A stretch of 64,000 nt of DNA from Acidobacteriota bacterium (GTDB taxonomy: Bacteria; Acidobacteriota; Terriglobia; Acidiferrales; UBA7541): the NCBI GenBank assembly GCA_003223215.1, contig QHYH01000082.1, positions 62,001 to 126,000 of the forward strand, in the 5' to 3' direction. Both the position numbers and the translations under genes were made by a program. The notes beneath the pieces are model-generated. The model was not told the DNA's origin and searched no databases. It saw nothing but the letters and a program-made list of their open reading frames with translations. Positions 1 to 64,000 of the stretch are shown in pieces. The stretch's first letter is position 1; every line of letters starts with the position of its first letter.

Positions 1-351
1 CACGTCGGAGTCCGAGACCTGCTGGGAGGCCGACTGGAATTCCGAGAGACCGGTAGCCACGACCTTGGCGATGTGGCTCTTCTTGTTGCGTTCGGCAATG
101 GCGATGGCTTCATCGAGCTTGCCGTCCTTGAGGGCACCTGCAACCTGCTGCACAAAAATGCGCGACTGCTTACGAGCCGCGCTGTACATCAGGGCGCGGT
201 CGATCATGACCCCGAAAGAATAAACGGAAAGAAGGAACAGGATCACGACCACGATCAGTGCCAATGTCCCCATATTTTTGAACAGACCGCGGATATCCCA
301 TTGTGCGCCCTGCAGGAGCAGGGCTGAGAAGAGATTTAAAGTGGCTGCCAT
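1..351 (-). CDS. MotA/TolQ/ExbB-type proton channel subunit (partial)
   Basis: The gene starts with ATG at 351 and runs off the left edge of the window, so only the first 117 codons are seen. The N-terminus is followed by a hydrophobic segment (about residues 28-50, LALIVVVILFLLSVYSFGVM) and then the cytoplasmic stretch typical of TolQ/ExbB proteins, with residues such as IDRAL and a KDGKLDEAIAIAERNKKS helix. Proteins of this family form the inner-membrane proton channel that energises TonB- or TolA-type partners. An AAGGAG lies about ten bases upstream. It follows tonB in the same direction after 122 bases, which supports an ExbB role over flagellar MotA. The C-terminal membrane segments cannot be checked. 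Confidence 0.85.
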   Translation of the reverse strand, partial: MAATLNLFSALLLQGAQWDIRGLFKNMGTLALIVVVILFLLSVYSFGVMIDRALMYSAARKQSRIFVQQVAGALKDGKLDEAIAIAERNKKSHIAKVVATGLSEFQSASQQVSDSDV

Positions 352-473
352 TTTTGTTTGCTCCTTGAGTCTCAAGCGACCCTTGAGCGGTGGCTCGAGG
401 TCCGCGAGAGTATTTGCTCCAATTTACTGCGCGGGCTAGCACGCACGCCCCACGACCAGCGCGCCAGACCGTA

Positions 474-1214
474 CTACTGGTTAAGAGAAAAGATCACGTC
501 GATCGTCGTGTCGACTTCGACCGGCTCGCCATTGAGAAGAGTCGGCTGATAGCGCCACTGACGGACGGCGTCGAGCGCCGCCTGCTGCAAGAGCGGGTGG
601 CCGGAAATCACTTCCAATTGCTGAATCGTGCCATCCCTGCTGATGATGGCGTGCAAGCGCACCGTTCCGGAAATGCGAGTCTGGCGGGCCAGCGGCGGAT
701 AAACGGGCTGAACGCGATTGACGATGCGCGCGGCCTGTACGTTGCCGCCCACGCGGATGGGGCCGCTTGGTTTCGGCTTCGGAGGCGGCGGTGCCGTGCC
801 GATTCCGCCGATTACGCCGCCAAGCACGCCGCCCATCGAACCACCGGCGACGCCGCCCGGAACTCCACCCACAGCGCCCACGGAAGCCATGTCCGGCTCC
901 GGATCTTCCTTAATAATCTTGACCTCTTTCGGAATGACTTTGGGCTGCATGAGTTTGCCGGCGTCCATCAGGTGGACTTGCGGCTTCACGTGAACCACCT
1001 GAACAGCCGCTGGCGGCGGGGGCGGCGGCGGGGGCGGCGGCGGGGCCGTGAGCATGGTAGCCATCATGGTCTTAGGCAGCGCCTCGGTGTAGATCAGCGG
1101 GATGAGAATCAGGATTCCGAGGAAGACCAACTGAAACACGGCCGACAGCAAAACCGTGATCGGCTTCTTCGTCTTTGTCGGATGCGGACTTGAAACCACC
1201 ATCTCTTCAAACAT
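474..1214 (-). CDS. tonB: TonB family energy-transducing protein
   Basis: This 246-residue protein has a short cytoplasmic N-terminus, one membrane anchor (about residues 20-40), a run of consecutive prolines (about residues 55-65), a Gly-rich linker, and a TonB C-terminal domain. The C-terminal domain shows GTVRLHAIISRDGTI, then AALDAVRQWRYQPTLLNGEP and a final strand VDTTIDVIFSL, the usual layout of the domain that contacts outer-membrane receptors. It should span the periplasm and pass proton-motive energy from the ExbB-type channel encoded next door. The ATG at 1214 is chosen because AGGAGGT lies at 1224-1230. That site overlaps the secF stop codon region, so translation may be coupled to secF. 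Confidence 0.9.
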   Translation of the reverse strand: MFEEMVVSSPHPTKTKKPITVLLSAVFQLVFLGILILIPLIYTEALPKTMMATMLTAPPPPPPPPPPPAAVQVVHVKPQVHLMDAGKLMQPKVIPKEVKIIKEDPEPDMASVGAVGGVPGGVAGGSMGGVLGGVIGGIGTAPPPPKPKPSGPIRVGGNVQAARIVNRVQPVYPPLARQTRISGTVRLHAIISRDGTIQQLEVISGHPLLQQAALDAVRQWRYQPTLLNGEPVEVDTTIDVIFSLNQ

Positions 1215-1221
1215 AAGGTAT

Positions 1222-2481
1222 TTACCTCCTACCGGCGGGAGCGAGACGCCCGGTGACGTTTTCACTTCCACGGTTTTTGTTGCCGGCTGCGGTTCCGGTG
1301 CCTGCCATCACGCCATGGCCGCGCCAACGATTCCAGGCGACGACAATGGGAGCGGCAATACCAAAACTGGAGTATGTTCCTACCACAATCCCTACCACCA
1401 GGGCAAAGGAGAAAGCACGAAGCACCTGGCCGCCCATCAGGAACAGGACGAGCACGGTAAGGAAAGTCAAGCCACTTGTTAAGATGGTTCGCGAAAGAGT
1501 TTGGTTGATGGACTTGTTCACCACACTCGCAAAGAGTTCCCTGCGAAGCAGACGGTTGTTCTCCCGAATGCGATCAAAGATGACGATGGTGTCGTTCATG
1601 GAATAACCGACCAGCGTGAGGAGCGCCGCGATGACTGTCAGGGAGATCTCAAAACGCAGCAGCGAGAAAAATCCCAAGGTGATCAGCACATCGTGAAACA
1701 CCGCCAGAACGGCGGCAGCCCCGTAAACCCATTCGAATCGCAAGGCAATATATACCAGCATGCCGCCCAACGCATAGAGGGTAACGTAAACCGCCTGCTT
1801 GCGGAGTTCTGCGCCCACCTTGGGGCCGACGATGGCGATATCGCGAATGGTGAAAGGACCGAGCGAAAAACTCGACTTGATGACATTGAGAACGGCGGGC
1901 GTGACACCAGGAACCTTGGACAGGTCGTCGAAATTGGTGAGGATGCCGTTCGCCTCCGAGTCGCGGTAATCGAGAATCTTCCTGGCGAGCTGCTGATAGC
2001 GGTCTCCCGCGTTGACGGAGAGGAATAGGGGATCTCTTATGGTGAGCACGGCCGCGAGTGAGGAGGGGGTGGTGGAATTGGAATTGAAATCGGGCTTGTC
2101 GGAAGTGGCCACCCCATAAGTGGCGCTCAAAGCGTTGAGCACCTTGTCCCTGCTGGATTGCATGAGGTCTTCATCCTGCCCCTTGCCTTCGACAAAGATG
2201 AGGACTTCGTTGCTGCTCTTGGCAGAGATGTCCCGGATGGGTTGGATCTCGGAAGTACCAATTCCCTGGGCGGTCAGCCCGGCGCGAATCTTGTCAATGC
2301 TCGGCGGTTGCGCGAAACGAACGTCCACGTTGGTGCCACCACTAAAATCGATTCCGTACTTAATGCCGCGCCCGAAAAAAATCGAAATCCATCCGGCGAG
2401 AAGAAGAATACCGCTCAAGGCGTAGAAATACTTGGCCTTGCCCATCCAGTCGAGATTGGGCTGCTTGAAGAGCTCGATCAT
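1222..2481 (-). CDS. secF: Protein translocase subunit SecF
   Basis: SecF pairs with SecD in the inner membrane and uses the proton gradient to help release proteins from the SecYEG channel into the periplasm. The 419-residue product has the family hallmarks: a first membrane segment, then GIDFSGGTNVDVRF, a periplasmic domain, and five more membrane segments containing VGYSMNDTIVIFDRIREN, the conserved SecF signature. The start at 2481 (MIELFKQPNLD) is preceded by AGAAGG; longer in-frame starts have no ribosome site. The C-terminus ends in a short basic tail. It lies 161 bases after secD and is probably co-transcribed with it. Confidence 0.95.
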   Translation of the reverse strand: MIELFKQPNLDWMGKAKYFYALSGILLLAGWISIFFGRGIKYGIDFSGGTNVDVRFAQPPSIDKIRAGLTAQGIGTSEIQPIRDISAKSSNEVLIFVEGKGQDEDLMQSSRDKVLNALSATYGVATSDKPDFNSNSTTPSSLAAVLTIRDPLFLSVNAGDRYQQLARKILDYRDSEANGILTNFDDLSKVPGVTPAVLNVIKSSFSLGPFTIRDIAIVGPKVGAELRKQAVYVTLYALGGMLVYIALRFEWVYGAAAVLAVFHDVLITLGFFSLLRFEISLTVIAALLTLVGYSMNDTIVIFDRIRENNRLLRRELFASVVNKSINQTLSRTILTSGLTFLTVLVLFLMGGQVLRAFSFALVVGIVVGTYSSFGIAAPIVVAWNRWRGHGVMAGTGTAAGNKNRGSENVTGRLAPAGRR

Positions 2482-2642
2482 ACCTTCTTGACTACCCTCT
2501 CTTAGACACCGCCACTGGTGGAATGTTCCCGGCCTCGAGATCTCTACCCAGGGGCCACCCGGATAGAAGATCGCGGCAGGCGAACCGGCTGCCCGCTCGT
2601 TTTCAGGCAAGTAGGCCGCCCATTGGCAGTTCTAGTACGCAT

Positions 2643-4277
2643 TTAAATGCTCAGTTCCGCCTGACGGTCCATCTTGGTCAGGTGATACTGGAAAATCGTC
2701 TTGGACACGTAGACCGCAGTAAAGATATTGGCAACCAGACCGACCACCAAAGTGATGGCAAAGCCGCGAATGGGACCGGTGCCGAAGAAACCCAAAAAGG
2801 CGGCGGAAACGACCGTGGTGACGTGGGTGTCAATGATCGTCCGGAAAGCATTGTCGAAGCCGGCCTCGACCGCCGCGGCAGACGATTTGCCGTTGCGGAT
2901 TTCCTCGCGGATGCGCTCGAAGACCAGAACGTTGGAGTCCACGCCCATGCCGATGGTCAGGATGACGCCGGCGATGCCGGGGAGGGTAAGCACGGCGCCG
3001 GACATGGCGAGAAAAGCTAGAAGAATAACAAGGTTGAGGATCAAGGCAAGTACCGCATTACCGCCGGACAGGCGGTAGTAGATGAGCATGAAAAACATCA
3101 CTACGAGCAGGCTCAATATGGAAGCCTGCACACCGTGACGGATCGAGTCGGCCCCAAGAGAGGGGCCAACGGTGCGCTCTTCGAGATATTTAATCGACGC
3201 CGGAAGGGCCCCAGCGCGAAGGACTACTGCCAATTCATGAGCGCTTTGCTGACTGAAATTCCCTTCAATCATTCCGGAATCGTCGATGCGAGCATTGATA
3301 ACGGGATCCGATTTGACGCAATGATCGAGGACGACGGCCATGTTGCGGCCGATATTCTGCTGGGTGAAGGGCCCAAAGCGGCGCGCGGCCTCCGGTGAGA
3401 GGGTGAAGTTCACTTGCCAGGTGCCGGGATTGGTGGTGTTGCGAGTTTCCGTGGCACTGCGCAGGTCGCGACCGGTAACAATTGGTGCGCGATTCAGCAT
3501 GTAAAAGAGATCCCCGGTGTTCGAGCCGCTCGCGCGATCGCGATTGTCGGCGCAGGCGGGTACGAGTTCGTCGCCCGCGGGAAGCACGGTGTGCTGCGCC
3601 ATATAAGCAGCGACGGAGGGGTAGGTCTGCGGGTCGTTGACCAGCCGAAATTCCAACTGACCGCCAGCCTGAATCACGCGCCGGGCTTCCGCGGTATCAG
3701 CAACGCCTGGCAATTGCACCAAGATTTCATCGGCATTGCGTCCGCCGCGCGGCTGAACCGTAGGTTCGGTAAGTCCCAGGGCATTGATGCGCTGCTCGAT
3801 GGTATCTTTCGCCTGCGTGACGGTTTGTTCCTCAATCGCGGCAACCGCGCCGGGGCGAAGGGTCAACGTGTAGCTGTTGGCTTCTCCCGCCGCGGGAGCT
3901 GTGTCCCAAACATTGTTGTACTGCGTGCCGACGATATCGCTCAGGACCGAATACTGCGACGGGTCGATATTGCGGACGAGAATGTGCGTATCGTCGACGC
4001 GGCGGACTTCGTCGTAGTGGACATTTTTGCCGCGCAGAGCGGTGGTGAGGCGGTCGACGGTGGTGTCCGTTTCCTGAGCGACGGCTTCCTGGACCTGGAC
4101 CTGAAGAATCATGTGGCTGCCGCCCTGGAGGTCGAGGCCAAGCTTAATCTGCTTATTGAAGTTGTCCTTCACCTGCGCGAAGGACGTGGGGAACGTGGGA
4201 TAGCCGAACAGGAAGTAGAAACAGAAAACAATCACCGCCGCAATGAACAACCCTTTCCATTTGAGATTGGGATTCAT
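2643..4277 (-). CDS. secD: Protein translocase subunit SecD
   Basis: This is the 544-residue partner of SecF. It begins with one membrane segment, followed by LGLDLQGGSHMILQV, a large periplasmic domain (about residues 60-340), and a C-terminal block of five membrane segments. That block includes GMGVDSNVLVFERIREE, the signature matching the SecF motif, with the conserved Asp and Arg thought to serve proton movement. Length and order agree with ordinary SecD proteins. It sits between yajC and secF in the classic yajC-secD-secF order on the minus strand, 39 bases after yajC. Confidence 0.96.
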   Translation of the reverse strand: MNPNLKWKGLFIAAVIVFCFYFLFGYPTFPTSFAQVKDNFNKQIKLGLDLQGGSHMILQVQVQEAVAQETDTTVDRLTTALRGKNVHYDEVRRVDDTHILVRNIDPSQYSVLSDIVGTQYNNVWDTAPAAGEANSYTLTLRPGAVAAIEEQTVTQAKDTIEQRINALGLTEPTVQPRGGRNADEILVQLPGVADTAEARRVIQAGGQLEFRLVNDPQTYPSVAAYMAQHTVLPAGDELVPACADNRDRASGSNTGDLFYMLNRAPIVTGRDLRSATETRNTTNPGTWQVNFTLSPEAARRFGPFTQQNIGRNMAVVLDHCVKSDPVINARIDDSGMIEGNFSQQSAHELAVVLRAGALPASIKYLEERTVGPSLGADSIRHGVQASILSLLVVMFFMLIYYRLSGGNAVLALILNLVILLAFLAMSGAVLTLPGIAGVILTIGMGVDSNVLVFERIREEIRNGKSSAAAVEAGFDNAFRTIIDTHVTTVVSAAFLGFFGTGPIRGFAITLVVGLVANIFTAVYVSKTIFQYHLTKMDRQAELSI

Positions 4278-4316
4278 AGTTAAGAGATGAGTCGCGTTAT
4301 CGGCCGAAGGGTGGGT

Positions 4317-4631
4317 TTATTTGGCATCTTGCGATGTCTCCACCTGAGCGATCGCCGCACGCGCGACGCGAATTTTAACTTGCGGCTCGGAAGAGATTTT
4401 CATAATGACCGAGTCTCCGTCGAGGCCGCTGATGGTGCCATAGATGCCGCTTCCCGTGATTACTTTGTCTCCGGTCTTTAGGGCCGAGAGCATCGCCTGG
4501 GTCTTCTTACGCTGGCGTTGCTGTGGCAGGATCACCATCAAATACATGATGCCAAACATGAGCGCCAGGGGAACGAGGAACGTACCGAAGCCGCCGGATG
4601 CCTGAAGGATCGCCGCTGTCATGATCTGCAT
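4317..4631 (-). CDS. yajC: Sec translocon accessory protein YajC
   Basis: This small inner-membrane protein associates with SecDF. It has a single hydrophobic segment (about residues 15-35, FLVPLALMFGIMYLMVILPQ) followed by PQQRQRKKTQAMLSALKTGDKVITGSGIYGTI, which is the family signature and a small beta-rich cytoplasmic part. The length of 104 residues is normal. Either ATG at 4631 or the one three codons inside (4622) could be used; neither has a clear ribosome site. It lies between tgt and secD as in many bacteria. Confidence 0.93.
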   Translation of the reverse strand: MQIMTAAILQASGGFGTFLVPLALMFGIMYLMVILPQQRQRKKTQAMLSALKTGDKVITGSGIYGTISGLDGDSVIMKISSEPQVKIRVARAAIAQVETSQDAK

Positions 4632-4917
4632 TAGTTCTAAGCTATCAGTTTTTGGTTCTGAGTTAAAACCCTACCCCGGTTGTAAGCCGGGGCGCCATTT
4701 CTCTCGATCTTCAGGGCCCGAGCCGAGTGCCGGGCCTTTCGGCTCCGTTCCGCGCGCAGAGCAGGATAACAAACTAACCCCGCGGGCAAATGGCCCGCTT
4801 CCCTGCTCGACCGCCTTACCCTTCCTCTTTGTGAGCACCCTTTCGGGCAACCCGACTGAGCCTGAGTTGCTGCCCGCCGATGGCCCCGCGCGCTGGCTAA
4901 GACCTGCGGCCTGCGAG
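4632..4917. other. Intergenic spacer with small hairpins
   Basis: This 286-base gap separates tgt from yajC. It carries a tight inverted repeat, CCCCGG-TTGTAAG-CCGGGG, at about 4674-4692 and other GC-rich short repeats. An 86-codon minus-strand frame crosses it, but its product is Gly/Pro/Ser-rich without any recognisable domain. I see no gene here. Confidence 0.5.
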
Positions 4918-6066
4918 CTACAGGTTCTCAAGCTGGTCCACAGTGTAACGCGCGTGCATCTCAGATGAGAATTTCGCTAGGTTCCCAAACCCGATAGCCT
5001 CTCGGATTCGGCGCATGATGTCAAGGTAAAAGTGGACGTTGTGATAGGTGGCTAGGATGGCGGCCGTCATTTCCCCGGCGGCGAAAAGATGGCGGAGATA
5101 CGCCCGCGAATAGCGGCGGCAGACGCTGCAGGAGCAATTCGAATCGATGGGCCGCTGGTCTTCGGCGTAACGCGAGTTCTTGATGAGCACGCGGCCTTCG
5201 CTGGTGTAGAGGCAGGCATGACGTGCGGCGCGAGTGGGCAGCACGCAATCCATCATGTCAATGCCAAGCGCGACGTAATCGGCGATCTGTTCGGGGCGGC
5301 CAACGCCCATGAGATAGCGCGGGCGGTCTTTCGGAAGGAGGGCGGTGACTTCGGCGGTCATGGCACAAGTGACTTCGTGCGGCTCGCCCACGGCGAGGCC
5401 GCCGACGGCGTAACCGGGGAAGTCGAGATCGAGAAGCTGGCGGGCGCTTTCACGGCGCAAGTCGGCGAAAGTTGCGCCCTGCACGATGCCAAACTGCCAT
5501 TGCTCGACTGGCGTGCCGTTGCGGTGAGCGGATTCCTGAAAGTACGCGCGGGCGCGGCGAGCCCAAGCAGTGGTCCGCTGGAGCGCAGCCTCCGCCGTTT
5601 CGCGAGGCGCAGGAGTTTCGATGCATTCGTCGAGGACCATGGCGATGTCGGAACCCAGGGCGAGCTGAATTTCGGCGACTTTCTCGGGCGTGAGGAGATG
5701 TTCGGAGCCGTCAAGATGCGAACGGAAGCGCACGCCTTCGTCGGTAACTTTGCGAAGTTCGGAAAGGCTGAAGACCTGGTAGCCGCCGGAATCCGTCAGA
5801 ATCGCGCGGGGCCAAGACATGAACCGATGCAAGCCGCCGAATCGGCGAACCAGTTCGTGACCGGGACGAAGATACAGATGATAAGTGTTAGCGAGAATGA
5901 TTTCGACGCCGAGCTCTTCCAGCACCTCCTGAGTTAGCGCTTTGACGGAGGCTTGCGTGCCAACCGGCAGAAAAAACGGCGTCTCGACCACGCCGTGCGG
6001 CGTCGAGAGACGGCCGCAGCGCCCACCGTCGGCGTCGGTCTTGAGAACTTCGAAGAGAAAAGGCAC
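4918..6066 (-). CDS. tgt: tRNA-guanine transglycosylase (Tgt)
   Basis: Tgt exchanges guanine 34 of Asn, Asp, His and Tyr tRNAs for the queuine precursor preQ1. The 382-residue protein shows the full bacterial pattern: TPFFLPVGTQASVKAL near the N-terminus, LANTYHLYLRPG, ILTDSGGYQVFSL with a catalytic Asp, GGLAVGEPHE, YLMGVGRPEQI, GIDMMDCVLPTRAARH, and the zinc site NCSCSVCRRYSRAYLRHLF followed by a His. It is the gene just upstream of the yajC-secD-secF group, a common arrangement, and lies 12 bases after the YIP1-type gene, so all may share one transcript. Confidence 0.97.
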   Translation of the reverse strand: MPFLFEVLKTDADGGRCGRLSTPHGVVETPFFLPVGTQASVKALTQEVLEELGVEIILANTYHLYLRPGHELVRRFGGLHRFMSWPRAILTDSGGYQVFSLSELRKVTDEGVRFRSHLDGSEHLLTPEKVAEIQLALGSDIAMVLDECIETPAPRETAEAALQRTTAWARRARAYFQESAHRNGTPVEQWQFGIVQGATFADLRRESARQLLDLDFPGYAVGGLAVGEPHEVTCAMTAEVTALLPKDRPRYLMGVGRPEQIADYVALGIDMMDCVLPTRAARHACLYTSEGRVLIKNSRYAEDQRPIDSNCSCSVCRRYSRAYLRHLFAAGEMTAAILATYHNVHFYLDIMRRIREAIGFGNLAKFSSEMHARYTVDQLENL

Positions 6067-6078
6067 CCGCTCAGTGTA

Positions 6079-6828
6079 TCAGGAGAAGATGAAGGCCCAA
6101 CCCACGCGGCAAACGACGTATACAGCCCAGACCGTAAGGGCGATCGTAAAGGACTTTGCGCCCTTTAGCTTTTTCGGGTTTACTGCCGCGAAGCCAATGG
6201 CCAACAGAATGAGTGTCCAGAACACAAAAATATCGAGCGATTTCGCGAGCGCGAGGAGCCATTTTGCCGAATCCTCAGGGAGGAGAGCGGCTAAGTTGGC
6301 GGCGAGGGGATTATCAAGGTCCGCGGTGCCGTATGGCTTCAGGTAGAGAATTAGGATGAAAAGAGGGCTGCTAACGAGACTGGTAAGAAAACCATGCGCG
6401 GTGACGCTGAAAGCGGTGCTGAAATTCGTACTGATCCCACCGAGCAAACTGTAGGCACCCCACATGATCAGAGAGACGAGCAGCGCGGCGATCAACGGGC
6501 CTAGCGTGCCGAATATATAGGTCGAAATGGGAGCGAACTTGGCGCCCGCCTCGACGCGTTGCTGCCGTTGCTCAGCGGATAGCTGCGCAGCCTGGGGGCT
6601 CTTGTCGATCTGCTGGTTCATGAAATCACGCCAGTTGACGCGCTGATTGATGGCGATGCTGACCAGCAGACCGAGGATTAGCGAAATGCCTACAGGCAGC
6701 AGCCAACCGGGTTTCCGGACGATGTCTTCAAAGGTAGCCTTCGGCGAAAAAAAGACGCCTATAACGCGACCAAGCGGGCTGATCGTTGCTGCCCGCGCTT
6801 CGGCCATAGGGGCAGGGGTTGTAGCCAT
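6079..6828 (-). CDS. YIP1-family integral membrane protein
   Basis: The 249-residue product begins with a soluble stretch containing LGRVIGVFFSPKATFEDI, the typical entry to YIP1 domains in bacteria. It continues with about five hydrophobic segments: LLPVGISLILGLLVSIAI, IAALLVSLIMWGAYSLLGG, FLTSLVSSPLFILILYL, SLDIFVFWTLILLAIGFAAV, and a final FTIALTVWAVYVVCRVGWAF. The biochemical role of bacterial YIP1 proteins is not settled. A GGAGT-like site lies just upstream of the ATG. It appears to be the first gene of the tgt-sec-tonB transcription unit. Confidence 0.8.
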   Translation of the reverse strand: MATTPAPMAEARAATISPLGRVIGVFFSPKATFEDIVRKPGWLLPVGISLILGLLVSIAINQRVNWRDFMNQQIDKSPQAAQLSAEQRQQRVEAGAKFAPISTYIFGTLGPLIAALLVSLIMWGAYSLLGGISTNFSTAFSVTAHGFLTSLVSSPLFILILYLKPYGTADLDNPLAANLAALLPEDSAKWLLALAKSLDIFVFWTLILLAIGFAAVNPKKLKGAKSFTIALTVWAVYVVCRVGWAFIFS

Positions 6829-7305
6829 CTGAGGACTCCTTCCACCACAAGATTCTCCGAAACGCCCGCTTGATAAGAATACGCACCGGAACAGGAGGAG
6901 ATTTCAGCGCCGGGATTGTAGCCCAGATGGAGATCACACACCAGATCGGAGAGCAGGAGCAGGAGCAGCAGGAGCAGAGAGGCTCGGGTTGCTGAGTGAT
7001 TGGAGCGGGAGAAAGCTGCGGTACCGGTCAGGCGCGAGGAAGTTCCGGTACGGCCGAGAGGAGTTCGCGGGTGTAGGGATTCTTTGGCCGGCGGCAGCGG
7101 CAAGACCATGCTTTCGCTCGCGCTGATGGGTTGCTTCCGCTGGGCGCTCGTCGAAACGCGCACCCAAACGGTTGAGCTGCCGACGCCTGCCGGCTGGGTG
7201 CGCCGGGGTGAACGAAGTGTCCGTGCGCATCAGCCCGGAGACAGGAAATAGGAAACTCGAAACACAAAACTCCGGCGAGTTGCCTGCCGTGCCGAGATTC
7301 GCGCG
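6829..7305. other. Intergenic region with a short purine-rich repeat
   Basis: This 477-base stretch holds no convincing intact gene. Around 6949-6981 there is a GAGCAG/GAGCAGGAG short tandem repeat. Several short frames cross it on both strands but none has a domain. A possible relic of an ABC transporter ATPase lies at about 7028-7090 and is listed separately. Confidence 0.5.
7028..7090 (-). pseudogene. Possible relic of a peptide ABC transporter ATPase C-terminus
   Basis: Read on the minus strand, the last codons of an open frame ending at 7028 give RPKNPYTRELLSAVPELPRA. This closely resembles the conserved C-terminal signature of OppD/DppD/DppF ATPases, usually a form of HPYTRALLAAVP. Upstream sequence in the same frame does not continue as an ATPase, so at most a short tail survives. 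It could be chance, but the match over about 17 residues is good. Confidence 0.35.
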
Positions 7306-7914
7306 CTAGCGACGAGAAAGCGGAACGACAAACTTGAGTGCCGTGTGCGTGGGGGAGAAGCCCACGACTTTTACGTCTTTGAGGCCGGACTGGCGGCCGG
7401 CGAAGAGGACATCGTTTTCCGTGATGTGCTTCTGGCCCTTGGGATAAACGATCCAGAGAGCGGCCGCTCCGGAAAGGGATGGGGTGATCTTGCGGAGCGC
7501 CGAGAAATCTTCGTTTGACTCGGCGGCGAAGAACACCTGGTCTGAGCCTGGCGCGGACTTACCTTTGGTAACGGACTTGGTGAGAGCGCGAATTTCGCGG
7601 AGAAATTCCGCCTCAAATTCGCCCATCAACGAAACCTTTGCGCCGGATTTGACGCCAAGCTTTGCGATGCGGGATTTGGGATGAAGGATTTTCTCGAGCC
7701 ATCTCCCGGCCTGCGAGCCCAATTGAAAGATGGCGGCGCCGTGGGCCGTCTCGAGGCAGAGTTCGCCACCCGCGGCTTTCGCCGATTTGACCGTGGAAAG
7801 AGGAATTTTGAGGCGAAAGTCGCCGCGGAAGAGAATTTCGCTTGTTTCGAGCAGCGCTTTTCCCTCCGACTCCTGCTTGCCAACGCGCACTTTGCAGAAG
7901 GCTTCGTTGCCCAT
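7306..7914 (-). CDS. DUF3052-like protein with PH-like N-terminus
   Basis: The protein of 202 residues has two parts. Residues 1-80 look like a small beta-rich PH-like domain (GKALLETSEILFRGDFRLKIP and AIFQLGSQAGRWLEKI). Residues 83-202 resemble the DUF3052 family: KLGVKSGAKVSLMG at its start, ALWIVYPKG in the middle and GLKDVKVVGFSPTHTALKFV at the end. The function of this family is unknown. It follows the SRPBCC gene by three bases and probably shares its transcript with the MarR gene upstream. Confidence 0.6.
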   Translation of the reverse strand: MGNEAFCKVRVGKQESEGKALLETSEILFRGDFRLKIPLSTVKSAKAAGGELCLETAHGAAIFQLGSQAGRWLEKILHPKSRIAKLGVKSGAKVSLMGEFEAEFLREIRALTKSVTKGKSAPGSDQVFFAAESNEDFSALRKITPSLSGAAALWIVYPKGQKHITENDVLFAGRQSGLKDVKVVGFSPTHTALKFVVPLSRR

Positions 7915-7917
7915 GGC

Positions 7918-8436
7918 TCAATTCCCCGCCTGCGCCTGTTCGCCAAATTTTTTTTCGAGGGATCTGAGGTAAGTATCCATCGTGCCGGAATAGCCAAACA
8001 CGAATCGCGACAGGAAGCGAAACACGGGATTGTAGATTTCGCCGTCTTCGCGGATTCGCAGGCTGCAGCCGGCGGCGGCCGGAGTGATTTCATAGGTCCA
8101 GGTGCCGCCGAACGGCAGCTTGGAGTCGGCGATGCGGACTATCAACCTCGAAGGAGGTTGTGAAACCACGGTTTCAAACGGAATCGTTCCCGAGGCGGAA
8201 GTTTCGACCCAGGAAGGCAATCCATTCTTGTCGGGAAGCGGTTTGACGCTTTGCAAACCCTGGCGCCACATAGGCATCGCGTCAATGTCCGTGACGGCCT
8301 TCCAAATTGCTTCCGGCAGCTGGTGAAACTCGGCCTCCCGGGTGACATGATGGGTTTTCGGCAGCAGCCATCCGATCAGCGTGATGAGAATCAAGATCCC
8401 GGCAAGAACGATGAAAATCCACAGAATCCATTTCAT
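7918..8436 (-). CDS. Membrane-anchored SRPBCC-family protein
   Basis: This 172-residue protein starts with one strong membrane segment (WILWIFIVLAGILILITLIGWLL). It is followed by an SRPBCC (START-like) fold: HVTREAEFHQLPEAIWKAVTDIDAMPMW is the usual first strand and helix, and GGTWTYEITPAAAGCSLRIREDGEI the central strands. Such proteins bind hydrophobic ligands, but the ligand here cannot be told. I prefer the ATG at 8436, with GGGGTG just upstream, over a GTG at 8448. It lies between the marR-type and DUF3052-like genes. Confidence 0.75.
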   Translation of the reverse strand: MKWILWIFIVLAGILILITLIGWLLPKTHHVTREAEFHQLPEAIWKAVTDIDAMPMWRQGLQSVKPLPDKNGLPSWVETSASGTIPFETVVSQPPSRLIVRIADSKLPFGGTWTYEITPAAAGCSLRIREDGEIYNPVFRFLSRFVFGYSGTMDTYLRSLEKKFGEQAQAGN

Positions 8437-8471
8437 GGCACACCCCACAAAGATCGCCCACGCAAATCCGG

Positions 8472-8957
8472 CTAAACCGCAAGCCGCCCGCGACCCTTGG
8501 TTTTTCGTTTGCTATAGGCTTCCATCTGTTCACTTCCCGCACGCGCCAGAAGCGCCAGGCCGCGGATCCCTGCTTCGCGCTCATCGGGCGTGAGTCGCGC
8601 AACCAAAGCGCGCACGCGGTCAGGATCAAGAACGGATTTCGCTTCTCTGACGCGAACGCCAGCCGGCGTGAGCAGCAATCTGAGCCGCCGGCCGTCTTCG
8701 TTGGCCCGCAGCCGCGAAACGTACCCGCGGCGGACCAATCTTTCGACGTGTAAAGACATCGTTGACGGTGTTACGCCCATATGCCTCGCCAGATCGACCA
8801 GCGTGAGCGGCTCGCGCTCGTCCAAATGGTCGAGGATGCTGGCCTGGTGGGCACTCAACAGCCGGCGTGTCCGGGGATCACGGACATGCCGCGCGTGACA
8901 GGCAAAGTAGATGCGGGGATAAAGCTCCATCAGCTGTCTCGCGGCATCGCTCGTCAT
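8472..8957 (-). CDS. MarR-family transcriptional regulator
   Basis: The product of about 161 residues has the winged-helix pattern of MarR proteins: HQASILDHLDEREPLTLVDLARHMGVTPSTMSLHVERLVRRGYVSRLRANEDGRRLRLLLTP, split here as recognition helix region and wing. MarR proteins are usually ligand-responsive dimeric repressors. The ATG at 8957 is preferred; an upstream TTG at 8996 would place the start inside the palindrome at 8984-9002. That palindrome separates this gene from the divergent MFS exporter, so it most likely controls both itself and the exporter. Confidence 0.88.
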   Translation of the reverse strand: MTSDAARQLMELYPRIYFACHARHVRDPRTRRLLSAHQASILDHLDEREPLTLVDLARHMGVTPSTMSLHVERLVRRGYVSRLRANEDGRRLRLLLTPAGVRVREAKSVLDPDRVRALVARLTPDEREAGIRGLALLARAGSEQMEAYSKRKTKGRGRLAV

Positions 8958-8983
8958 GCTCAGAGGAAGGTAAGGCCAAATAG

Positions 8984-9002
8984 TTTGATTTGTCAAATCA
9001 AA
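8984..9002. promoter_or_regulatory. MarR-type operator palindrome
   Basis: TTTGATTTG-T-CAAATCAAA is a perfect inverted repeat with 9-base arms and a one-base centre, followed by further AAATCAAAT half-site-like sequence up to 9013. It lies between the divergent marR-type and MFS genes. It overlaps a plus-strand promoter-like pair TTGTCA (8990-8995) and TTATTA 17 bases later, and a minus-strand TTGACA. This is the layout expected for a repressor binding site; the binding protein is inferred. Confidence 0.75.
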
Positions 9003-9092
9003 TTAAATCAAATTATTACGGCGAAACCAGCCGATCGGAGCTTCCCGCTTTTGCTCCGCAAGCCGCTAAAATAGAGTTTTTACTTTGCAGCC

Positions 9093-10406
9093 ATGGCCAC
9101 GACGACAAGCGCACATCGAGTCGACTGGAACCTGATCTGGGCGCAGCGCGGGTTCCGTTATTTTTTTGTGGCCATGTTTGTGTCGCTCTTCGGCAGCGGC
9201 ATGAATCTTGCCGGCGTGAGCTGGTACATCCTCGCGGCCACGCACTCGACGGTCAAAGTCAGCTGGCAAGTCATTGTGATGACCCTGCCGGGACTCTTCG
9301 TGCCCTTCCTTGGCGGCGTGCTGATCGACCGCATCGACCGGCGCTATCTCGGCGTCATGCTGGACCTGGTGCGGGGGTTTTTCGTCCTGCTGACCGCGTA
9401 TATCGCCTGGCGTGGGCGGTTGCAACTCTGGCACCTCTACGGCATGACGCTGATCACCGGGACGGGTTCGGCAATGTATTGGGCCGCCGTGAACGCGCTC
9501 GTGCAGGAAGTGATTCCGCCGAGCCAGTTCACCGGCGCGAATGCGGCCGTGCTGATTGGTGTACAAAGCGGGATGCTCATTGCCGGCGCCTTCGTAGGAT
9601 TCCTCTACAACACCGCAGGGATCGCGGGAATTTTGGCTATCGACGGCGCGACCTATTTTGTTTCGGCTTATTGCCTGCATAGCTTGCGGAGCGGATACGT
9701 CTCGCCGCGTGACCGCCAAAAATATCCGCGGGAGTTCAATGAGGCGACCGAGGCGACGGCCGAAGCGCTGGAAAGCGGCGAGAATCCGGAGATCGCCGAA
9801 GCCGGCCTCTCGCTAGCGGTGTACGCCGACATGCGCGAAGGATTCGGGTATTTGCGGCGGCAGCCGCTGGTGCGAGCGCTGGGCATCACGCACTCCATCA
9901 TGATGGCCGGAGTGGTGAGCGCCAACGTGGTCCTGGTGGCGCTGGCGAATGACATCTTGCACGCTGGAGCACGGGGACTGGGGTTTTTGGAAGCGGGCTG
10001 GGCCACGGGCGCGATTTGCGGTGGTTTGCTCGCGAGCCAGCTTCCCGGTGCCAAGCGCATGCCGCTGTATGTTGCGGCCTGTGCGGTTTTGGCAGCGGGG
10101 CATATGGCGACTCCCTTCGTGGCTTTTCTTGTAGGCGCGGTGGTGATACAGATGATTTTCGGATTCTGCCGCGCGCTGGGGGGAGTGGTGGCGCAATCCT
10201 CCCTGATGTCGATTGTCCCAAGGCATTTTATGGGGCGGACGCAGTCGGCCATGGCGATTCTGACCACGGGCGTGCAACTGGCGATGAGTTTCGCGCTCGG
10301 GTGGGTAGCGCAAGGCGCGGGCCTGGTTGCGGGGTACGCGTTGCTGGCGCTGCTATACACCGGCTCGACTGTTTCGGCGGTTCGCGCCCGGCAGCTCATG
10401 CGGTGA
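9093..10406 (+). CDS. MFS transporter (EntS/MFS_3-like)
   Basis: This 437-residue protein has about twelve membrane segments and begins with FRYFFVAMFVSLFGSGMNLAGVSWYI, a start typical of the MFS_3/EntS group. It contains the loop GGVLIDRIDRRYLGVMLDLVRG, corresponding to the G-x-x-x-D-R-x-x-R-R motif between segments 2 and 3. Members export siderophores or drugs; the substrate here is unknown. It is divergent from the MarR-type gene and the promoter overlaps the palindrome at 8984-9002, so its expression is probably induced by a ligand of that regulator. Confidence 0.88.
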   Translation: MATTTSAHRVDWNLIWAQRGFRYFFVAMFVSLFGSGMNLAGVSWYILAATHSTVKVSWQVIVMTLPGLFVPFLGGVLIDRIDRRYLGVMLDLVRGFFVLLTAYIAWRGRLQLWHLYGMTLITGTGSAMYWAAVNALVQEVIPPSQFTGANAAVLIGVQSGMLIAGAFVGFLYNTAGIAGILAIDGATYFVSAYCLHSLRSGYVSPRDRQKYPREFNEATEATAEALESGENPEIAEAGLSLAVYADMREGFGYLRRQPLVRALGITHSIMMAGVVSANVVLVALANDILHAGARGLGFLEAGWATGAICGGLLASQLPGAKRMPLYVAACAVLAAGHMATPFVAFLVGAVVIQMIFGFCRALGGVVAQSSLMSIVPRHFMGRTQSAMAILTTGVQLAMSFALGWVAQGAGLVAGYALLALLYTGSTVSAVRARQLMR

Positions 10407-10473
10407 GTCTTCGCGGCCTCGAACTTCTTCGCAAAGCAAGGCCCGGCATTCTCCCGGTCAGGAGATTCAAGAT

Positions 10474-12294
10474 TCAATCCGCTGAGGCCGGGATTCTCTT
10501 GCCCCCAAGCATTTCCACGGCAAATTGATACAGCTCGGCACGCAACCGATAGCGCTCGTTGGCCTTGGTGACGTAACGCACGGCCACTTCCACGCCTCCG
10601 ACAACGGGCTTGACGCTGACCGCGGGATCCACCGAGAAGGAGCTCATCTCGCGCGAGCCGGTTGCGCGCCGCCATTCCTGTTCGGCTTGTCTCGCGCCTT
10701 CTTTGGTGGCCTCGCAAACCTTCTTCTGAATCTCCCGCACCACCGGATAGGGGTCTTGCCCGGCGGGGAGAACCAATTGCAATTCATCCCAAAGCCACTG
10801 GCCGGACGTGGAGAAATTGAAGTAGTGGCCTTCAATGGCGAAACTGTTGGTGAAGGTAACGCGCCGTCCGGTGGGATGCCCGGAATCGGTCCAGTTGCCG
10901 GTTTCGAGCAAAACGGTGTGGAACGGGCCGATCTCGACGACCTCGCCGGTGACACCATTGATTTCCACCCAATCTCCCAGGCGAATGCCGTTCTTCCCCA
11001 TCAACACGAACCAACCGATGAAGCCAACGATGAAATCCTTGAGTGCGACCGTCAGCCCGGCGCCGGCCAGGCCCAGAAAGGTCCCGAGTTGCCCGGGCGG
11101 ACCGATGATCACCAACAAAATCAAGAGAAATGCCACCAAGCGCACGGTTACATGAGTTACGGTGTGCAGGCTCTGGATCTGCCGGCGGTCCATGTTGAGC
11201 CGGCCAACGACCTTATCCATTAACGTGGCAAAGTAAATGCCAAACAACGCAATCGAGAGGATGATCGTGAGGCCAATCAACATACGTCGGAGGACCGTGC
11301 GTTGCCGGGCGGCAACCACGACGATCCATTTCGAGTAGTTGTCGGCGAGTTGCTTTTGATCGTCGATTCTCTTGTCCAGGGTCGAAAGGGTCTTCTTGAG
11401 CGACGCGCGCTGCCGGGCGGCTTTCACCAAGCCCGCAGATCTCTCGTGCCCCGCGTTTAGAGGCGCGCTTGCGGTCGACGTTGCCTGGCCGGCGGCTGCA
11501 GGCGCCGCAGCGGAAGCGGCCACCGTCCCCGGCTCGCCCTCGGACTGCGCTTCTAGCGCCTTGTGGCTTGCCGAAAAAGCCGCCGCCGCGGAGTCCGCCT
11601 GTTGTTTTGCCTGCCAGAGGAGCAGTTGCTTTTGATGGAGAGCCCACCACGCGGAGAAGTGGTGAATCAGGCCGCCTTGCTCGGCCGCGTCTCCCGCGGT
11701 TTTCAAACTGACCTTCAAACTATCAATCACCTTCGAAGAAGACTCGTGCTCCTGCGTCATCGCCTCGATGCGGCTGCTCGAATCGCCTCCGGCCCGGGCC
11801 AAATCTTCCTTCGCATCGTCGACTTCGTCTTGGTGGTCTTGCTGATTGGCTTGCGCCAGGACGAGTTGATTGTGCAGATCGTCTTTTCTGGCTCCGTTGG
11901 CCTTAGCCTCTTCCGCGGTCAGCCGCTCAACCAGTTCCCCGTCCGCGGCCAGCGCATCCTCGGCTTGTTTCAGGCGTGCCTGGATCTGTTTAGCCTCCGC
12001 GCTGAGCGGGGCCGGGTGCTCTTCCAGCTCGCGCTTCGCCGCGGCATAAGCCACATCCATGTCGCGATCTGCAGTCTCCAGGGCCTGTTCGGCGAACGGC
12101 TGCTCATCTTCGCTCCTGGGCATCTTCGCCAATTTCAGAGCGGTGAGAATGGGGGTTTGGTCGACGGCGGTCGTTCCCGAAGCGTTGCGGGTGCCGGGGG
12201 CGTGGAGAGGCTGGGCCGTTTGCACCAGTCCGTAGACGGTCGCAGCCAAAAGCAACACGAGCGCGAGCGCGAAGATTTTCTGCATCGGTCTCAT
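10474..12294 (-). CDS. Mechanosensitive ion channel of the MscS family
   Basis: The 606-residue product starts with a signal-like hydrophobic stretch (FALALVLLLAATVYGL). A long, Ala/Gln/Glu-rich part with coiled-coil character follows (about residues 45-300). Then come three or four membrane segments and the MscS core: GLAGAGLTVALKDFIVGFIGWFVLMGKNGIRLGDWVEINGVTGEVVEIGPFHTVLLE is split across the pore helix and beta domain. The C-terminal part carries the alpha/beta domain. MscS channels release solutes on osmotic downshock. The large extracytoplasmic N-terminus resembles the MscK/YbdG-type enlarged forms. Convergent with the MFS gene. Confidence 0.88.
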   Translation of the reverse strand: MRPMQKIFALALVLLLAATVYGLVQTAQPLHAPGTRNASGTTAVDQTPILTALKLAKMPRSEDEQPFAEQALETADRDMDVAYAAAKRELEEHPAPLSAEAKQIQARLKQAEDALAADGELVERLTAEEAKANGARKDDLHNQLVLAQANQQDHQDEVDDAKEDLARAGGDSSSRIEAMTQEHESSSKVIDSLKVSLKTAGDAAEQGGLIHHFSAWWALHQKQLLLWQAKQQADSAAAAFSASHKALEAQSEGEPGTVAASAAAPAAAGQATSTASAPLNAGHERSAGLVKAARQRASLKKTLSTLDKRIDDQKQLADNYSKWIVVVAARQRTVLRRMLIGLTIILSIALFGIYFATLMDKVVGRLNMDRRQIQSLHTVTHVTVRLVAFLLILLVIIGPPGQLGTFLGLAGAGLTVALKDFIVGFIGWFVLMGKNGIRLGDWVEINGVTGEVVEIGPFHTVLLETGNWTDSGHPTGRRVTFTNSFAIEGHYFNFSTSGQWLWDELQLVLPAGQDPYPVVREIQKKVCEATKEGARQAEQEWRRATGSREMSSFSVDPAVSVKPVVGGVEVAVRYVTKANERYRLRAELYQFAVEMLGGKRIPASAD

Positions 12295-12759
12295 ATTGAG
12301 AGCCCTGGCCTCCTCATTCTAATGAGGGGAAGGGCGGGGTACAACGAAGACGAAGAAGCTTCTTTGTCTCGCCCAACGGTTCGCGACGTTCTCCAGGTCC
12401 GGACGGCAGCTGCGCTCTTCTCGCACTCCCGGGCTTCCCTTGGATTCGCGAATGGCGGGCAGGCCAGCCAGGCGTTTCGATGGAGTTCTGGTAAGCGAAT
12501 GCACCGTGGCCGCGGCGACGGGATTCGCGATGCCAAGCATGATTGCGGTTCTGCCGGCGCGACTGATGAATCTGCCAAAGAAAAGCTATAGGCTTCGAAC
12601 CGAGCAGGTTTCCTGCTCTTCGCCTTGATATGGACCATGCGACTGCTGGCTCAGTTCCTGCGCCCGGCAAAAGAAAATTAATTCGCTCGCAAACGAGAAC
12701 GCCTCGACCGACCGGAGGCGTTCGATTTTCCAATTCTCGATTTTCGAATTGCCATCTTT
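12295..12759. other. Intergenic region between mscS-type gene and rpoD
   Basis: The 465 bases contain no protein I can support. Short frames on both strands are Arg/Pro/Ser-rich with no domain. Close to the rpoD end there is a terminator-like hairpin (separate entry). Confidence 0.5.
12697..12723 (-). terminator. Terminator-like hairpin downstream of rpoD
   Basis: GAACGCCTC and GAGGCGTTC form a perfect 9-bp stem with a 9-base loop, 37 bases beyond the rpoD stop. On the minus strand the T-rich run (AATTAATTTTCTTTT) begins only after about 15 bases, so termination may be weak or factor-assisted. Confidence 0.45.
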
Positions 12760-14490
<1,731 letters not shown>

Positions 14491-14891
14491 AAAATCCTCC
14501 CGCAATCAGACCGCGAGCCATATACAGCGCACCGCAGTCTCCGCCCGGTAGCACAGGCACAGACGGGCTGGCGCAACGGCGCAAACCACGGGGAAATCCC
14601 CACAAGATCGCTCGCTTTTTTGTTTGAATCCTTCTGTGTCGTGACGCCCATTCGCTGCCCGCCCCGTGCGTCGCTCATATCCCGCACGTTTGGGGGCCCG
14701 GCTCCTGCCGCTAAGTACATAGATATAGATGCATTTAACGGCAGAACCGTTACTCGCGAAACCTTATTAAGTTACAGGGTTCACAGGCCTTCCGTCAATC
14801 TCATATTTCGTGGAAATGTGTGGAAGAATACCGGCCAAGCGTTGGCCCTCTTCCCGTCGTCGTTTCCCCAAGAATCGATCGGGAGTCAGGC
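14491..14891. other. rpoD upstream region
   Basis: These 401 bases lie between rpoD (minus) and the decayed YdjM-type gene (plus). They contain an AT-richer island at about 14714-14775 with a short inverted repeat AACGG-CAGAA-CCGTT (14737-14751), a likely place for promoters, but I cannot assign -35/-10 boxes with confidence. No gene is seen. Confidence 0.4.
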
Positions 14892-15473
14892 TTGGCATCG
14901 GGATTATCGCATGCAGCCGCTGCCCTGAGCATGGGGACTTGGCTTTATCGCCCCGGCATGCCAAAACGGGCATGGATGGCCGGGGCCGTCTGCTCCGTGC
15001 TGCCCGATCTTGACGTGGTCGGATTTCGCTTTGGCATTCGCTATGGTGATTTCTCGCGCCATCGTGGATTTCTCCCATCCCTGCTGTTCGCCGCGCTGTT
15101 GGCGGCTTTTGTCACCCTGGTGAGCCTCCGCCACAGCTCACCGGGCAATGCCCGCTACTTTCTCCCGCGGCGGCCAATCCGAGTTTCACCGATGGGAGTC
15201 TCTCGGTTCTTCACCGGACGCGGCTTGGCCGTTCTCTCGCGTGAGCTTCTCTGGATTGGGCTTCCCGCAGCGCTCGTCGCGGCAGCGGCTTGGGTGTGGC
15301 GGCGACGCGCGAGAGAGAAACTATCTAGCCGCGGCCAGGCGGCGCATGAGTTCCTGTTTGCGGGCCAGCAGGTCGCGCAGCCCCGGGCCGGTGGGGTTGG
15401 CCTCGATGCTGCGTTGCACTTCGGCAAGTTCTTGCTCGGCTTGACGCTGTTGGAGCGTTTCGATGCAGCTTAA
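14892..15473 (+). pseudogene. Internally deleted YdjM/DUF457-type membrane hydrolase
   Basis: The reading frame begins at a TTG preceded by GGGAG and gives SHAAAALSMGTWLY and VCSVLPDLDVVGFRFGIRYGD, the start of the YdjM family of membrane-bound metal-dependent hydrolases. The family normally follows with an HRGxTHS motif, then about 45 residues including a SHxLLDxxTxGG motif. Here the motif reads HRGFLPSLLF, and the frame jumps directly to NARYFLPRRPIRVSPMGVSRFF, the family's C-terminal part. Key His residues and the middle helices are therefore missing. The frame also runs about 150 bases into the 3' end of dnaG on the other strand. It is most likely a decayed gene. Confidence 0.65.
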
Positions 15474-17084
15474 GGCTTCTTCCCAGGTCGGCTCGCTGGC
15501 CTCCTCGAAAAGAATCTCAAACAGCAACCGGCGATCGCGTTCCTCAAGTATCGCCGCCACTTCCGTGGCTTGCGCCGGTTGCCCGGAGAGACTGGCAACG
15601 ACCAGCGCGGCGAAGATCTTTTCGGTCTCCAGTCCGTGATAGAGGCGCGCGTTCTCGAGGCGTTCGGCAAGCTCCCGGCGGAATCCCTCCGCTTCGACGA
15701 GCATGCGAATCAGCCGCCGCTCAACCGGCTTGCCCGCTCTGGCAACTAATTCCGGCTGCAGCTTCAGTGCGCCGCGGCGCTCCGCGGCGGCTTTGCTCAG
15801 GGCCGCGCGCAGGACCGGCTCTTCCAAGCGTAATTGCTGAGCTATCCTTGTGGCCCATTCGGAACGCAAAATGCGATTGGGGATTTTCTGGACATAGGGA
15901 AGCAGGAAATTCACCGCGCGGCTTTTGGCCTCGCCGGTGCTCAAATCCATTTGGCGGGCGCGCGCGATCAGATAGTCCACGTACGAGGGCGCCTCCTTCA
16001 GTCGTTTTTGATATTCTTCCGCACCTTTTTCCCGAATGTAGAGGTCGGGGTCGGCTTTCTTATCGCCCACGGGCGGAAGAACGAGAACGCGAACTTCGAA
16101 ATCCTGCTCTAGCAGAAGCGACAAGGAGCGCTCGGTGGCCGACTGTCCCGCGGCGTCGGGGTCGTAATTCACCACGACGCGCTTGGTAAAGCGGCTGAGC
16201 AACTTGATTTGTTGCTCGGCGAGGCTCGTTCCGCAACTTGCCACCACGTTGCTGATCCCGACGCGCGCCACCGCAATCGCGTCCATGTAGCCCTCAACCA
16301 GAATCGCGAAGTCCTGCCGGCGAATCCCCTCTTTTGCGCGGTCCAGGTGATAGAGCAGGTTGCTTTTCGAATAGATCGGCGATTCCGGAGAATTCAGGTA
16401 CTTGGGCTGGTCGTCACCAAGAGCGCGGCAACCGAAGGCCACGATCTTGCCCGACTCGTTTGCAATGGGAAACGTGATGCGGCGGCGGAAACGGTCGAAG
16501 AGTTTTCCGCCCTGGTCGCGCGAAGAGAGACCTGATTCCACGAGCAGCTTTTCGGGATATTTCGCTTTCAGGTGGCGAAGAAGCGCATCGCCGCCACTCG
16601 GCGCATAGCCGATGCCAAAGCGCGAGATAGCATCTTGATCCAAGCCGCGGTCTTCGAGATAGGCGCGGGCTGCTTTGCCCTCGAGCGTGCCTTCCAACTG
16701 TTTGACGAAGAAGGTCTGGGCCTCGCGGTGCATTTCCACCAGCACTCCGCGCTCGAGACTTTCTTTGCGCCCTTCGGCCGAGCGTTCTTTTGGGCGTGGA
16801 ATGGAAATCCCGCATTTCTCCGCGACGAGTTTCACGGCCTCCGGAAACTCGCACTTCTCCATGTCCATCACGAAGTTGTAGACGTCGCCGCCCTTGCCGC
16901 AGCCGAAGCAGTAGAAGATTTGTTTGATCGGAGAAACCGTGAACGAGGGGGTTTTTTCCTGATGAAACGGACAAAGGCCGCTGTAGTTTTTACCGGTCTT
17001 CTTCAGTCGGACGTATTCGCCAACGACCCGCACAATGTCGGCTTGTTGTTTTACTCGCTCGGCGACGGATCCTGCTTCTGCCAT
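15321..17084 (-). CDS. dnaG: DNA primase DnaG
   Basis: DnaG makes RNA primers for replication. The 587-residue protein has the N-terminal CHC2 zinc site (CPFHQEKTPSF, then FYCFGCGKGGD) and the RNA-polymerase core with the TOPRIM elements VEGYMDAIAV and NYDPDAAGQ. The C-terminal helicase-interaction part ends with QEVQRSIEAN-like Glu/Gln/Arg-rich helices. Length is normal. The stop lies inside the overlapping plus-strand YdjM-type relic. Downstream on the same strand is rpoD, the usual partner. Confidence 0.96.
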   Translation of the reverse strand: MAEAGSVAERVKQQADIVRVVGEYVRLKKTGKNYSGLCPFHQEKTPSFTVSPIKQIFYCFGCGKGGDVYNFVMDMEKCEFPEAVKLVAEKCGISIPRPKERSAEGRKESLERGVLVEMHREAQTFFVKQLEGTLEGKAARAYLEDRGLDQDAISRFGIGYAPSGGDALLRHLKAKYPEKLLVESGLSSRDQGGKLFDRFRRRITFPIANESGKIVAFGCRALGDDQPKYLNSPESPIYSKSNLLYHLDRAKEGIRRQDFAILVEGYMDAIAVARVGISNVVASCGTSLAEQQIKLLSRFTKRVVVNYDPDAAGQSATERSLSLLLEQDFEVRVLVLPPVGDKKADPDLYIREKGAEEYQKRLKEAPSYVDYLIARARQMDLSTGEAKSRAVNFLLPYVQKIPNRILRSEWATRIAQQLRLEEPVLRAALSKAAAERRGALKLQPELVARAGKPVERRLIRMLVEAEGFRRELAERLENARLYHGLETEKIFAALVVASLSGQPAQATEVAAILEERDRRLLFEILFEEASEPTWEEALSCIETLQQRQAEQELAEVQRSIEANPTGPGLRDLLARKQELMRRLAAAR

Positions 17085-17094
17085 GTGTCGAGGC

Positions 17095-18453
17095 TCACCG
17101 CTTACTGTAGTCGTTTTTATAGACTACGCCGCCTTTCATCACGAACCTCACATGTTCGAGGGTCGTGACGTCTTTTGTGGGATCGCCGTCGACGGCGATC
17201 AAGTCGGCAAATTTGCCGGGCTCCAGCGTGCCGACCTGCTTGGTCCAACCAAGCAGATCCGCGGCGTTGATGGTGGCGGTCTGGATCGCCGCCACAGGCG
17301 TCATTCCCAGCTTCACGTAGACGTGAAATTCACCGGCGTTCAGACCGTGCGGATAGACGGCGGCATCCGTGCCGAAGGCCACTTTTACTCCCGCGGCGAA
17401 GGCCTTTTTCACGTTTTGCTGCGCGGCACCAGCGATCCAGCGCATCTTTTGTTTGGAGAACTCCGGAACATCGCTGCGTTCCATGTTTTGTTGCATGTAT
17501 TCGGCGAGAAAAAGCGTGGGCACCAGGTAGGTTCCATTTTTCTTGAGCGTGGCAATGGCCGCATCATCCATCAAGTGACCGTGTTCGACGGAGTCCACGC
17601 CGGCTTCGGAGGCCCAGCGCACGCCTTCCGCACCGTGGGCGTGGGCGGCCACGCGGCGACCAAGGCGGTGGGCATCGGCAGCGATCGCTTTGAGTTCTTC
17701 GAGCGTGAATTGTGAGGCGTTCGGATCGTCGCCCTTGGAAAGCACCCCGCCGGTCGCGCAAATTTTGATGACGTCCGCGCCATATTTAATGACTTCGCGG
17801 ACTTTGTGTTGGACCGCCTCGACACCATCGGCGACTCCGCCTCCCTGAAGGTGAAACGCCGGAGGCAGCAGATTCTCGTCGCAGTGCCCGCCGGTGATGC
17901 CGAGCGCCGGACCGGACGCAACGATGCGCGGCCCAATCACATCGCCATCATTAATAGCATCCCGCAGCGCGATGTCCGCGTAGTCGTTGGCACCCAGGTT
18001 ACGCACGGTGGTGAAGCCCGCTTCCAGTGTGCGCCGTGCGTTCCTCGCGCCGTGCAACGCTTCGCGCGCCGTCGAAATCCCGAGTCCTGAATATCCCAGC
18101 GAGCCGAGATCCATGGTCAGGTGGGTGTGCATGTCAATCAAGCCAGGAAGCAGCGTGGCTTCCGGCAAATCGACCGTGGCATCGCCGGCGGCCGCTTTCA
18201 CTTCGCCGGCGGAGGCAATCTCGGCAATCCTTTCGTTTTCGATAACGATAGCCTGATTGGAGCGTAACTCTCCGGTGCGCACATCCAGTACGCGGCCTGG
18301 ACGAAGGATGGTCCGTTTCGCGGCCGGAGCCTGTGCGTGCGCCGGCTGCGTTACGCTCCAGAATGCCAGGCACAACAAAGCTGCCAAAGCTCCCGGTATG
18401 CTGATGCCCCGCCTATTTCTAGAGAAGGCCGCTGCCGGTTTGGGGATTCTCAT
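17095..18453 (-). CDS. Secreted amidohydrolase (Xaa-Pro dipeptidase/imidazolonepropionase-like)
   Basis: The 452-residue protein starts with a basic N-terminus and signal peptide ([21 protein letters not shown]), so it is probably periplasmic. The amidohydrolase fold shows all metal-site parts: [15 protein letters not shown] (HxH), [34 protein letters not shown] and [13 protein letters not shown]. Relatives hydrolyse dipeptides or cyclic amides; the substrate cannot be told. The ATG at 18453 has GAGGTG upstream, better than an earlier start at 18489. It lies ten bases after the dnaG start on the same strand, so dnaG may be read from this gene's transcript. Confidence 0.9.
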
Positions 18454-18556
18454 CGGGGCACCTCGTTGGGAATTGACGGAGTATAGCAAAGGGCGCGGTT
18501 TTCATCTCTGGTGCAAAGCACGCTCGGCTCTATGATATTTCCGCGCTTACGATTTT

Positions 18557-20980
18557 TTACTTCTGGAGCTCAACGATCGTAATCGCTTTCCCTCCGTGCT
18601 CTTCCGATTCGAAGCTATGTTTCTCGACCAGAGGATGCCCATCCAAGAACGCGCCAATCCCTTTGCGAAGCGCTCCGGTGCCGTGGCCATGGATGATGCG
18701 GACGCGCGGCTTGTGACGCAAAGCCGCGTCATCCAAAAACTTGTCGAGGCGATCGGTGGCCTCCTCCACGGTCATTCCAATCACATTGATTTCGTCTGCG
18801 GCGGGAGACTCGCGGGAATGCGCATGCACCGTGACGCCGGAGAGGCGCGGCACAGCTCCTGCGGCTGTTTTCGAGACGGCTTTCGCGTCCGGACTTTCCA
18901 CGCCGGTAATTTCATCCACGGCCACTTTCATGCGCAGCGGCCCGGCTTCGATTTCCGCGGAAGAACCGTCCAGCCGTCGAAAAACCACCGGCTTGCTGAA
19001 TCCCCGCACGCGAATCTTCGCACCAGCCTGCAAACGGTCCGCGCTTACCGCTTGTAAGGAGGGGGAATGCGTGCCCAGGTCCGCCTGCGATTCCGAAATG
19101 GTCTGCACTGCTGCCGCATTTAGTTCTTCGCGCGCCGTGCTGCGAACGTCCTGCATCTTTCGCCGCGTGCTTTTTTCAAGTTGCGCGCGAAGCTCGCGTT
19201 CTTTCACTCCCTCAACCACGCGTGCGACGTTTTCATCGAAGCGCTTCTGCATTTCGTCAAATTGTGCTTCCAGTTCCCGGATACGTTTCTGCTGGCGCTC
19301 GACCCACTCCGTGCGCAATTCCTTGCGCTCTTTTTCGAGCGCATGCCGCTCGGCGGTCATGTGTTGTTGCATGCGGTCCAGTTCGTCTCGGCTGCGATGC
19401 AAATAGGCGATGAGGTCCGCGGCTTCGCGCGACTCCGGCGTCAACAATGTGCGCGCGTGTTCGATAATGTCTTTGGCAATTCCCAGGCGCTCGGCGATGG
19501 CGATGCCGCTCGAGCCGCCCGGCACGCCCACCATCAAACGGTACGTGGGCCGCAGGTTCACGTCGTCGAATTCCACGGCGGCGTTGACCACGCCAGGCGC
19601 GGTCGCGGCATAAGTTTTCAGGCGGTCGTGGTGCGTGGTCGCCAGCACAAAGCAGTTCTTGGCGCGAAATTCATCCAGCAAAGCAACCGCCAGCGCTGCT
19701 CCTTCCTCGGGGGCGGTTCCCGTTCCCATCTCGTCCACCAGCACCAGCGATTGCGGGGTTAATCGATCGAGCATGCTCTTCAGGTTCAGCATATGCGCAG
19801 AAAAGGTGGAAAGGTCCGCGGCAATTGATTGTTCGTCGCCGATATCCACGAGCACGCGGTCGAAAATCGGCAGGATGGCGCGTTGTGCCGCAACAGGAAT
19901 TCCCGCTTGTGCCGCCAGCGCCGCCACGCCAACGGTTTTGAGCGCAACCGTTTTGCCACCGGTGTTCGGCCCGCTGATCACCAGCACGCGCTCTTCTCCG
20001 CCGAGCGAGAGCGACATGGGAACAATCACGCGATTCTCTCTCTTGAGCTTGTCTTCGAGCACGGGATGTCGCGCATCCTCGAGGTGCAAGCGATCGGCGT
20101 TTGAGAATTCCGGGACGGCCGCGTCAAAATCGCGCGCAAAGCGCGCGCGCGCAAAAACGCTATCCAATTCCGCAATCGTCGCCGCCGCGCTTTCGAGCGG
20201 CCCGCGAAACGCCTGCAGTCTCTCGGTGAGCTCGCGCAAAATGCGGGCTATCTCCGCGGCTTCGTCTTCAGCCAATTGGACGAGCTGGTTGTTCGCTTCG
20301 ACCGTTTCGAGAGGCTCCAGGAAAACCGTTTGACCGGTCGCACTCGCTCCGTGTACCACGCCGTGCACGCTGCGCCGGTTTTCCGTGCGCACCGGAATCA
20401 CGAATCGTTCATTGCGCAAGGTGACGTAGTCTTCCCCGGCTTCCGCATGCCGCGCGCGCAGGATTTGTTTCAGTGTTTTCTGGATGGCTTCCCGGGTCTC
20501 GGCGATGCTCGAGCGGATGCGACGAAGCGCCGTCGATGCATCATCGCTAATCTCGCCGTTCGGCAACAGACATCGGCGAATGGCCGCATGGACGTCGCGG
20601 AAGTCAGCAAGCGAAGCGGCGCGCCGGGCCAGCAACGGAGCCTTCGCGGCTTCCTCTCGAAATTGCTGCCGCAGCCAGCTCGCCGTTTCCAGCAGAGACG
20701 CCGCGTCGAGCAATTCACCCGGCTCCAGCACCGTGCCCGGGCCGGCGATGCGGTCGAGCCAACCTTGCGGGTCGGCCAACGCGCCGAAGCCCAGTTCGTG
20801 CCCGCCGCGCAGCCATTCCCGCGCTTCGCGAATCAGGGCGAACGCGGATTCGAGCCGAACGCGATTCGTTTCCGGCTCAAGCACATCCACGGCTCGCCGT
20901 CCCGGCGCACAGGTCGTGCGCAGCCGGAGCAATTCCCGCAGCTTGTCAAACTCGAGCACTTCTTGCGCGGCGCGTGCCAT
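18557..20980 (-). CDS. mutS2: Endonuclease MutS2
   Basis: MutS2 is an 807-residue relative of MutS with a C-terminal nuclease domain; it suppresses recombination and acts in ribosome rescue in some bacteria. Seen here are the core and clamp helices, the ATPase with Walker A ISGPNTGGKTVALKT, DIGDEQSIAADLSTFSAH, Walker B LVLVDEMGTGTAPEEG, and ATTHHDRLK. A long coiled coil (about residues 520-620) follows, then the Smr domain with NVIGMTVEEATDRLDKFL and IIHGHGTGALRKGI. The ATG at 20980 starts the conserved MARAAQEVLEFDKL; longer frames upstream overlap the LOG gene. It is five bases from that gene. Confidence 0.95.
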   Translation of the reverse strand: MARAAQEVLEFDKLRELLRLRTTCAPGRRAVDVLEPETNRVRLESAFALIREAREWLRGGHELGFGALADPQGWLDRIAGPGTVLEPGELLDAASLLETASWLRQQFREEAAKAPLLARRAASLADFRDVHAAIRRCLLPNGEISDDASTALRRIRSSIAETREAIQKTLKQILRARHAEAGEDYVTLRNERFVIPVRTENRRSVHGVVHGASATGQTVFLEPLETVEANNQLVQLAEDEAAEIARILRELTERLQAFRGPLESAAATIAELDSVFARARFARDFDAAVPEFSNADRLHLEDARHPVLEDKLKRENRVIVPMSLSLGGEERVLVISGPNTGGKTVALKTVGVAALAAQAGIPVAAQRAILPIFDRVLVDIGDEQSIAADLSTFSAHMLNLKSMLDRLTPQSLVLVDEMGTGTAPEEGAALAVALLDEFRAKNCFVLATTHHDRLKTYAATAPGVVNAAVEFDDVNLRPTYRLMVGVPGGSSGIAIAERLGIAKDIIEHARTLLTPESREAADLIAYLHRSRDELDRMQQHMTAERHALEKERKELRTEWVERQQKRIRELEAQFDEMQKRFDENVARVVEGVKERELRAQLEKSTRRKMQDVRSTAREELNAAAVQTISESQADLGTHSPSLQAVSADRLQAGAKIRVRGFSKPVVFRRLDGSSAEIEAGPLRMKVAVDEITGVESPDAKAVSKTAAGAVPRLSGVTVHAHSRESPAADEINVIGMTVEEATDRLDKFLDDAALRHKPRVRIIHGHGTGALRKGIGAFLDGHPLVEKHSFESEEHGGKAITIVELQK

Positions 20981-20985
20981 TTTTT

Positions 20986-21537
20986 CTATCTGAGATGATG
21001 CTGGAGATGCTGCGCTGCTTCTCCGGGAGAGTCCGCAACGTACACGAGCCGCCCGTTTGCTTCTCCCCAGGGCGCGTGTTGGCCGAGTTCCACTTCTCTC
21101 ACACGATCGAGTACCGGGGCCCAGAAACCTCCGAGCACGGCAAGTGGTTTGCTGGACATCACCGACTTGTTCAACATTTCCCAGACCACGGCCAGCTCGA
21201 CCAGCGTTCCCGTGCCCCCTTTGCAAGCCACAAAACCGTCCGCGATGCGGATCAACTCGAACAGTCTTTCTTCCCAGGTTTGTTTGCGGACTTCGACGTC
21301 AATCCAGCGATTCAACTTGGCCGATTTGAAAAACTCCGCGGTGACGCCATAAGTCTTCCCCCCGACTTGTTTCGCTCCACGGGACACGGCTTCCATCACC
21401 CCGCCGTAGCCCCCGCTGCAAACGGCAAAACCGTGCTTCGCCAGAGCCCGCCCGAGCACGCACGCTTCTTCATAGTCGGGACTGCCTTCGCCCGGCCGCG
21501 AGCTTCCAAAGACCGTGACAATGATTTCCTGCGGCAT
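20986..21537 (-). CDS. LOG-family protein (TIGR00725-like)
   Basis: This 183-residue Rossmann-like protein contains IIVTVFGSSRPGEGSPDY, then CSGGYGGVMEAVSRGA and ACKGGTGTLVELAVVWEML. These are the two Gly-rich motifs of the LOG/lysine decarboxylase-like family (the second usually PGGxGTxxE). Some relatives release cytokinin bases from nucleotides or cleave nucleotide monophosphates; the activity of this group is not certain. It is in a tight same-strand cluster between dacB (15 bases) and mutS2 (5 bases). Confidence 0.82.
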   Translation of the reverse strand: MPQEIIVTVFGSSRPGEGSPDYEEACVLGRALAKHGFAVCSGGYGGVMEAVSRGAKQVGGKTYGVTAEFFKSAKLNRWIDVEVRKQTWEERLFELIRIADGFVACKGGTGTLVELAVVWEMLNKSVMSSKPLAVLGGFWAPVLDRVREVELGQHAPWGEANGRLVYVADSPGEAAQHLQHHLR

Positions 21538-21552
21538 TTTCGCTTTGCGTCT

Positions 21553-23166
21553 TCAATGCGCGCGCTTGTGTTCCCGGACAGGCTTCTTCGGCGCAACATT
21601 GAACTCCTCGAGCGTGGCCACGCACAAGCCGGCCAGCGCATCCGCAGCCTCGTGATTTCTCCCTCCCTGATTGTTGCCCAGGAAAGAAAAAATGAGCCGC
21701 CGCCCGCTGGGAGTCTCGGCGAAACCGGAAAGCGTGCGCACGTGCTCGACCGAACCCGTTTTCGCGTGAATGTGCCCGGCCGCCGGAGTGTTTTTCATGC
21801 GGTCTTCGAGCGTGCCGTCCACACCCGCCACAGGAAGCGAATCGTAATAGGTCGCAAACCAGGGCTGACTTTGGGCATATGTCAGCAGGGCGACGACGGC
21901 CCGCGGCGTCACCAGATCGTGCCGCGACAATCCCGAAGCATCCGATTGAATCACGTCATCCGGGTCGATTCCGGCCGAAGCATAAAAATCCTGCGGTACT
22001 TTCATTAAATCGTCCGGGGTAGCCCAGACCCCGCCCTGCCGTGCCACCGTCCGTAGCAACATTTCCGCGTGCAGGTTTTGGCTGATCTTGTTGATCAGTT
22101 TGACGGCTTCACCCAAGGGTACGGAAACATGTTCCGCCAAAACCGCGGGATCTGCTGCGGTCCTTAGAGCTTCGTGTCGGGCCCGGGCGACGCCGTCAAC
22201 CCGGATGCCGCGGTCTTCAAGCAAGTGCTTCAGCACGGCTGCGGCGTGCTCGGCGGGTTGTTCCACGGCGAGGACCAGCTTCCTTGGCGCACCCTGGGCG
22301 GGCATGATGCCTTTGACCACGACCAGGCTGGCGCCCGGATCGCGCGTCAACGCCAGGTCGGATTTCGCACCCGCCGCCGAGGTGGTGACGTCATTTTCAA
22401 CGTGAAAATCCGGTGTCGCGGGGCTTTCGCTGGTCTCGACCGGGCTGCCGGACTGCCCACCGGGGGTGAGCGTCATCGTCACGGTGTTGTCGTCCACGAC
22501 GATGGCGGAAATCGCCGCCCCATATTCCCAAACCATATCGTCGATTTCCCACCCGCTCGGATAGCGCTCCCGCGGGAAATAACTGTCATCGCCAATCACG
22601 TCTCCGGAAATTTCCTTGATACCTTTCCTAGCCACGCCATCCGCCAACTCGGCCAGCACCTTTTCCGGCGGTCCGTCAAACTCTTCTTTCAGCACGTAGG
22701 GGAATTTGCGATTCGAAAGGTTGGGATCGCCGCGCCCCACGAGCGCGAGATCGCCTGTCAAAACCCCGTTCGATATGCTTGCGCACGTTTCGAGCGTGGT
22801 ATGAAAGCGGTAGTCGGGCCCTAGCTTCGCCAGCGCCAGCGCGGTCGTGAAAAGCTTCATGTTCGAAGCCGGCAAGAAGTAACGGTCTGCATTTTGCTGA
22901 TAAAGGGTCTCGCCGGTCTTCGCGTCGGCAATCAGCAATCCCCACTCACCCTTCCCGGTAGGGCCGGTTCCGAGCAGCGCCTCCGCCCGCGACGCAAATT
23001 TCGCGGCCTGCTTTTTCGTTAGCGCACTCTGGCTTTCGAGACCGCAGCAGGCTTGGCTATTTGCCGCTTTGCGCGCCTCCGTTTTCTGCGCCGTGCTCAA
23101 GCACGCACCCATCGCGGTTGTGAAAACCGCTGCCACGCACCGCTTGATCGTTTTTTTCTTATTCAT
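21553..23166 (-). CDS. dacB: D-alanyl-D-alanine carboxypeptidase/endopeptidase (PBP4 type, S13)
   Basis: This penicillin-binding protein trims peptidoglycan peptides in the periplasm. It has an N-terminal signal segment (CVAAVFTTAMGACLST). The active-site set of serine peptidase family S13 is present: SxxK as SNMK at residues 101-104, SxN represented by SDASGLSRHDLV, and KTG in HAKTGSVEHVRTLSGF. Between the first two motifs is the long insert typical of PBP4 (about residues 170-350). The length of 537 residues is normal. Near the N-terminus are two neighbouring Cys (ACCGLE). It begins a minus-strand cluster with the LOG gene and mutS2. Confidence 0.93.
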   Translation of the reverse strand: MNKKKTIKRCVAAVFTTAMGACLSTAQKTEARKAANSQACCGLESQSALTKKQAAKFASRAEALLGTGPTGKGEWGLLIADAKTGETLYQQNADRYFLPASNMKLFTTALALAKLGPDYRFHTTLETCASISNGVLTGDLALVGRGDPNLSNRKFPYVLKEEFDGPPEKVLAELADGVARKGIKEISGDVIGDDSYFPRERYPSGWEIDDMVWEYGAAISAIVVDDNTVTMTLTPGGQSGSPVETSESPATPDFHVENDVTTSAAGAKSDLALTRDPGASLVVVKGIMPAQGAPRKLVLAVEQPAEHAAAVLKHLLEDRGIRVDGVARARHEALRTAADPAVLAEHVSVPLGEAVKLINKISQNLHAEMLLRTVARQGGVWATPDDLMKVPQDFYASAGIDPDDVIQSDASGLSRHDLVTPRAVVALLTYAQSQPWFATYYDSLPVAGVDGTLEDRMKNTPAAGHIHAKTGSVEHVRTLSGFAETPSGRRLIFSFLGNNQGGRNHEAADALAGLCVATLEEFNVAPKKPVREHKRAH

Positions 23167-23340
23167 CTTGGTCTCGGCCGTATTCCGCCTGCGAAATTAT
23201 AGTCGAAGGCAACCCATTCCGCGCGGGCGGCTTCCAATGAAAAGCTAAGCCCACTCTCAACCCCGCCATTTTCCAAGGTTGCACGAAGCGTTGATGCGCT
23301 CTATGATGCTCGTGCTCAGAAAACTACGACGAGGTGAACC

Positions 23341-24057
23341 TTGTTGAAGCGAATGCTCACTTTTCTGATGGCGTTCTCGCTGGTGGCGTTACCCCTCACC
23401 GCGGATCCAAAAAAGGAAGTCGACCGCTTGGACAACTGTGGAATGGTGCTCAAGGAAATCATGGACATCCCTGACGACATTCCGTCCGACTTGATTGACA
23501 AGGCCGAGTGCGTGATCGTGATTCCCTCGGTGCTTAAGGTTGCGTTTGCGTTCAGTGGAAGCTATGGAAGGGGCGCCATGACCTGCCGTACCGGCGAACA
23601 CTTCACCGGTCCCTGGAGCGCGCCCGCAATGATGCGCCTGGAAGGCGGCGGTTTCGGCCTTCAGCTTGGCGGACAGGCGACCGACTTCGTTATTCTTGTA
23701 ATGAATCCGCGCGGCGCCAAAGCCCTTCTAAAAAGCAAAGTGAAATTGGGAGCTGACGCGGCGGCCGCCGCCGGCCCCAAGGGACGCGACGCTGCTGCGG
23801 CCAGCGACGTCACCATGCGCGCCGAGATGCTTACCTATTCCCGCTCGCGCGGCTTGTTTGCCGGCGTCTCGCTCGAAGGCTCGACGCTCCGCCCGGACAA
23901 CGGTAGCAACGAAACCCTCTATGGCAAGAAAGTTTCAGCAGAAAATATCATACGCAAGGGCGCCGTGGCCGTGCCGCCCGCGGGGCAGGAGTTGGTGGCA
24001 CTTCTCAACAAGAAGTCACCCAAGAACCTCTCAGACCCCACCTCTCTGAAAGAATAG
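23341..24057 (+). CDS. SYLF-domain (Ysc84-like) lipid-binding protein
   Basis: The 238-residue product has a signal peptide (MLTFLMAFSLVALPLTADP) followed by one SYLF domain: IPDDIPSDLIDKAECVIVIPSVLKVAFAFSG, GGGFGLQLGGQATDFVILVMN and SRSRGLFAGVSLEGSTLRPD. The eukaryotic members bind phosphoinositides; bacterial ones are thought to bind lipids in the periplasm. The start is TTG at 23341 (or the next TTG) because GAGGTG lies at 23331-23336; the ATG at 23353 would be 16 bases away. Single gene between divergent dacB and the TetR-led export operon. Confidence 0.85.
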   Translation: MLKRMLTFLMAFSLVALPLTADPKKEVDRLDNCGMVLKEIMDIPDDIPSDLIDKAECVIVIPSVLKVAFAFSGSYGRGAMTCRTGEHFTGPWSAPAMMRLEGGGFGLQLGGQATDFVILVMNPRGAKALLKSKVKLGADAAAAAGPKGRDAAAASDVTMRAEMLTYSRSRGLFAGVSLEGSTLRPDNGSNETLYGKKVSAENIIRKGAVAVPPAGQELVALLNKKSPKNLSDPTSLKE

Positions 24058-24172
24058 TCGCCGTACACCGCCGCTGCGCCTTTCCCCGGGTTGCCCGGGG
24101 CAGTGAACGCTTGCTTGTCAACCGCCGCTCCGCGTTTCTCTCCGGCGTTGAACTTTCATTCCCTCTCGCCGC

Positions 24173-24232
24173 TTGACTTTGGCCCAAAAATGACCTACAG
24201 TCATTTCTGAGTAACGGTCATTTACGCATGAC
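24173..24232 (+). promoter_or_regulatory. Promoter and TetR-type operators of the ABC export operon
   Basis: A promoter-like TTGACT (24173-24178) and TACAGT (24196-24201) are 17 bases apart. Over the -10 box lies AAATGAC-CTACA-GTCATTT (24188-24206), a perfect 7-base inverted repeat. A second repeat, GTCAT-TTACGC-ATGAC (24217-24232), overlaps the start codon of the TetR-type gene. The arrangement fits autorepression by that protein; binding itself is inferred. Confidence 0.7.
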
Positions 24233-24896
24233 GCTCACTTCCAAGCTCGCGCCTCCTTCCGACCGCCGCCAGCGCCGCAGCGCCGAGATCCGCGAGCGCC
24301 TCTTCCGCTCCGCGCTTGCCCTGTTCGCCGAGAAAGGCTTTGCGGAAACCACAGTCGAGGACATCACGAAAGCTGCCGACGTCGGCAAGGGCACTTTTTT
24401 CAACTACTTCCCGAGCAAAGACCACATCTTGCTGGCCTTTGGCGAAATGCAGCTCGGGAAGCTCGAAGCTGCTGTCGATGAGGCGCGCCGGACGAACGAG
24501 CCCATGCCGCAGTTCTTGGGCGCCCTCGGTGTCCGTATGACCCAGGAGCCAACGCGCAACCCGGAAATCATTCGTGCGGTTCTTCAAGCTTATCTCTCGA
24601 GCACTCCGGTGCGCGAGGCCATGCTTGATTTGCAAAAGCGAGTGCAAGGGCTCCATACCCAGATGATCCGGCTCGGGCAAGAACAAGGCGAGATTCGGAA
24701 CGACCTTCCCGCCGAGGAGATTGCCTGCGTCTTCCGGCAAACCATCTTCGGCACGCTTCTGATTTGGTCGCTCTACGGGGACGCCACCCTGCATACCCGT
24801 ATTGAATCCGCTTTCAACCTGTTATGGACCGGCATGGCGCCGCGCCCCGGCCTCACCCTCCCAGCGGCAGGATCGTTCCCTGTTCAAGGAGATTAG
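24228..24896 (+). CDS. TetR-family transcriptional regulator
   Basis: The 222-residue protein carries an N-terminal TetR DNA-binding domain: IRERLFRSALALFAEKGFAETTVEDITKAADVGKGTFFNYFPSKDHIL, split here over helices 1-4. A ligand-binding C-terminal part of the usual size follows, with an HTQMIRLGQEQGEIRNDLPAEEIA segment typical of the family. It is the first gene of an operon with an HlyD-type adaptor (4 bases downstream), an ABC ATPase and an ABC permease, so it likely represses this exporter. Two inverted repeats overlap its promoter and start codon. Confidence 0.88.
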   Translation: MTLTSKLAPPSDRRQRRSAEIRERLFRSALALFAEKGFAETTVEDITKAADVGKGTFFNYFPSKDHILLAFGEMQLGKLEAAVDEARRTNEPMPQFLGALGVRMTQEPTRNPEIIRAVLQAYLSSTPVREAMLDLQKRVQGLHTQMIRLGQEQGEIRNDLPAEEIACVFRQTIFGTLLIWSLYGDATLHTRIESAFNLLWTGMAPRPGLTLPAAGSFPVQGD

Positions 24897-24900
24897 CCCG

Positions 24901-25998
24901 ATGAACCGGAAAGTCCTCTTGGTCCTTCTGGGCGCGGCGGCGGCGGTGGCGGCCACGGCGGTCTACGCAGGCTGGTTTCACCGAGATACGGCGTTATATG
25001 GCTCGGGCACGGTAGAGGCGCGGGACGTGCGCGTCGGCTCGATCGTAGGCGGACGAATCGACAAAGTGCTCGTTCGCGAAGGAGACCCGGTACAGCCGGG
25101 CCAACTTCTTCTCACCTTCGATGACAAAGAACTCGCGGCTGCTCTCGAACAATCCCACGCCGACGCGCAAAAGGCGGAGCGCGGCTACCGTCCGGAGGAA
25201 ATTGCCGAGGCGCGCGCCGCCGCAGGACAAGCCAAAGCGGACTATGAGCTGAGGAAGAACGGTTACCGCAAAGAGGAAATTAATGTCGCGCAGGACGATT
25301 TGGAACGCGCCAAAGCCGATGAAATCCGCACGCGGCTCGACTTTGACCGTTACAACGGTCTCGCCAAAAAGGATCTGGTCTCCAGGCAGCAGCGGGACAC
25401 CGCAGAAGCAAATTGGAAAATGGCCCTCGCACAAAGGGAGATGGCCCAGCACAAGTTCGATGAAATGCAGCGCGGGTACCGTCGCGAAGAGATTGCCTCC
25501 GCCGAAGCGCGCTATCTTCAGGCGCAAGCCAACCTCGAGAAAATGGAACGCGGCAATCGCCGCGAAGACATCGAACACGCCAAAGCCGTCTACGCTTACG
25601 ACCTTGCCCGCTTCCGCGAGCGTCAGGTCGTGGCGCCCTCCGGCGCCATCGTGGAAGTCCTCGATGTCCGGCCGGGAGATATCATCCCCCCGAATACTCC
25701 GGTCGCCACGCTTCTCGAGAAGGACCAGATCTACGTCCGTATTTACATTCCCGAGACGGAGTTCGGACGCATCCGGCTCGGGCAAAAGGCGGAAGTTCGC
25801 GTCGATTCCTTTCCCAACACCGTTTTTGACGGAGAAGTGGAGCAAGTCAATCAGCAGGCCGAATTCCTTCCCCGCAACGTACAAACCCGCGAGGAACGCG
25901 TCCATCAAGTCTTCGGGGTAAAAATCCGCATCAACGACCCGGCGGGCCGCGTGCTCCCCGGGATGGCCGCGGACGTGAAACTTAAAGCGACGAGCTGA
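24901..25998 (+). CDS. HlyD/MFP-type periplasmic adaptor of an ABC exporter
   Basis: This 365-residue adaptor has one N-terminal membrane segment ([20 protein letters not shown]). A split biotinyl-lipoyl domain follows ([30 protein letters not shown] and the second half [22 protein letters not shown]), separated by a long helical hairpin. The hairpin contains four spaced copies of a G-Y/N-R-x-E-E/D-I motif (GYRPEEI, GYRKEEI, GYRREEI, GNRREDI), as seen in YbhG/YhiI-like adaptors. It should bridge inner-membrane ABC transporter and outer membrane. The ATG at 24901 has AAGGAG eight bases upstream. No TolC gene lies in this operon. Confidence 0.92.
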
Positions 25999-26002
25999 GA
26001 CG

Positions 26003-26986
26003 ATGGCTACCGAACCGCAATCGCCCGTCCGAGCGGCCATCTCCGCCGAGCATCTCGTGCGGAGGTTCGGCGGTTTCACCGCCGTTAACGACGTCACCTT
26101 CCGCGTGGAGAAAGGCGAAATTTTCGGCTTTCTCGGACCGAACGGCAGCGGAAAAACCACCGTCATCAAGATGCTTACCGGCCTGTTGCCTCTGAGCGGC
26201 GGTTCGGCCCACGTGGAAGGCCTCGACGTGCGAACCGATTCCGAAGCGGTGCGCGAGCGCATCGGTTACATGTCGCAAAATTTCAGCCTCTACTACGACC
26301 TCACCGTCGAGGAAAACCTGAAGTTCTATGGCCGTATTTACAGCCTTGAGCCGGCGCGTCTGAAGCGCCGCATGGAGGAAATCATTCAGCTCAACGGCCT
26401 GGGCCCTTATCTAAAGCGGCTCGCGGCCCAGCTTTCCGGCGGATGGAAGCAGCGCCTGGCGCTCGGCTGCGCCATGCTGCACGAACCCCAGCTGCTTTTT
26501 CTCGACGAGCCTACCGCGGGCATCGATCCGGTCGCGCGGCGCCAGCTTTGGGACCTGTTGTTCGAGCTCTCCGGGCACGGCATCACTTTCTTTGTTACCA
26601 CGCACTACATGGACGAAGCCGAGCGCTGCAGCCACGTCGCTTATATCTATTACGGCAAGCTCATCGCCGACGGCACCCCCGATTCGCTTCGCCAGCTTCC
26701 TGAGGTGCAGCCCGATGGCACGCGGCGCGTCGAATTCACCGCCCCGGAAGTGACACGCGCACTGCGCCTGGCCCGCGGGATTCCCGGGATACGGAGTGCC
26801 ACCATCTTTGGGCAGTCCGTCCATGCGCTCGTCGATGAAAATCTCAGCCTGGACGGTCTTCGCCGCGAGCTTGCGGAAAACGGCATTGCCGTCGACGAGA
26901 TTCGCCCCCTGGCGCCCAGCCTTGAGGACGTTTTCGTCGAACTCACCTACAAGCAGGAATCCCTTTTGGAGGCCGCCAGTGACTAA
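26003..26986 (+). CDS. ABC transporter ATP-binding protein
   Basis: The 327-residue ATPase has Walker [17 protein letters not shown], the Q-loop [12 protein letters not shown], signature [15 protein letters not shown], Walker [14 protein letters not shown] and the H-loop [14 protein letters not shown]-terminal extension of about 90 residues, found in ABC-2 exporters of the DrrA/YbhF type, follows. It powers the export system formed with the adaptor and the permease. Its stop codon overlaps the permease start by eight bases, so translation is coupled. Only one nucleotide-binding domain is present, implying a homodimer. Confidence 0.94.
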
Positions 26987-28100
26987 CGTCTTTCGCGGTT
27001 GCGGCGCTGTGTTCTACAAGGAAGTCCTGCACGTGCGACGGGACTTTGCCACACTCTTCTTTTCCCTGATTATTCCCATCCTGCAGATGACGCTGCTCGG
27101 GTACGGAATCGACACCAACATCCGGCAGATCAACACCGTGGTGTTCAACGCCGACGGACGCCGCGAAAGCCGCGAACTTATCGACCGCCTGAAGAATTCG
27201 GACACCTTTCATGTGATGCGCCACGTGCAAAACGACCGGGACCTCAACGACATGATCGTTTCCGGCCGCGCTCGCGTGGGCATCAAGATCCCCGTCGACT
27301 ACTCCGACCGCCTTCTTCACCAAATGAGCGCCCAGGTCCTGGTGCTCATCGACGGCTCGGATTCCTCCGTCGCCGGTCCGGCCATCAACGTCACCACGGC
27401 CATCGGCCTGGACGAATCTCTCCGGCGCGTTCTTCCGAGCGGCGCGAGTTTTGCCGTGGACATGCGCCCCAAGCTCATGTTCAACCCCGATTCCCGTTCG
27501 CCAAATTTTTTTCTGCCCGGACTCACGGCCATCCTGCTGCTCAACGTGACCACTTTTCTAACCTCTTTCTCCATTGTTCGCGAAAAAGAGCGCGGTACCC
27601 TGGAACAGCTTTTCGTCACCCCCGTGCGGCCCATGGGTTTGCTGCTCGGCAAGCTGCTTCCCTATCTCGGCATCGGTTTCTTTGAGCTCTCGATGATTCT
27701 GGGCTTCATGCGTTTCGTTTTCCGCGTGCCCATTCACGGCAACGTTCTTCTGCTGGCTTTTCTCTCGCTGCCGTATCTGTTTGTATCTCTTTCTCTCGGC
27801 ATTCTCATCTCCAGCAAGGCCAATACCCAGGCCGAGGCCATGCAGCTTGCTTTCCTCACCATTCTTCCGAGCGTTTTCTTTTCCGGCTACATTTTTCCGC
27901 GCGAAACCATACCCGCGGTCTTGTATCCCATCAGCTATTTCATCCCGGCGACGTACTTCATCAATATCGCGCGCGGGATCATTCTCCGCGGCGCCGGCCT
28001 GGTTCATCTTTGGGCTGACGGCCTCGCTCTGTTCGTGCTGGGCACCGTGCTTTTGATCCTGGCGGCGCGGCGCTTCCACAACAAAGTCATCATGGCCTGA
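26979..28100 (+). CDS. ABC-2 type permease
   Basis: The 373-residue membrane protein has one N-terminal membrane segment ([19 protein letters not shown]), a large extracytoplasmic domain (about residues 50-180), and five more segments. It contains [32 protein letters not shown], the ABC-2 permease signature, as in YbhS/YbhR/YhhJ. The start is GTG at 26979, with GGAGG six bases upstream, inside the end of the ATPase gene. Related Ybh systems have two different permeases; here there is one, so the transporter is likely a homodimer. Substrate unknown. Confidence 0.92.
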
Positions 28101-28335
28101 GCCAACCCGTCGTCAGGACAAACGCAAGAAGGAAAAGGCCCCCACCAGAATGAACTGCTGGAGGACCTTTGCGGTGCGTGTTTTCGGCTTTGCATGATGC
28201 GTGCGGTATGCGCGAGCGCCTAAAAGGTTCCCCAAGAACATTTTCGGGCAAAATGCTTGCTGGGCTGGCTCTTTTGTGTTTTGCCCCTCCTCGGCGTATT
28301 CTGCGGAACTGTCTTTGCCCGTTAAGGAGCCGCTC

Positions 28336-28980
28336 GTGTCTGGGTCCTGCGCAATCTGTCAAAAGCGCAAAGCTTCCCGATTCTGTCCCGCCAAGGCGGA
28401 GAAGATTTGCGCCGTCTGCTGCGGCACCGAACGCGAGGTTACCATCGACTGCCCGGCCGACTGTGCTTATCTGATTGCCGCGCACCGGTACGAGAGCAAG
28501 CATCCGCGCAGCCTGCCTGCCGGTACTGCCCTCCTTGATGAAACCATCCCGAAGGACATCCTTCATGCCCATCAACAACCTATGGCCGCCCTGGCATTTT
28601 CCATCGCAAAATTCTGCGCCGCGCGGCCCGCGACAGTGGATAACGACATTCTCTCTGCACTCGAGGCTCTCGCGCAAACCTACAAAACGCTGAGTTCTGG
28701 TGTCATCTATGAACTGCCGCCCGAAGCGCCTCTGCAGCGAGAGCTTTACGCCGCGCTTCGCGATTTTCTCGACGGGATCAAGAAACAGCAGGCGGAGCGG
28801 GCCGGTTCGGCTGCTTTCAAAGACATCGAAGTTTTCTATTTGTTGGTGTTTCTGTACCGCATGGGTTTGCTGCGCACCAATGGCCGTCCACGCTCGCGCT
28901 TATTCATCGAATTCCTGCGCCGTCAGTTCCCCCAAGCCCCCGAACTTCAGCGCGAACAATCCCGCATCATCATGCCGTAA
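28336..28980 (+). CDS. Cys-rich zinc-binding-like protein of unknown function
   Basis: I do not recognise a named function. The GTG at 28336 has AAGGAG about seven bases upstream and gives a protein of 214 residues. Its first 45 residues hold seven or eight Cys: CAICQKRKASRFC, then ICAVCCGTEREVTIDCPADC, an arrangement suited to two structural zinc ions. The rest (about residues 55-214) is mainly helical and has no motif I can name. It stands alone between the exporter operon and the convergent radical SAM gene. A longer frame starting at 28201 has no ribosome site. Confidence 0.6.
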   Translation: MSGSCAICQKRKASRFCPAKAEKICAVCCGTEREVTIDCPADCAYLIAAHRYESKHPRSLPAGTALLDETIPKDILHAHQQPMAALAFSIAKFCAARPATVDNDILSALEALAQTYKTLSSGVIYELPPEAPLQRELYAALRDFLDGIKKQQAERAGSAAFKDIEVFYLLVFLYRMGLLRTNGRPRSRLFIEFLRRQFPQAPELQREQSRIIMP

Positions 28981-29048
28981 GGCAGACTCCCTGTCATTCC
29001 GAGGAAAACGACAATCCACAGAGGCGCCATCTTGATGTGCTAGTCTCT

Positions 29049-30374
29049 CTATTCACCGGTCAAAGATGCTGTTCTTTCGGTGTCTTTGGCCACGACCGCC
29101 CCATCCCACTCGAGCGACATTTGCCTGCATGGCATGGTGTGTTTCTTCTCGACCCAAGGCCGCGCCCGTAGACCATACATCTGCCGAATGCGCGCCACGC
29201 GTTCCGCCGTTTTGCGCCGGTACGGTTCGGGAGCGTATCCGCTCTTAGCGAACCACTTCTCATACTGCTCGACCAGTCTTGGAAATTTCGCCCGCAAGAA
29301 CGGGAAAAACTGTTTTGCCGACGACGGCATCAGAAACAGCACGCCGGAGAAGAACCATTGCGCGCCAGCCTCTTTCCCCGCTGCCGCCACCGCCTCCAAA
29401 TCTCCCTCGCGATCGGTAATCCCCGGTATCAATGGCGATGCGGAAACGCCCACCGCCAGCCCCGCTTCGGTCAATTGTTTCAGCGCCGTCAGCCGCAAAT
29501 CCGGCCGAGGCGCGCGCGGTTCGAGCATTCGCGCCAGCCGCGTGCGTAGCGTCGTAATGGTGATGTCGATCGCCAAATCCGACCGGTCCGCGATGCGCTG
29601 CAGCACGTCAATATCGCGCACGATCTGGTCCGACTTGGTGATAATCGAAATGCTCAGCCCTTCCCTCTTCGCCAATTCTTCCAGGCACGCGCGCGTCACG
29701 CGGTATTCGCGTTCCGCCGGCTGGTATGGGTCCGTGGCGGTCCCGATCGCGATGTGCTCCGCTTGGGTTCCCCCGGAAGCCTCCGACTGATAGGAATACT
29801 TGTGCGCCACGTCCCAGGCGAGCAGCGGGCCAGCATCCTTTTTCACGTAAATCTTTTTCTCGAACTCGCCTCCGTCAAGCTCCATGTATTCGTGCGTGTA
29901 CCGCGCGTAGCAATACTTGCAGGCAAACTCGCACCCGCGGAAGGGATTGATGGTCCATTCAAACGGTACGCGCTCGGAATCACACCGGTTTAAAATCGAT
30001 TTCACCGGCAAAACGAAGTATTCCGGGCGCTCGGCGGATCTCCTTGTCGTTTCCGCGGGAGGCGAAGCTGCGGCAAGGCGGGCAATGCCGACCAGCCGCG
30101 CGTGGGCGCGGTTGCTGGGGTCCGCGGCAGAATTTCGGACCGGACTACTCGAGTGGTTTGGGGGCCGGTCGGTAGCCACTGGCGCCGGGGGGCAATCCGG
30201 CGTCGCGCGATCCGCATTGCTGCCGTGTTGGCCGGCAAGCGGGACAAGGCTGCCGGCCACTTGCTGTGGGCTCAGGTCGTCAGGGCACTCGGGAAAGAGT
30301 GTTTCTGGAGTCGGTGAAACGTGGTGGTGCCGGATCGAGAGATCCGGCGCCGCGATGGAGTGAACTGGGGACAT
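29049..30374 (-). CDS. Radical SAM protein, PA0069/SplB-like
   Basis: The 441-residue product has the radical SAM cluster motif CEFACKYCYARYTHEYMELDG (Cys-x3-Cys-x2-Cys). INPFRGC before it and the AEHIAIGTATDPYQPAEREYRVTR and LSIISTKSD-like region after it (here SIITKSDQIVRDID) define the PA0069 family, which is related to spore photoproduct lyase. The reaction is unknown. About 105 Pro/Ser/Arg-rich residues precede the domain. The ATG at 30374 has GAGGCG six bases upstream, which supports the long form. It is divergent from the TolB-like gene. Confidence 0.85.
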   Translation of the reverse strand: MSPVHSIAAPDLSIRHHHVSPTPETLFPECPDDLSPQQVAGSLVPLAGQHGSNADRATPDCPPAPVATDRPPNHSSSPVRNSAADPSNRAHARLVGIARLAAASPPAETTRRSAERPEYFVLPVKSILNRCDSERVPFEWTINPFRGCEFACKYCYARYTHEYMELDGGEFEKKIYVKKDAGPLLAWDVAHKYSYQSEASGGTQAEHIAIGTATDPYQPAEREYRVTRACLEELAKREGLSISIITKSDQIVRDIDVLQRIADRSDLAIDITITTLRTRLARMLEPRAPRPDLRLTALKQLTEAGLAVGVSASPLIPGITDREGDLEAVAAAGKEAGAQWFFSGVLFLMPSSAKQFFPFLRAKFPRLVEQYEKWFAKSGYAPEPYRRKTAERVARIRQMYGLRARPWVEKKHTMPCRQMSLEWDGAVVAKDTERTASLTGE

Positions 30375-30572
30375 GGCCCGCCTCGAAGCAGGTCTCGAGT
30401 ATTTCGCCTTTTGTTCGCTTTGTCAACCATTATTTTCGCTTGGTATTCGCCAAAGGTGCTGCCCCTGGGCTTTCCTGTCCCTGGGTCCCTGTGGAAATGC
30501 CTAAAGGTTCTCGGTCAGAATAATTGCCTCCTTCTGCTCAGGGCGGTATCCTCTTACCTTCCGGAGGAAATC

Positions 30573-31988
30573 TTGAGCATTACCCGGCGGGTGCAAACCC
30601 TTCTTTGTTCCCTGGCGCTATCGAGCGCTTGTTTCTTGCCGTCCTCATTGGCACGGCAGGCGAAACCAACGGCAACCCCTCCCCAGCAGCCGCAGCAGAA
30701 AAGCCTCCCCACGGGCCCACTCGCAGCCCCCCACTCCACGCACTACCCGATCCTGCTTCTTGGCTTTGGCAACCAGCCCAATTGGAACCTCCGGATCGGG
30801 CTGAAGGGCCCGGAACGCCTGGACCGCGACGGTTACCCGCCTATTCCGCTCGAACCGGGCGAGGTCGCCCAGGACGCCGCGCCGGAGTCCTGGACCTACC
30901 ACGCCAAGGATTCCGCCACCGGCGCCCCCGCGGCTGTCCATCTTTCCCGTGAAGCCTGCACGGACGCCGCCAACGACACCCTGTCGGCCACCCCTCCGCT
31001 TGGCGGAAAATATTCCTTCAAGGTTTCGATCGATCATGCCCAGCTCGGATCTCTGAAGGGCTGCGCGCGTATCGCCACCGAGCTTTTCCCCAAGATTAAC
31101 AACCAGCCCGACCAGAATGACGACGACACCAAGAAGAAGCCGCCCGTGCCCGTCTCGAGTGTCACGAAGTTCCAATCTCCCGTCGTGGTTTCCTACTTCA
31201 ACGCGAGCCAGCAGCTCGCTTTCAAGCGAGGCTCGATTGTTCGCGACATTCCTGGAGGGACCGACTCTGATTTGCGAGTCTCCCATGACGGCAAAAAGTT
31301 GCTCTTCACCCGCGAAGCAGGTGCCGTGCGCACCATCAACGAATACAATTACGATTCGAACAGCGTGAAGGAATTGCTTCGCGGCGAGGTTCGCAACCCG
31401 GTCTGGTCTCCTGAAGATTCCCGCGCGGCCTATCTCAATCACCAAGGCGGGAAGTGGCAGCTCTGGACATTCCCGTCAAACGATCCAACAAAGGCAGCGG
31501 CGCTTAGCGCGGATGCTTTCGAAAGCATTCAGGGCTGGAGTGATCCTCACACTCTCCTTACGGTCACGGCCAATCAGGCCGACTTAGCCTGGATTGCGGA
31601 AGACGGCAAGCCTACCCAAGCTCTTCCCATCAGAGATTTGTGCGGGCCCGATTTTGTTCCTGGCGCCAAGCTCGCCGTTCGGCTGCATCCTAGCAACCCC
31701 GACCTGGTGCTGGTTTCCGCCTTATTTGCCCATCCGCCGGCTGGGATTCCGACAGTGGAGAACGGTCAGGCCGGCGCGCTCTTCCTCTATGAATTCCGCT
31801 CGAAGCGCCGAACGCTTATCCCCCTACCCGGTTTGTCGGCAAGCGAGGCGGAATGGTCCCGCGATGGATTCCAAATCTTTTTCACGGGTACGGATTCTGC
31901 AAAGCGCAGGGCCACCTACCGCATTTTTTGGGATGGCCTCGGCTTGCAGAGGTACATTGCGGGAACGTCCCTGGTAGTTGGACTTTAG
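30573..31988 (+). CDS. Secreted TolB-like beta-propeller protein with N-terminal COG3650-like domain
   Basis: The start is a TTG at 30573 with GGAGG six bases upstream; it begins a clear signal peptide (VQTLLCSLALSSACFLPSSLA). After a Pro/Gln-rich linker comes a domain with GFGNQPNWNLRI and a later LSREACTDAANDTLSATPPLGGKYSFK and LKGCARI. This resembles an uncharacterised heavy-metal/META-adjacent domain (COG3650). The C-terminal half (about residues 200-471) has PD40-like repeats, such as DLRVSHDGKKLLFTREAG and NPVWSPEDSRAAYLNHQGGKWQLWTF and AEWSRDGFQIFFTGTD. Such propellers bind proteins or glycans in the periplasm. Precise role unknown. Confidence 0.65.
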   Translation: MSITRRVQTLLCSLALSSACFLPSSLARQAKPTATPPQQPQQKSLPTGPLAAPHSTHYPILLLGFGNQPNWNLRIGLKGPERLDRDGYPPIPLEPGEVAQDAAPESWTYHAKDSATGAPAAVHLSREACTDAANDTLSATPPLGGKYSFKVSIDHAQLGSLKGCARIATELFPKINNQPDQNDDDTKKKPPVPVSSVTKFQSPVVVSYFNASQQLAFKRGSIVRDIPGGTDSDLRVSHDGKKLLFTREAGAVRTINEYNYDSNSVKELLRGEVRNPVWSPEDSRAAYLNHQGGKWQLWTFPSNDPTKAAALSADAFESIQGWSDPHTLLTVTANQADLAWIAEDGKPTQALPIRDLCGPDFVPGAKLAVRLHPSNPDLVLVSALFAHPPAGIPTVENGQAGALFLYEFRSKRRTLIPLPGLSASEAEWSRDGFQIFFTGTDSAKRRATYRIFWDGLGLQRYIAGTSLVVGL

Positions 31989-32103
31989 AGTCTAAGGGAA
32001 AAAAAGCTCTCCCGGAGCCCCTGTCCCGGAGATCAGTATTTTATAGGCTTCAAGAACTGGACGGCTCGGCCGGCGGTGCTCCTTCTCCCCTATACTGAAA
32101 CTT

Positions 32104-32715
32104 ATGGATAGCAGTCCTACGGTCGCTTCCCGTCAGGTGGGGGTTCTTGTGCTCGACAACGATCCCCACGGGGCCAGCGCGGTGAAGCAGGTTTTGGACT
32201 CCGAAGGTTGGCGCGTGCGCGTCGTTCCTGACGCGAAAATGCTGCTTTCCGAACTAAACAGCGCGGATTGGTCTCTCGTTGTGGCCAACGCCGCTGCGAT
32301 GGATCTCGAGAGTCCCGCGTTTTTCACCCTGCGCGAGATCGCCACGGTCCCTCAGGAGGCCGGCGGTCGCATTCGGGCGCTTTTTGTCATTCCCGAAACG
32401 GGCGAGCGGCAGTTCACCCCACAAATCGAGGCGGCACGCCTGCCGTATGTAGTTCGCCCCTACCACCTTCATGACTTCCTCGAGAAAGTCAGCGATCTGC
32501 TGGTCGAAATCAAGGTCATTGAGGCGCCCATCCGCCTGGTGCGCCGCGAATTTGGCGCCCTTCGCAAGAAGAAGCAAGCCTTGAATTCCATGTTCGCTGC
32601 GCGCGACGCGTTTTCTTACACCGAGGAGGAAATTGCCGAATACGAGCGGGAGGAAGCGCAAGCCCTCAAGAACAAGCGGAAGACGCGCAGCAATCTCGGC
32701 GATCCCTACAGTTAG
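32104..32715 (+). CDS. Degenerate response-regulator receiver protein
   Basis: The 203-residue protein has a receiver-like fold in residues 11-135: VGVLVLDNDPHGASAVKQVLDSEGW carries the acidic pair at the first strand. The position of the phosphorylated Asp reads LVVANAAAMD, with Asn in place of Asp. The usual Lys-Pro is Arg-Pro (YVVRPYHLHDFLEKV). It probably cannot be phosphorylated normally. Residues 136-203 are helical and charged, ending with EEIAEYEREEAQALKNKRKTR. No DNA-binding domain is seen, so it may act by protein contacts. Confidence 0.75.
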   Translation: MDSSPTVASRQVGVLVLDNDPHGASAVKQVLDSEGWRVRVVPDAKMLLSELNSADWSLVVANAAAMDLESPAFFTLREIATVPQEAGGRIRALFVIPETGERQFTPQIEAARLPYVVRPYHLHDFLEKVSDLLVEIKVIEAPIRLVRREFGALRKKKQALNSMFAARDAFSYTEEEIAEYEREEAQALKNKRKTRSNLGDPYS

Positions 32716-32990
32716 TCGGTGCTTCCCGCAACTTTTGGACAACGGCAGAATGCGAATCGTAAAACGACGGCATAACTCCCGGGCGGACGTGCCGTCAAAC
32801 GGGCCAGCACTCCCGCCCCCGGGTCTGGCATCCAGCCCAAATTCGCCCTTAGCTTTGCTTTGGAGAATTCATCCGTCCTGCCGCCCCAAAAAGTTCTTTG
32901 CAAGAATCTGGGCGCTCCCCGTTCTAACCCTGAGCCGTCCTTGCGGCGGCGCCGTGCGACACGGTCCAAGTTCAGGCACAGGAGTGATTT

Positions 32991-34163
32991 ATGGAGCGCT
33001 CGATTTTTGCCGCCATCTTTGGCGGATTTCTGGGAATCCTTGCTCTCGGTGGTCTGGCTTTCCCCCCTTATGGGCCAGAATTCGATTCGAATCCGCAACC
33101 TTTTGCCGGGCACACCTCAACGCCCTCGCTACTGCCAAAGCCGGAAGGGGACTGGCGAATCCTCGATCCGGTGACTTACGAAAACATTTCGGTGTTTCCG
33201 GTGGTCGCTCCTTACGGACAGGACGCCGGCGCTTTTTTGACTTTGGAAGAGGGTTTGGCCACCGGGGAAGTCCTCATCCGGGAGCGTGGCTCCGAAGAAA
33301 TGGTCCGTGGCCGTGACGGCCGGCCAGTTTTGATTCCCCAAACGACCGGCGCTTCGGTGAACCAGCTTGTCTTGGTCAACCGCAGCAAACGCCCGCTTCT
33401 GCTCCTTGCCGGCGAACTGGTGAGCGGTGGCAAACAGGACCGCGTCATCGGCAAAGACCGCATCGTACCGGTCGGCGCGCCGCCGCTTCCCTTGGATGTC
33501 TTCTGCGTCGAGCATGGACGCTGGACGGGCAGTTCACAATTTGCCGCGGCAGGAACGATCGTTCATCCGAGCGTGCGCGAGAGGGCCGCCGTGGACCAGA
33601 AGCAAAACGAAGTCTGGAACGCTGTGCGCAGCGGCACCACTGTGCAGGCAGACGCCGCCGCTCCTGCGCCCATGATCTCTGAAAGTCGTTTGCAATCCGC
33701 TATCGCCGGTAATGCACACACCGAGGCCTACGAGAAGATTTATCAGTCGGGCGCGGTGGGCGTCTCCATCGATGATTTCGTTGCCGAAGTCCAGCGCCGC
33801 TTCAGCGGCGCGACTTCCGGTCTCAAGGGTGAGCGCGTTGTCGGCGTGGTTGTCGGGTACGGCGGCGAAGTCGCTTGGAGCGACATCTTTGCCTCCGGCG
33901 ACCTGTTCGATCACTACTGGCACAAACTTTTGCGCAGCTACGCGGTCGAAGCCCTTGCTCGTCCCACGGTGCGTGCGGTGGCTTCGCGGGAAAATGCCAG
34001 TGAGTTTCTGCGCCGCCTGAATGGCCGGGAGACCACGGAGACCGAGCCCGGCGTCTACCGCTGGAGCGAAATCACCGAGGGCCGTCTTGCCGAAATCGAG
34101 CTCGAAGCCTTGCAGCCAAAGCCAATGAAGCTTCATCGCCTCGTGCTTCACCGTACGACTTAA
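32991..34163 (+). CDS. ARPP-1 domain protein
   Basis: The 390-residue protein has an N-terminal hydrophobic segment (IFAAIFGGFLGILALGGLAF), so it is exported or anchored. The rest matches the ARPP-1 domain pattern: YENISVFPVVAPYG, FLTLEEGLATGEVLIRE, VNQLVLVNRSKRPLLLLAGELVSGGKQDRVI, and LPLDVFCVEHGRW. A C-terminal part has ERVVGVVVGYGGEVAWSDIFASGDLFDHYWHKLLRSY. The domain was named from association with ADP-ribosylglycohydrolase and phosphatase genes, but its function is unknown. A GGAGTG lies five bases before the ATG. It stands alone, convergent with folK. Confidence 0.78.
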   Translation: MERSIFAAIFGGFLGILALGGLAFPPYGPEFDSNPQPFAGHTSTPSLLPKPEGDWRILDPVTYENISVFPVVAPYGQDAGAFLTLEEGLATGEVLIRERGSEEMVRGRDGRPVLIPQTTGASVNQLVLVNRSKRPLLLLAGELVSGGKQDRVIGKDRIVPVGAPPLPLDVFCVEHGRWTGSSQFAAAGTIVHPSVRERAAVDQKQNEVWNAVRSGTTVQADAAAPAPMISESRLQSAIAGNAHTEAYEKIYQSGAVGVSIDDFVAEVQRRFSGATSGLKGERVVGVVVGYGGEVAWSDIFASGDLFDHYWHKLLRSYAVEALARPTVRAVASRENASEFLRRLNGRETTETEPGVYRWSEITEGRLAEIELEALQPKPMKLHRLVLHRTT

Positions 34164-34210
34164 GGCGCGTCCGTGACTCCCAAACGGAAGGGGCACCCTT
34201 GCTGGCGCCC

Positions 34211-34708
34211 CTACAAAGAGGGAGCAAATTTCCGCACCACGCTCGAGTCACCGGCTCTGCTCAGCAGTTCTGCGGCCGTTTCTGCCCATGAGGGGTGCTT
34301 TAGGTTCGGCGCGATCTCCGCCAGCGGGACGAGCACGAATTTGCGCTGAAGCATGCGCGGATGCGGCACCTGCAATGCCCGCGTGTCGATCGTGTCATCG
34401 CCGTAAAGCAAAATATCCAAGTCGATCAGGCGCGGACCTTTCGGAACGAGTTTCTCGCTTCCCATCTGCGACTCGATTCCCCGCAGCGCGCGCAACAGAT
34501 CCGGAGCCGGAGCTTCTGTCTCGCCTTGCACCACGCAATTCAGAAACCACGGCTGCTCGCGCAAGTCCACCGGCTCGGTCTCATAGAACGACGAGACCCG
34601 CGTCACCCGCACTTTGGCTTCGCCCAACGCCGTAATTGCCGTGCGCAGATTTTTCTCGCGGTCTCCGAGGTTCGACCCGAGCGAAAGATAAACCGCCGTT
34701 TCCGCCAC
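34211..34708 (-). CDS. folK: 2-amino-4-hydroxy-6-hydroxymethyldihydropteridine pyrophosphokinase
   Basis: FolK transfers pyrophosphate from ATP to the pterin in folate synthesis. The 165-residue sequence has the family marks AVYLSLGSNLGDREKNL, SSFYETEPVDLREQPWFLNCV, and GPRLIDLDILLYGDDTI with the conserved Asp pair, then LQVPHPRMLQRKFVLVPLAEI. It is of normal length. A hairpin with GGGGC/GCCCC arms (34190-34211) touches its stop codon and may serve as a weak terminator for it and the convergent ARPP-1 gene. Confidence 0.95.
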   Translation of the reverse strand: MAETAVYLSLGSNLGDREKNLRTAITALGEAKVRVTRVSSFYETEPVDLREQPWFLNCVVQGETEAPAPDLLRALRGIESQMGSEKLVPKGPRLIDLDILLYGDDTIDTRALQVPHPRMLQRKFVLVPLAEIAPNLKHPSWAETAAELLSRAGDSSVVRKFAPSL

Positions 34709-34789
34709 TTCTCACCGTGACGAGCTTTCGCGATACCGATTCTGAAATCCCGACCGCGCCCTGCGCTTCGTTGGAGGGTTTCCTCGCCG

Positions 34790-36220
34790 CTATTTCGGCT
34801 CGGCGATCTCCGGCTTCGGGTAAGCCTTCGCTAAGGCCGTTTGATATTCGCCAAAAAGCCCCTGGATGCGCGTGAACTCGGTCTTCACCGCGTCACGCAG
34901 TTCGGAATGCGTGGCATAGTCATAGAGGATCGCCGCCATCGTCCCCGCATCGATCAAAAAGCCTTCGTGGCCGACATCCTTGAGCGCGTCCGCCTCCATG
35001 CCGTAGGTGTGATTCGAGAAATTCGAGGACTTCGCCGACACGCCGATGCCGGGGATCTGGCTCGATACGCTGCCGGTCTCCTCGAAGCCTTTGGGCTTGC
35101 CGGGCTCCGGCTCTCCGCCGGTCGCGCCCAATTGCTTCATATAGGCCAAGGACAGTTCCTCGAGGCTCGAAAGTGAGATGCCATCGCGATCCTTTCCGTA
35201 ATGATCGATTTTCACTTTTGTTCCGGTGGCCAGAGCAGCCGCGCGCGCCGCATCGTCCACCCACTCGGAGACTTGTTCCAGGTATACTCCGTCGGGATAG
35301 CGAATATAAAAATCCGCCGAAGTCTGGTCCGGCACGACATTCGGCGCCGCGCCACCCTCCGTGATCACACCTTGAATCCGAGCTTCAGGCCGAATGTTGC
35401 TGCGCACGCTGTCAATATTGTTGAAGAGCTTGATCACCGCCTCCAAGGCGTTTCGGCCGTTCCATGCCGTCAGTTGGTGTGCCGGTGCTCCATAGAAGGT
35501 GTACTTCACGCCGTCAATATTCATGCAGCACGTGCCGAAGCCTGCGGCGGACCTGGAGGTTACGGCTGAGGAATGGCTGCGCACAATCATATCCGCCTTA
35601 AAAACGCCTGCTTCCATCATGACGGTTTTGGCTTCCGGCGGCATCATCTCTTCGCCAGGACAGCCGTACACGGTGACCGTTCCGGGAGTGTGCGTGCGCG
35701 TGAGGAACTCCGCGATGGCTACGGCGGCAGCCATCCCCACGGGACCTTGCGCGCTGTGCTGGTCGCCGTGAAATGCGCCCTTGGTACCCCGCAGGGCGTC
35801 GTATTCCAGAATGACGCCGAGGTTCGGGCCGGGAGTGCCTCGCTTGTATTTAGCGACGAAGGCGGTCGAGAGTCCGGCCACGGGCATGGTCAGTTCAAAA
35901 TCATGCGCTTCGAGATACGCCGTGAGTTTTCTGACCGCCTGGGTCTCTTGAAAGCCGATCTCGGGATGCTCGGTAATCCAGTCGCTCATGGGCAGAAGCT
36001 CGGAGTGCATCAACTGCTTCACGCGCGCGAGGACCTCCTCCCGCCCCTTGTCCGGCGCGGAGAGCTTTGCCACCATCGCCGGAACGCCGAGCGATTGGCT
36101 TAGGCCAGCGATTTGCTTGACCACATCGCGGGCTGCTTCGCGTTCCGTTGGGGTTTCCTGCGCAACGCAAGGCCCGGCCAAAACCAGGGCAATCAATACA
36201 CCGGCAGACTTCTTCTGCAT
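34790..36220 (-). CDS. Secreted M20-family amidohydrolase (AbgB-like)
   Basis: The 476-residue protein has a signal peptide (VLIALVLAGPCVAQETP). It resembles the amidohydrolase branch of peptidase family M20: SDWITEHPEIGFQE, GPNLGVILEYDALRG, HGDQHSAQGPVGMAAAVAIAEFL, GCPGEEMMPPEAKTVM, then the dimerisation domain with YGAPAHQLTAWNGRNALEAV. AbgB-type enzymes cleave N-acyl amino acids such as p-aminobenzoyl-glutamate. The usual Cys-Gly-His-Asp motif reads HGDQH here, so metal binding may differ. The ATG at 36220 has GGAGGT upstream. It follows the GlcG-type gene by 38 bases. Confidence 0.88.
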   Translation of the reverse strand: MQKKSAGVLIALVLAGPCVAQETPTEREAARDVVKQIAGLSQSLGVPAMVAKLSAPDKGREEVLARVKQLMHSELLPMSDWITEHPEIGFQETQAVRKLTAYLEAHDFELTMPVAGLSTAFVAKYKRGTPGPNLGVILEYDALRGTKGAFHGDQHSAQGPVGMAAAVAIAEFLTRTHTPGTVTVYGCPGEEMMPPEAKTVMMEAGVFKADMIVRSHSSAVTSRSAAGFGTCCMNIDGVKYTFYGAPAHQLTAWNGRNALEAVIKLFNNIDSVRSNIRPEARIQGVITEGGAAPNVVPDQTSADFYIRYPDGVYLEQVSEWVDDAARAAALATGTKVKIDHYGKDRDGISLSSLEELSLAYMKQLGATGGEPEPGKPKGFEETGSVSSQIPGIGVSAKSSNFSNHTYGMEADALKDVGHEGFLIDAGTMAAILYDYATHSELRDAVKTEFTRIQGLFGEYQTALAKAYPKPEIAEPK

Positions 36221-36258
36221 GAGACTACCTCCGCATGGCAAGCGATGCGCGACGCCAC

Positions 36259-36759
36259 TTACTTTATGGCGTCGGCGCCGGCCTTGGCGCACTGGCCGTC
36301 CTGCGCGCTCGAGCCGCCTGAAACCCCGATGGCACCGACAATCTTTCCTTCGATGACCAGCGGAATGCCACCTTCGACCGGCACGGCGCCCTGAATTTTG
36401 AGAAGGCGCAGGCCCTCGCCGCCTGCCGCAAGCGTGTCCTGAAACACTTTGGTAGGCCGCTTGAACAAAGCCGCGGAGCGGGCCTTATCAATCGCTACCT
36501 TGGCGCTGCCGAGTTGCGTATCGTCCATCTTCTCGTAATAAACGAGATTGCCCGAAGGATCGACAACGGCCACGGCCATGTTCCAGTGGTTTTTCACCGC
36601 CTCGGCAAGCGCCGGTGCAGCAGCTTTTTTGGCATTTTCAAGGCTGATTGGTGCGCCATAGGGCGCTGGCGCTTGCGCGTTAAGCATCTGCGCGGTGGCC
36701 AGCAGGCTCGCGAGCGACATTCCGCCGATGGCCGATTTCACTGCGGTCTTTTTCGACAT
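36259..36759 (-). CDS. GlcG/HbpS-family protein (DUF336) with signal peptide
   Basis: The 166-residue protein has a signal segment (GGMSLASLLATAQMLNAQA) and a GlcG/HbpS domain: NAKKAAAPALAEAVKNHWNMAVAVVDPSGNLVYYEKMDD, KVAIDKARSAALFKRPT and VPVEGGIPLVIEGKIVGAIGVSGGSSAQD. Relatives bind haem or cobalamin, or are of unknown role. It lies upstream of the M20 amidohydrolase gene, with a spacing that suggests one operon. Confidence 0.88.
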   Translation of the reverse strand: MSKKTAVKSAIGGMSLASLLATAQMLNAQAPAPYGAPISLENAKKAAAPALAEAVKNHWNMAVAVVDPSGNLVYYEKMDDTQLGSAKVAIDKARSAALFKRPTKVFQDTLAAGGEGLRLLKIQGAVPVEGGIPLVIEGKIVGAIGVSGGSSAQDGQCAKAGADAIK

Positions 36760-37181
36760 GGGTGTTCCTCCTCGGTTTGGATGGCGATGGCGTTCTCGAA
36801 GGGTGGCAAGTTAGACCATGGAGGCTCTCTTCTGCAATTCTTTTTGTGCGCCACGCGGTGAGGCGTGACCCTCCTTCCTGGTAAGAGCACAGGCTAGCGG
36901 GAGGAACGACCGAGGGCCCAGAGGTCGAGAGACTCTCGCCCGCCTATCTCTTTGCAATGATCCAGAAGGACTTAAGGGAACCCTCAAGTCGACGGGGAGG
37001 GAGGTAGGACCGAGCCGAGCGTCTCAATCGCTCCCATACCTTTAGGGAAAGGAAAGGAGTTTGCTGGTCACCGGTCGGCGGAACTGGCTGGACTTTGCGA
37101 GGCCGGTGGGCCAGACTTGCCCGGGAAACGCGGCTATCCCTGTTGCGAAGGGAGAACGCGAGGCGCCGCCAGAGGCACAGC
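36760..37181. other. Intergenic region before the pilT-like gene
   Basis: The 422 bases are divergent promoter space between the GlcG-type gene and the pilT-like gene. The right part is rich in short inverted GC motifs. I looked for a cyclic-di-GMP riboswitch pattern and did not find one. No gene is seen. Confidence 0.45.
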
Positions 37182-38342
37182 ATGGAGAATCCGGAAGAAC
37201 TGAATCAGCTGGCAGAGGAACTGAGTGCGGGCGGCGGCGACGGCGCTCGGGACTCGGCGGCGACGGCGAGGCTGGACCAGTGGCTGAAGATGCTGGTGGA
37301 GCAAGGCGGAAGCGACCTTTTACTGGTCGAGAACGCGCCTCCCTGCGCGCGAGTCGAAGGCGAAGTCCGCAAATTGGAGCCGGCATCTTTGGATGGGGCC
37401 GAGATCGAGGCGGCGCTACTGCCCGCGCTCTCGCAGCACGCATTACGGCTGTACCGGCAAGCGCTGATCGCCGACTCTTCCTATCGGATAGAGGGCTTGG
37501 GACGCTTCCGAATTAACCTTCATCGCGAACGCGGGCGGGCAGCGGCGGCGATCCGCGCCCTGCCCGCGAAGGTACCGGCGCTCGCGGAGCTGCACCTGCC
37601 GCCGACCGTCTCGAACCTTGCACATTTGCCGCGCGGACTGGTGCTGATCGGCGGCCCGGCAGGCTCAGGCAAGTCCACTACTCTTTCCGCGCTCATCCAT
37701 GAAATCAATCTGCGGGAGGCGCGGCACATCGTAACCATCGAAGATCCCATCGAGTACGAGCACCTGCACCTGCGGAGCGTAATTGAACAGGTGGAGATCG
37801 GCACCGATGCTCCGGATTTCCCGACGGCTCTGCGCGCCGCGCTGCGGCAGGCGCCGGATGTCATCGTTGTGGGGGAGATGCGGGATGCGGAAACCATGCG
37901 CATCGCCGTGGTGGCCGCGGAAACGGGCCATCTGGTTTTCTCGACGCTGCACACCACCGATGTGGCATCGACGGTCGCGCGGATTAGCGATTCCTTCCCG
38001 GTGGAACGGCAAAACGCCATCCGGCAGGAACTGGCGATGGCGCTTGCCGCCGTGCTGACTCAAATTTTGCTGCCGACGAAAAACGGCGGGCGCATGCCCG
38101 CGGCGGAGCTCCTGATGGTGGGATACGGAGCGCGGCATCACATCCGCAAAAACAATTTGCAGTACCTCCACCAGGAGATACCGCTCTCGAAAAAACGCGG
38201 CTCGTTCGCCCTGGAGGAATCTTTGGTGACGCTCATCCGCAAAGGGGACATCGAACGCGAAGACGCTCAGCTTTGCGCGATTCATCCCGACGATTTGAAT
38301 ATCCTTCTGAAATCCTCCGCAACCTACCGCATGGAGCCGTAG
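37182..38342 (+). CDS. PilT-like twitching motility ATPase
   Basis: The 386-residue hexameric ATPase family member has an N-terminal PAS-like part (about residues 1-110), then Walker A LIGGPAGSGKSTTLSALI. Next come the Asp box (VTIEDPIEYEHLHLRSVIEQVEIG), Walker B DVIVVGEMRDAETM and the His box TGHLVFSTLHTTDVASTV. PilT/PilU proteins power retraction of type IV pili. The C-terminus lacks a typical long extension, and the usual AIRNLIRE motif is changed (HHIRKNNLQYLHQEI). The ATG at 37182 begins MENPEELNQL. No other pilus genes lie nearby. Confidence 0.85.
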   Translation: MENPEELNQLAEELSAGGGDGARDSAATARLDQWLKMLVEQGGSDLLLVENAPPCARVEGEVRKLEPASLDGAEIEAALLPALSQHALRLYRQALIADSSYRIEGLGRFRINLHRERGRAAAAIRALPAKVPALAELHLPPTVSNLAHLPRGLVLIGGPAGSGKSTTLSALIHEINLREARHIVTIEDPIEYEHLHLRSVIEQVEIGTDAPDFPTALRAALRQAPDVIVVGEMRDAETMRIAVVAAETGHLVFSTLHTTDVASTVARISDSFPVERQNAIRQELAMALAAVLTQILLPTKNGGRMPAAELLMVGYGARHHIRKNNLQYLHQEIPLSKKRGSFALEESLVTLIRKGDIEREDAQLCAIHPDDLNILLKSSATYRMEP

Positions 38343-38348
38343 AAGCCC

Positions 38349-38364
38349 CGTGCCTTCGGGCACG
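38349..38364 (+). terminator. UUCG hairpin after the pilT-like gene
   Basis: CGTGCC-TTCG-GGCACG is a 6-bp stem with a TTCG tetraloop, six bases after the stop codon; CCC and GGG extend it with one extra base. There is no T-tract after it, so it may protect the 3' end rather than terminate. Confidence 0.4.
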
Positions 38365-38383
38365 AGGGATATAGAGGGATCTG

Positions 38384-38411
38384 GCTAAAAGGGGCTGAAA
38401 GGGCTAAAAAG
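38384..38411 (+). repeat. Short tandem repeat GGCTRAAAGG
   Basis: Three near-copies, GGCTAAAAGG, GGCTGAAAGG and GCTAAAAAG, lie about 50-70 bases upstream of the leader ORF. They could be regulator contact sites or a chance AG-rich repeat. Confidence 0.4.
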
Positions 38412-38454
38412 AAACCTTTTCTTCGGGCAAAAGACGTGATAGAGTCTAGACGTG

Positions 38455-38553
38455 ATGATGACCATCGCCACGAAGCGAATTAAGTCTATGTCGACTACCT
38501 CGACTAAGACTAACAAGACTATTTCCGCTTCGGGCGACGGGAGAAACAGCTAG
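38455..38553 (+). CDS. Leader peptide of the aspartokinase attenuator
   Basis: An ATG-ATG start opens a 32-codon frame ending with TAG at 38551-38553; an in-frame GTG at 38452 is possible with AGAG seven bases before it. The peptide starts MMTIATKRIKSMSTTSTKTN. It has seven Thr, four Lys, three Ile and three Met in 32 residues, and 15 of residues 3-23 are Thr, Lys, Ile or Met. These are the end products of the aspartate pathway, and the next genes encode aspartokinase and aspartate-semialdehyde dehydrogenase. The layout is like E. coli thrL. The last codons (Ala-Ser-Gly-Asp-Gly) overlap the antiterminator segment. Confidence 0.82.
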   Translation: MMTIATKRIKSMSTTSTKTNKTISASGDGRNS

Positions 38554-38615
38554 CAAGCTAAAAAAAGTTTCCAACCCACCGCCGGAAGCGAACCGGGCGG
38601 TGGGTTTCTTCTTTT
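38462..38615 (+). promoter_or_regulatory. Four-segment ribosome-mediated attenuator before lysC
   Basis: Segment 1 (38462-38476, core TCGCCACGAAGC) can pair with segment 2 (38527-38541, GCTTCGGGCGACGGG) over 11 bp with one bulged A. Segment 2 can instead pair with segment 3 (38575-38589, CCCACCGCCGGAAGC) in 12 of 15 positions. Segment 3 overlaps the left arm of the terminator (38573-38583 with 38596-38606). Pairing 2:3 therefore excludes the terminator, and 1:2 allows it. A ribosome held on the Thr/Lys/Ile codons should favour 2:3 and read-through; one reaching the stop codon at 38551 should cover segment 2 and allow termination. Pairings were found by eye; energies are not calculated. Confidence 0.75.
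38573..38615 (+). terminator. Intrinsic terminator in the lysC leader
   Basis: AACCCACCGCC (38573-38583) and GGCGGTGGGTT (38596-38606) form a perfect 11-bp stem with a 12-base loop, followed by TCTTCTTTT. It lies 64 bases before the aspartokinase start and 20 bases after the leader stop codon, so it is placed to stop transcription before the gene. Confidence 0.88.
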
Positions 38616-38679
38616 AAGCCCCCCCCCCGAGAGACGCTCCCGCCGCCGGACTTGAGAATGGAAACCAGGAGCGCAGGAC

Positions 38680-39720
38680 ATGAATCGGGAACATGGATTG
38701 GAAGAGGCCTCGGAACCTAGCCCCGCCGCGCACCAAAGCGAAGACCTTTGCTGCGGCGGGGTCGATAAGCGCAACAAGGTCGTAGCGTTCAAGTTTGGTG
38801 GAAGCTCGCTGCTCGGGGCCGAGCGCATGCTCCACGCGGCGAGGCTCGTGCGGCAAGCGGCAAAGGTATCGAAGGTAGCGGTAGTGGTTTCCGCCATGAA
38901 AGGCGTGACCGACCACCTGCTATCGATTGAAAAGGCGCTGCTTGCCGGCAAGCTCGTCCACGCGCGACGGGAAGCGGAAGTTGCCCTGGGCTTGCATCTG
39001 GAGGTGCTCGAGGATTTGCGGCTTGACGAAGAAACGGATCGCCGCATGCGCCACGAACTCGAACTGCTCGGCCACGACCTGCTGCACGAAGTTCTCAGTT
39101 GGAAGGATGGTGCGGCCAGCGGCGAGTCTTCTGACCGCTTGGCATCCTTTGGGGAACGGTTGAGCGCCCGGCTCTTCGCCGCCGCGCTGCAACAGCTCGG
39201 CCTCGCCGCGGTGCCGGTGACTTCATCGGAATTTGTGCTCACCTGCGACACTTTTCGCCATGCGCAACCGCACCTCCAACAAAGCAGACAGCGCGGGCGC
39301 AAAATTCTCCTCCCACTGTTGGAGGAACGGGCCGTGCCGGTCGTTACTGGGTTCATCGGGGCCACCCCCGACGGGCGCATCACGACGCTGGGCCGCAACA
39401 GCTCGGATTTTTCCGGCGCCATTGTCGCCTACGTGTTGGAGGCCGATGAGCTGGTGATCTGGACCGACGTAGACGGCATTTACACAGCGAATCCGCAGGA
39501 ATCGGCGGAAGCTCAGCTTCTCCATGAATTGAGCTATGACGAAGCACACGCGCTGGCCCGCGGGGGCGCAAAAGTGCTGCACCCCAAAGTGCTGCCGCTG
39601 GCCGCGGAAAGCGAAATGGTGGTGTGGGTGCGCAATACCTTCAATCCGCAGGCACGCGGCACACGGATTGGGCCGCCCGGCGACCTTTCCGACGCGCTTC
39701 TGTCGGGAGGTGCGGCATGA
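38680..39720 (+). CDS. lysC: Aspartokinase, catalytic domain only
   Basis: Aspartokinase makes aspartyl phosphate, the first step to Lys, Thr, Met and Ile. The 346-residue protein contains AFKFGGSSLLGAERM, VVVSAMKGVTDHLL, GERLSARLFAAALQQ, GFIGATPDGRITTLGRNSSDFSGAIVAYVLEA and WTDVDGIYTANPQ. It ends shortly after AKVLHPKVLPLAAES and NTFNPQARGTRIG. In E. coli LysC or ThrA, ACT regulatory domains follow that point; none are present here. The GRNSSDFSG motif is more ThrA-like. The N-terminus has about 34 extra residues with two Cys. It is preceded by the attenuator and overlaps asd by ATGA. Confidence 0.92.
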   Translation: MNREHGLEEASEPSPAAHQSEDLCCGGVDKRNKVVAFKFGGSSLLGAERMLHAARLVRQAAKVSKVAVVVSAMKGVTDHLLSIEKALLAGKLVHARREAEVALGLHLEVLEDLRLDEETDRRMRHELELLGHDLLHEVLSWKDGAASGESSDRLASFGERLSARLFAAALQQLGLAAVPVTSSEFVLTCDTFRHAQPHLQQSRQRGRKILLPLLEERAVPVVTGFIGATPDGRITTLGRNSSDFSGAIVAYVLEADELVIWTDVDGIYTANPQESAEAQLLHELSYDEAHALARGGAKVLHPKVLPLAAESEMVVWVRNTFNPQARGTRIGPPGDLSDALLSGGAA

Positions 39721-40895
39721 ACCCGCAAGCTCGGGACGGGAGGAATGGCCAAACGCCGCGAAGCGAGCAAGAAAACCAGCGGGTCAAGAACATGGGAAGA
39801 AAATGGCACGCCGGAGTTCTCGGTGCGACCGGCATCGTCGGGCAACGACTGGTGAAGCTGCTCGCCGAACACCCGTGGTTCGAACTGACGGAGGTTGCCG
39901 CTTCGGAACGATCGTCGGGAAGGACGTACTCCGAAGCCGTTCGCTGGCACCTCGAGACACCCATTCCCGAAGCAGCGCGCCACCTGGTTGTAAAAGGGGT
40001 CGCGCCGACACTCGATTGCGATTTTGTTTTTTCCGCGCTGGACTCGTCCGTCGCCGGGCCGGTCGAGGAAGATTTTGCGCGCGCGGGCTACCCGGTCGTC
40101 AGCAATTCGAGAAACCACCGCATGGATGTGGATGTGCCTCTGCTGATTCCCGAAGTGAATGCAGCGCATCTCGCCGCGATCCCCGTGCAACAGAAGAGCC
40201 GCGGTTACGACACCGGCTTTATCGTGACGAACCCGAATTGCTCGACCGCAGGTCTCGTGCTGGTGCTCAAGCCGCTGGCGGACGCGTTTGGCCTCGAGCG
40301 AATTTTTGTGGTCACGCTGCAAGCCATTTCCGGCGCAGGATATCCCGGGGTCGCATCGATGGATATTCAGGGCAATGTGGTGCCGTTCATCAGCGGCGAA
40401 GAGGAAAAGATGGAATCGGAACCGCAAAAGTTGCTGGGCAAGTGGGACGGCACGAGGTTTGTCGAGGCGGGACTGGGCATCAGCGCGCACTGCAATCGCG
40501 TGCCGGTGCTGGATGGTCACCTGGAATGCGTGTCCTTGGGACTAAAAAAAATCGCGTCTTTGGCGGAGGTTCGCGAAGCGCTGCGGACGTTTGAAGTGGA
40601 CCACGAGTTAGCTGCATTGCCGACGGCGTTGCGCCATCCGGTGATTGTGATGGATGAAGAAAACCGCCCGCAGCCCCGGCGCGACGTGGAAGCGGGTGAA
40701 GGAATGGCGGCGGTGGTCGGGCGCATCCGCGAATGCCCGCTTCACGACGTGAAGCTCACGCTGCTCTCACACAATCTTCTCCGCGGCGCCGCAGGCGCGG
40801 CGCTGTTGAACGCGGAATTGCTCGCCGCCCGCGGATTCATCAAGGACCGCTCGCCAAGAAGGGCGGTGAAACTCGCAGAGCCGGCGGCCCGTTAG
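39717..40895 (+). CDS. asd: Aspartate-semialdehyde dehydrogenase
   Basis: Asd reduces aspartyl phosphate to aspartate semialdehyde with NADPH. The 392-residue sequence has the nucleotide fold AGVLGATGIVGQRLVKLL, the catalytic Cys in TNPNCSTAGLVLVLKPL, and ISGAGYPGVASMDIQGNVVPFI and GISAHCNRVPVLDGHLE. These features place it in the archaeal/fungal-type subgroup rather than the E. coli type. The ATG overlaps the aspartokinase stop (ATGA) and has GGGAGG six bases upstream; a later ATG at 39792 would begin nearer the fold. Translation is probably coupled to lysC, so the attenuator controls both. Confidence 0.93.
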   Translation: MNPQARDGRNGQTPRSEQENQRVKNMGRKWHAGVLGATGIVGQRLVKLLAEHPWFELTEVAASERSSGRTYSEAVRWHLETPIPEAARHLVVKGVAPTLDCDFVFSALDSSVAGPVEEDFARAGYPVVSNSRNHRMDVDVPLLIPEVNAAHLAAIPVQQKSRGYDTGFIVTNPNCSTAGLVLVLKPLADAFGLERIFVVTLQAISGAGYPGVASMDIQGNVVPFISGEEEKMESEPQKLLGKWDGTRFVEAGLGISAHCNRVPVLDGHLECVSLGLKKIASLAEVREALRTFEVDHELAALPTALRHPVIVMDEENRPQPRRDVEAGEGMAAVVGRIRECPLHDVKLTLLSHNLLRGAAGAALLNAELLAARGFIKDRSPRRAVKLAEPAAR

Positions 40896-40970
40896 CGCAA
40901 TCGTCGACGCTCCGGCCGAATCGTTCACCGTCTCCGTTTGCTAGCGGGAGTTTCCTCGCACTAGACACAA

Positions 40971-41002
40971 AAAGGGCGGCGCAGCGAGCCGCGCCGCCCT
41001 TT
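40971..41002. terminator. Bidirectional intrinsic terminator between asd and csp
   Basis: AAAGGGCGGCGC and GCGCCGCCCTTT form a perfect 12-bp stem with an 8-base loop. On the minus strand the stem is followed by TTTTTGTGT, so it should end the cold-shock gene. On the plus strand it lies 75 bases after asd and may also serve that operon. Confidence 0.85.
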
Positions 41003-41023
41003 GTTCTTGCTTGTGATGCGAAA

Positions 41024-41230
41024 TTAGAGGGGCTGTACGTTCGTGGCCTGGAGACCCTTGGGGCCCTTGGTCACTTCGAATTCAACCGCTTGGCCATCGT
41101 TCAGTGTCTTGTAGCCATCAGCCACAATGGCGGAGAAGTGGACGAAAACGTCCTCGCCGCTCTGGCGCTGGATGAACCCAAAGCCCTTGCTGGCATTGAA
41201 CCACTTCACGGTACCCTGTTCTTTATTCAC
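41024..41230 (-). CDS. Cold-shock protein (CspA family)
   Basis: This 68-residue cold-shock domain protein has [16 protein letters not shown] (RNP-1 region), DVFVHFSAI (RNP-2) and the usual ending. Such proteins bind single-stranded RNA or DNA and melt secondary structure. It uses a GTG start. A 7-bp hairpin, TCAGCCG/CGGCTGA (41249-41267), lies 19 bases upstream, and an intrinsic terminator lies further upstream (41368-41397), suggesting a structured leader or the end of the TetR-type transcript. It ends at the terminator shared with asd. Confidence 0.95.
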
Positions 41231-41552
41231 TGCTTTTACTCGTTTCTGTCAGCCGGGTTACGGCTGAGCACTACTTTAAGCTATCTGATGCCCCAAGTCC
41301 CGCGCCCCTCACAGAGCCACGGCCGTCTTCAAGCTTGTCCGGTGGGCCGCAAAGCGGTCTACCGCACAAAAAAAAGCCGCAAGTGTGACCTTGCGACCGC
41401 TTTCTTACCCAAAGGCGATACAAGAGCAACAAACGCAAAAAAATAGTAACACGGACTAAGGTAAACTACCAATAGTTTCTTTTCTCTTGACTTTGCTCTT
41501 GCACATCACGCCACTTCGAGGGGAGCAGCCGCCCGCGTAGTCCGCAAAATTC
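41231..41552. other. Upstream/leader region of the cold-shock gene
   Basis: These 322 bases between csp and the TetR-type gene hold a hairpin at 41249-41267, an intrinsic terminator at 41368-41397 on the minus strand, and a wider inverted repeat AAAGCGGTC/GACCGCTTT (41351-41359, 41395-41403). No protein gene is seen. Confidence 0.55.
41368..41397 (-). terminator. Intrinsic terminator upstream of csp
   Basis: On the minus strand GTCGCAAG and CTTGCGGC pair over 8 bp (one G-T) with a 6-base loop and are followed directly by eight T. It is 155 bases after the TetR-type stop and 138 bases before the csp start, so it may end the TetR-type transcript or act within a csp leader. Confidence 0.75.
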
Positions 41553-42185
41553 TCAGGAGAGTTTCCTCCTTCTCTGGTTTTTGGATCGCGACTTTTTGAC
41601 AGATCGCCGATAGGGACCGAGGAGCGCTTCGAGGTCGCGACGGAGCCAAGCAGCGAGCGAACCTTCGCGGAAGACGGCCCAATGGAGCATGGAGCCGCCA
41701 TTGACCTGCTGGACGAGCCGGGCAAGCTCGGCCGTGTCGCAGCTCACTAATTCGCGGACGGCGACGGCTTCATCGAGAAGCTTGCGAGTCTCCGATTGAA
41801 GCGCCCTGAACTGCGCGAGCGTGATGGCTCGAAACTCCGGATCGGTCAAGTCGTTCTGTAGGTAGGCCAGGCCGTTGGCCAGGGACTGGGGCGTCGAAGC
41901 AAAGTCGCTGCAGGCCACATAGAGTTCGACCAGGGTCTTGAGCGGCGACTGGTATTTTGCCCGCGCGGCGGCGAATTGCTGCGGGACGCTCGCAGGAGCG
42001 GTGCTCGACACTGCCAACAACAAGCCACGTTTTGTGCCGAAGCGCTGGATCAGCGTGGCGGGGACGACCCCCGCTTCCCGCGCCACATGAGCCAGCGTGA
42101 GCTGCGTCGGGCCGTAGCGTTGCATGGCGCGCGCCGCCGCAGCCACAATTTCTTCATCCGAGGTTTCGCGAGGACGGGGCGACAT
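41553..42185 (-). CDS. TetR-family transcriptional regulator
   Basis: The protein is about 210 residues from the ATG at 42185. A TetR helix-turn-helix is seen: EIVAAAARAMQRYGPTQLTLAHVAREAGVVPATLIQRFGTKRGLLLAV, split over helices 1-4. A C-terminal dimerisation domain follows, and the tail is basic (KKSRSKNQRRRKLS). It is divergent from an SDR gene, and repeated TGACCGTTTATT-type sites lie between them, so it likely represses the SDR gene. A GTG further upstream at 42269 would put the start inside the operator. Confidence 0.85.
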   Translation of the reverse strand: MSPRPRETSDEEIVAAAARAMQRYGPTQLTLAHVAREAGVVPATLIQRFGTKRGLLLAVSSTAPASVPQQFAAARAKYQSPLKTLVELYVACSDFASTPQSLANGLAYLQNDLTDPEFRAITLAQFRALQSETRKLLDEAVAVRELVSCDTAELARLVQQVNGGSMLHWAVFREGSLAAWLRRDLEALLGPYRRSVKKSRSKNQRRRKLS

Positions 42186-42251
42186 GGCCTTCGAGGAGTT
42201 GCCGCCGAGGAAGGCCTGCGGTGACAAATCCCGGCTGCCAGAGTAACTGAA

Positions 42252-42297
42252 TGACCGTTTATTTTCCACTTGACATTAATAAATGAGCGTTTATTAT
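42252..42297 (+). promoter_or_regulatory. SDR promoter with repeated operator
   Basis: TTGACA (42270-42275) and TATTAT (42292-42297) are 16 bases apart and point to the SDR gene. Two 12-base direct repeats, TGACCGTTTATT (42252-42263) and TGAGCGTTTATT (42284-42295), flank and overlap these boxes, and AATAAA/TTTATT arms make the second copy palindromic. A binding site for the divergent TetR-type protein is the likeliest reading. Confidence 0.7.
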
Positions 42298-42323
42298 TGA
42301 GCATCTCCCTCGGGGGGTGGGCC

Positions 42324-43376
42324 ATGACCTCGCAGGACTCTTCCTACCGGCCGCCAGATCTGAAGGGCCGCGTCGCGCTCGTGGCGGGCGCAACACGCGG
42401 CGTGGGACGCGGCACCGCGCTGGCGCTCGGCGAAGCGGGCGCAACGGTCTACTGCACAGGCCGCAGCACGCGCACAAAGAAGACCATGCGCTTGGAAACC
42501 CCGCGGCGCGGCTCGGCGGAAGCAAGGAAAGCCCTGCCTGCCGACTATTACAAAAACCGCCCGGAGACGATCGAAGAGACGGCGGAAATGGTAAGCGCGC
42601 GCGGCGGACAAGGAATCCCGGTGGTGGTCGACCATCTGGAACCGGAGAAGGTCGAGAAACTGATCTCGAGGATCCGGCGCGAGCAGGGTGAATTGCACGT
42701 GCTCGTCAATGATATATCGGAAAGCGCGGAGCACGAATTCGGGAAACCGTTCTGGCAGGCGGACCTAACCCGCGGCTTCGCGATGTTTCGCAACGCCGTC
42801 GACACCCACATCATCACCAGTCATTTTGCGGCCCCCCTGCTCATCGAAACGGCGGCCAAAGAGCAAGCACAAAGCGGGCTGATCGTCGAAATCGGAGATG
42901 GCGATTCCTTCGTCTACCGCGGAAACCTCTTTTTCGACATGATCAAGACGACCGTGATCCGGCAGGCGTTTACCATGGCACGCGAACTGCGGAGAAAAAA
43001 CGTGGCAGCCATCGCCTTAACGCCCGGCTTCCTGCGCTCGGAGATCATGCTCGAACACTTCGGGGTCAGCGAGGCGAACTGGCGGGACGCCATCGGGAAA
43101 AATCCGGACTATATCACTTCCGAGACGCCGCTCTTCTCCGGCCGGGCGATTGCGGCTCTCGCGGCCGATCCGAAGATCATGCAGAAATCGGGCCGCGTCT
43201 TCAGCTCTTGGGGATTGTCCGAGGAATACGACTTTTGCGATCGAGACGGGAGTCATCCACACTGGGGCCGCTACTTCAGAGAAAAATACGGCGATTGCTT
43301 GAAGCCGTGCGACGGGACCTTCTACGAGTACTGGTCCGGAGGCCCGATGGACACGATCTACGCGAACTGGCCGTAG
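42324..43376 (+). CDS. SDR-family oxidoreductase
   Basis: The 350-residue short-chain dehydrogenase has the coenzyme motif VALVAGATRGVGRGTALALGEAGATVYCTGRSTR, an Arg that favours NADP. The usual NNAG motif reads LVNDIS, and the catalytic Tyr-x3-Lys is altered (the region is VYRGNLFFDMIKTTVIRQAFTM, with the Lys in DMIKT). Extra sequence (about residues 40-75 and 270-350) exceeds typical SDR length. Activity may therefore differ from classical SDRs. The ATG at 42324 follows GGGGGGTGG. Controlled by the neighbouring TetR-type protein, by inference. Confidence 0.8.
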   Translation: MTSQDSSYRPPDLKGRVALVAGATRGVGRGTALALGEAGATVYCTGRSTRTKKTMRLETPRRGSAEARKALPADYYKNRPETIEETAEMVSARGGQGIPVVVDHLEPEKVEKLISRIRREQGELHVLVNDISESAEHEFGKPFWQADLTRGFAMFRNAVDTHIITSHFAAPLLIETAAKEQAQSGLIVEIGDGDSFVYRGNLFFDMIKTTVIRQAFTMARELRRKNVAAIALTPGFLRSEIMLEHFGVSEANWRDAIGKNPDYITSETPLFSGRAIAALAADPKIMQKSGRVFSSWGLSEEYDFCDRDGSHPHWGRYFREKYGDCLKPCDGTFYEYWSGGPMDTIYANWP

Positions 43377-43392
43377 TTCGAGGTGGGCGGCC

Positions 43393-44538
43393 CTATGGCG
43401 TGTTCTCCGGCACATCCAAGGCGGTGCGCAGGATTGCGATGGCAAGCTGGTCCACATCCACGCCATCCAGATTGCACAGCACCACCACGCCGGCGTTGCG
43501 GGCAGGAACGAGCGCGAAGGCCGTGCTGGTTCCCTGCTGGCCCCCGGTGTGCGCCAGAATGTGCAGGCCGAACTTGTCCATGATTCCCCAGCCGAGGCCG
43601 TAGCCGGTTTCTTTTCCATCCGCAGTCTTTTGGGAAGTCCACATGAGGTCGCGCGTGGCTCGCTTGAGGAGCTTGTCGGCAAGCATGGCCGCCTCAAAGT
43701 TCGCCATGTCGTCCGCGGAAGAGATCATTCCGCCGCCCGGGATTTTGTAGCTCGAGTCGAGAACGCCGGCGTTGCGCACCACACCGCCTTTATCCTTGTG
43801 ATACCAGCGCGAGCGGTGAGCAACCACGGTGAAGAAATCATCGTCGCGCGTCTGTTCCATCCCCGCAGGCTCAAAGACATTCTTGCGCAGGAAGTCGATG
43901 AATTTTTCCGAGGCCACGCCCTCAAGAACGCAACCCACCAAGGTATAGCCGTAGGTCGAATAGTGGAACTTCGTACCAGGCTTCGCGACCAGCGGATCGC
44001 TGGCAACGAGCTCGAGCGACTCTTGCATGCCGGCGAAATGCCGGGCGCTATCTTCGGGAACGTCGCCCTTCCCGTCCGGGTTGTAATGGCGGATACCGCC
44101 GAGGTGTCCGAGTAATTCCCGCGTGGTGACGGGCCATTCCTTCGGCGGGAACGCCGGACAATATTTTTGCACCGGAGCGTCTAGGTCCAGCTCGCCGCGC
44201 TCCCGAAGTTCGAGCACCGCCGTCGCGGAGATGGGCTTGGAAATGGACCCTAGACGAAACAGCGTCGAGGAAGTGGCCGGGGAGTAATTCTCCAAGTCGG
44301 CCATGCCAAACCCCTCGGACCAGCAGGGTTTGCCGTCGAGGACCAAAGCGGCGGAAAGGCCCGGAATGCTGTTCGCGGACATAAAGCTGGCCACCGCTCG
44401 TTCGATGGCGTGACGCTTCTCAACCGAAAGGCCTTTTTGCGGCGCGGAAAGGGCAGGGCCGCAAAGAAAAACCGCGAGGAAAACCGGGATGAAGCGGATC
44501 CAAACGATGCTTTTCCCTGATCGACGGCGACGCTGCAT
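43393..44538 (-). CDS. Serine hydrolase of the beta-lactamase class C/EstB family
   Basis: The 381-residue protein has a signal peptide (FIPVFLAVFLCGPALSAPQ) and the beta-lactamase-related fold: the Ser-x-x-Lys motif in FRLGSISKPISATAVLEL, the Tyr motif in KFHYSTYGYTLVGCVLEG, and HTGGQQGTSTAF near the C-terminus in place of KTG. Such proteins are mostly esterases or D-amino peptidases, and less often true beta-lactamases. The start at 44538 has GAGGTG seven bases upstream; the frame stays open far upstream but only as antisense of the lytic transglycosylase gene. Confidence 0.88.
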   Translation of the reverse strand: MQRRRRSGKSIVWIRFIPVFLAVFLCGPALSAPQKGLSVEKRHAIERAVASFMSANSIPGLSAALVLDGKPCWSEGFGMADLENYSPATSSTLFRLGSISKPISATAVLELRERGELDLDAPVQKYCPAFPPKEWPVTTRELLGHLGGIRHYNPDGKGDVPEDSARHFAGMQESLELVASDPLVAKPGTKFHYSTYGYTLVGCVLEGVASEKFIDFLRKNVFEPAGMEQTRDDDFFTVVAHRSRWYHKDKGGVVRNAGVLDSSYKIPGGGMISSADDMANFEAAMLADKLLKRATRDLMWTSQKTADGKETGYGLGWGIMDKFGLHILAHTGGQQGTSTAFALVPARNAGVVVLCNLDGVDVDQLAIAILRTALDVPENTP

Positions 44539-44682
44539 GAAATCACCTCGGACGCGAGTGTATCGCAGGGATAGGCCGGTGAGGAACGATGGCTTCAGGG
44601 ACTCTACGGGTAGTAAGACCCACAACACCGCCCCGCGAAGAAGCGTTGACCGGGGTGCGACCTGCTCTTTACCATAGTAGAG

Positions 44683-46494
44683 ATGAAGCGAAGGGTGCTC
44701 CTGGCGGCAAGCACAATCTTGGTGACAATGGTCGGCCCAGGCTGCGAGGACGCAGCGAAGAAGCCGGCGCAAGCCCACGTTCCGGGAACCCCTGCGGCCG
44801 CCGCTCACGTGGCCGCCCCATCGCCCACCTGGCAATCCCAGACGGCGCAGCAACCTGCTCCTCCGCTTGCGCCTTTGCCGCTGACCGATCCTAAGCGCCA
44901 GCCGCCGAAGTCTCTGCTGGCTCCGCTCCCCGACGGAAAAAACTACCTGATGCAAAAGGTGCAGGAGAAGTTCGCTTCCGGCGAGCAGAATTTCAAGGCC
45001 GGCCGCTTGGAAGCGGCGCGCAAGGATTTTGACGACGCGGTGGACTGGATGCTCGAGAGCGGCTACGACCCGGACGGCGATGCGGTGCTCAGTGCGCTCT
45101 TTCATCATGTCGTCGATTCGGTCTATGCCTACGAACTGCAGGCGTTTCGCGGCGGGGAAGGCTTCACTCAGGCGGCTGCGGTTCCCGCGCCGATCGACGA
45201 AGTGGCGGCGGTGACGCTCCCGGCCGACCCCCGTCTGAAAGAGCGTGCGGAAGAGGCAGCCAAGAGCGTGTCCCACGATCTGCCGCTGACGGTAAACGAC
45301 GAAGTCCTCTCGTTCGTCAATTTCTTTCAGACGCCCAAAGGACGTGACATCGTGGAAAACGGCTTGCGGCGCGGCGGCCGGTACCGCGACATGATTTTGC
45401 GCGTACTTAAAGAAGAAGGCGTGCCGCAGGATTTGATTTATCTGGCGCAAGCGGAAAGCGCTTTTCAGCCGCTGGCGCTTTCGCGCGCCGGCGCGAGGGG
45501 CATCTGGCAATTCGTGGCTTATCGCGGGCAGCAGTACGGGCTGCGCCGTACTTGGTGGATCGATGAGCGGCAGGATCCGGAAAAAGCCACGCGGGCGGCG
45601 GCGCAGCACTTGCGCGACCTTTATGGACTGTTCGGCGACTGGTATCTGGCCATGGCGGCGTACAACTGCGGCCCCGGCAACGTGCAGAAGGCCATCGAGC
45701 GCACCGGCTATGCGGATTTTTGGGAGCTGTACAAGCGCAAGGTCCTGCCCCGCGAAACAAAAAACTATGTGCCCATCATTGTCGCGCTAACGCTGATTGC
45801 CAAGGATGCGGCGCACTACAACATCCTGGCCGATCCGGAAGCACCGGTTCCTAGCGACGTCGTTAAACCGGGCCGCCCCATCGATCTGCGGCTGGTGGCG
45901 GAGACCATTGATGTGGATGTGGAGACGCTCCGGGCTCTGAATCCCGCCTTGCTGCGCATGGCTACGCCCGACGATCCGTCGTTCGAGTTGCACCTTCCGC
46001 GTGGCACCGGCGAAAAATTCACCGCGGAGATCGCCGCGATTCCTCCCGACAAGTGGATCAGCTGGCGGCGCCACCGCGTGGAAGCGGGCGAGACACTGGC
46101 CTCCATGGCAAAGAAATACCGCGTGACGGTCGCAGCCATCGCCGAGGCCAACAATATCGAGCGCACCGCGGCGCTCGAGCCAGGCATGAAGCTAACCATT
46201 CCGGCGACGCAGTCCGCAACGGAGACCAAGCGGCTTCTCCTGAGCTACCGCGTGCGCCGGGGCGACACCCTCGCGGGGATTGCCGACCGTTTCAGCGTGG
46301 ATTCCGAAGACGTGCGCCGGTGGAACCGGTTGCGGTCCAACCGGGTAAGCCGCGGAATGGTGTTGCGCATTTACACGCTCGGCGGCGCCCCGCAAACCGA
46401 CCGCAAACCGGCGCATTCTCGCGCAAAACGGAAAACTGCGGGTCCCTCGCCGGCGAAGGCCGGCGGCACAGCAGCTCGAGGCAATTCACCTTAA
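44683..46494 (+). CDS. mltD: Membrane-bound lytic murein transglycosylase with LysM repeats (MltD-like)
   Basis: The 603-residue enzyme has a signal segment with a possible lipobox (MVGPGC), then a Pro/Ala linker. The lytic transglycosylase domain includes PQDLIYLAQAESAFQPLALSRAGARGIWQF, with the catalytic Glu, and MAAYNCGPGNVQKAI. Two LysM modules follow at about residues 455-500 and 520-565 (VEAGETLASMAKKYRVTVAAIAEANNI and VRRGDTLAGIADRFSVDSEDVRRWN). It cuts glycan strands of peptidoglycan. A 60-residue tail is basic (KRKTAGPSPAK). Divergent from the serine hydrolase gene. Confidence 0.93.
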   Translation: MKRRVLLAASTILVTMVGPGCEDAAKKPAQAHVPGTPAAAAHVAAPSPTWQSQTAQQPAPPLAPLPLTDPKRQPPKSLLAPLPDGKNYLMQKVQEKFASGEQNFKAGRLEAARKDFDDAVDWMLESGYDPDGDAVLSALFHHVVDSVYAYELQAFRGGEGFTQAAAVPAPIDEVAAVTLPADPRLKERAEEAAKSVSHDLPLTVNDEVLSFVNFFQTPKGRDIVENGLRRGGRYRDMILRVLKEEGVPQDLIYLAQAESAFQPLALSRAGARGIWQFVAYRGQQYGLRRTWWIDERQDPEKATRAAAQHLRDLYGLFGDWYLAMAAYNCGPGNVQKAIERTGYADFWELYKRKVLPRETKNYVPIIVALTLIAKDAAHYNILADPEAPVPSDVVKPGRPIDLRLVAETIDVDVETLRALNPALLRMATPDDPSFELHLPRGTGEKFTAEIAAIPPDKWISWRRHRVEAGETLASMAKKYRVTVAAIAEANNIERTAALEPGMKLTIPATQSATETKRLLLSYRVRRGDTLAGIADRFSVDSEDVRRWNRLRSNRVSRGMVLRIYTLGGAPQTDRKPAHSRAKRKTAGPSPAKAGGTAARGNSP

Positions 46495-46614
46495 GCCTAT
46501 TATTTCCATACATTTAAAGATTCGGTAAGAGATTCGCTCCGTTCCCCGCCCGGTGCGGTGATGCGGCCAGCGCGGCTTGCGAAAAGATCTTTTTGTCCCC
46601 ACCTCGCAGACTAC

Positions 46615-46642
46615 TTGACAACTTCGAACGAGTGCGATAACA
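46615..46642 (+). promoter_or_regulatory. Promoter of the histone H1-like gene
   Basis: A perfect TTGACA (46615-46620) is followed 16 bases later by ATAACA, or 15 bases later by GATAAC. It lies 107 bases before the H1-like start. Confidence 0.45.
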
Positions 46643-46748
46643 AACAACGGCGCAGGGACGGGGTGTTCTGCGAGAACTCCGGCCACCACAGCACCAGTGC
46701 TAGCCCGTGTAGCCGCAGGGCTATGAGATTCCCCCAGGGGAGGACGGA

Positions 46749-47045
46749 ATGGATTTCGAGAAAGAGAATTTCGAAGACGACAACGAGCTGTCACCGCTGG
46801 AAGACGAAGAAGAGCTGGGCGGCGAGTCCCAGGAGATCGTCGAAACTGAGGAAGAGGAGCTCGCCATCGTAGGCGAGGAACCGGAAGAAGAGGTTCCGGC
46901 GCCGAGACCCGCGCCGGCGGCCCGCCCGGCGCCGAAGAAACCGGCGGCGAAAAAGAAGGCCGCGCCCAAGAAAAAACCCAAAGCGAAACCGAAAAAAAAG
47001 GCCAAGAAGCCTGCTCGCAAAGCGGCGAAGAAGAAGAGGCGCTAG
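46749..47045 (+). CDS. Histone H1-like protein with acidic N-terminus
   Basis: The 98-residue protein has two opposite halves. Residues 1-50 are very acidic (MDFEKENFEDDNELSPLEDE and further Glu runs). Residues 51-98 are Pro/Ala/Lys-rich with AAKKKAAPKKKPKAKPKKKA and KPARKAAKKKRR, as in histone H1-like HctA/HctB and Alu-type DNA-binding tails. It probably binds DNA or RNA by its tail, and the acidic half could moderate this. A strong GGGGAGG is five bases before the ATG. A terminator follows 34 bases after the stop, so it is a single-gene unit. Confidence 0.7.
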   Translation: MDFEKENFEDDNELSPLEDEEELGGESQEIVETEEEELAIVGEEPEEEVPAPRPAPAARPAPKKPAAKKKAAPKKKPKAKPKKKAKKPARKAAKKKRR

Positions 47046-47078
47046 GCTTTTCTGACACCGGGAGAATGTTTTTTCGGG

Positions 47079-47110
47079 AGAGTCGGGAATCGTCCCGGCT
47101 CTTTCTTTTT
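47079..47110 (+). terminator. Intrinsic terminator of the H1-like gene
   Basis: AGAGTCGGGA and TCCCGGCTCT pair over 10 bp (one G-T) with an ATCG loop and are followed by TTTCTTTTT. This is a textbook Rho-independent terminator on the plus strand. Confidence 0.88.
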
Positions 47111-47200
47111 CTCGCCGGCATTTCCCGTCCGACGATGCGGCGCGGATTCCCTGCCGGGCGCCAAGGGGGCTTTCTTCGACGAAGAATCCGAGTCTAGGGC

Positions 47201-48415
47201 CTATTCGCCAACGGCCAGAACCAGAAGTGTCGCATCGTCGGTTCGATGGCCGCCGCTGAATTCGGAAATCGCGCCGATTATTTTCTCTTGTATCGCGCCC
47301 GCGGGCAGCGCGCGGCTCCGTTCAAGCAACGACAACAACCGCGCCTCTCCAAATTCCTCGCCACTCGCGTCCGAGGCTTCCGTCACGCCGTCCGTGAAAA
47401 GGACCACACGATCGCCAGGCGAAAGCCGCACGCTACCGAGCTCATAGCTTTGCTCTCCAAAAACGCCGAGAACTCCGCCGCCGTCCCGCAAGCGCTCGTG
47501 TGTGCCGTCCGGGTGCACGACAAAGGGTGCATTGTGGCCGGCGTTGGCGTAGCGCAGAAGCCGGGCGGGACCATCCAGTTGCGCATAGAAGAGCGTGACG
47601 AACCGGTCGGTGTGCGTGTTCTTCCACACCAGAGAATTCAGGCGGGCGCAAAGAACCTCAGGCGTCAAGGACGGCGAAGAAAGCCCGCGAACAGCCGCCT
47701 GCAAGTTGGACATCAAAAGCGCCGCGGGGATGCCCTTCCCGGCAACGTCCGCGATGCACAGACCCAGAGTATCTTCGCCGAGAGGGAGGACGTCGAAGTA
47801 ATCCCCGCCGACCGCGCCTGCCGACTGCCAGGAACTCGCGATTTCATACCCCGCCAGTTGAGGGGTTTCGCGGGGAAGGAGCTTTTCCTGAATGGCCTTG
47901 GCCTCGGCGATCTCGCGTTCCTGTTCCTGAAGATGATGGATGGCCTCTTCCCGGGCCTGCCTCTCCTGATTCGCCCGCCGCCGCGATTCACGGCGCTCCC
48001 GGCCCAAGGCGATCTGTTTTTCCAGGATTTCCACCAGCCGCGAGTTGCTCCAGGGCTTCTCCACGAAATCGCTTACGCCGTACTGCATGGCCGCGACCGC
48101 CAGACCTACGGTGGCCCATCCGGTCATGGCTACCACCGGGGGAGCATCAGGCATCTCCTTCAAGTGACCGAGCACATCCAGACCTTCCCGGCCGGACGTA
48201 GTATCGCGCGCGTAATTCAAGTCCATGAGGAGAAGATCGAACTGGCGTTCCGCCAGGGCCGCGAGCAAGTCCGCTGGGGTGCTCACGGTTTCAAGGACAT
48301 ATCCGTGCGCCTTGAGAAGCAACTGCAAAGCATCCAGCACGTCCTTCTGATCGTCGGCAATGAGAATTCGGCGTTCGGCCGTCTCAGAATCGGTGGCTGT
48401 CTCGGTTGCGATCAT
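47201..48415 (-). CDS. Response regulator with PP2C/SpoIIE phosphatase (RsbU/RsbP-like)
   Basis: The 404-residue protein has an N-terminal receiver (RILIADDQKDVLDALQLLL, phosphate acceptor in LLLMDLNYARD, and EKPWSN). A helical coiled-coil linker (about residues 135-185) follows, then a SpoIIE-type PP2C phosphatase with SAGAVGGDYFDVLPLGED, IADVAGKGIPAALLMS, ANAGHNAPFVV, VLFTDGVTEASD and TDDATLLVL. Such proteins dephosphorylate anti-sigma antagonists (STAS proteins). The conserved Asps that hold manganese are present. Single gene facing the H1-like gene. Confidence 0.92.
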   Translation of the reverse strand: MIATETATDSETAERRILIADDQKDVLDALQLLLKAHGYVLETVSTPADLLAALAERQFDLLLMDLNYARDTTSGREGLDVLGHLKEMPDAPPVVAMTGWATVGLAVAAMQYGVSDFVEKPWSNSRLVEILEKQIALGRERRESRRRANQERQAREEAIHHLQEQEREIAEAKAIQEKLLPRETPQLAGYEIASSWQSAGAVGGDYFDVLPLGEDTLGLCIADVAGKGIPAALLMSNLQAAVRGLSSPSLTPEVLCARLNSLVWKNTHTDRFVTLFYAQLDGPARLLRYANAGHNAPFVVHPDGTHERLRDGGGVLGVFGEQSYELGSVRLSPGDRVVLFTDGVTEASDASGEEFGEARLLSLLERSRALPAGAIQEKIIGAISEFSGGHRTDDATLLVLAVGE

Positions 48416-48761
48416 TAGCCCTTACCTCACAGTCGCTATCGAGCGGTTTCCCTCGGGATAGCTTGCCCCTTAGACGCAGGCGGTGCGCCAGCCGGTAGAT
48501 CGCGCTAACCTGTTCACATTTAGCTATTTGCTTCGAGATTTGCTTTCTTGAACGGGAGTTGGCTGCCCGTTTGCGGGAACGCCCGTCCCAATTCCGGACA
48601 GCACGCCATCGGTGGGGCAACGAGCTAAGCCCGCTGGCAGACGCGCTCTCCTGGCAAGTCTCGAAAGCGGGGACACCGCAAGACCCGCTTGCCCGCTCAA
48701 GTGAGGCGCCTCGCATTTCGCTCGGTTCTCTTGTCACGACTGACCCGTGACCACGGTTCGC
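48416..48761. other. Intergenic region
   Basis: The 346 bases between the E2 gene (stop at 48762) and the PP2C-type gene (start at 48415) show no gene, hairpin or repeat that I can support. Confidence 0.45.
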
Positions 48762-50147
48762 TTAGAGCAGAGGCTCCGACCAGTTCTCAAGCGTCTCTTT
48801 GACCTTGTGCAGGAACTGGTGGGCGATGGCGCCATCGACCACGCGGTGGTCGTAGCTTAGCGTGACGTAACACATCGAGCGGATGGCAATGGCGTCATCG
48901 ACCACCACCGGCCGCTTCTCGATGGCTCCGAGGCCCAAGATGCCCACATTCGGCTGGCTGATCACCGGCAGACCGAACAGTCCCCCGAAAACTCCCGGGT
49001 TGGTGATGGAGAACGTGCCCTCCTGGACTTCCTCGGGCTTCAGCTTCTTCGAGCGCGCGCGCTCGGCCAGGTCGTTCATCGTGCGCTGGATGCCGAGAAG
49101 GTTTTTTTCGTCCGCGTTTTTCACCACCGGAACGATCAGGCCCCAATCGAGGGCTACGGCGATGCCGATGTTGATGTCCTTGTGTAGGACGATGTTGGTG
49201 CCGTCGAGCGAAGCATTCAATGTCGGAAACGCACGCAGACCCGCCACCGCCGCCTTCACAAAAAACGGCATAAAGGTCAGCTTGGTCTCGTAGCGCTTTT
49301 CGAATTCCTCCTTCGACTTGGCGCGCAGCACCGCTATTTTGGTCATGTCAATTTCATCGACGGAATAAACGTGCGCGGAAACGCGTTTCGACGCCACCAT
49401 GTGCTCGGCGATTCTTTGCCGCATGGTGCTCATCGACTGGACTTCGTAATTCCCGAAGTAAATCCTCTCACGCGGCACTGCGGTTTCGAGCGCCACATGA
49501 GCTTGCACGCCGGGCGTTCCGGGAGCAGCCACGGTGACCGGAGCGGGCGCCGCGGGCACTAGAACCGGCCGCGCCGCGGGAATCGAAACGACCGAGGGGA
49601 CGGCTGCTGGCGCGCCTCCCGATGCCGCAATGACTGCTTCGATGTCTTGTTTGCTGATGCGCCCTCCTGCAGCGGTTCCTTGCACGGTCGAAAGATCAAT
49701 GCCATGTTCTTTGGCCATACGGCGGACGAGCGGCGAACTATGAATGCGCCCTCCATCGTGCGGCGCCGACGGGGCGGAGGCTGGTACCGGTCGCGCAGCG
49801 ACGGGCGCGGGCCTTGGCGCAGGAGCTGCCGCCGGAACGGCGGCAGGGGCCTTTGCCGGAGCGGGTGCTTTTGCAGGAGCCGGGGTACTAGCGGAGGCGA
49901 CCGCCGAGCCCGCCGCGTCAATCACCCCGACCACCGTCTGAATCGGCACGGTCTGCCCTTCCCCGACTTTGATTTCCTTGAGTATGCCGGCGGAGGGCGA
50001 AGGAATTTCCGCGTCCACCTTGTCGGTTGAAATTTCAAACAGCGGCTCATCGCGCTCGACCTTGTCGCCGGGCTTCTTGAGCCACCTGGTGATGGTTCCT
50101 TCGAAAATGCTTTCACCCATCTGGGGCATCACGATGTCAACTGCCAT
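48762..50147 (-). CDS. 2-oxoacid dehydrogenase E2 (dihydrolipoyl acyltransferase)
   Basis: The 461-residue E2 carries one N-terminal lipoyl domain (FEISTDKVDAEIPSP, with Lys43 as lipoylation site). A Pro/Ala linker (about residues 80-130) and an E3/E1-binding domain (SSPLVRRMAKEHGIDLSTVQGTAAGGRISKQDI) follow. The catalytic domain has MSTMRQRIAEHMVASK and LSYDHRVVDGAIAHQFL, including the His and Asp-Gly of the active site. It accepts the acyl group from E1 and passes it to CoA. The specific acid (pyruvate, branched-chain or 2-oxoglutarate) is not certain from sequence. Last gene of the E3-lipB-E1-E1-E2 cluster; a GAGGAG precedes the ATG. Confidence 0.93.
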   Translation of the reverse strand: MAVDIVMPQMGESIFEGTITRWLKKPGDKVERDEPLFEISTDKVDAEIPSPSAGILKEIKVGEGQTVPIQTVVGVIDAAGSAVASASTPAPAKAPAPAKAPAAVPAAAPAPRPAPVAARPVPASAPSAPHDGGRIHSSPLVRRMAKEHGIDLSTVQGTAAGGRISKQDIEAVIAASGGAPAAVPSVVSIPAARPVLVPAAPAPVTVAAPGTPGVQAHVALETAVPRERIYFGNYEVQSMSTMRQRIAEHMVASKRVSAHVYSVDEIDMTKIAVLRAKSKEEFEKRYETKLTFMPFFVKAAVAGLRAFPTLNASLDGTNIVLHKDINIGIAVALDWGLIVPVVKNADEKNLLGIQRTMNDLAERARSKKLKPEEVQEGTFSITNPGVFGGLFGLPVISQPNVGILGLGAIEKRPVVVDDAIAIRSMCYVTLSYDHRVVDGAIAHQFLHKVKETLENWSEPLL

Positions 50148-50174
50148 GATCGTTCTCCTCTTCTCCCTAGCATC

Positions 50175-51194
50175 CTAATACCGCGCCAGTTCCTTCGCAG
50201 CGGCAAAAACCTTTTTCGCGTTGGGCAGAAAATATTCCTCCAGCGTTGGTGCATAAGGCACCGGCGTGTCCAATGCCGTCACGCGCACGAGCGGGCCATC
50301 CAAGTCGCTAAACGCCTTTTCGCAAAGAAGCGCCGCAATTTCACCCGCGATGCCACCAGTCTTCGTGTCCTCGTGGACGACCAGGCATTTGTTGGTTTTC
50401 TTCACCGAACTCAGAATCGACTCTTCATCGAGCGGCAACAAGGTGCGCAGATCGATCACTTCCGCTTCGATCCCTTCCTTCGCTAGGGCGTCCGCGGCTT
50501 CCAGTGACGCGTGCATCATCGCGGCGTAGGAAAGGATGGTCAGGTGCCGGCCTTCGCGGCGAACCACGGACTTGCCAATGGGAACCGTGTAGTCCTCCGC
50601 GGGCACTTCTCCCTTGATGCGCCGGTAGAGAAACTTATGCTCGAAAAACAGCACCGGGTTATTATCGCGCACGGCGGCCTTCAGCAGTCCCTTGGCATCG
50701 TACGGCGTCGACGGATAAATCACCTTGAGTCCCGGGGTGTGCACGAAATACATCTCCGGGTTCGCCGAATGGAACGGTCCGCCGTGCACCCCTCCGCCGG
50801 ACGGCCCGCGAATCACTATGGGCGCCGGCGCATTCCACAGATAATGCCCCTTGGCCAGGAAATTGGTGATCTGGTTGAACGCGCAAACGATGAAATCGAT
50901 GAATTGCATCTCGCAGATCGGACGCAGCCCCACGTAGCTCATGCCGCATGCCGCGCCGATGATGGCGCTCTCGCTGATGGGCGTGTCAATCACACGCTCC
51001 CAGCCAAACCGTTCGAGCAAGCCCTCGCTGGTCTTGAACGCGCCGCCGTAGACGCCGACGTCTTCGCCCATCAGCAGGACCGTGGGATCGCGCTCCATCT
51101 CCTCAAACATGGCCTGCCGAATGGCCTCAAGAAAAGTGACTTGCCTACCGCCCGATGCGAATCCATTGGTTGCGGCCCCGTTTCCGCCAGCCAT
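50175..51194 (-). CDS. 2-oxoacid dehydrogenase E1 component, beta subunit
   Basis: The 339-residue transketolase-type subunit shows FLEAIRQAMFEEMERDPTVLLMGEDVGVYGG, FGWERVIDTPISESAIIGAACG, HGGPFHSANPEMYFVHTPGLKV and VVHEDTKTGGIAGEIA. These are features of PdhB/BkdA2 proteins. Together with the alpha subunit it binds thiamine diphosphate and decarboxylates the oxoacid. A GGAGGT is just before the ATG, and only two bases separate it from the alpha gene, so translation is coupled. Length is normal. Confidence 0.93.
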   Translation of the reverse strand: MAGGNGAATNGFASGGRQVTFLEAIRQAMFEEMERDPTVLLMGEDVGVYGGAFKTSEGLLERFGWERVIDTPISESAIIGAACGMSYVGLRPICEMQFIDFIVCAFNQITNFLAKGHYLWNAPAPIVIRGPSGGGVHGGPFHSANPEMYFVHTPGLKVIYPSTPYDAKGLLKAAVRDNNPVLFFEHKFLYRRIKGEVPAEDYTVPIGKSVVRREGRHLTILSYAAMMHASLEAADALAKEGIEAEVIDLRTLLPLDEESILSSVKKTNKCLVVHEDTKTGGIAGEIAALLCEKAFSDLDGPLVRVTALDTPVPYAPTLEEYFLPNAKKVFAAAKELARY

Positions 51195-51196
51195 GC

Positions 51197-52474
51197 CTAC
51201 CTCCGCGCCTTTCGCGAAGCGCCCGCAGCCGCGGCTTTAGCTTTCTTCGGTGCGGTCTTGGCCGCGGGCTTCGCCGCCGCTTTGGCAGACCGGCCGTTGT
51301 TTGCCGGCTTGTCCATGACCGCCGGCGCATCGCCAAAGTGAATCGCAGCATCCACACCGCCTGAACCTTTGCCCGAGCCGAAGCCTGGAACGGTCCATAC
51401 CGCCTTGACACTGGATTTCGGCGGTGTCACTTCGGCAATGGGCCGTTCCCACCTGGCCTGAATCTTGTGGCAATCGTCGCCGGTGCAGTAGACACCGCCC
51501 TCGGCAAATTCGGGGGGAGGCATGGGAGAGTTTTCCGCAAATTCGCGCTCGGCCTCGAGCAAGGTTTCCAGTCTTTCGTCGATCTCTTTTTTGACGGGGG
51601 CGTCGAGAAGTTTTTCGCCGGTTAGGAATTTTTCGTAGAGAGCAATGGGATCCCGCGCTTCCCAGTAGGCGCGCATCTCTTTCGGAACGTATTCCGCGGG
51701 GTCATGCTGGGCATGGCCGAGCCGACGAAACGTCTTGGCTTCGATCAGGATGGGCCCTTCGCCGGCGCGCGCCCGCTCGACGGCCTCCCGGGCCGTCTTG
51801 TAGACCGCCACAACATTGTTTCCGTCCACGATGTAACTATCCATTCCATAACCCGTCGCGCGATCGGCCAGGTTCTCGAGCGGGACCTGCCGGCCGACCG
51901 GCGTCGAGTACGCCCAAAGATTGTTTTCAAGAATCAAGACGAAAGCCGCCTTTTGCGCGGCCGCGAAGTTCAGCCCTTCGTGAAACACGCCGGTCGAGCT
52001 GCCGCCGTCTCCAATCCAGGTCATGGCTACAATCTTTTGTCCGAGGTAGCGCCCCCCGATAGCCACGCCGGCCATCACCGGAATCAAATCGCCGAGCATG
52101 GAAATGGGCGAAACGATGTGCAGGTTGTCCAGGTCGCCGAAATGGCTTGTGCCGTCCCTGCCCTTGGTCGGCGAATCGTATTTCGCCATGTGCTGCATGA
52201 AAATGTCGCGCGGCGGCACGCCCTTGACCAGAAGCGCTCCGATATTGCGAATCATCGGAGCGATCCAATCTTTTTTCTCGAGCGCGTAACAGGTTCCAAC
52301 GGAAATCGCTTCCTGGCCGAGGCTTGAGTAAAGCCCGCCGACAATTTTGTTTTGCCGGAAGAGCTTCACCATCGTCTCTTCGACGGCGCGGTTCAGCCGC
52401 ATGTAGTAATACAGGTCCAGGTACTGCTGGCGCGTCAATTCCCGGGGCATTGACTTTTTCATCGCTGCTCCCAT
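51197..52474 (-). CDS. 2-oxoacid dehydrogenase E1 component, alpha subunit, with basic tail
   Basis: The 425-residue subunit has the thiamine diphosphate site WIGDGGSSTGVFHEGLNFA and LILENNLWAYSTP, and the phosphorylation-loop region GMDSYIVDGNNVVAVY and FRRLGHAQHD. Residues after about 330 are unusual: CTGDDCHKIQARWERP, then a Gly-rich stretch and a Lys/Ala tail ending KAAAAGASRKARR. These are not part of typical E1 alpha proteins. The start may be ATG at 52474 (TAGGAA upstream) or at 52462 (GGGAG upstream). It lies 3 bases after lipB. Confidence 0.92.
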   Translation of the reverse strand: MGAAMKKSMPRELTRQQYLDLYYYMRLNRAVEETMVKLFRQNKIVGGLYSSLGQEAISVGTCYALEKKDWIAPMIRNIGALLVKGVPPRDIFMQHMAKYDSPTKGRDGTSHFGDLDNLHIVSPISMLGDLIPVMAGVAIGGRYLGQKIVAMTWIGDGGSSTGVFHEGLNFAAAQKAAFVLILENNLWAYSTPVGRQVPLENLADRATGYGMDSYIVDGNNVVAVYKTAREAVERARAGEGPILIEAKTFRRLGHAQHDPAEYVPKEMRAYWEARDPIALYEKFLTGEKLLDAPVKKEIDERLETLLEAEREFAENSPMPPPEFAEGGVYCTGDDCHKIQARWERPIAEVTPPKSSVKAVWTVPGFGSGKGSGGVDAAIHFGDAPAVMDKPANNGRSAKAAAKPAAKTAPKKAKAAAAGASRKARR

Positions 52475-52477
52475 TTC

Positions 52478-53200
52478 CTAGGCCTCAGCCGCGACGGCCT
52501 GTTCGGCGTGCTCGAGTCTCTCGAGAAATGCTTTTGGGGAAGTTTCTCTCAACACCAGGCCGAACAGCTCTCCCAGATGCTCGCCAAGGCGCGGCGCGAC
52601 CTCTGACTCCTCCACCGCACGCCCCAACAATTTCTCGAGAGATGTGGCTTTGCGATCCGCAATCCCGCACGGCACGATCAGGTCGAAAAACTGCAAATCG
52701 GTTGAGACGTTATACGCGAATCCATGCGATGTGACCCAGCGGCTGAGGTGCACGCCGATCGCGCCTAGCTTTTCTTCCGTACTTCCGCTGTCCACCCAGA
52801 TTCCGGTTTTCCCTAGGACGCGCTTGGCCGCAATCCCGAACTCGGCTGTCGTGCGAATCATGGTTTCCTCCAGCATGCGCACGTACCAGACCACGTCTCG
52901 CCGGATGGCGCCCAGGTTGAAGATAGGATAGCCAACGATTTGGCCCGGTCCATGATAAGTGATGTCCCCGCCGCGGCTGGACTCATGAAACTCCACGCCT
53001 TTTTGCCGCAGGACATGCTCGCTCACAAGCAAGTGTTCTCGCCTTCCGTTTCGGCCTTGGGTGAGGACGTGGGGATGTTCGCAGAGAAGAAAAACATCTT
53101 CGATGGCGTCGGCTTTTCGCGCGGCGACGATACGCCTCTGCAGCGCGTACGCTTCGGCGTAAGCAACAAGCCCCAAATCCACTTGTAATCCTTGCTTCAT
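52478..53200 (-). CDS. lipB: Octanoyltransferase LipB
   Basis: LipB moves octanoate from acyl carrier protein to lipoyl domains, such as that of the E2 encoded in the same cluster. The 240-residue sequence has CEHPHVLTQGRNG, SSRGGDITYHGPGQIVGYPIFNL, GKTGIWV, KLGAIGVHLSRWVTSHGFAYNV and IVPCGI, with the Lys and Cys of the active site. Length is normal. It is read with the E1 genes, so the complex and its cofactor enzyme are made together. The gap to lpd upstream holds an IS relic. Confidence 0.95.
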   Translation of the reverse strand: MKQGLQVDLGLVAYAEAYALQRRIVAARKADAIEDVFLLCEHPHVLTQGRNGRREHLLVSEHVLRQKGVEFHESSRGGDITYHGPGQIVGYPIFNLGAIRRDVVWYVRMLEETMIRTTAEFGIAAKRVLGKTGIWVDSGSTEEKLGAIGVHLSRWVTSHGFAYNVSTDLQFFDLIVPCGIADRKATSLEKLLGRAVEESEVAPRLGEHLGELFGLVLRETSPKAFLERLEHAEQAVAAEA

Positions 53201-53400
53201 GGCAACTTCGCACGACTCAGTTCTCAGTTTAAAGATCAGACCTCACGGGGATGTGCATACTGGCGATCGAAGACCGATGCGAACGCCGGTTGACCGGCAG
53301 GTATTCCCCGGTCGCTACCCAGCAGAGCCGTAGAGCACCTGCCCTTGAGGCATGGGGATATAAGGCTCCGTTGACAAGGCAAAAGCGCGCGTCGTACACT

Positions 53401-53563
53401 TTGCCCTGGCCGAGGGACGCTCGGCATCTGCCTGTGGAGGCACGATAAGACCTAAGCGCAAGCTTAGGGGCGCGCCCGTGAAGTTGGAACCATCGTTGGA
53501 GACGAGCAAGCAATTGCTTGTAACTCCAAAGAATCCCCCGCCGTTTAGGCGTGGGGAGTCTCA
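53401..53563 (+). mobile_element. Relic of an IS605-type TnpB element (C-terminus and right end)
   Basis: On the plus strand one frame reads SACGGTIRPKRKLRGAPVKL, then EPSLETSKQLLVTPKNPPPF, resembling the extreme C-terminus of TnpB (OrfB) proteins. The last bases make the imperfect hairpin typical of IS605 right ends and omega-RNA, with CCCCCGCC-GTTTA-GGCG-TGGGG (53535-53556), ending at the lpd stop codon. No upstream tnpB or left end could be defined, so only the 3' end survives. The surrounding 53201-53400 shows nothing else. Confidence 0.6.
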
Positions 53564-54958
53564 AACGTTAATCTGTAACCCACGCACGCTCGCAAACGCA
53601 TCCCCCATCCCTTCCCAGACCGTAGGATGCGCGTGAATCATATTCATCATGTCGTCGATGGTACCCTCGAGATTCAGTACTGCGGCGGCCTCCGACAGAA
53701 TCTCGGTGGCCAGCGGCCCGATAATGTGAATCCCCAGCACCTCGCCATAAGCTCCATCGGAAACCACTTTGATGAACCCGTTGTGGCTCCCGAGAATGGT
53801 AGCTTTGCTGTTGCCCACGAACGGAAACTTGCCGATCTTCACCGTGTATCCTGCGTCGCGCGCCTGCTTTTCGGTCAGCCCAATCGAGCCGATCTGCGGC
53901 TCGCAATAAGTGGCATTGGGAATGCGCGTCTTTACAATTTGCTGCACCGGATTGCCCGCGATGTGCGTTACCGCGATGATCCCCTCCATCATGGCAGCGT
54001 GCGCCAGTTGCGGCAGTCCCAGGACGATGTCGCCGATGGCATATAGTCCCTTCTCCGCGGTTTCCATATAGTCGCCAACCTGCACAAACCCGCGCTCCAG
54101 CTTGGCTTGTGACTTTTCCAGGCCGCAGCCGTCGGTCATCGGCTTCCGCCCCACGGCAAGAAGCAGCTTTTCCGCCGGCAGCGTTTGCGACTTCCCATCC
54201 TTATCTTTAAACGCCACGGTCACGCCTTTGGCGTCTTTCTTCGCGGCCTCGACGCTCGATCCGGTGAAAATCTGGATCCCTTTTTTTTGGAAAGCCTTGG
54301 TCAGTTCCGCGGAAATCTCCTCGTCTTCGAGCGGCACCGTGCGCGGCAGTGCTTCCAGAATGGTGACCTGGGTCCCAAACGAATTGTAAGCCGAGGCAAA
54401 CTCGACGCCCACCGCACCGGCACCCACAACGATCATGGATTTCGGGATTTCCGGAAGTTCCAATATCGAGCGATTCGTGAGAATGGTCTTGTGATCGGGC
54501 TCGATTCCGGGAAGCGACTTGGCTTCCGAGCCGCTTACCAGAAGGACGTTTGCCGCTTCGATCGTGGTTTTCTTGCCGTCCTTCTCGACGCTGATTTTTC
54601 CCGGGCCCTCGTAGCGGCCCCAGCCCTGCACCCACTCGACCTTGTTCTTCTTGAACAGGAACTCGATGCCTTTGGCGTGCTTGTTGACGATTTTTTCTTT
54701 GCGCGCCAGCACGTTGGCCCAGTTGATCTTCACCCCGCTGATTTCAAAACCCAATTCAGCGCCATTTTTGATGTGGTCGTAGATATCCGCGTGATGCAAC
54801 AACACTTTGGTGGGAATGCAGCCGACGTGCAGGCAGGTGCCGCCCAGGAACGGGTCCTTCTCGACGACAATCGTCTTCAGGCCAAGTTCGCCCGCGCGAA
54901 TCGCAGCAACGTAACCGCCCGGACCGCTCCCGATGATCGCCACATCGTACTTAGCCAC
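53561..54958 (-). CDS. lpd: Dihydrolipoyl dehydrogenase (E3)
   Basis: This 465-residue flavoprotein re-oxidises the lipoyl group of E2. It has the FAD site AIIGSGPGGYVAAIRAGELG, the redox-active pair in GGTCLHVGCIPTK (Cys42 and Cys47), a second nucleotide fold MIVVGAGAVGVEFASAYNSFG, YAIGDIV, and the C-terminal active-site His in IHAHPTVWEGMGDAF. It starts at GTG with GGAGACTACGA upstream. The stop codon lies within the right end of the IS relic (overlap of about 3 bases). First gene of the oxoacid dehydrogenase cluster. Confidence 0.95.
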   Translation of the reverse strand: MAKYDVAIIGSGPGGYVAAIRAGELGLKTIVVEKDPFLGGTCLHVGCIPTKVLLHHADIYDHIKNGAELGFEISGVKINWANVLARKEKIVNKHAKGIEFLFKKNKVEWVQGWGRYEGPGKISVEKDGKKTTIEAANVLLVSGSEAKSLPGIEPDHKTILTNRSILELPEIPKSMIVVGAGAVGVEFASAYNSFGTQVTILEALPRTVPLEDEEISAELTKAFQKKGIQIFTGSSVEAAKKDAKGVTVAFKDKDGKSQTLPAEKLLLAVGRKPMTDGCGLEKSQAKLERGFVQVGDYMETAEKGLYAIGDIVLGLPQLAHAAMMEGIIAVTHIAGNPVQQIVKTRIPNATYCEPQIGSIGLTEKQARDAGYTVKIGKFPFVGNSKATILGSHNGFIKVVSDGAYGEVLGIHIIGPLATEILSEAAAVLNLEGTIDDMMNMIHAHPTVWEGMGDAFASVRGLQINV

Positions 54959-55699
54959 TCGTAGTCTCCTTCCGTGGGGGGCCAGGTCGGTGAGGGGAGT
55001 GTGCTCTCACCGCGTTAGGCTCGAACGAATCTCGAGGGAATCAGGCCGCTAAGATCGGGTGCCGAAGGTCCGTGCCCCCGCGGACGCCTTCTGGAACGCA
55101 GGAAAAGGCGCACAAAAAGCCGTCCGCACTTCCAGCGCAGACGGCTACCTTCCAACAAACATCAAAGTTTAACAGTCACTTGCCGCCGTCGCAACCAGCC
55201 TGGTCATTGTGTCATTGTCATTGCAGTCATTGCATCTTCTGTATTTGTAACGCGCTTAACCGTTCACTTGAGCTCGCCATCGGTGTGGAAAAAGCCGGCG
55301 TTCGGTGTCGAGAAATCCTACAGCCGGTAAATGCCGAGGTCCACAGCAGTTCGGGGCGGCAGCGAATGGCGTGACCATTTAGCTGCTGACGTCGCCAGGG
55401 CGCACATCGAGCGCATCCTCAAAGAGTCAGGATGGAACCTAACCCATGCGGCGGAAACTTTGGGTATCGATCGCAGCACGCTTTATAGCAAGATCAATTC
55501 GCCCGGTTTGAAGCGTCATGTCGTGCCTCCTTGCAGAGCCCGGCCCCGCGCGTGTCCAACCCTTTTTTGACAAACGCGCCTCTCCCGCGCCGGCTGGAAA
55601 CTGCTTTTGCGAATGTCCCCAGCCAATCATGCGCAACGAACCTGCCAGCGAGCTTCTAGGGCCGCTCTCGCATCCGACGCTGATTGCCCGTTCGGAATT
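54959..55699. other. Gap with Fis-domain relic and short repeats
   Basis: The 741 bases contain an inverted repeat AGCCGTC/GACGGCT at about 55117-55146, a stretch of tandem GTCATT-like repeats at about 55201-55235, and the Fis-like helix-turn-helix relic at 55331-55570. No intact gene is recognised. Confidence 0.5.
55331..55570 (+). pseudogene. Fis-type DNA-binding domain relic
   Basis: The 79-codon frame contains ADVARAHIERILKESGWNLT and THAAETLGIDRSTLYSKI. This closely matches the C-terminal Fis-type helix-turn-helix of NtrC-family activators. No ATPase or receiver domain lies upstream, and the sequence degrades after the domain (KRHVVPPCRARPRACPTLF). It is either a gene fragment or, less likely, a stand-alone Fis-like protein. 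A ribosome site is not evident. Confidence 0.5.
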
Positions 55700-56227
55700 T
55701 CAAGCGCGGGGAATCGCCGGGAAGTACTGCTCTTCCAAAACCATGCGGTGGTGAATTTGATGTCCGGCGGTGATGAAGCCCAGCGCCCGCACCGTCACTT
55801 CCTTCTGGCTGGCCACGCCGCGTCTCGACCATGCCGCGTCGTTGAACGAACGAAACAGCGCGACGCTGGCTCCGCGCACCGCGTTAAACTCCTCCGCAAG
55901 GTCCGCGAGCGCCCTCGCGGCAAACCCCCCGTTGTTCACGAAGTCGTCCTGCTCGAAACTGGCGAGCGGCGTCTGATCGCACCTGGCGATACGCAGCGTC
56001 CGGTACGTGAAAATTCGCTCGGTATCCGAGATGTGCCCGAGAACTTCCTTGATCGTCCATTTGCCGGGCGCGTAGCGGAAATTCCCGTCGCGCTCGGAGC
56101 GTCCGGTGAACAAGCGCGACATCTGCAGCCGCTCGGATTCTAAAATGCTCAAGACATCCGTACCGGGTACCTTCGCAATGTACTTCGCGTAATATTCCGC
56201 GAATTCTCCGGTCTCGGGCCTCTTCAT
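55700..56227 (-). CDS. DinB-family protein
   Basis: The 175-residue protein has the DinB/YfiT four-helix pattern. The metal-binding His are seen in VLGHISDTERIFTYRTL and AGHQIHHRMVLEEQY. WTIKEVLGH is the typical entry helix. These proteins are often thiol transferases or of unknown role. The ATG at 56227 has AGAGGTG six bases upstream; the reading frame is open further but without a ribosome site. Confidence 0.85.
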   Translation of the reverse strand: MKRPETGEFAEYYAKYIAKVPGTDVLSILESERLQMSRLFTGRSERDGNFRYAPGKWTIKEVLGHISDTERIFTYRTLRIARCDQTPLASFEQDDFVNNGGFAARALADLAEEFNAVRGASVALFRSFNDAAWSRRGVASQKEVTVRALGFITAGHQIHHRMVLEEQYFPAIPRA

Positions 56228-56428
56228 GGGGACACCTCTCTCTGGGTATGGTGCGATTATAGCCTTGCCCGCTTTTCCCTGCGCACGGGATTCACCGTGA
56301 GATCCTCGGCAAAACTCCAAATTCGTGAAGCACTTCTGCGCCGCAAGGAGCCTGGCGAATGCGCTGCTTGAGCTGCGGGCGCCTCGGCTTTCAGTTTTCG
56401 GCGGCCTATTGCAAGATATCGCATAGCC

Positions 56429-57280
56429 ATGATCACAACCGATCGCAAAACCATTCGCGTCGCTTTCCAAGGAGAGCCCGGCGCCTTCAGTGAAGCCGCT
56501 GCGATTCAACTTCTCGGCGAGTCTATAACCACGGTGCCCCGCGCCACCTTCGAGGCCATCTTTCGCTCGATCGCAGAAGGAGCTGCGGACGCCATTCTCG
56601 CCCCGGTCGAGAACTCACTCGCAGGTTCCGTGGTGCGCGTGTTCGATCTGCTCCTGGAAAGCCAGCTCGCCATCGTTGCGGAAACCATTTTGCCGATCGA
56701 AATGCAGCTCATCGCTCTCCCGGGCGCTTCCCTGGACGACATCCGTTCGGTGGCCTCCCATCCCATGGCGCTGGCGCAGTGCGAGCGTTTTTTTGCCGCC
56801 CATGCGAAGTGGAAGCGCGTTCCAGCCGAGGACACCGCCGGCAGCGTCCGCGAGATGATTTCTTCCGGAGATAAATCTCGCGCTGCCATTGCCGGGCGCC
56901 GCGCCGCGGAACATTATCACGGTGTGATTCTTGCCGAACGCATCCAGGACAACCCCGAGAATTTCACGCGTTTCGTTCTTCTGGTGCCGGACAGAGAGGC
57001 TCGGGGGTGGCCATCCGCCGAAGCCCGCAAAACTTCCCTGGCCATGCGCCTCGCGCATCGTCCCGGCGCCCTGCTTGCTTCTCTCGGGCCTTTTGCCAAG
57101 CACGGAGTAAACTTGCTCAAAATCGAGAGCCGCCCTATTCACGGCCGCCCCTGGGAATACCAATTCTTCATTGACCTGGAAGCCGAAGAGGCCGCCAGCC
57201 TCGACCACGCTCTCGCCGAAGTGCGCAAAGCCACCAGCGAACTGCGCGTGCTCGGACGCTACGCCGCGGCTTCTCGCTGA
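56429..57280 (+). CDS. pheA: Prephenate dehydratase
   Basis: PheA converts prephenate to phenylpyruvate for phenylalanine. The 283-residue monofunctional protein has VAFQGEPGAFSEAAAI, DAILAPVENSLAGSV, DTAGSVREMISSGDKSRAAIAGRRAAEHY and NFTRFVLLV, the catalytic TRF motif. The C-terminal ACT domain has RPGALLASLGPFAKHGVNLLKIESRPIHGRPWEYQFFID, so feedback by phenylalanine is likely. It lacks a chorismate mutase domain. The start at 56429 has no clear ribosome site. Confidence 0.95.
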   Translation: MITTDRKTIRVAFQGEPGAFSEAAAIQLLGESITTVPRATFEAIFRSIAEGAADAILAPVENSLAGSVVRVFDLLLESQLAIVAETILPIEMQLIALPGASLDDIRSVASHPMALAQCERFFAAHAKWKRVPAEDTAGSVREMISSGDKSRAAIAGRRAAEHYHGVILAERIQDNPENFTRFVLLVPDREARGWPSAEARKTSLAMRLAHRPGALLASLGPFAKHGVNLLKIESRPIHGRPWEYQFFIDLEAEEAASLDHALAEVRKATSELRVLGRYAAASR

Positions 57281-57376
57281 AAAAGAGCCGAGGGAGTCGA
57301 GGTTTCCACAAAATAAGAAAGGCCGACGCATGGCCGGCCCTCCTCGCTCACATCCTTGGTGTCCTTTACCGCACGC

Positions 57377-58030
57377 TCAGCAGTAGCTGCATTCCGCATC
57401 GCCCATGCCGCCGCCGGTTATGTCATCGCGCATTCGCCGCAAGCGCCGCCCGAGCCGCTCGGCAAGCTGATGACGCGCGCGCCACAACCGCGCCTTCAAC
57501 GTGTTTTCGGTGACGCCGAGCTTCTTTGCGGCTTCGCCCGTCGAGTAGCCCTGCACTTCGCGCAGCACGAACGCCGTGCGCAGCAGCGGCGACAGCTGGT
57601 CGAGATTCTCGCTGAGCATCTCGCGAATTTCGGTGTTCGCGAAAACCTGCTCGGGAGTCAAGCCGTCGTCGGCAAAGCGCTCGGTTGCCGGCAATTCATC
57701 CTCGCGCGGCGGTTCGTCGAGGGAAACCGCCGGCCGCGCCTTCGCGCTACGCCGCCGCATGAGCGCCGCGTTGATCACGATGCGCGTGAGCCAGGTCGAA
57801 AACTGCGAGCGCCCTTCGAAACGCTTCAGGTTGCGATACGCCGACAGCAGCCCATCTTGCAATGCGTCTTCCGCGTCTTCGGCATTGCCGAGCACGCGCA
57901 GGGCCGTCTGGAACAGCGGACGCTGGTAGCGGCGGAAGAGCGTTTCCACCGCTTGAGGATCGCCGCGCTGTCCCGCGCGAATCAGCTTCTCTTCACTGCC
58001 TTGTATTCCCACAACTGCTTGTGTCGCCAT
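57377..58030 (-). CDS. ECF-type RNA polymerase sigma factor (RpoE-like)
   Basis: The 217-residue sigma factor has region 2 (LFRRYQRPLFQTALRVLGNAEDAEDALQDGLLSAYRNLKRFEGRSQFSTWLTRIVINAALMRRR) and region 4 (LREVQGYSTGEAAKKLGVTENTLKARLWRARHQLAERL). The linker is long, Pro/Glu-rich. The C-terminus ends with DDITGGGMGDAECSYC, a CxxC tail that is unusual for an ECF factor and could sense metal or redox state. No anti-sigma gene is adjacent. It lies 59 bases after emrB on the same strand. The ATG at 58030 follows a G-rich stretch. Confidence 0.9.
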   Translation of the reverse strand: MATQAVVGIQGSEEKLIRAGQRGDPQAVETLFRRYQRPLFQTALRVLGNAEDAEDALQDGLLSAYRNLKRFEGRSQFSTWLTRIVINAALMRRRSAKARPAVSLDEPPREDELPATERFADDGLTPEQVFANTEIREMLSENLDQLSPLLRTAFVLREVQGYSTGEAAKKLGVTENTLKARLWRARHQLAERLGRRLRRMRDDITGGGMGDAECSYC

Positions 58031-58089
58031 GGTCGTCCCCCCGTCCCGTGAAATCACTTTGACGTTTCACCTTGAAAAAACTCTTTTCC

Positions 58090-59679
58090 TCAATGCACCG
58101 GCACTCCGCCGCCGCGCATTCTTGGCTTCTTCAACAGCAGCAGAATTGGAATCACCGCGAAAAACACGATGCCCAGCATTTTGAAATCGTCGAGAAACGC
58201 CAGCATCGCCGCCTGCCGCTCGATGGTGCCGTAAACCATCGCTTGCGCCTGCGCGCTGGCATGCGCCGCCGTCGAGCCCACGGAAACGAGCCTCGACTCG
58301 ATACCGTGCAGCGCCTGGTGATAGGCCCCGCTCAATTCGTTGGCGCGTTCGGTCAGCCGCGCGATGTGAAATTGTGCGCGCCGGTCCAGCATGGTCGTCA
58401 CAAACGCAATTCCCACGCTGGCGCCGACGTTGCGCGCCAGGTTGATGATCCCCGTGCCCATGTTGGTCTTTTCCTTGGGCACGAACGCGAAGGCGGCCAC
58501 ATTAATCGGAATGAACAGAAACGCCAGCCCAAACCCCTGCAGCATGCGCGCCTGGACCGCGTGCCGGAAATCCAGCCCGAGGTCCCAGCCCGCCATCACG
58601 AACAACGCCAAAGAGGAAACCAGGCAGCCAAAAGTAATCAGGATCCTCGTATCCACTTTGGAGACCAGAATCCCGACGATGGGCATCATGCACATGATCA
58701 CCGCTCCGCCAGGAGACAGCGCCATGCCCGCCAGTTGCGCGGTGTAACCCAGCAACTGCTGCAGAAGCTGCGGGATCAGCACCGTGCTGGCATACAGCAC
58801 GAAGCCCAGGAAAAACATCGCCAGTGTGGCAATCGCGAAATTGCGGTCCTTGAGCATCTTCAAATCCACCACCGGCTCCTTCTCGCGCCACTCCCAGACG
58901 ATTCCCGCGATAATCCCCACCAGCATCAAGGCGAAGAAACCGATAATGAAGTCGGAAGCAAACCAATCATCCCGCTGTCCTTTGTCCAGGATGATCTGCA
59001 TACTGCCAAGCCCGAGGCTGATCAGCCCGATGCCGATATAGTCGATGCGAAATCCCGCCCTCAGATTTGCCTTCTTCATGTACGGCGGATCGCTGACCAA
59101 AAGGCTCGTCAGCAGCAGGGAAACGATTCCCACCGGCACGTTGATATAAAACACCCATCTCCAGGAGAAATTGTCCGTGATCCAGCCGCCCAGCCAGGGG
59201 CCGATCGTCGGCGCCACCACCACGGCTATGCCATATACGGCAAAGGCCATGCCGCGCTTCTCGAGCGGGAAGGTGTCGTTCAGAATGGCCTGCTCGCTCG
59301 GCTGCAAGCCACCTCCACCCGCGCCTTGCAGAATCCGGAACAGCACCAGCACACTCAGGCTCGGTGCAAGCCCGCACAAAAATGAACTCACCGTGAACAG
59401 CGCCACGCACAGCATGTAGAACCGCTTCCTCCCCAACAGCCCCGAAAACCAGCCCGACAGCGGCAGAATAATCGCGTTCGAAACCAGGTAGGACGTCAAC
59501 ACCCAGGTTGACTGATCTTCGCCGGCCGACAGATTGCCGGCGATGTGCGGCAGCGACACGTTTGCGATCGAGGTGTCCAGCACCTCCATGAACGTAGCCA
59601 GGGTCACCGTCAGCGCGATCACCCAGGGGTTGATCGTCCCGTCCGGCATCCTCAGCTTGGATAGAATCTTGTCTCTCAT
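58090..59679 (-). CDS. emrB: MFS drug efflux transporter, EmrB/QacA (DHA2) family
   Basis: The 529-residue protein has about fourteen membrane segments and the family motifs: FMEVLDTSIANVSLPHIAGNL, GWFSGLLGRKRFYMLCVALF (loop 2-3), and ILQGAGGGGLQPSEQAILNDTF with AVYGIAVVVAPTIGPWLGGW (motif C). It should export drugs through the adaptor and TolC-type channel encoded upstream. The C-terminus is basic (LLKKPRMRGGG). Operon order is STAS/TolC, EmrA, EmrB, and it may continue to the ECF sigma gene. Confidence 0.94.
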   Translation of the reverse strand: MRDKILSKLRMPDGTINPWVIALTVTLATFMEVLDTSIANVSLPHIAGNLSAGEDQSTWVLTSYLVSNAIILPLSGWFSGLLGRKRFYMLCVALFTVSSFLCGLAPSLSVLVLFRILQGAGGGGLQPSEQAILNDTFPLEKRGMAFAVYGIAVVVAPTIGPWLGGWITDNFSWRWVFYINVPVGIVSLLLTSLLVSDPPYMKKANLRAGFRIDYIGIGLISLGLGSMQIILDKGQRDDWFASDFIIGFFALMLVGIIAGIVWEWREKEPVVDLKMLKDRNFAIATLAMFFLGFVLYASTVLIPQLLQQLLGYTAQLAGMALSPGGAVIMCMMPIVGILVSKVDTRILITFGCLVSSLALFVMAGWDLGLDFRHAVQARMLQGFGLAFLFIPINVAAFAFVPKEKTNMGTGIINLARNVGASVGIAFVTTMLDRRAQFHIARLTERANELSGAYHQALHGIESRLVSVGSTAAHASAQAQAMVYGTIERQAAMLAFLDDFKMLGIVFFAVIPILLLLKKPRMRGGGVPVH

Positions 59680-59757
59680 CTCGTTCTGTTCGAGCTCTGG
59701 CTCTTTCTGCGCTTTTATTCAACCTACGACCGTTTTGCTCCCCTGCTTTATTCCCGC

Positions 59758-61056
59758 TTACTGCGTGATCACCGTCGCGTCCACGTTCATTCCAGGTCGC
59801 AGCACGGCCTGCTCGGACGGAATCCGATCGAGAACAATCTTCACCGGAATGCGCTGGACCACTTTCACGAAGTTGCCAGTCGCATTTTCCGGCGGCAGCA
59901 GGCTCAACACCGACCCCGTCGCTCCGGCGATGGAGTCCACATGCCCGCTGAACGTTTTTCCATAGGTATCCACTTTCACTTCCGCCTTTTGTCCCGGCTT
60001 CATGTCCTTCAATTGCGTTTCCCGGAAGTTCGCCGTCACCCACACGCTCTCGAGCGGCACGACCACCAGCAGCCCTTGCCCGGCCTGCACGATCTGTCCC
60101 GGCTCGACCTGCTTGTGGGTCGCCACGCCATCCACCGGTGCGGTGATTTCCGTGTAGCTTAAGTTCAGTTGCGCTGCCTCCAACGCTGCGCGCGCTTGCT
60201 CCACTTTGGCGATCTTCGCCTGAGCATCCGCGGCCTTCATGCTCACTTGCTTCACATTCGCATGCGCGGAAACCACTTCCGCCTTCGCTTGCTCAACCCG
60301 CGCCTTGGCGGCTTCGCGTTGCGCCTTGGCCACGTCCACATTGCGCTGTGCCTGCGCCAGCTTCTCGCGATCCGCCCTGAGCGCGCTCGCGGTGGCGTCG
60401 GCGTTGGCTTTCGCCGCGTCGTACTGCTGCTTCGAGATTTCGCCTTTTTCCATCAGCGGCAGATACCGCGCCAGGTCCGCTTTCGCCAATTCGGCGTTGG
60501 CCAGGCTCTTCTCCACATTTGCCTGCGCCCACGCCAGATCTGCGGTTTGTGCCTGTTCATAAGTGGTTTGCGCGCGTGCCAAATCGGCCTGTGCTTCCAG
60601 AAGTTGCGCATCTGCGCTCGTTGTTCCGCTCAAGACGTTCTCCCGCGTCCGCGGCACGTCCACTCTCGCGGACCTGGCTTCACTTTCTGCGAGCAGCAGG
60701 GATGCCTTCGCCTCGTCCGCCGCCGTTTGGTAGTCGCGCGGATCGATCTTCACCAGCACTTGGCCGGCTTTCACGTGCTGGTTGTCGTCGACCAGCACTT
60801 CCGCCACCCGCCCGTACACCTTCGAGGCCATCGGGGTGATATGTCCATCCACTTGCGCGTCGTCGGTCGACTCGCGGTTGTGGTAATAGAGGAACAATCC
60901 CACGGCGGCGGCCAGCAACACCGCTCCTGCGCCAAAAAGCAGCCGTTTTGTTCTCGGATTGGCCAGGCCCTTCGGAGCTTCTTCTAAAGGCAGCTCTTCG
61001 GTTATCTTCGGCGCCCTCGCTGCATTCTCCAGTCCGACTTCTATCTCGACGCTCAT
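59758..61056 (-). CDS. emrA: HlyD/EmrA-family membrane fusion protein
   Basis: This 432-residue adaptor has an N-terminal membrane segment (LLFGAGAVLLAAAVGLFLYYHN) and the usual STDDAQVDGHITPMASKVYGRV motif. The lipoyl half DNQHVKAGQVLVKIDPRDY is followed by a long helical hairpin (about residues 110-270) rich in Ala, Glu, Lys. The other lipoyl half and beta barrel have AAQLNLSYTEITAPVDGVATHKQVEPGQIVQAG (split) and ETQLKDMKPGQKAEVKVD. It should join EmrB to the TolC-like outer membrane channel. The TolC gene is 13 bases upstream. Confidence 0.94.
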   Translation of the reverse strand: MSVEIEVGLENAARAPKITEELPLEEAPKGLANPRTKRLLFGAGAVLLAAAVGLFLYYHNRESTDDAQVDGHITPMASKVYGRVAEVLVDDNQHVKAGQVLVKIDPRDYQTAADEAKASLLLAESEARSARVDVPRTRENVLSGTTSADAQLLEAQADLARAQTTYEQAQTADLAWAQANVEKSLANAELAKADLARYLPLMEKGEISKQQYDAAKANADATASALRADREKLAQAQRNVDVAKAQREAAKARVEQAKAEVVSAHANVKQVSMKAADAQAKIAKVEQARAALEAAQLNLSYTEITAPVDGVATHKQVEPGQIVQAGQGLLVVVPLESVWVTANFRETQLKDMKPGQKAEVKVDTYGKTFSGHVDSIAGATGSVLSLLPPENATGNFVKVVQRIPVKIVLDRIPSEQAVLRPGMNVDATVITQ

Positions 61057-61069
61057 CGCCCCCCCTGTG

Positions 61070-62746
61070 TCACTTGGCGTAAACTTTTTCCATCTGCCCG
61101 ATCGATCGGGCCAGATCCGCTCGCGCCTGATTGAACCGGTAAAGCGCCGCGATCTGATTGTCGTTCGCGCGGGACAGTGAATCCTGCGCCTGGATCACCT
61201 CAATGTTGTTCGCCACGCCCGCTTTGAAGCGGTCGCGTGCCTGATCGACCTCCTCTTTGGAAAGTTGCACACCCAGGTTTGCCACCTGCACTTCGCTGCG
61301 CGCCGAATCCAGATTCAGCAGCGCGGTCTTCACATCCAGCGCGATCTGGTTGCGCAAATCCGCGCGCTGTTCCTGGAGTTTCCGGATTTCCAGCTCCGCG
61401 CTCGCCACTTCTGCGTGGATCCTCCCCCCGGTGAACAGCGGTAAATTCACGCTTCCTTCGTAGGTATAGGTCGGCAGCGTGGTGCTCCCTGAATTCCCCA
61501 CGTAAGTGAACTCGCCGTCGAACCGGACGCTCGGCAGCCGCAAATACTGGGCGGCTTTTTTCTGGTCCGCCGCGGCTTTGATTTGCGAAGCCAGCGCTTT
61601 CCACTCCGGCCGGGTTTCGAGAGCCTCTTCAATGCTGGCCTCGACATCGGGCTGTGGCGTCTCAAAGAAACGCAGCGAGTCGGCCAACTCGATCTTCTGC
61701 CGGGGATCCAAATTGAGCAGCCGGCTCAAGCCATAAAGAGAAGTCTCCCGATCGTTTTCCGCTTCAAGCAGCCTCTGCTTTTCGTTTTGCAGTTCCACAT
61801 TGGCGCGCAGAGTATCGATTCCCGTTCCCACGCCTTCTTTCTGCAGGTCCGCCGCCTGGTCATAGAGCGCCTGCGCCAGTTCCACCCGCGATTGCGACGC
61901 CTGGACGTTCGCCACCGCCCGCAGCGTCCCGATGTACTGCGAGACCACCAGCAGAATCACCTGCTCGCGGGTCGATAGGCTGTTGGCCCTGCTCGCGCTC
62001 GCCGTATTCCGCGCTGCCTGATACCTTTCCCACAAGGTCAAATCAAACACCGGTGCGCTTACGCTCGGACCTGCCGAGAACAATTGAAAAGGTCCGAGTG
62101 TCTTGGGAAGTCCGGGGAAAGCAGGCACGCCGCCAAACTCCGCCCGCAAGTTGATCTTTTGCGCCTCGTCGGAAATGCGCGCGTTTAGTTGCGGCAACAA
62201 GTCCGCTCGCGCAATGTTTTTGTCCTGCTCGCTCTCGGCCGCCGTCAAGATGGCAATTTGCGCCGTCGGGTTCTGCTTGATCCCGAGCGCCACCGCCTGG
62301 TCAAGCGTCAGCCGCAGCACCTCGCTTGGCCGAGCGGCTGGAGCGGTTTGCGCTTTCGGGCTTGACTGGGCGCGAACGGTTGCGGGGTTCACGAGTAGGG
62401 CAAACAGGACCACGTAAAAAACGATGTGCGACCCCTTCGGACGCTCTTTGCGGCCGTGACTCTTGGTTTGCTTCTCGCTCTTCACAATGTCATCGACAAT
62501 GGCCTGATTCAGGCAGCCCTCTGCAATCAATTCCCCGCCCTGGCGGTGGATTTCTTTGAGCAGCATCTTTCCGGCGGCGTCAATGAAGCTCACCCCGCAC
62601 AAATTTAAGTGCAGCTTCTCGCCAGGTGCCGCGGCCCGCAGCTCCCTCCAGCATTGTTCGAGCGTGCCAACCAGCGGTCCCGCCAATCGGCCCTCTATGC
62701 TTAGCAGCGTTTTGCCGCGCTTCTTCTGAGTCGTAATTCGCAACAT
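61070..62746 (-). CDS. STAS domain joined to TolC-family outer membrane protein
   Basis: One open frame of 558 residues holds two parts. Residues 1-88 form a STAS-like domain (TLLSIEGRLAGPLVGTLEQC, LHLNLCGVSFIDAAGKMLLKEIHRQGGELIAEGCL). After KSEKQTKSHGRKERPKGS comes a signal peptide (IVFYVVLFALLVNPATVRAQ), then a TolC/OMF protein with two OEP repeats (LTLDQAVALGIKQNPTAQIAIL; VQLSKEEVDQARDRFKAGVANN). No stop separates them. Translation of TolC may instead begin at GTG 62485, with no clear ribosome site. The ATG at 62746 has GGGAAG upstream. It leads the emrA-emrB operon. Confidence 0.85.
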   Translation of the reverse strand: MLRITTQKKRGKTLLSIEGRLAGPLVGTLEQCWRELRAAAPGEKLHLNLCGVSFIDAAGKMLLKEIHRQGGELIAEGCLNQAIVDDIVKSEKQTKSHGRKERPKGSHIVFYVVLFALLVNPATVRAQSSPKAQTAPAARPSEVLRLTLDQAVALGIKQNPTAQIAILTAAESEQDKNIARADLLPQLNARISDEAQKINLRAEFGGVPAFPGLPKTLGPFQLFSAGPSVSAPVFDLTLWERYQAARNTASASRANSLSTREQVILLVVSQYIGTLRAVANVQASQSRVELAQALYDQAADLQKEGVGTGIDTLRANVELQNEKQRLLEAENDRETSLYGLSRLLNLDPRQKIELADSLRFFETPQPDVEASIEEALETRPEWKALASQIKAAADQKKAAQYLRLPSVRFDGEFTYVGNSGSTTLPTYTYEGSVNLPLFTGGRIHAEVASAELEIRKLQEQRADLRNQIALDVKTALLNLDSARSEVQVANLGVQLSKEEVDQARDRFKAGVANNIEVIQAQDSLSRANDNQIAALYRFNQARADLARSIGQMEKVYAK

Positions 62747-63287
62747 GAGTTTCTTCCCGTTGGACGTGGTTAGATGCATGAGCGTCTCCATTTGGGGTAA
62801 ACTTTATGAGAACGAATATGCTACAGAAAATAAGAGGCTTAGCAAAAATAGGCCGCTTTTCTGGGTATCTCGCAGTGATTATATATGGGCATATGCTCTA
62901 AAAGTGGCACATAATACGTGATCATATATGGTCATCTAGGTCGCCAGCGAATCTCTTTTCCTTTGTCTTTCTTGGGAAATCCCACCTTGCTGGCACGCCC
63001 GGTCCGCGCGCCATCGGCCGAAGCAGCTGCACGGGAGGAAATCTGGGAATGTTCTGACGGCTCATCGCTGCTCAGGATTGCGCTACTCCTCCTCGCCCTG
63101 ATCGCGGACACTTGCGGTCGAGCGCATCCCAGAGAAACCGCATTTCCGTGCTTCAGCTCCGCTGCGGCTTCCTGTTCCGTGGCTCGCCCCAGCTCGCTGC
63201 TATCCTCAAGACGCTCGGCGCTCGCAAAAAGTAACACCGCTCGTTACCTGAACACTGTTAACCCAGATGCCAAAAAATTTTCCCGCG
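62747..63287. other. Control region of the efflux operon
   Basis: These 541 bases lie between the STAS/TolC gene and the TetR gene upstream. The AT-rich stretch 62800-62940 carries the direct repeats described separately. The remainder (62941-63287) has a 101-codon minus-strand frame rich in Ala/Ser/Arg/Glu without a domain; I do not call it. Confidence 0.5.
62875..62935 (-). promoter_or_regulatory. Repeated operator and -10 box of the efflux operon
   Basis: Two 18-base near-copies, GTGATTATATATGGGCAT (62875-62892) and GTGATCATATATGGTCAT (62918-62935), lie 43 bases apart and differ at two positions. On the minus strand the first contains TATAAT (62878-62883), a good -10 box for the STAS/TolC-emrAB operon. 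The second is nearly palindromic (GATCATATATGGTC). Binding by the TetR-type protein encoded upstream is an inference. Confidence 0.6.
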
Positions 63288-63920
63288 CTACACCGCCAGC
63301 CCTGCCACCAGTGTGTCCACAGTTGCCTGAATCACCTTCTCGCGCCCGGCCCAGGGAAAGCTATGGTGCGTGATCAATAGCGAGGTAACCCCGTGGATTC
63401 CCGCCCAAAGCGTCTGCGCCGCCAGGTCCACGTCCACTTCTCGCATCTTCCCTGCCCTGATGCAGTCGGTCAGCCCGCGCGTCAGGAAAGAAAAAGCCTG
63501 CATCCCTACCGAGTCCATGCGGTGATGCTTTTCGCGGTCGAATGCCTCCGGAATCGGCACCATAAAAGTGGCCCTGTATTGATGCGGGTTTTCCAGTCCA
63601 AACTCAATATACGCAACAAGCCCGTTTTTCAGGTGTTCGACAGGATCCCCGGGCTGCTCCATAATCTTGCCGAGCCTTTGCACCAGCTTTGAGAACGTTT
63701 CCTTGCACACCTGCTCGAGCAGCTCGGCCTTGTCCTTGAAATAGATATAAATCGTTGTTGGGGAATACTCGATTTTGTCCGCGATGCGCCGCATGGACAC
63801 GTTTTCGTAGCCGTCGCGTACAAACAGCTCGCTAGCAGCGTCCAGGATCTCCTGCCGCAAGTACTTCTTCTGCCGCGCCCTGCGTTCCCTCACTCCCACT
63901 TTATGGGAACTACCTCTCAC
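63288..63920 (-). CDS. TetR/AcrR-family transcriptional regulator
   Basis: The 210-residue protein has a TetR DNA-binding domain: LRQEILDAASELFVRDGYENVSMRRIADKIEYSPTTIYIYFKDKAELL over helices 1-4. A C-terminal domain of the TetR_C family has FMVPIPEAFDREKHHRM and TLWAGIHGVTSLLITH. It lies upstream of the STAS/TolC-emrAB operon in the same direction and probably represses it. The start is uncertain between GTG at 63920 and GTG codons at 63899 or 63893. A palindrome lies just upstream. Confidence 0.88.
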   Translation of the reverse strand: MRGSSHKVGVRERRARQKKYLRQEILDAASELFVRDGYENVSMRRIADKIEYSPTTIYIYFKDKAELLEQVCKETFSKLVQRLGKIMEQPGDPVEHLKNGLVAYIEFGLENPHQYRATFMVPIPEAFDREKHHRMDSVGMQAFSFLTRGLTDCIRAGKMREVDVDLAAQTLWAGIHGVTSLLITHHSFPWAGREKVIQATVDTLVAGLAV

Positions 63921-63924
63921 TTAC

Positions 63925-63937
63925 TTAACGCCGTTAA
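63925..63937. promoter_or_regulatory. Palindrome upstream of the efflux regulator gene
   Basis: TTAAC-GCC-GTTAA is a perfect inverted repeat within CTTAACGCCGTTAATTATAC, five bases before the first possible start codon of the TetR-type gene. It may be an autoregulatory operator or part of its promoter. Confidence 0.5.
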
Positions 63938-64000
63938 TTATACTCCGCCCCTTCCTCCTGTCAAGCCCTTGGCTTGCGGAGCCTTGCGGAGGCGGGGATC

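What the first reader, a model, noticed from the sequence alone, without database searches (positions are those of the whole stretch)
38455..38615. Aspartate-family attenuator with a Thr/Lys/Ile/Met-rich leader peptide before aspartokinase
Seen: a 32-codon ORF with 7 Thr, 4 Lys, 3 Ile and 3 Met; an 11-bp intrinsic terminator (38573-38606, T-rich tail); a segment (38527-38541) able to pair either with the terminator's left arm (38575-38589, 12 of 15) or with an early leader segment (38465-38476, 11 bp with one bulge). Known: E. coli thrL and hisL leaders work this way; attenuation by leader peptide is rarely described outside proteobacteria and actinobacteria. Inference: this is a multi-amino-acid sensing attenuator for lysC-asd. 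Segment 1 lies upstream of the main Thr block, so the exact stalling point that masks it is uncertain.
Basis: partly seen in the sequence, partly recalled or inferred. Interest (0 to 1): 0.92.

Follow-up and report, generated by a model that had tools for sequence, protein, structure and literature searches.

The report
Threonine-sensing gene switch in Acidobacteria
A short threonine-rich peptide gene followed by a transcription stop signal sits before the first genes for making threonine and lysine, and very probably lets bacteria of a little-studied group switch these genes on when threonine runs low; a look-alike version with cysteine codons appears to control sulfur genes.

Summary
It is very probably a ribosome-mediated transcription attenuator of lysC-asd in an Acidobacteriota genome (gp2/Acidiferrum relatives). 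The 20 closest lysC loci all keep a Thr-rich leader ORF, antiterminator and terminator; 33 distinct elements were read in the genus. Thr is 40.7% of in-frame block codons (8.1% expected). Lys and Ile range from 0 to 4-5 per block, so the 'multi-amino-acid' reading is not supported: the sensor is threonine. New here: (1) an extended -10 motif ends 6-10 nt before the leader start in 33 of 33, so the leader mRNA is probably leaderless; (2) the controlled aspartokinase lacks ACT domains, unlike the genome's second copy; (3) its terminator motif is shared with Cys-rich leader attenuators before sulfur genes: 62 sites in 36 genus genomes, 26 with Thr leaders, 35 with Cys leaders, 1 unresolved. I read the Thr element as a Cys-type scaffold with swapped sensing codons (inference, not proven). 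A third, aromatic leader precedes DAHP synthase. No Rfam match; no earlier report found in a limited library. There are no expression data, and the state without translation is ambiguous in simulation.

The parts
38437..38445 (+). extended -10 promoter motif TGATAGAGT; predicted start of transcription at or next to the leader start codon
   Evidence: TGNTANNNT ends 6-10 nt before the chosen leader start in 33 of 33 elements; background 79 of 32237 spans of 17 nt. No RNA data.
38455..38553 (+). leader peptide ORF, 32 aa, ATG to TAG (GTG 38452 and ATG 38458 are alternative starts); probably leaderless
38462..38482 (+). segment 1, pairs with segment 2 (1:2 stem)
   Evidence: 1:2 hairpin in the folds of 21 of 21 elements; stronger than synonymous recodings, mean z -2.1; 6 columns with both sides changed, a count that leans towards pairing
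38494..38520 (+). main Thr codon block (Thr codons at 38494, 38497, 38503, 38509, 38518)
   Evidence: sequence; over 33 leaders Thr is 211 of 519 in-frame block codons, 8.1% expected
38526..38547 (+). segment 2, pairs with segment 1 or with segment 3
38567..38590 (+). segment 3 with its 5' extension GUUUC; antiterminator partner and terminator left arm
38573..38606 (+). intrinsic terminator hairpin
   Evidence: 61 of 62 sites of its motif in 36 genus genomes have a Thr or Cys leader
38605..38615 (+). T-rich tract of the terminator
   Evidence: mostly conserved in alignment A1
38635..38671 (+). CGCTCC (38635-38640) complementary to GGAGCG around the lysC Shine-Dalgarno AGGAG (38667-38671); possible second layer of control, weak evidence
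   Evidence: SD paired at 4 or more of 5 bases in 29 of 30 minimum-energy folds, often with other partners than CGCTCC; no shuffle control
38680..39720 (+). lysC, aspartokinase of catalytic domain only (no ACT domain found)
39717..40895 (+). asd, aspartate-semialdehyde dehydrogenase, overlapping lysC by ATGA (start inferred)
   Evidence: asd follows lysC in 19 of 19 relatives where it can be read

Best explanation
It is a threonine-responsive, ribosome-mediated transcription attenuator of lysC-asd. RNA polymerase starts at or beside the leader start codon, so a ribosome loads directly on the 5' end (inferred from the -10 motif). With enough Thr-tRNA the ribosome reaches the UAG stop, covers segment 2, segments 3 and 4 form the terminator and transcription ends near 38610. 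When Thr-tRNA is short the ribosome stalls in the Thr block, segment 2 pairs with segment 3 before segment 4 is made, and lysC-asd is transcribed. Without translation, segment 1 may pair with segment 2 as it emerges and so restore termination (least certain step). Shown here: conserved ORF, conserved Thr, three mutually exclusive helices by folding, promoter motif, gene context. Inferred: stalling, read-through, Thr response, leaderless start. The aspartokinase it controls has no ACT domain, so transcription control by Thr may stand in for feedback inhibition (inference).
For: ORF and terminator kept in the 20 closest lysC loci; strong model R1 match in 34 of 36 genus genomes, the other two being 63% and 77% complete; leaders of 33 of these elements were read, that of G207 was not. 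Dual signature: several Thr columns mix ACC, ACT and ACG, while many codons in pairing segments are fixed (Ala GCT 33 of 33, Asn AAC 32 of 32, Arg AGA 29 of 30). Thr is 40.7% in frame against 8.1% expected; the other frames hold 8 and 24 stops. 1:2 pairing beats synonymous recodings (mean z -2.14; 19 of 31 at or below 15 of 300) and cognate segments pair better than permuted ones, P 0.0002. Simulation before arm 4 is made: 2:3 probability 0.80 on average with a ribosome at Thr codons (273 positions), 0.00 at the stop. In G146 the short lysC was not found and the leader stands directly before asd.
Against: No RNA or expression data. With the complete RNA at equilibrium the terminator wins even with the ribosome at Thr codons (mean 0.75; 187 of 273 above 0.8), so the model needs kinetic order. 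With no ribosome the truncated RNA also favours 2:3 (mean 0.74; at least 0.8 in 19 of 31, at most 0.2 in 3), against a simple role of 1:2. Four elements, the window's among them, never reach 0.8 unrounded at any codon. 2:3 shows no cognate effect (P 0.60), its arms hardly varying, and only 10 of 31 pass the recoding cut. One search used wrong starts for L010 and L021. Some Thr columns are themselves nearly fixed (ACT 30 of 31 in column 36) and one segment-2 column varies (Ser TCG/TCC/TCT). Counts lean towards pairing and dropped L151. Ser is 26% of the block, not explained by Thr sensing; a self-complementary block is a partial explanation (mean z -0.83). The G189 lysC has an in-frame stop. 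Most relatives are metagenome-assembled genomes.
Confidence: 0.9

Rival explanations
1. A sensor of several aspartate-family amino acids (Thr, Lys, Ile, Met).
For: Over 31 leaders Ile is 9.8%, Lys 8.4% and Met 6.8% of codons; lysC-asd feeds all four (pathway knowledge).
Against: Per block Lys runs 0-4, Ile 0-5, Met 0-3, while Thr is 4-10 in all 33. The most constant Lys, Arg and Ile codons (KRI) lie in segment 1 and are nearly fixed as AAG (31 of 31), CGA (30 of 32) and ATT (25 of 27), as pairing would demand.
Confidence: 0.12
2. The likeness to the Cys leaders is convergence or gene conversion rather than descent from one scaffold.
For: Segment 2 must match the terminator arm, so similar terminators force similar leader ends; about 100 nt cannot support a tree. 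Model R2 (Cys) lists the Thr element in only 25 of the 34 genus genomes that have it (E 0.001 or better).
Against: The terminator motif looks attenuator-specific: 61 of 62 sites in 36 genomes have a Thr or Cys leader and the reversed pattern gives none. R2 ranks the Thr element first in each of the 18 sources given (of 21; E 1.8e-8 to 1.7e-4). Thr leaders end in SGxxR-like codons and 26 of 35 Cys leaders do too.
Confidence: 0.35
3. Control is partly translational: the lysC Shine-Dalgarno is hidden by pairing.
For: SD paired at 4 or more of 5 bases in 29 of 30 folds.
Against: No shuffle control; partners differ between elements; the SD lies beyond the terminator, away from the leader ribosome; the CGCTCC match is broken at one position in L016 and L020 (by eye).
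Confidence: 0.12
4. An ordinary terminator of the upstream pilT-like gene with a chance ORF.
For: The pilT-like gene ends at 38342, upstream on the same strand.
Against: ORF, promoter motif and pairing are kept across relatives; L022 has a different upstream ORF (by sequence only).
Confidence: 0.01

Closest known systems
Enterobacterial thr operon attenuator (thrL; Rfam Thr_leader; recalled)
   Same: Thr-rich leader peptide whose end encodes the antiterminator segment, followed by an intrinsic terminator before an aspartokinase gene
   Different: No Rfam match; controls lysC-asd with an ACT-less kinase, not a fused kinase-homoserine dehydrogenase (recalled); probably leaderless; no sequence relation shown
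Sinorhizobium meliloti trpL attenuator (PMC7298713, passages read)
   Same: Leader mRNA that starts with the ATG of the leader ORF; ribosome-dependent terminator/antiterminator choice
   Different: Trp codons, Alphaproteobacteria, 14-aa leader
Mycobacterial and other actinobacterial Cys leader peptides (PMC1262725, passages read)
   Same: Runs of Cys codons before sulfur genes, like the Cys-type elements found here
   Different: In Mycobacterium no conserved terminator hairpin was found; the acidobacterial Cys elements carry one and share it with the Thr element
Bacillus hisS/hisZ His leader peptides (PMC2965389, passages read)
   Same: Leader-peptide attenuator outside Proteobacteria and Actinobacteria
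   Different: His codons, Firmicutes; that paper says almost none of the attenuators predicted in Acidobacteria have associated functions

Membership tests
Ribosome-mediated (leader-peptide) transcription attenuator, mechanistic class | short ORF with runs of codons for a product of the pathway | tested here: met
   Thr 40.7% of block codons over 33 leaders, ORF open in all. Translation itself not testable here.
Ribosome-mediated (leader-peptide) transcription attenuator, mechanistic class | mutually exclusive antiterminator and intrinsic terminator before the gene | tested here: met
   21 of 21 elements form 1:2, 2:3 and 3:4 when the parts are folded apart
Ribosome-mediated (leader-peptide) transcription attenuator, mechanistic class | conserved pairing supported by compensatory changes | tested here: inconclusive
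   1:2 cognate effect P 0.0002 and 6 columns changed on both sides; 2:3 nearly invariant, P 0.60
Ribosome-mediated (leader-peptide) transcription attenuator, mechanistic class | termination relieved by starvation for the amino acid | not testable with these tools
   needs cells or in vitro transcription-translation
Rfam Thr_leader (enterobacterial threonine leader) | match to the family's covariance model | tested here: not met
   no family at gathering score in the window; at E up to 10 only two matches far below gathering, sR15 and ncrMT1302, in 38400-38680
T-box or lysine riboswitch | match to the Rfam model | tested here: not met
   no Rfam family at gathering score in the window
Acidobacterial Cys-leader attenuators (set defined here, model R2) | shared terminator and leader-end scaffold | tested here: met
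   R2 finds the window element at 38523-38616, E 6.2e-7, and the Thr element in the 17 other sources given; in whole genomes in 25 of 34
Acidobacterial Cys-leader attenuators (set defined here, model R2) | Cys codons in the leader | tested here: not met
   no Cys in the window leader; Cys 0-2 per Thr leader

The most novel reading that the evidence does not exclude
Acidobacteriota use one attenuator scaffold, probably leaderless, whose sensing codons can be exchanged: an older, class-wide Cys version controls several sulfur loci per genome, and in one genus a copy came to lie before lysC-asd and its Cys codons were replaced by Thr codons, giving an aspartokinase without feedback domains a new Thr control. 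This would be the leader-peptide counterpart of specificity switching by a changed specifier codon in T-boxes (comparison recalled).
Probability: 0.5. Interest if true: 0.85.

Novelty: new variant of a known kind. Interest (0 to 1): 0.72.

Why it matters
It brings amino-acid attenuation by leader peptide to a phylum for which a 2010 survey said almost no predicted attenuator had an associated function (PMC2965389, passage). It gives sets of natural Thr and Cys leaders on what looks like one scaffold, so one can test directly which leader parts are generic and which set the amino acid, and how sensing specificity changes in evolution. It also suggests how a cell can run an aspartokinase without allosteric domains.

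Tried and rejected
Multi-amino-acid sensing: rejected on per-leader counts. Rfam riboswitch, T-box or thr leader: no match. Chance ORF or terminator of the pilT-like gene: rejected by conservation. The consensus sigma-70 scan found no promoter in 36000-42000; the extended -10 motif came only from comparing relatives. Equilibrium folding of the complete RNA with ribosome positions did not separate stalled from unstalled states as the model needs; the truncated RNA did, except for the state without ribosome. SD-sequestering hairpin of lysC: left open. First regex passes missed minus-strand loci (corrected), and the regex never caught L100 and L150, which were read by eye and added by script. One search showed minus-strand loci on the wrong strand; those outside the genus were read again on the right strand.

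Literature: nine searches, each seen as a listing, capped except (no paper; 20 of 20), gave no report of an acidobacterial Thr or Cys leader attenuator; none was aimed at aromatic leaders. The library lacks most subscription journals. Lopatovskaya et al. 2010, a comparative survey of attenuation, was seen only as a reference and not looked up, so a prior prediction there cannot be excluded. PMC4833913 (passages) reports leader genes close to structural genes in Acidobacteria among other phyla; its passages name no Thr or Cys attenuator. Papers read only as passages: PMC4833913, PMC2965389, PMC1262725, PMC7298713; all others only as listings.

Full report
CHECK. The leader region folds far better than shuffles (z -4.6). 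The window lies in an 8.8 Mb, 279-contig genome; the closest named records are Acidobacteria gp2 and Candidatus Acidiferrum metagenome genomes (one record, L015, is titled Betaproteobacteria but has the same locus).

CONTEXT. lysC (38680-39720) matches only the amino-acid kinase domain; no ACT domain was found in it or in the three relatives tested, L003, L016 and L022, whereas the genome's other aspartokinase (518 aa, L002) has ACT domains. In a sample of 200 class genomes the short kinase (57% identity or more, E 2.1e-108 or better) was found in 19 of the 20 same-genus genomes, own included; the best match in any of the other 180 is E 1.0e-61. The G189 copy has one stop inside. asd follows lysC in 19 of 19 readable relatives (L020 runs off its contig). 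In G146 the short kinase was not found, and the leader stands directly before asd.

CONSERVATION. The 20 closest loci (L003-L022, 60-82% identity) have a Thr-rich ORF with an SG or FG near its end, then the terminator. The other 60 loci are distant aspartokinases (42% identity or less), two of them from other Acidobacteriota (L077, L079); they were not examined for leaders. Model R1, built from 19 elements, has a strong match in 34 of 36 genus genomes (E 3.6e-11 or better); G202 has none (63% complete) and G209 only a weak one (77% complete), which is a Cys element. Deduplicated, 31 distinct elements plus L100 and L150 make 33; the one of G207 was not read. R1 also matched 43 of 180 sampled genomes outside the genus. 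I read 18 of these loci, from 16 genomes: 16 have a short ORF with at least 3 Cys, 2 have neither Cys nor Thr runs, and the one ORF with 5 Thr also carries CCC (which also mends wrong-strand readings).

SELECTION. In the codon block between segments 1 and 2, Thr is 211 of 519 codons (40.7%), against 8.1% from base composition; Ser 26%, Lys 11%, Ile 8%. Several Thr columns mix ACC, ACT and ACG, which speaks for the amino acid; column 36 is nearly fixed (ACT 30 of 31). Many codons of the pairing segments are fixed, which speaks for the RNA; one Ser column of segment 2 varies in its third base. Thr is 4-10 per block in every leader; Lys 0-4 and Ile 0-5. This points to Thr alone. The Ser codons are only partly explained: the block is self-complementary (UCGAC/GUCGA) and folds slightly better than synonymous recodings (mean z -0.83, negative in 29 of 33).

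STRUCTURE. 21 of 21 elements form 1:2, 2:3 and 3:4 when the parts are folded apart. 1:2 is stronger than synonymous recodings (mean z -2.14) and cognate segments pair better than permuted ones (P 0.0002); 2:3 has mean z -1.84 and no cognate effect (P 0.60) (31 elements, two with wrong starts). Both-side changes occur at 6 columns of 1:2 and 3 of 2:3 among 30 elements, L151 dropped for lack of an anchor (partners chosen by energy, so biased towards pairing). RNAalifold finds the terminator and the GAAAC/GUUUC helix, 2 of its 22 pairs changed on both sides.

MECHANISM. With RNA ending at segment 3 and a ribosome placed on each codon, 2:3 has probability 0.80 on average at Thr codons, at least 0.8 at 200 of 273, and 0.00 at the stop; in 27 of 31 elements the last codon at 0.8 or more lies 11-13 before the stop, while 4, the window's among them, stay just under 0.8 throughout. 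Against a clean model: without any ribosome 2:3 is also favoured on average (0.74), and with the whole RNA at equilibrium the terminator dominates even at Thr codons (0.75). So the switch must be kinetic, and the role of 1:2 is the weakest step.

LEADERLESS START. TGNTANNNT ends 6-10 nt before the leader start in 33 of 33 elements; the motif occurs in 79 of 32237 background spans of 17 nt. Starts were taken as the most upstream in-frame start, seven lengths being set by hand and L100 and L150 anchored by hand; later in-frame starts lie up to 13 nt away. The next gene has an AGGAG Shine-Dalgarno in 30 of 31 elements. A leaderless attenuator has precedent in S. meliloti trpL (PMC7298713, passages).

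SHARED SCAFFOLD. The 12 weak R1 matches read within the genus are other leader-peptide candidates: 10 Cys-rich, 2 aromatic. Model R2 from 12 Cys elements finds the Thr element as best hit in each of the 18 sources given, of 21, and matches 34 of 36 genus genomes and 54 of 200 class genomes at E 0.001 or better, Thr elements included; it lists the Thr element in 25 of the 34 genomes that have it. All 18 out-of-genus R2 loci read (some the same sites as for R1) have a short ORF with at least 3 Cys. The motif CCCACCGCC-N(4-20)-GGTGGGTTT gives 66 matches in 36 genus genomes (62 sites; four matches are the other strand of the same palindrome) and none for the reversed pattern; five genomes, whose Thr elements differ in it, have no match. 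26 sites are Thr elements; 35 of the other 36 have an ORF with at least 3 Cys, and G215:C15 was not resolved. Since the ORF with most Cys was chosen, single Cys leaders are less certain than the set. 20 of these 35 have TANNNT 5-10 nt before a start of that ORF (background 157 of 5415 starts; an ORF has several starts, so chance per ORF is higher). Genes behind Cys leaders include cysD and an SsuA-like transporter gene (above NCBIfam cut-offs), a rhodanese-domain gene and nitrite/sulfite-reductase-domain genes (Pfam; below the NCBIfam cut-offs). The own genome holds three (C79, C4, C109). Since Cys leaders are seen in several families of the class and Thr leaders in one genus only, I infer that the Thr element arose from a Cys one. 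Descent is not proven: the sequences are short, and pairing constrains them.

KNOWN OR NEW. No Rfam match. A 2010 survey states that almost none of the attenuators predicted in Acidobacteria have associated functions (PMC2965389, passage), and a 2005 survey found Cys leaders without conserved terminators in Mycobacterium and no conserved RNA structures for threonine operons in Actinobacteria (PMC1262725, passages). Nine literature searches showed no earlier report of this element in their listings; the library is incomplete. I rate it a new variant of a known kind: classical in logic, new in phylum, gene, probable leaderless start and shared scaffold.

Noticed in passing
own genome G000:C79:54658-54773 (L156), G000:C4:5502-5616 (L224), G000:C109:32232-32347 (L225); many other loci: Cys-rich leader-peptide attenuators before cysD, a rhodanese-domain gene and an outer-membrane beta-barrel gene; relatives in the class before nitrite/sulfite-reductase-domain and sulfonate-transport genes.
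   Followed up: partly
own genome G000:C139:27566-28600 upstream (L297); L273-L302: A leader rich in Trp, Tyr and Phe (own: VGSMNTQHANWYCWYRFTWHPSGWRRAVP, true start unknown) and a terminator CCCACTCG..GAGTGGG before a DAHP synthase; a short ORF with at least 4 aromatic residues in 27 of 30 loci examined, of which L276 and L291 look doubtful; no chance control was made.
   Followed up: partly
window 38635-38671: CGCTCC complementary to the lysC Shine-Dalgarno region, seen in most relatives.
   Followed up: partly
L130 (G146:C46): Thr leader directly before asd; the short aspartokinase was not found in this genome.
   Followed up: partly
L098, L099, L153, L017, L100: Single Cys codons inside Thr leaders (for example MCTTTASGDG, TICASGEW), possible relics of a Cys ancestor; L169 (G181) has a mixed IMCTTMKCMC leader before a frame that resembles the reductase-domain gene of L239 (not tested).
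   Followed up: no
L015: Record titled Betaproteobacteria carries the same lysC locus as the acidobacterial genomes; possibly a mislabelled genome.
   Followed up: no
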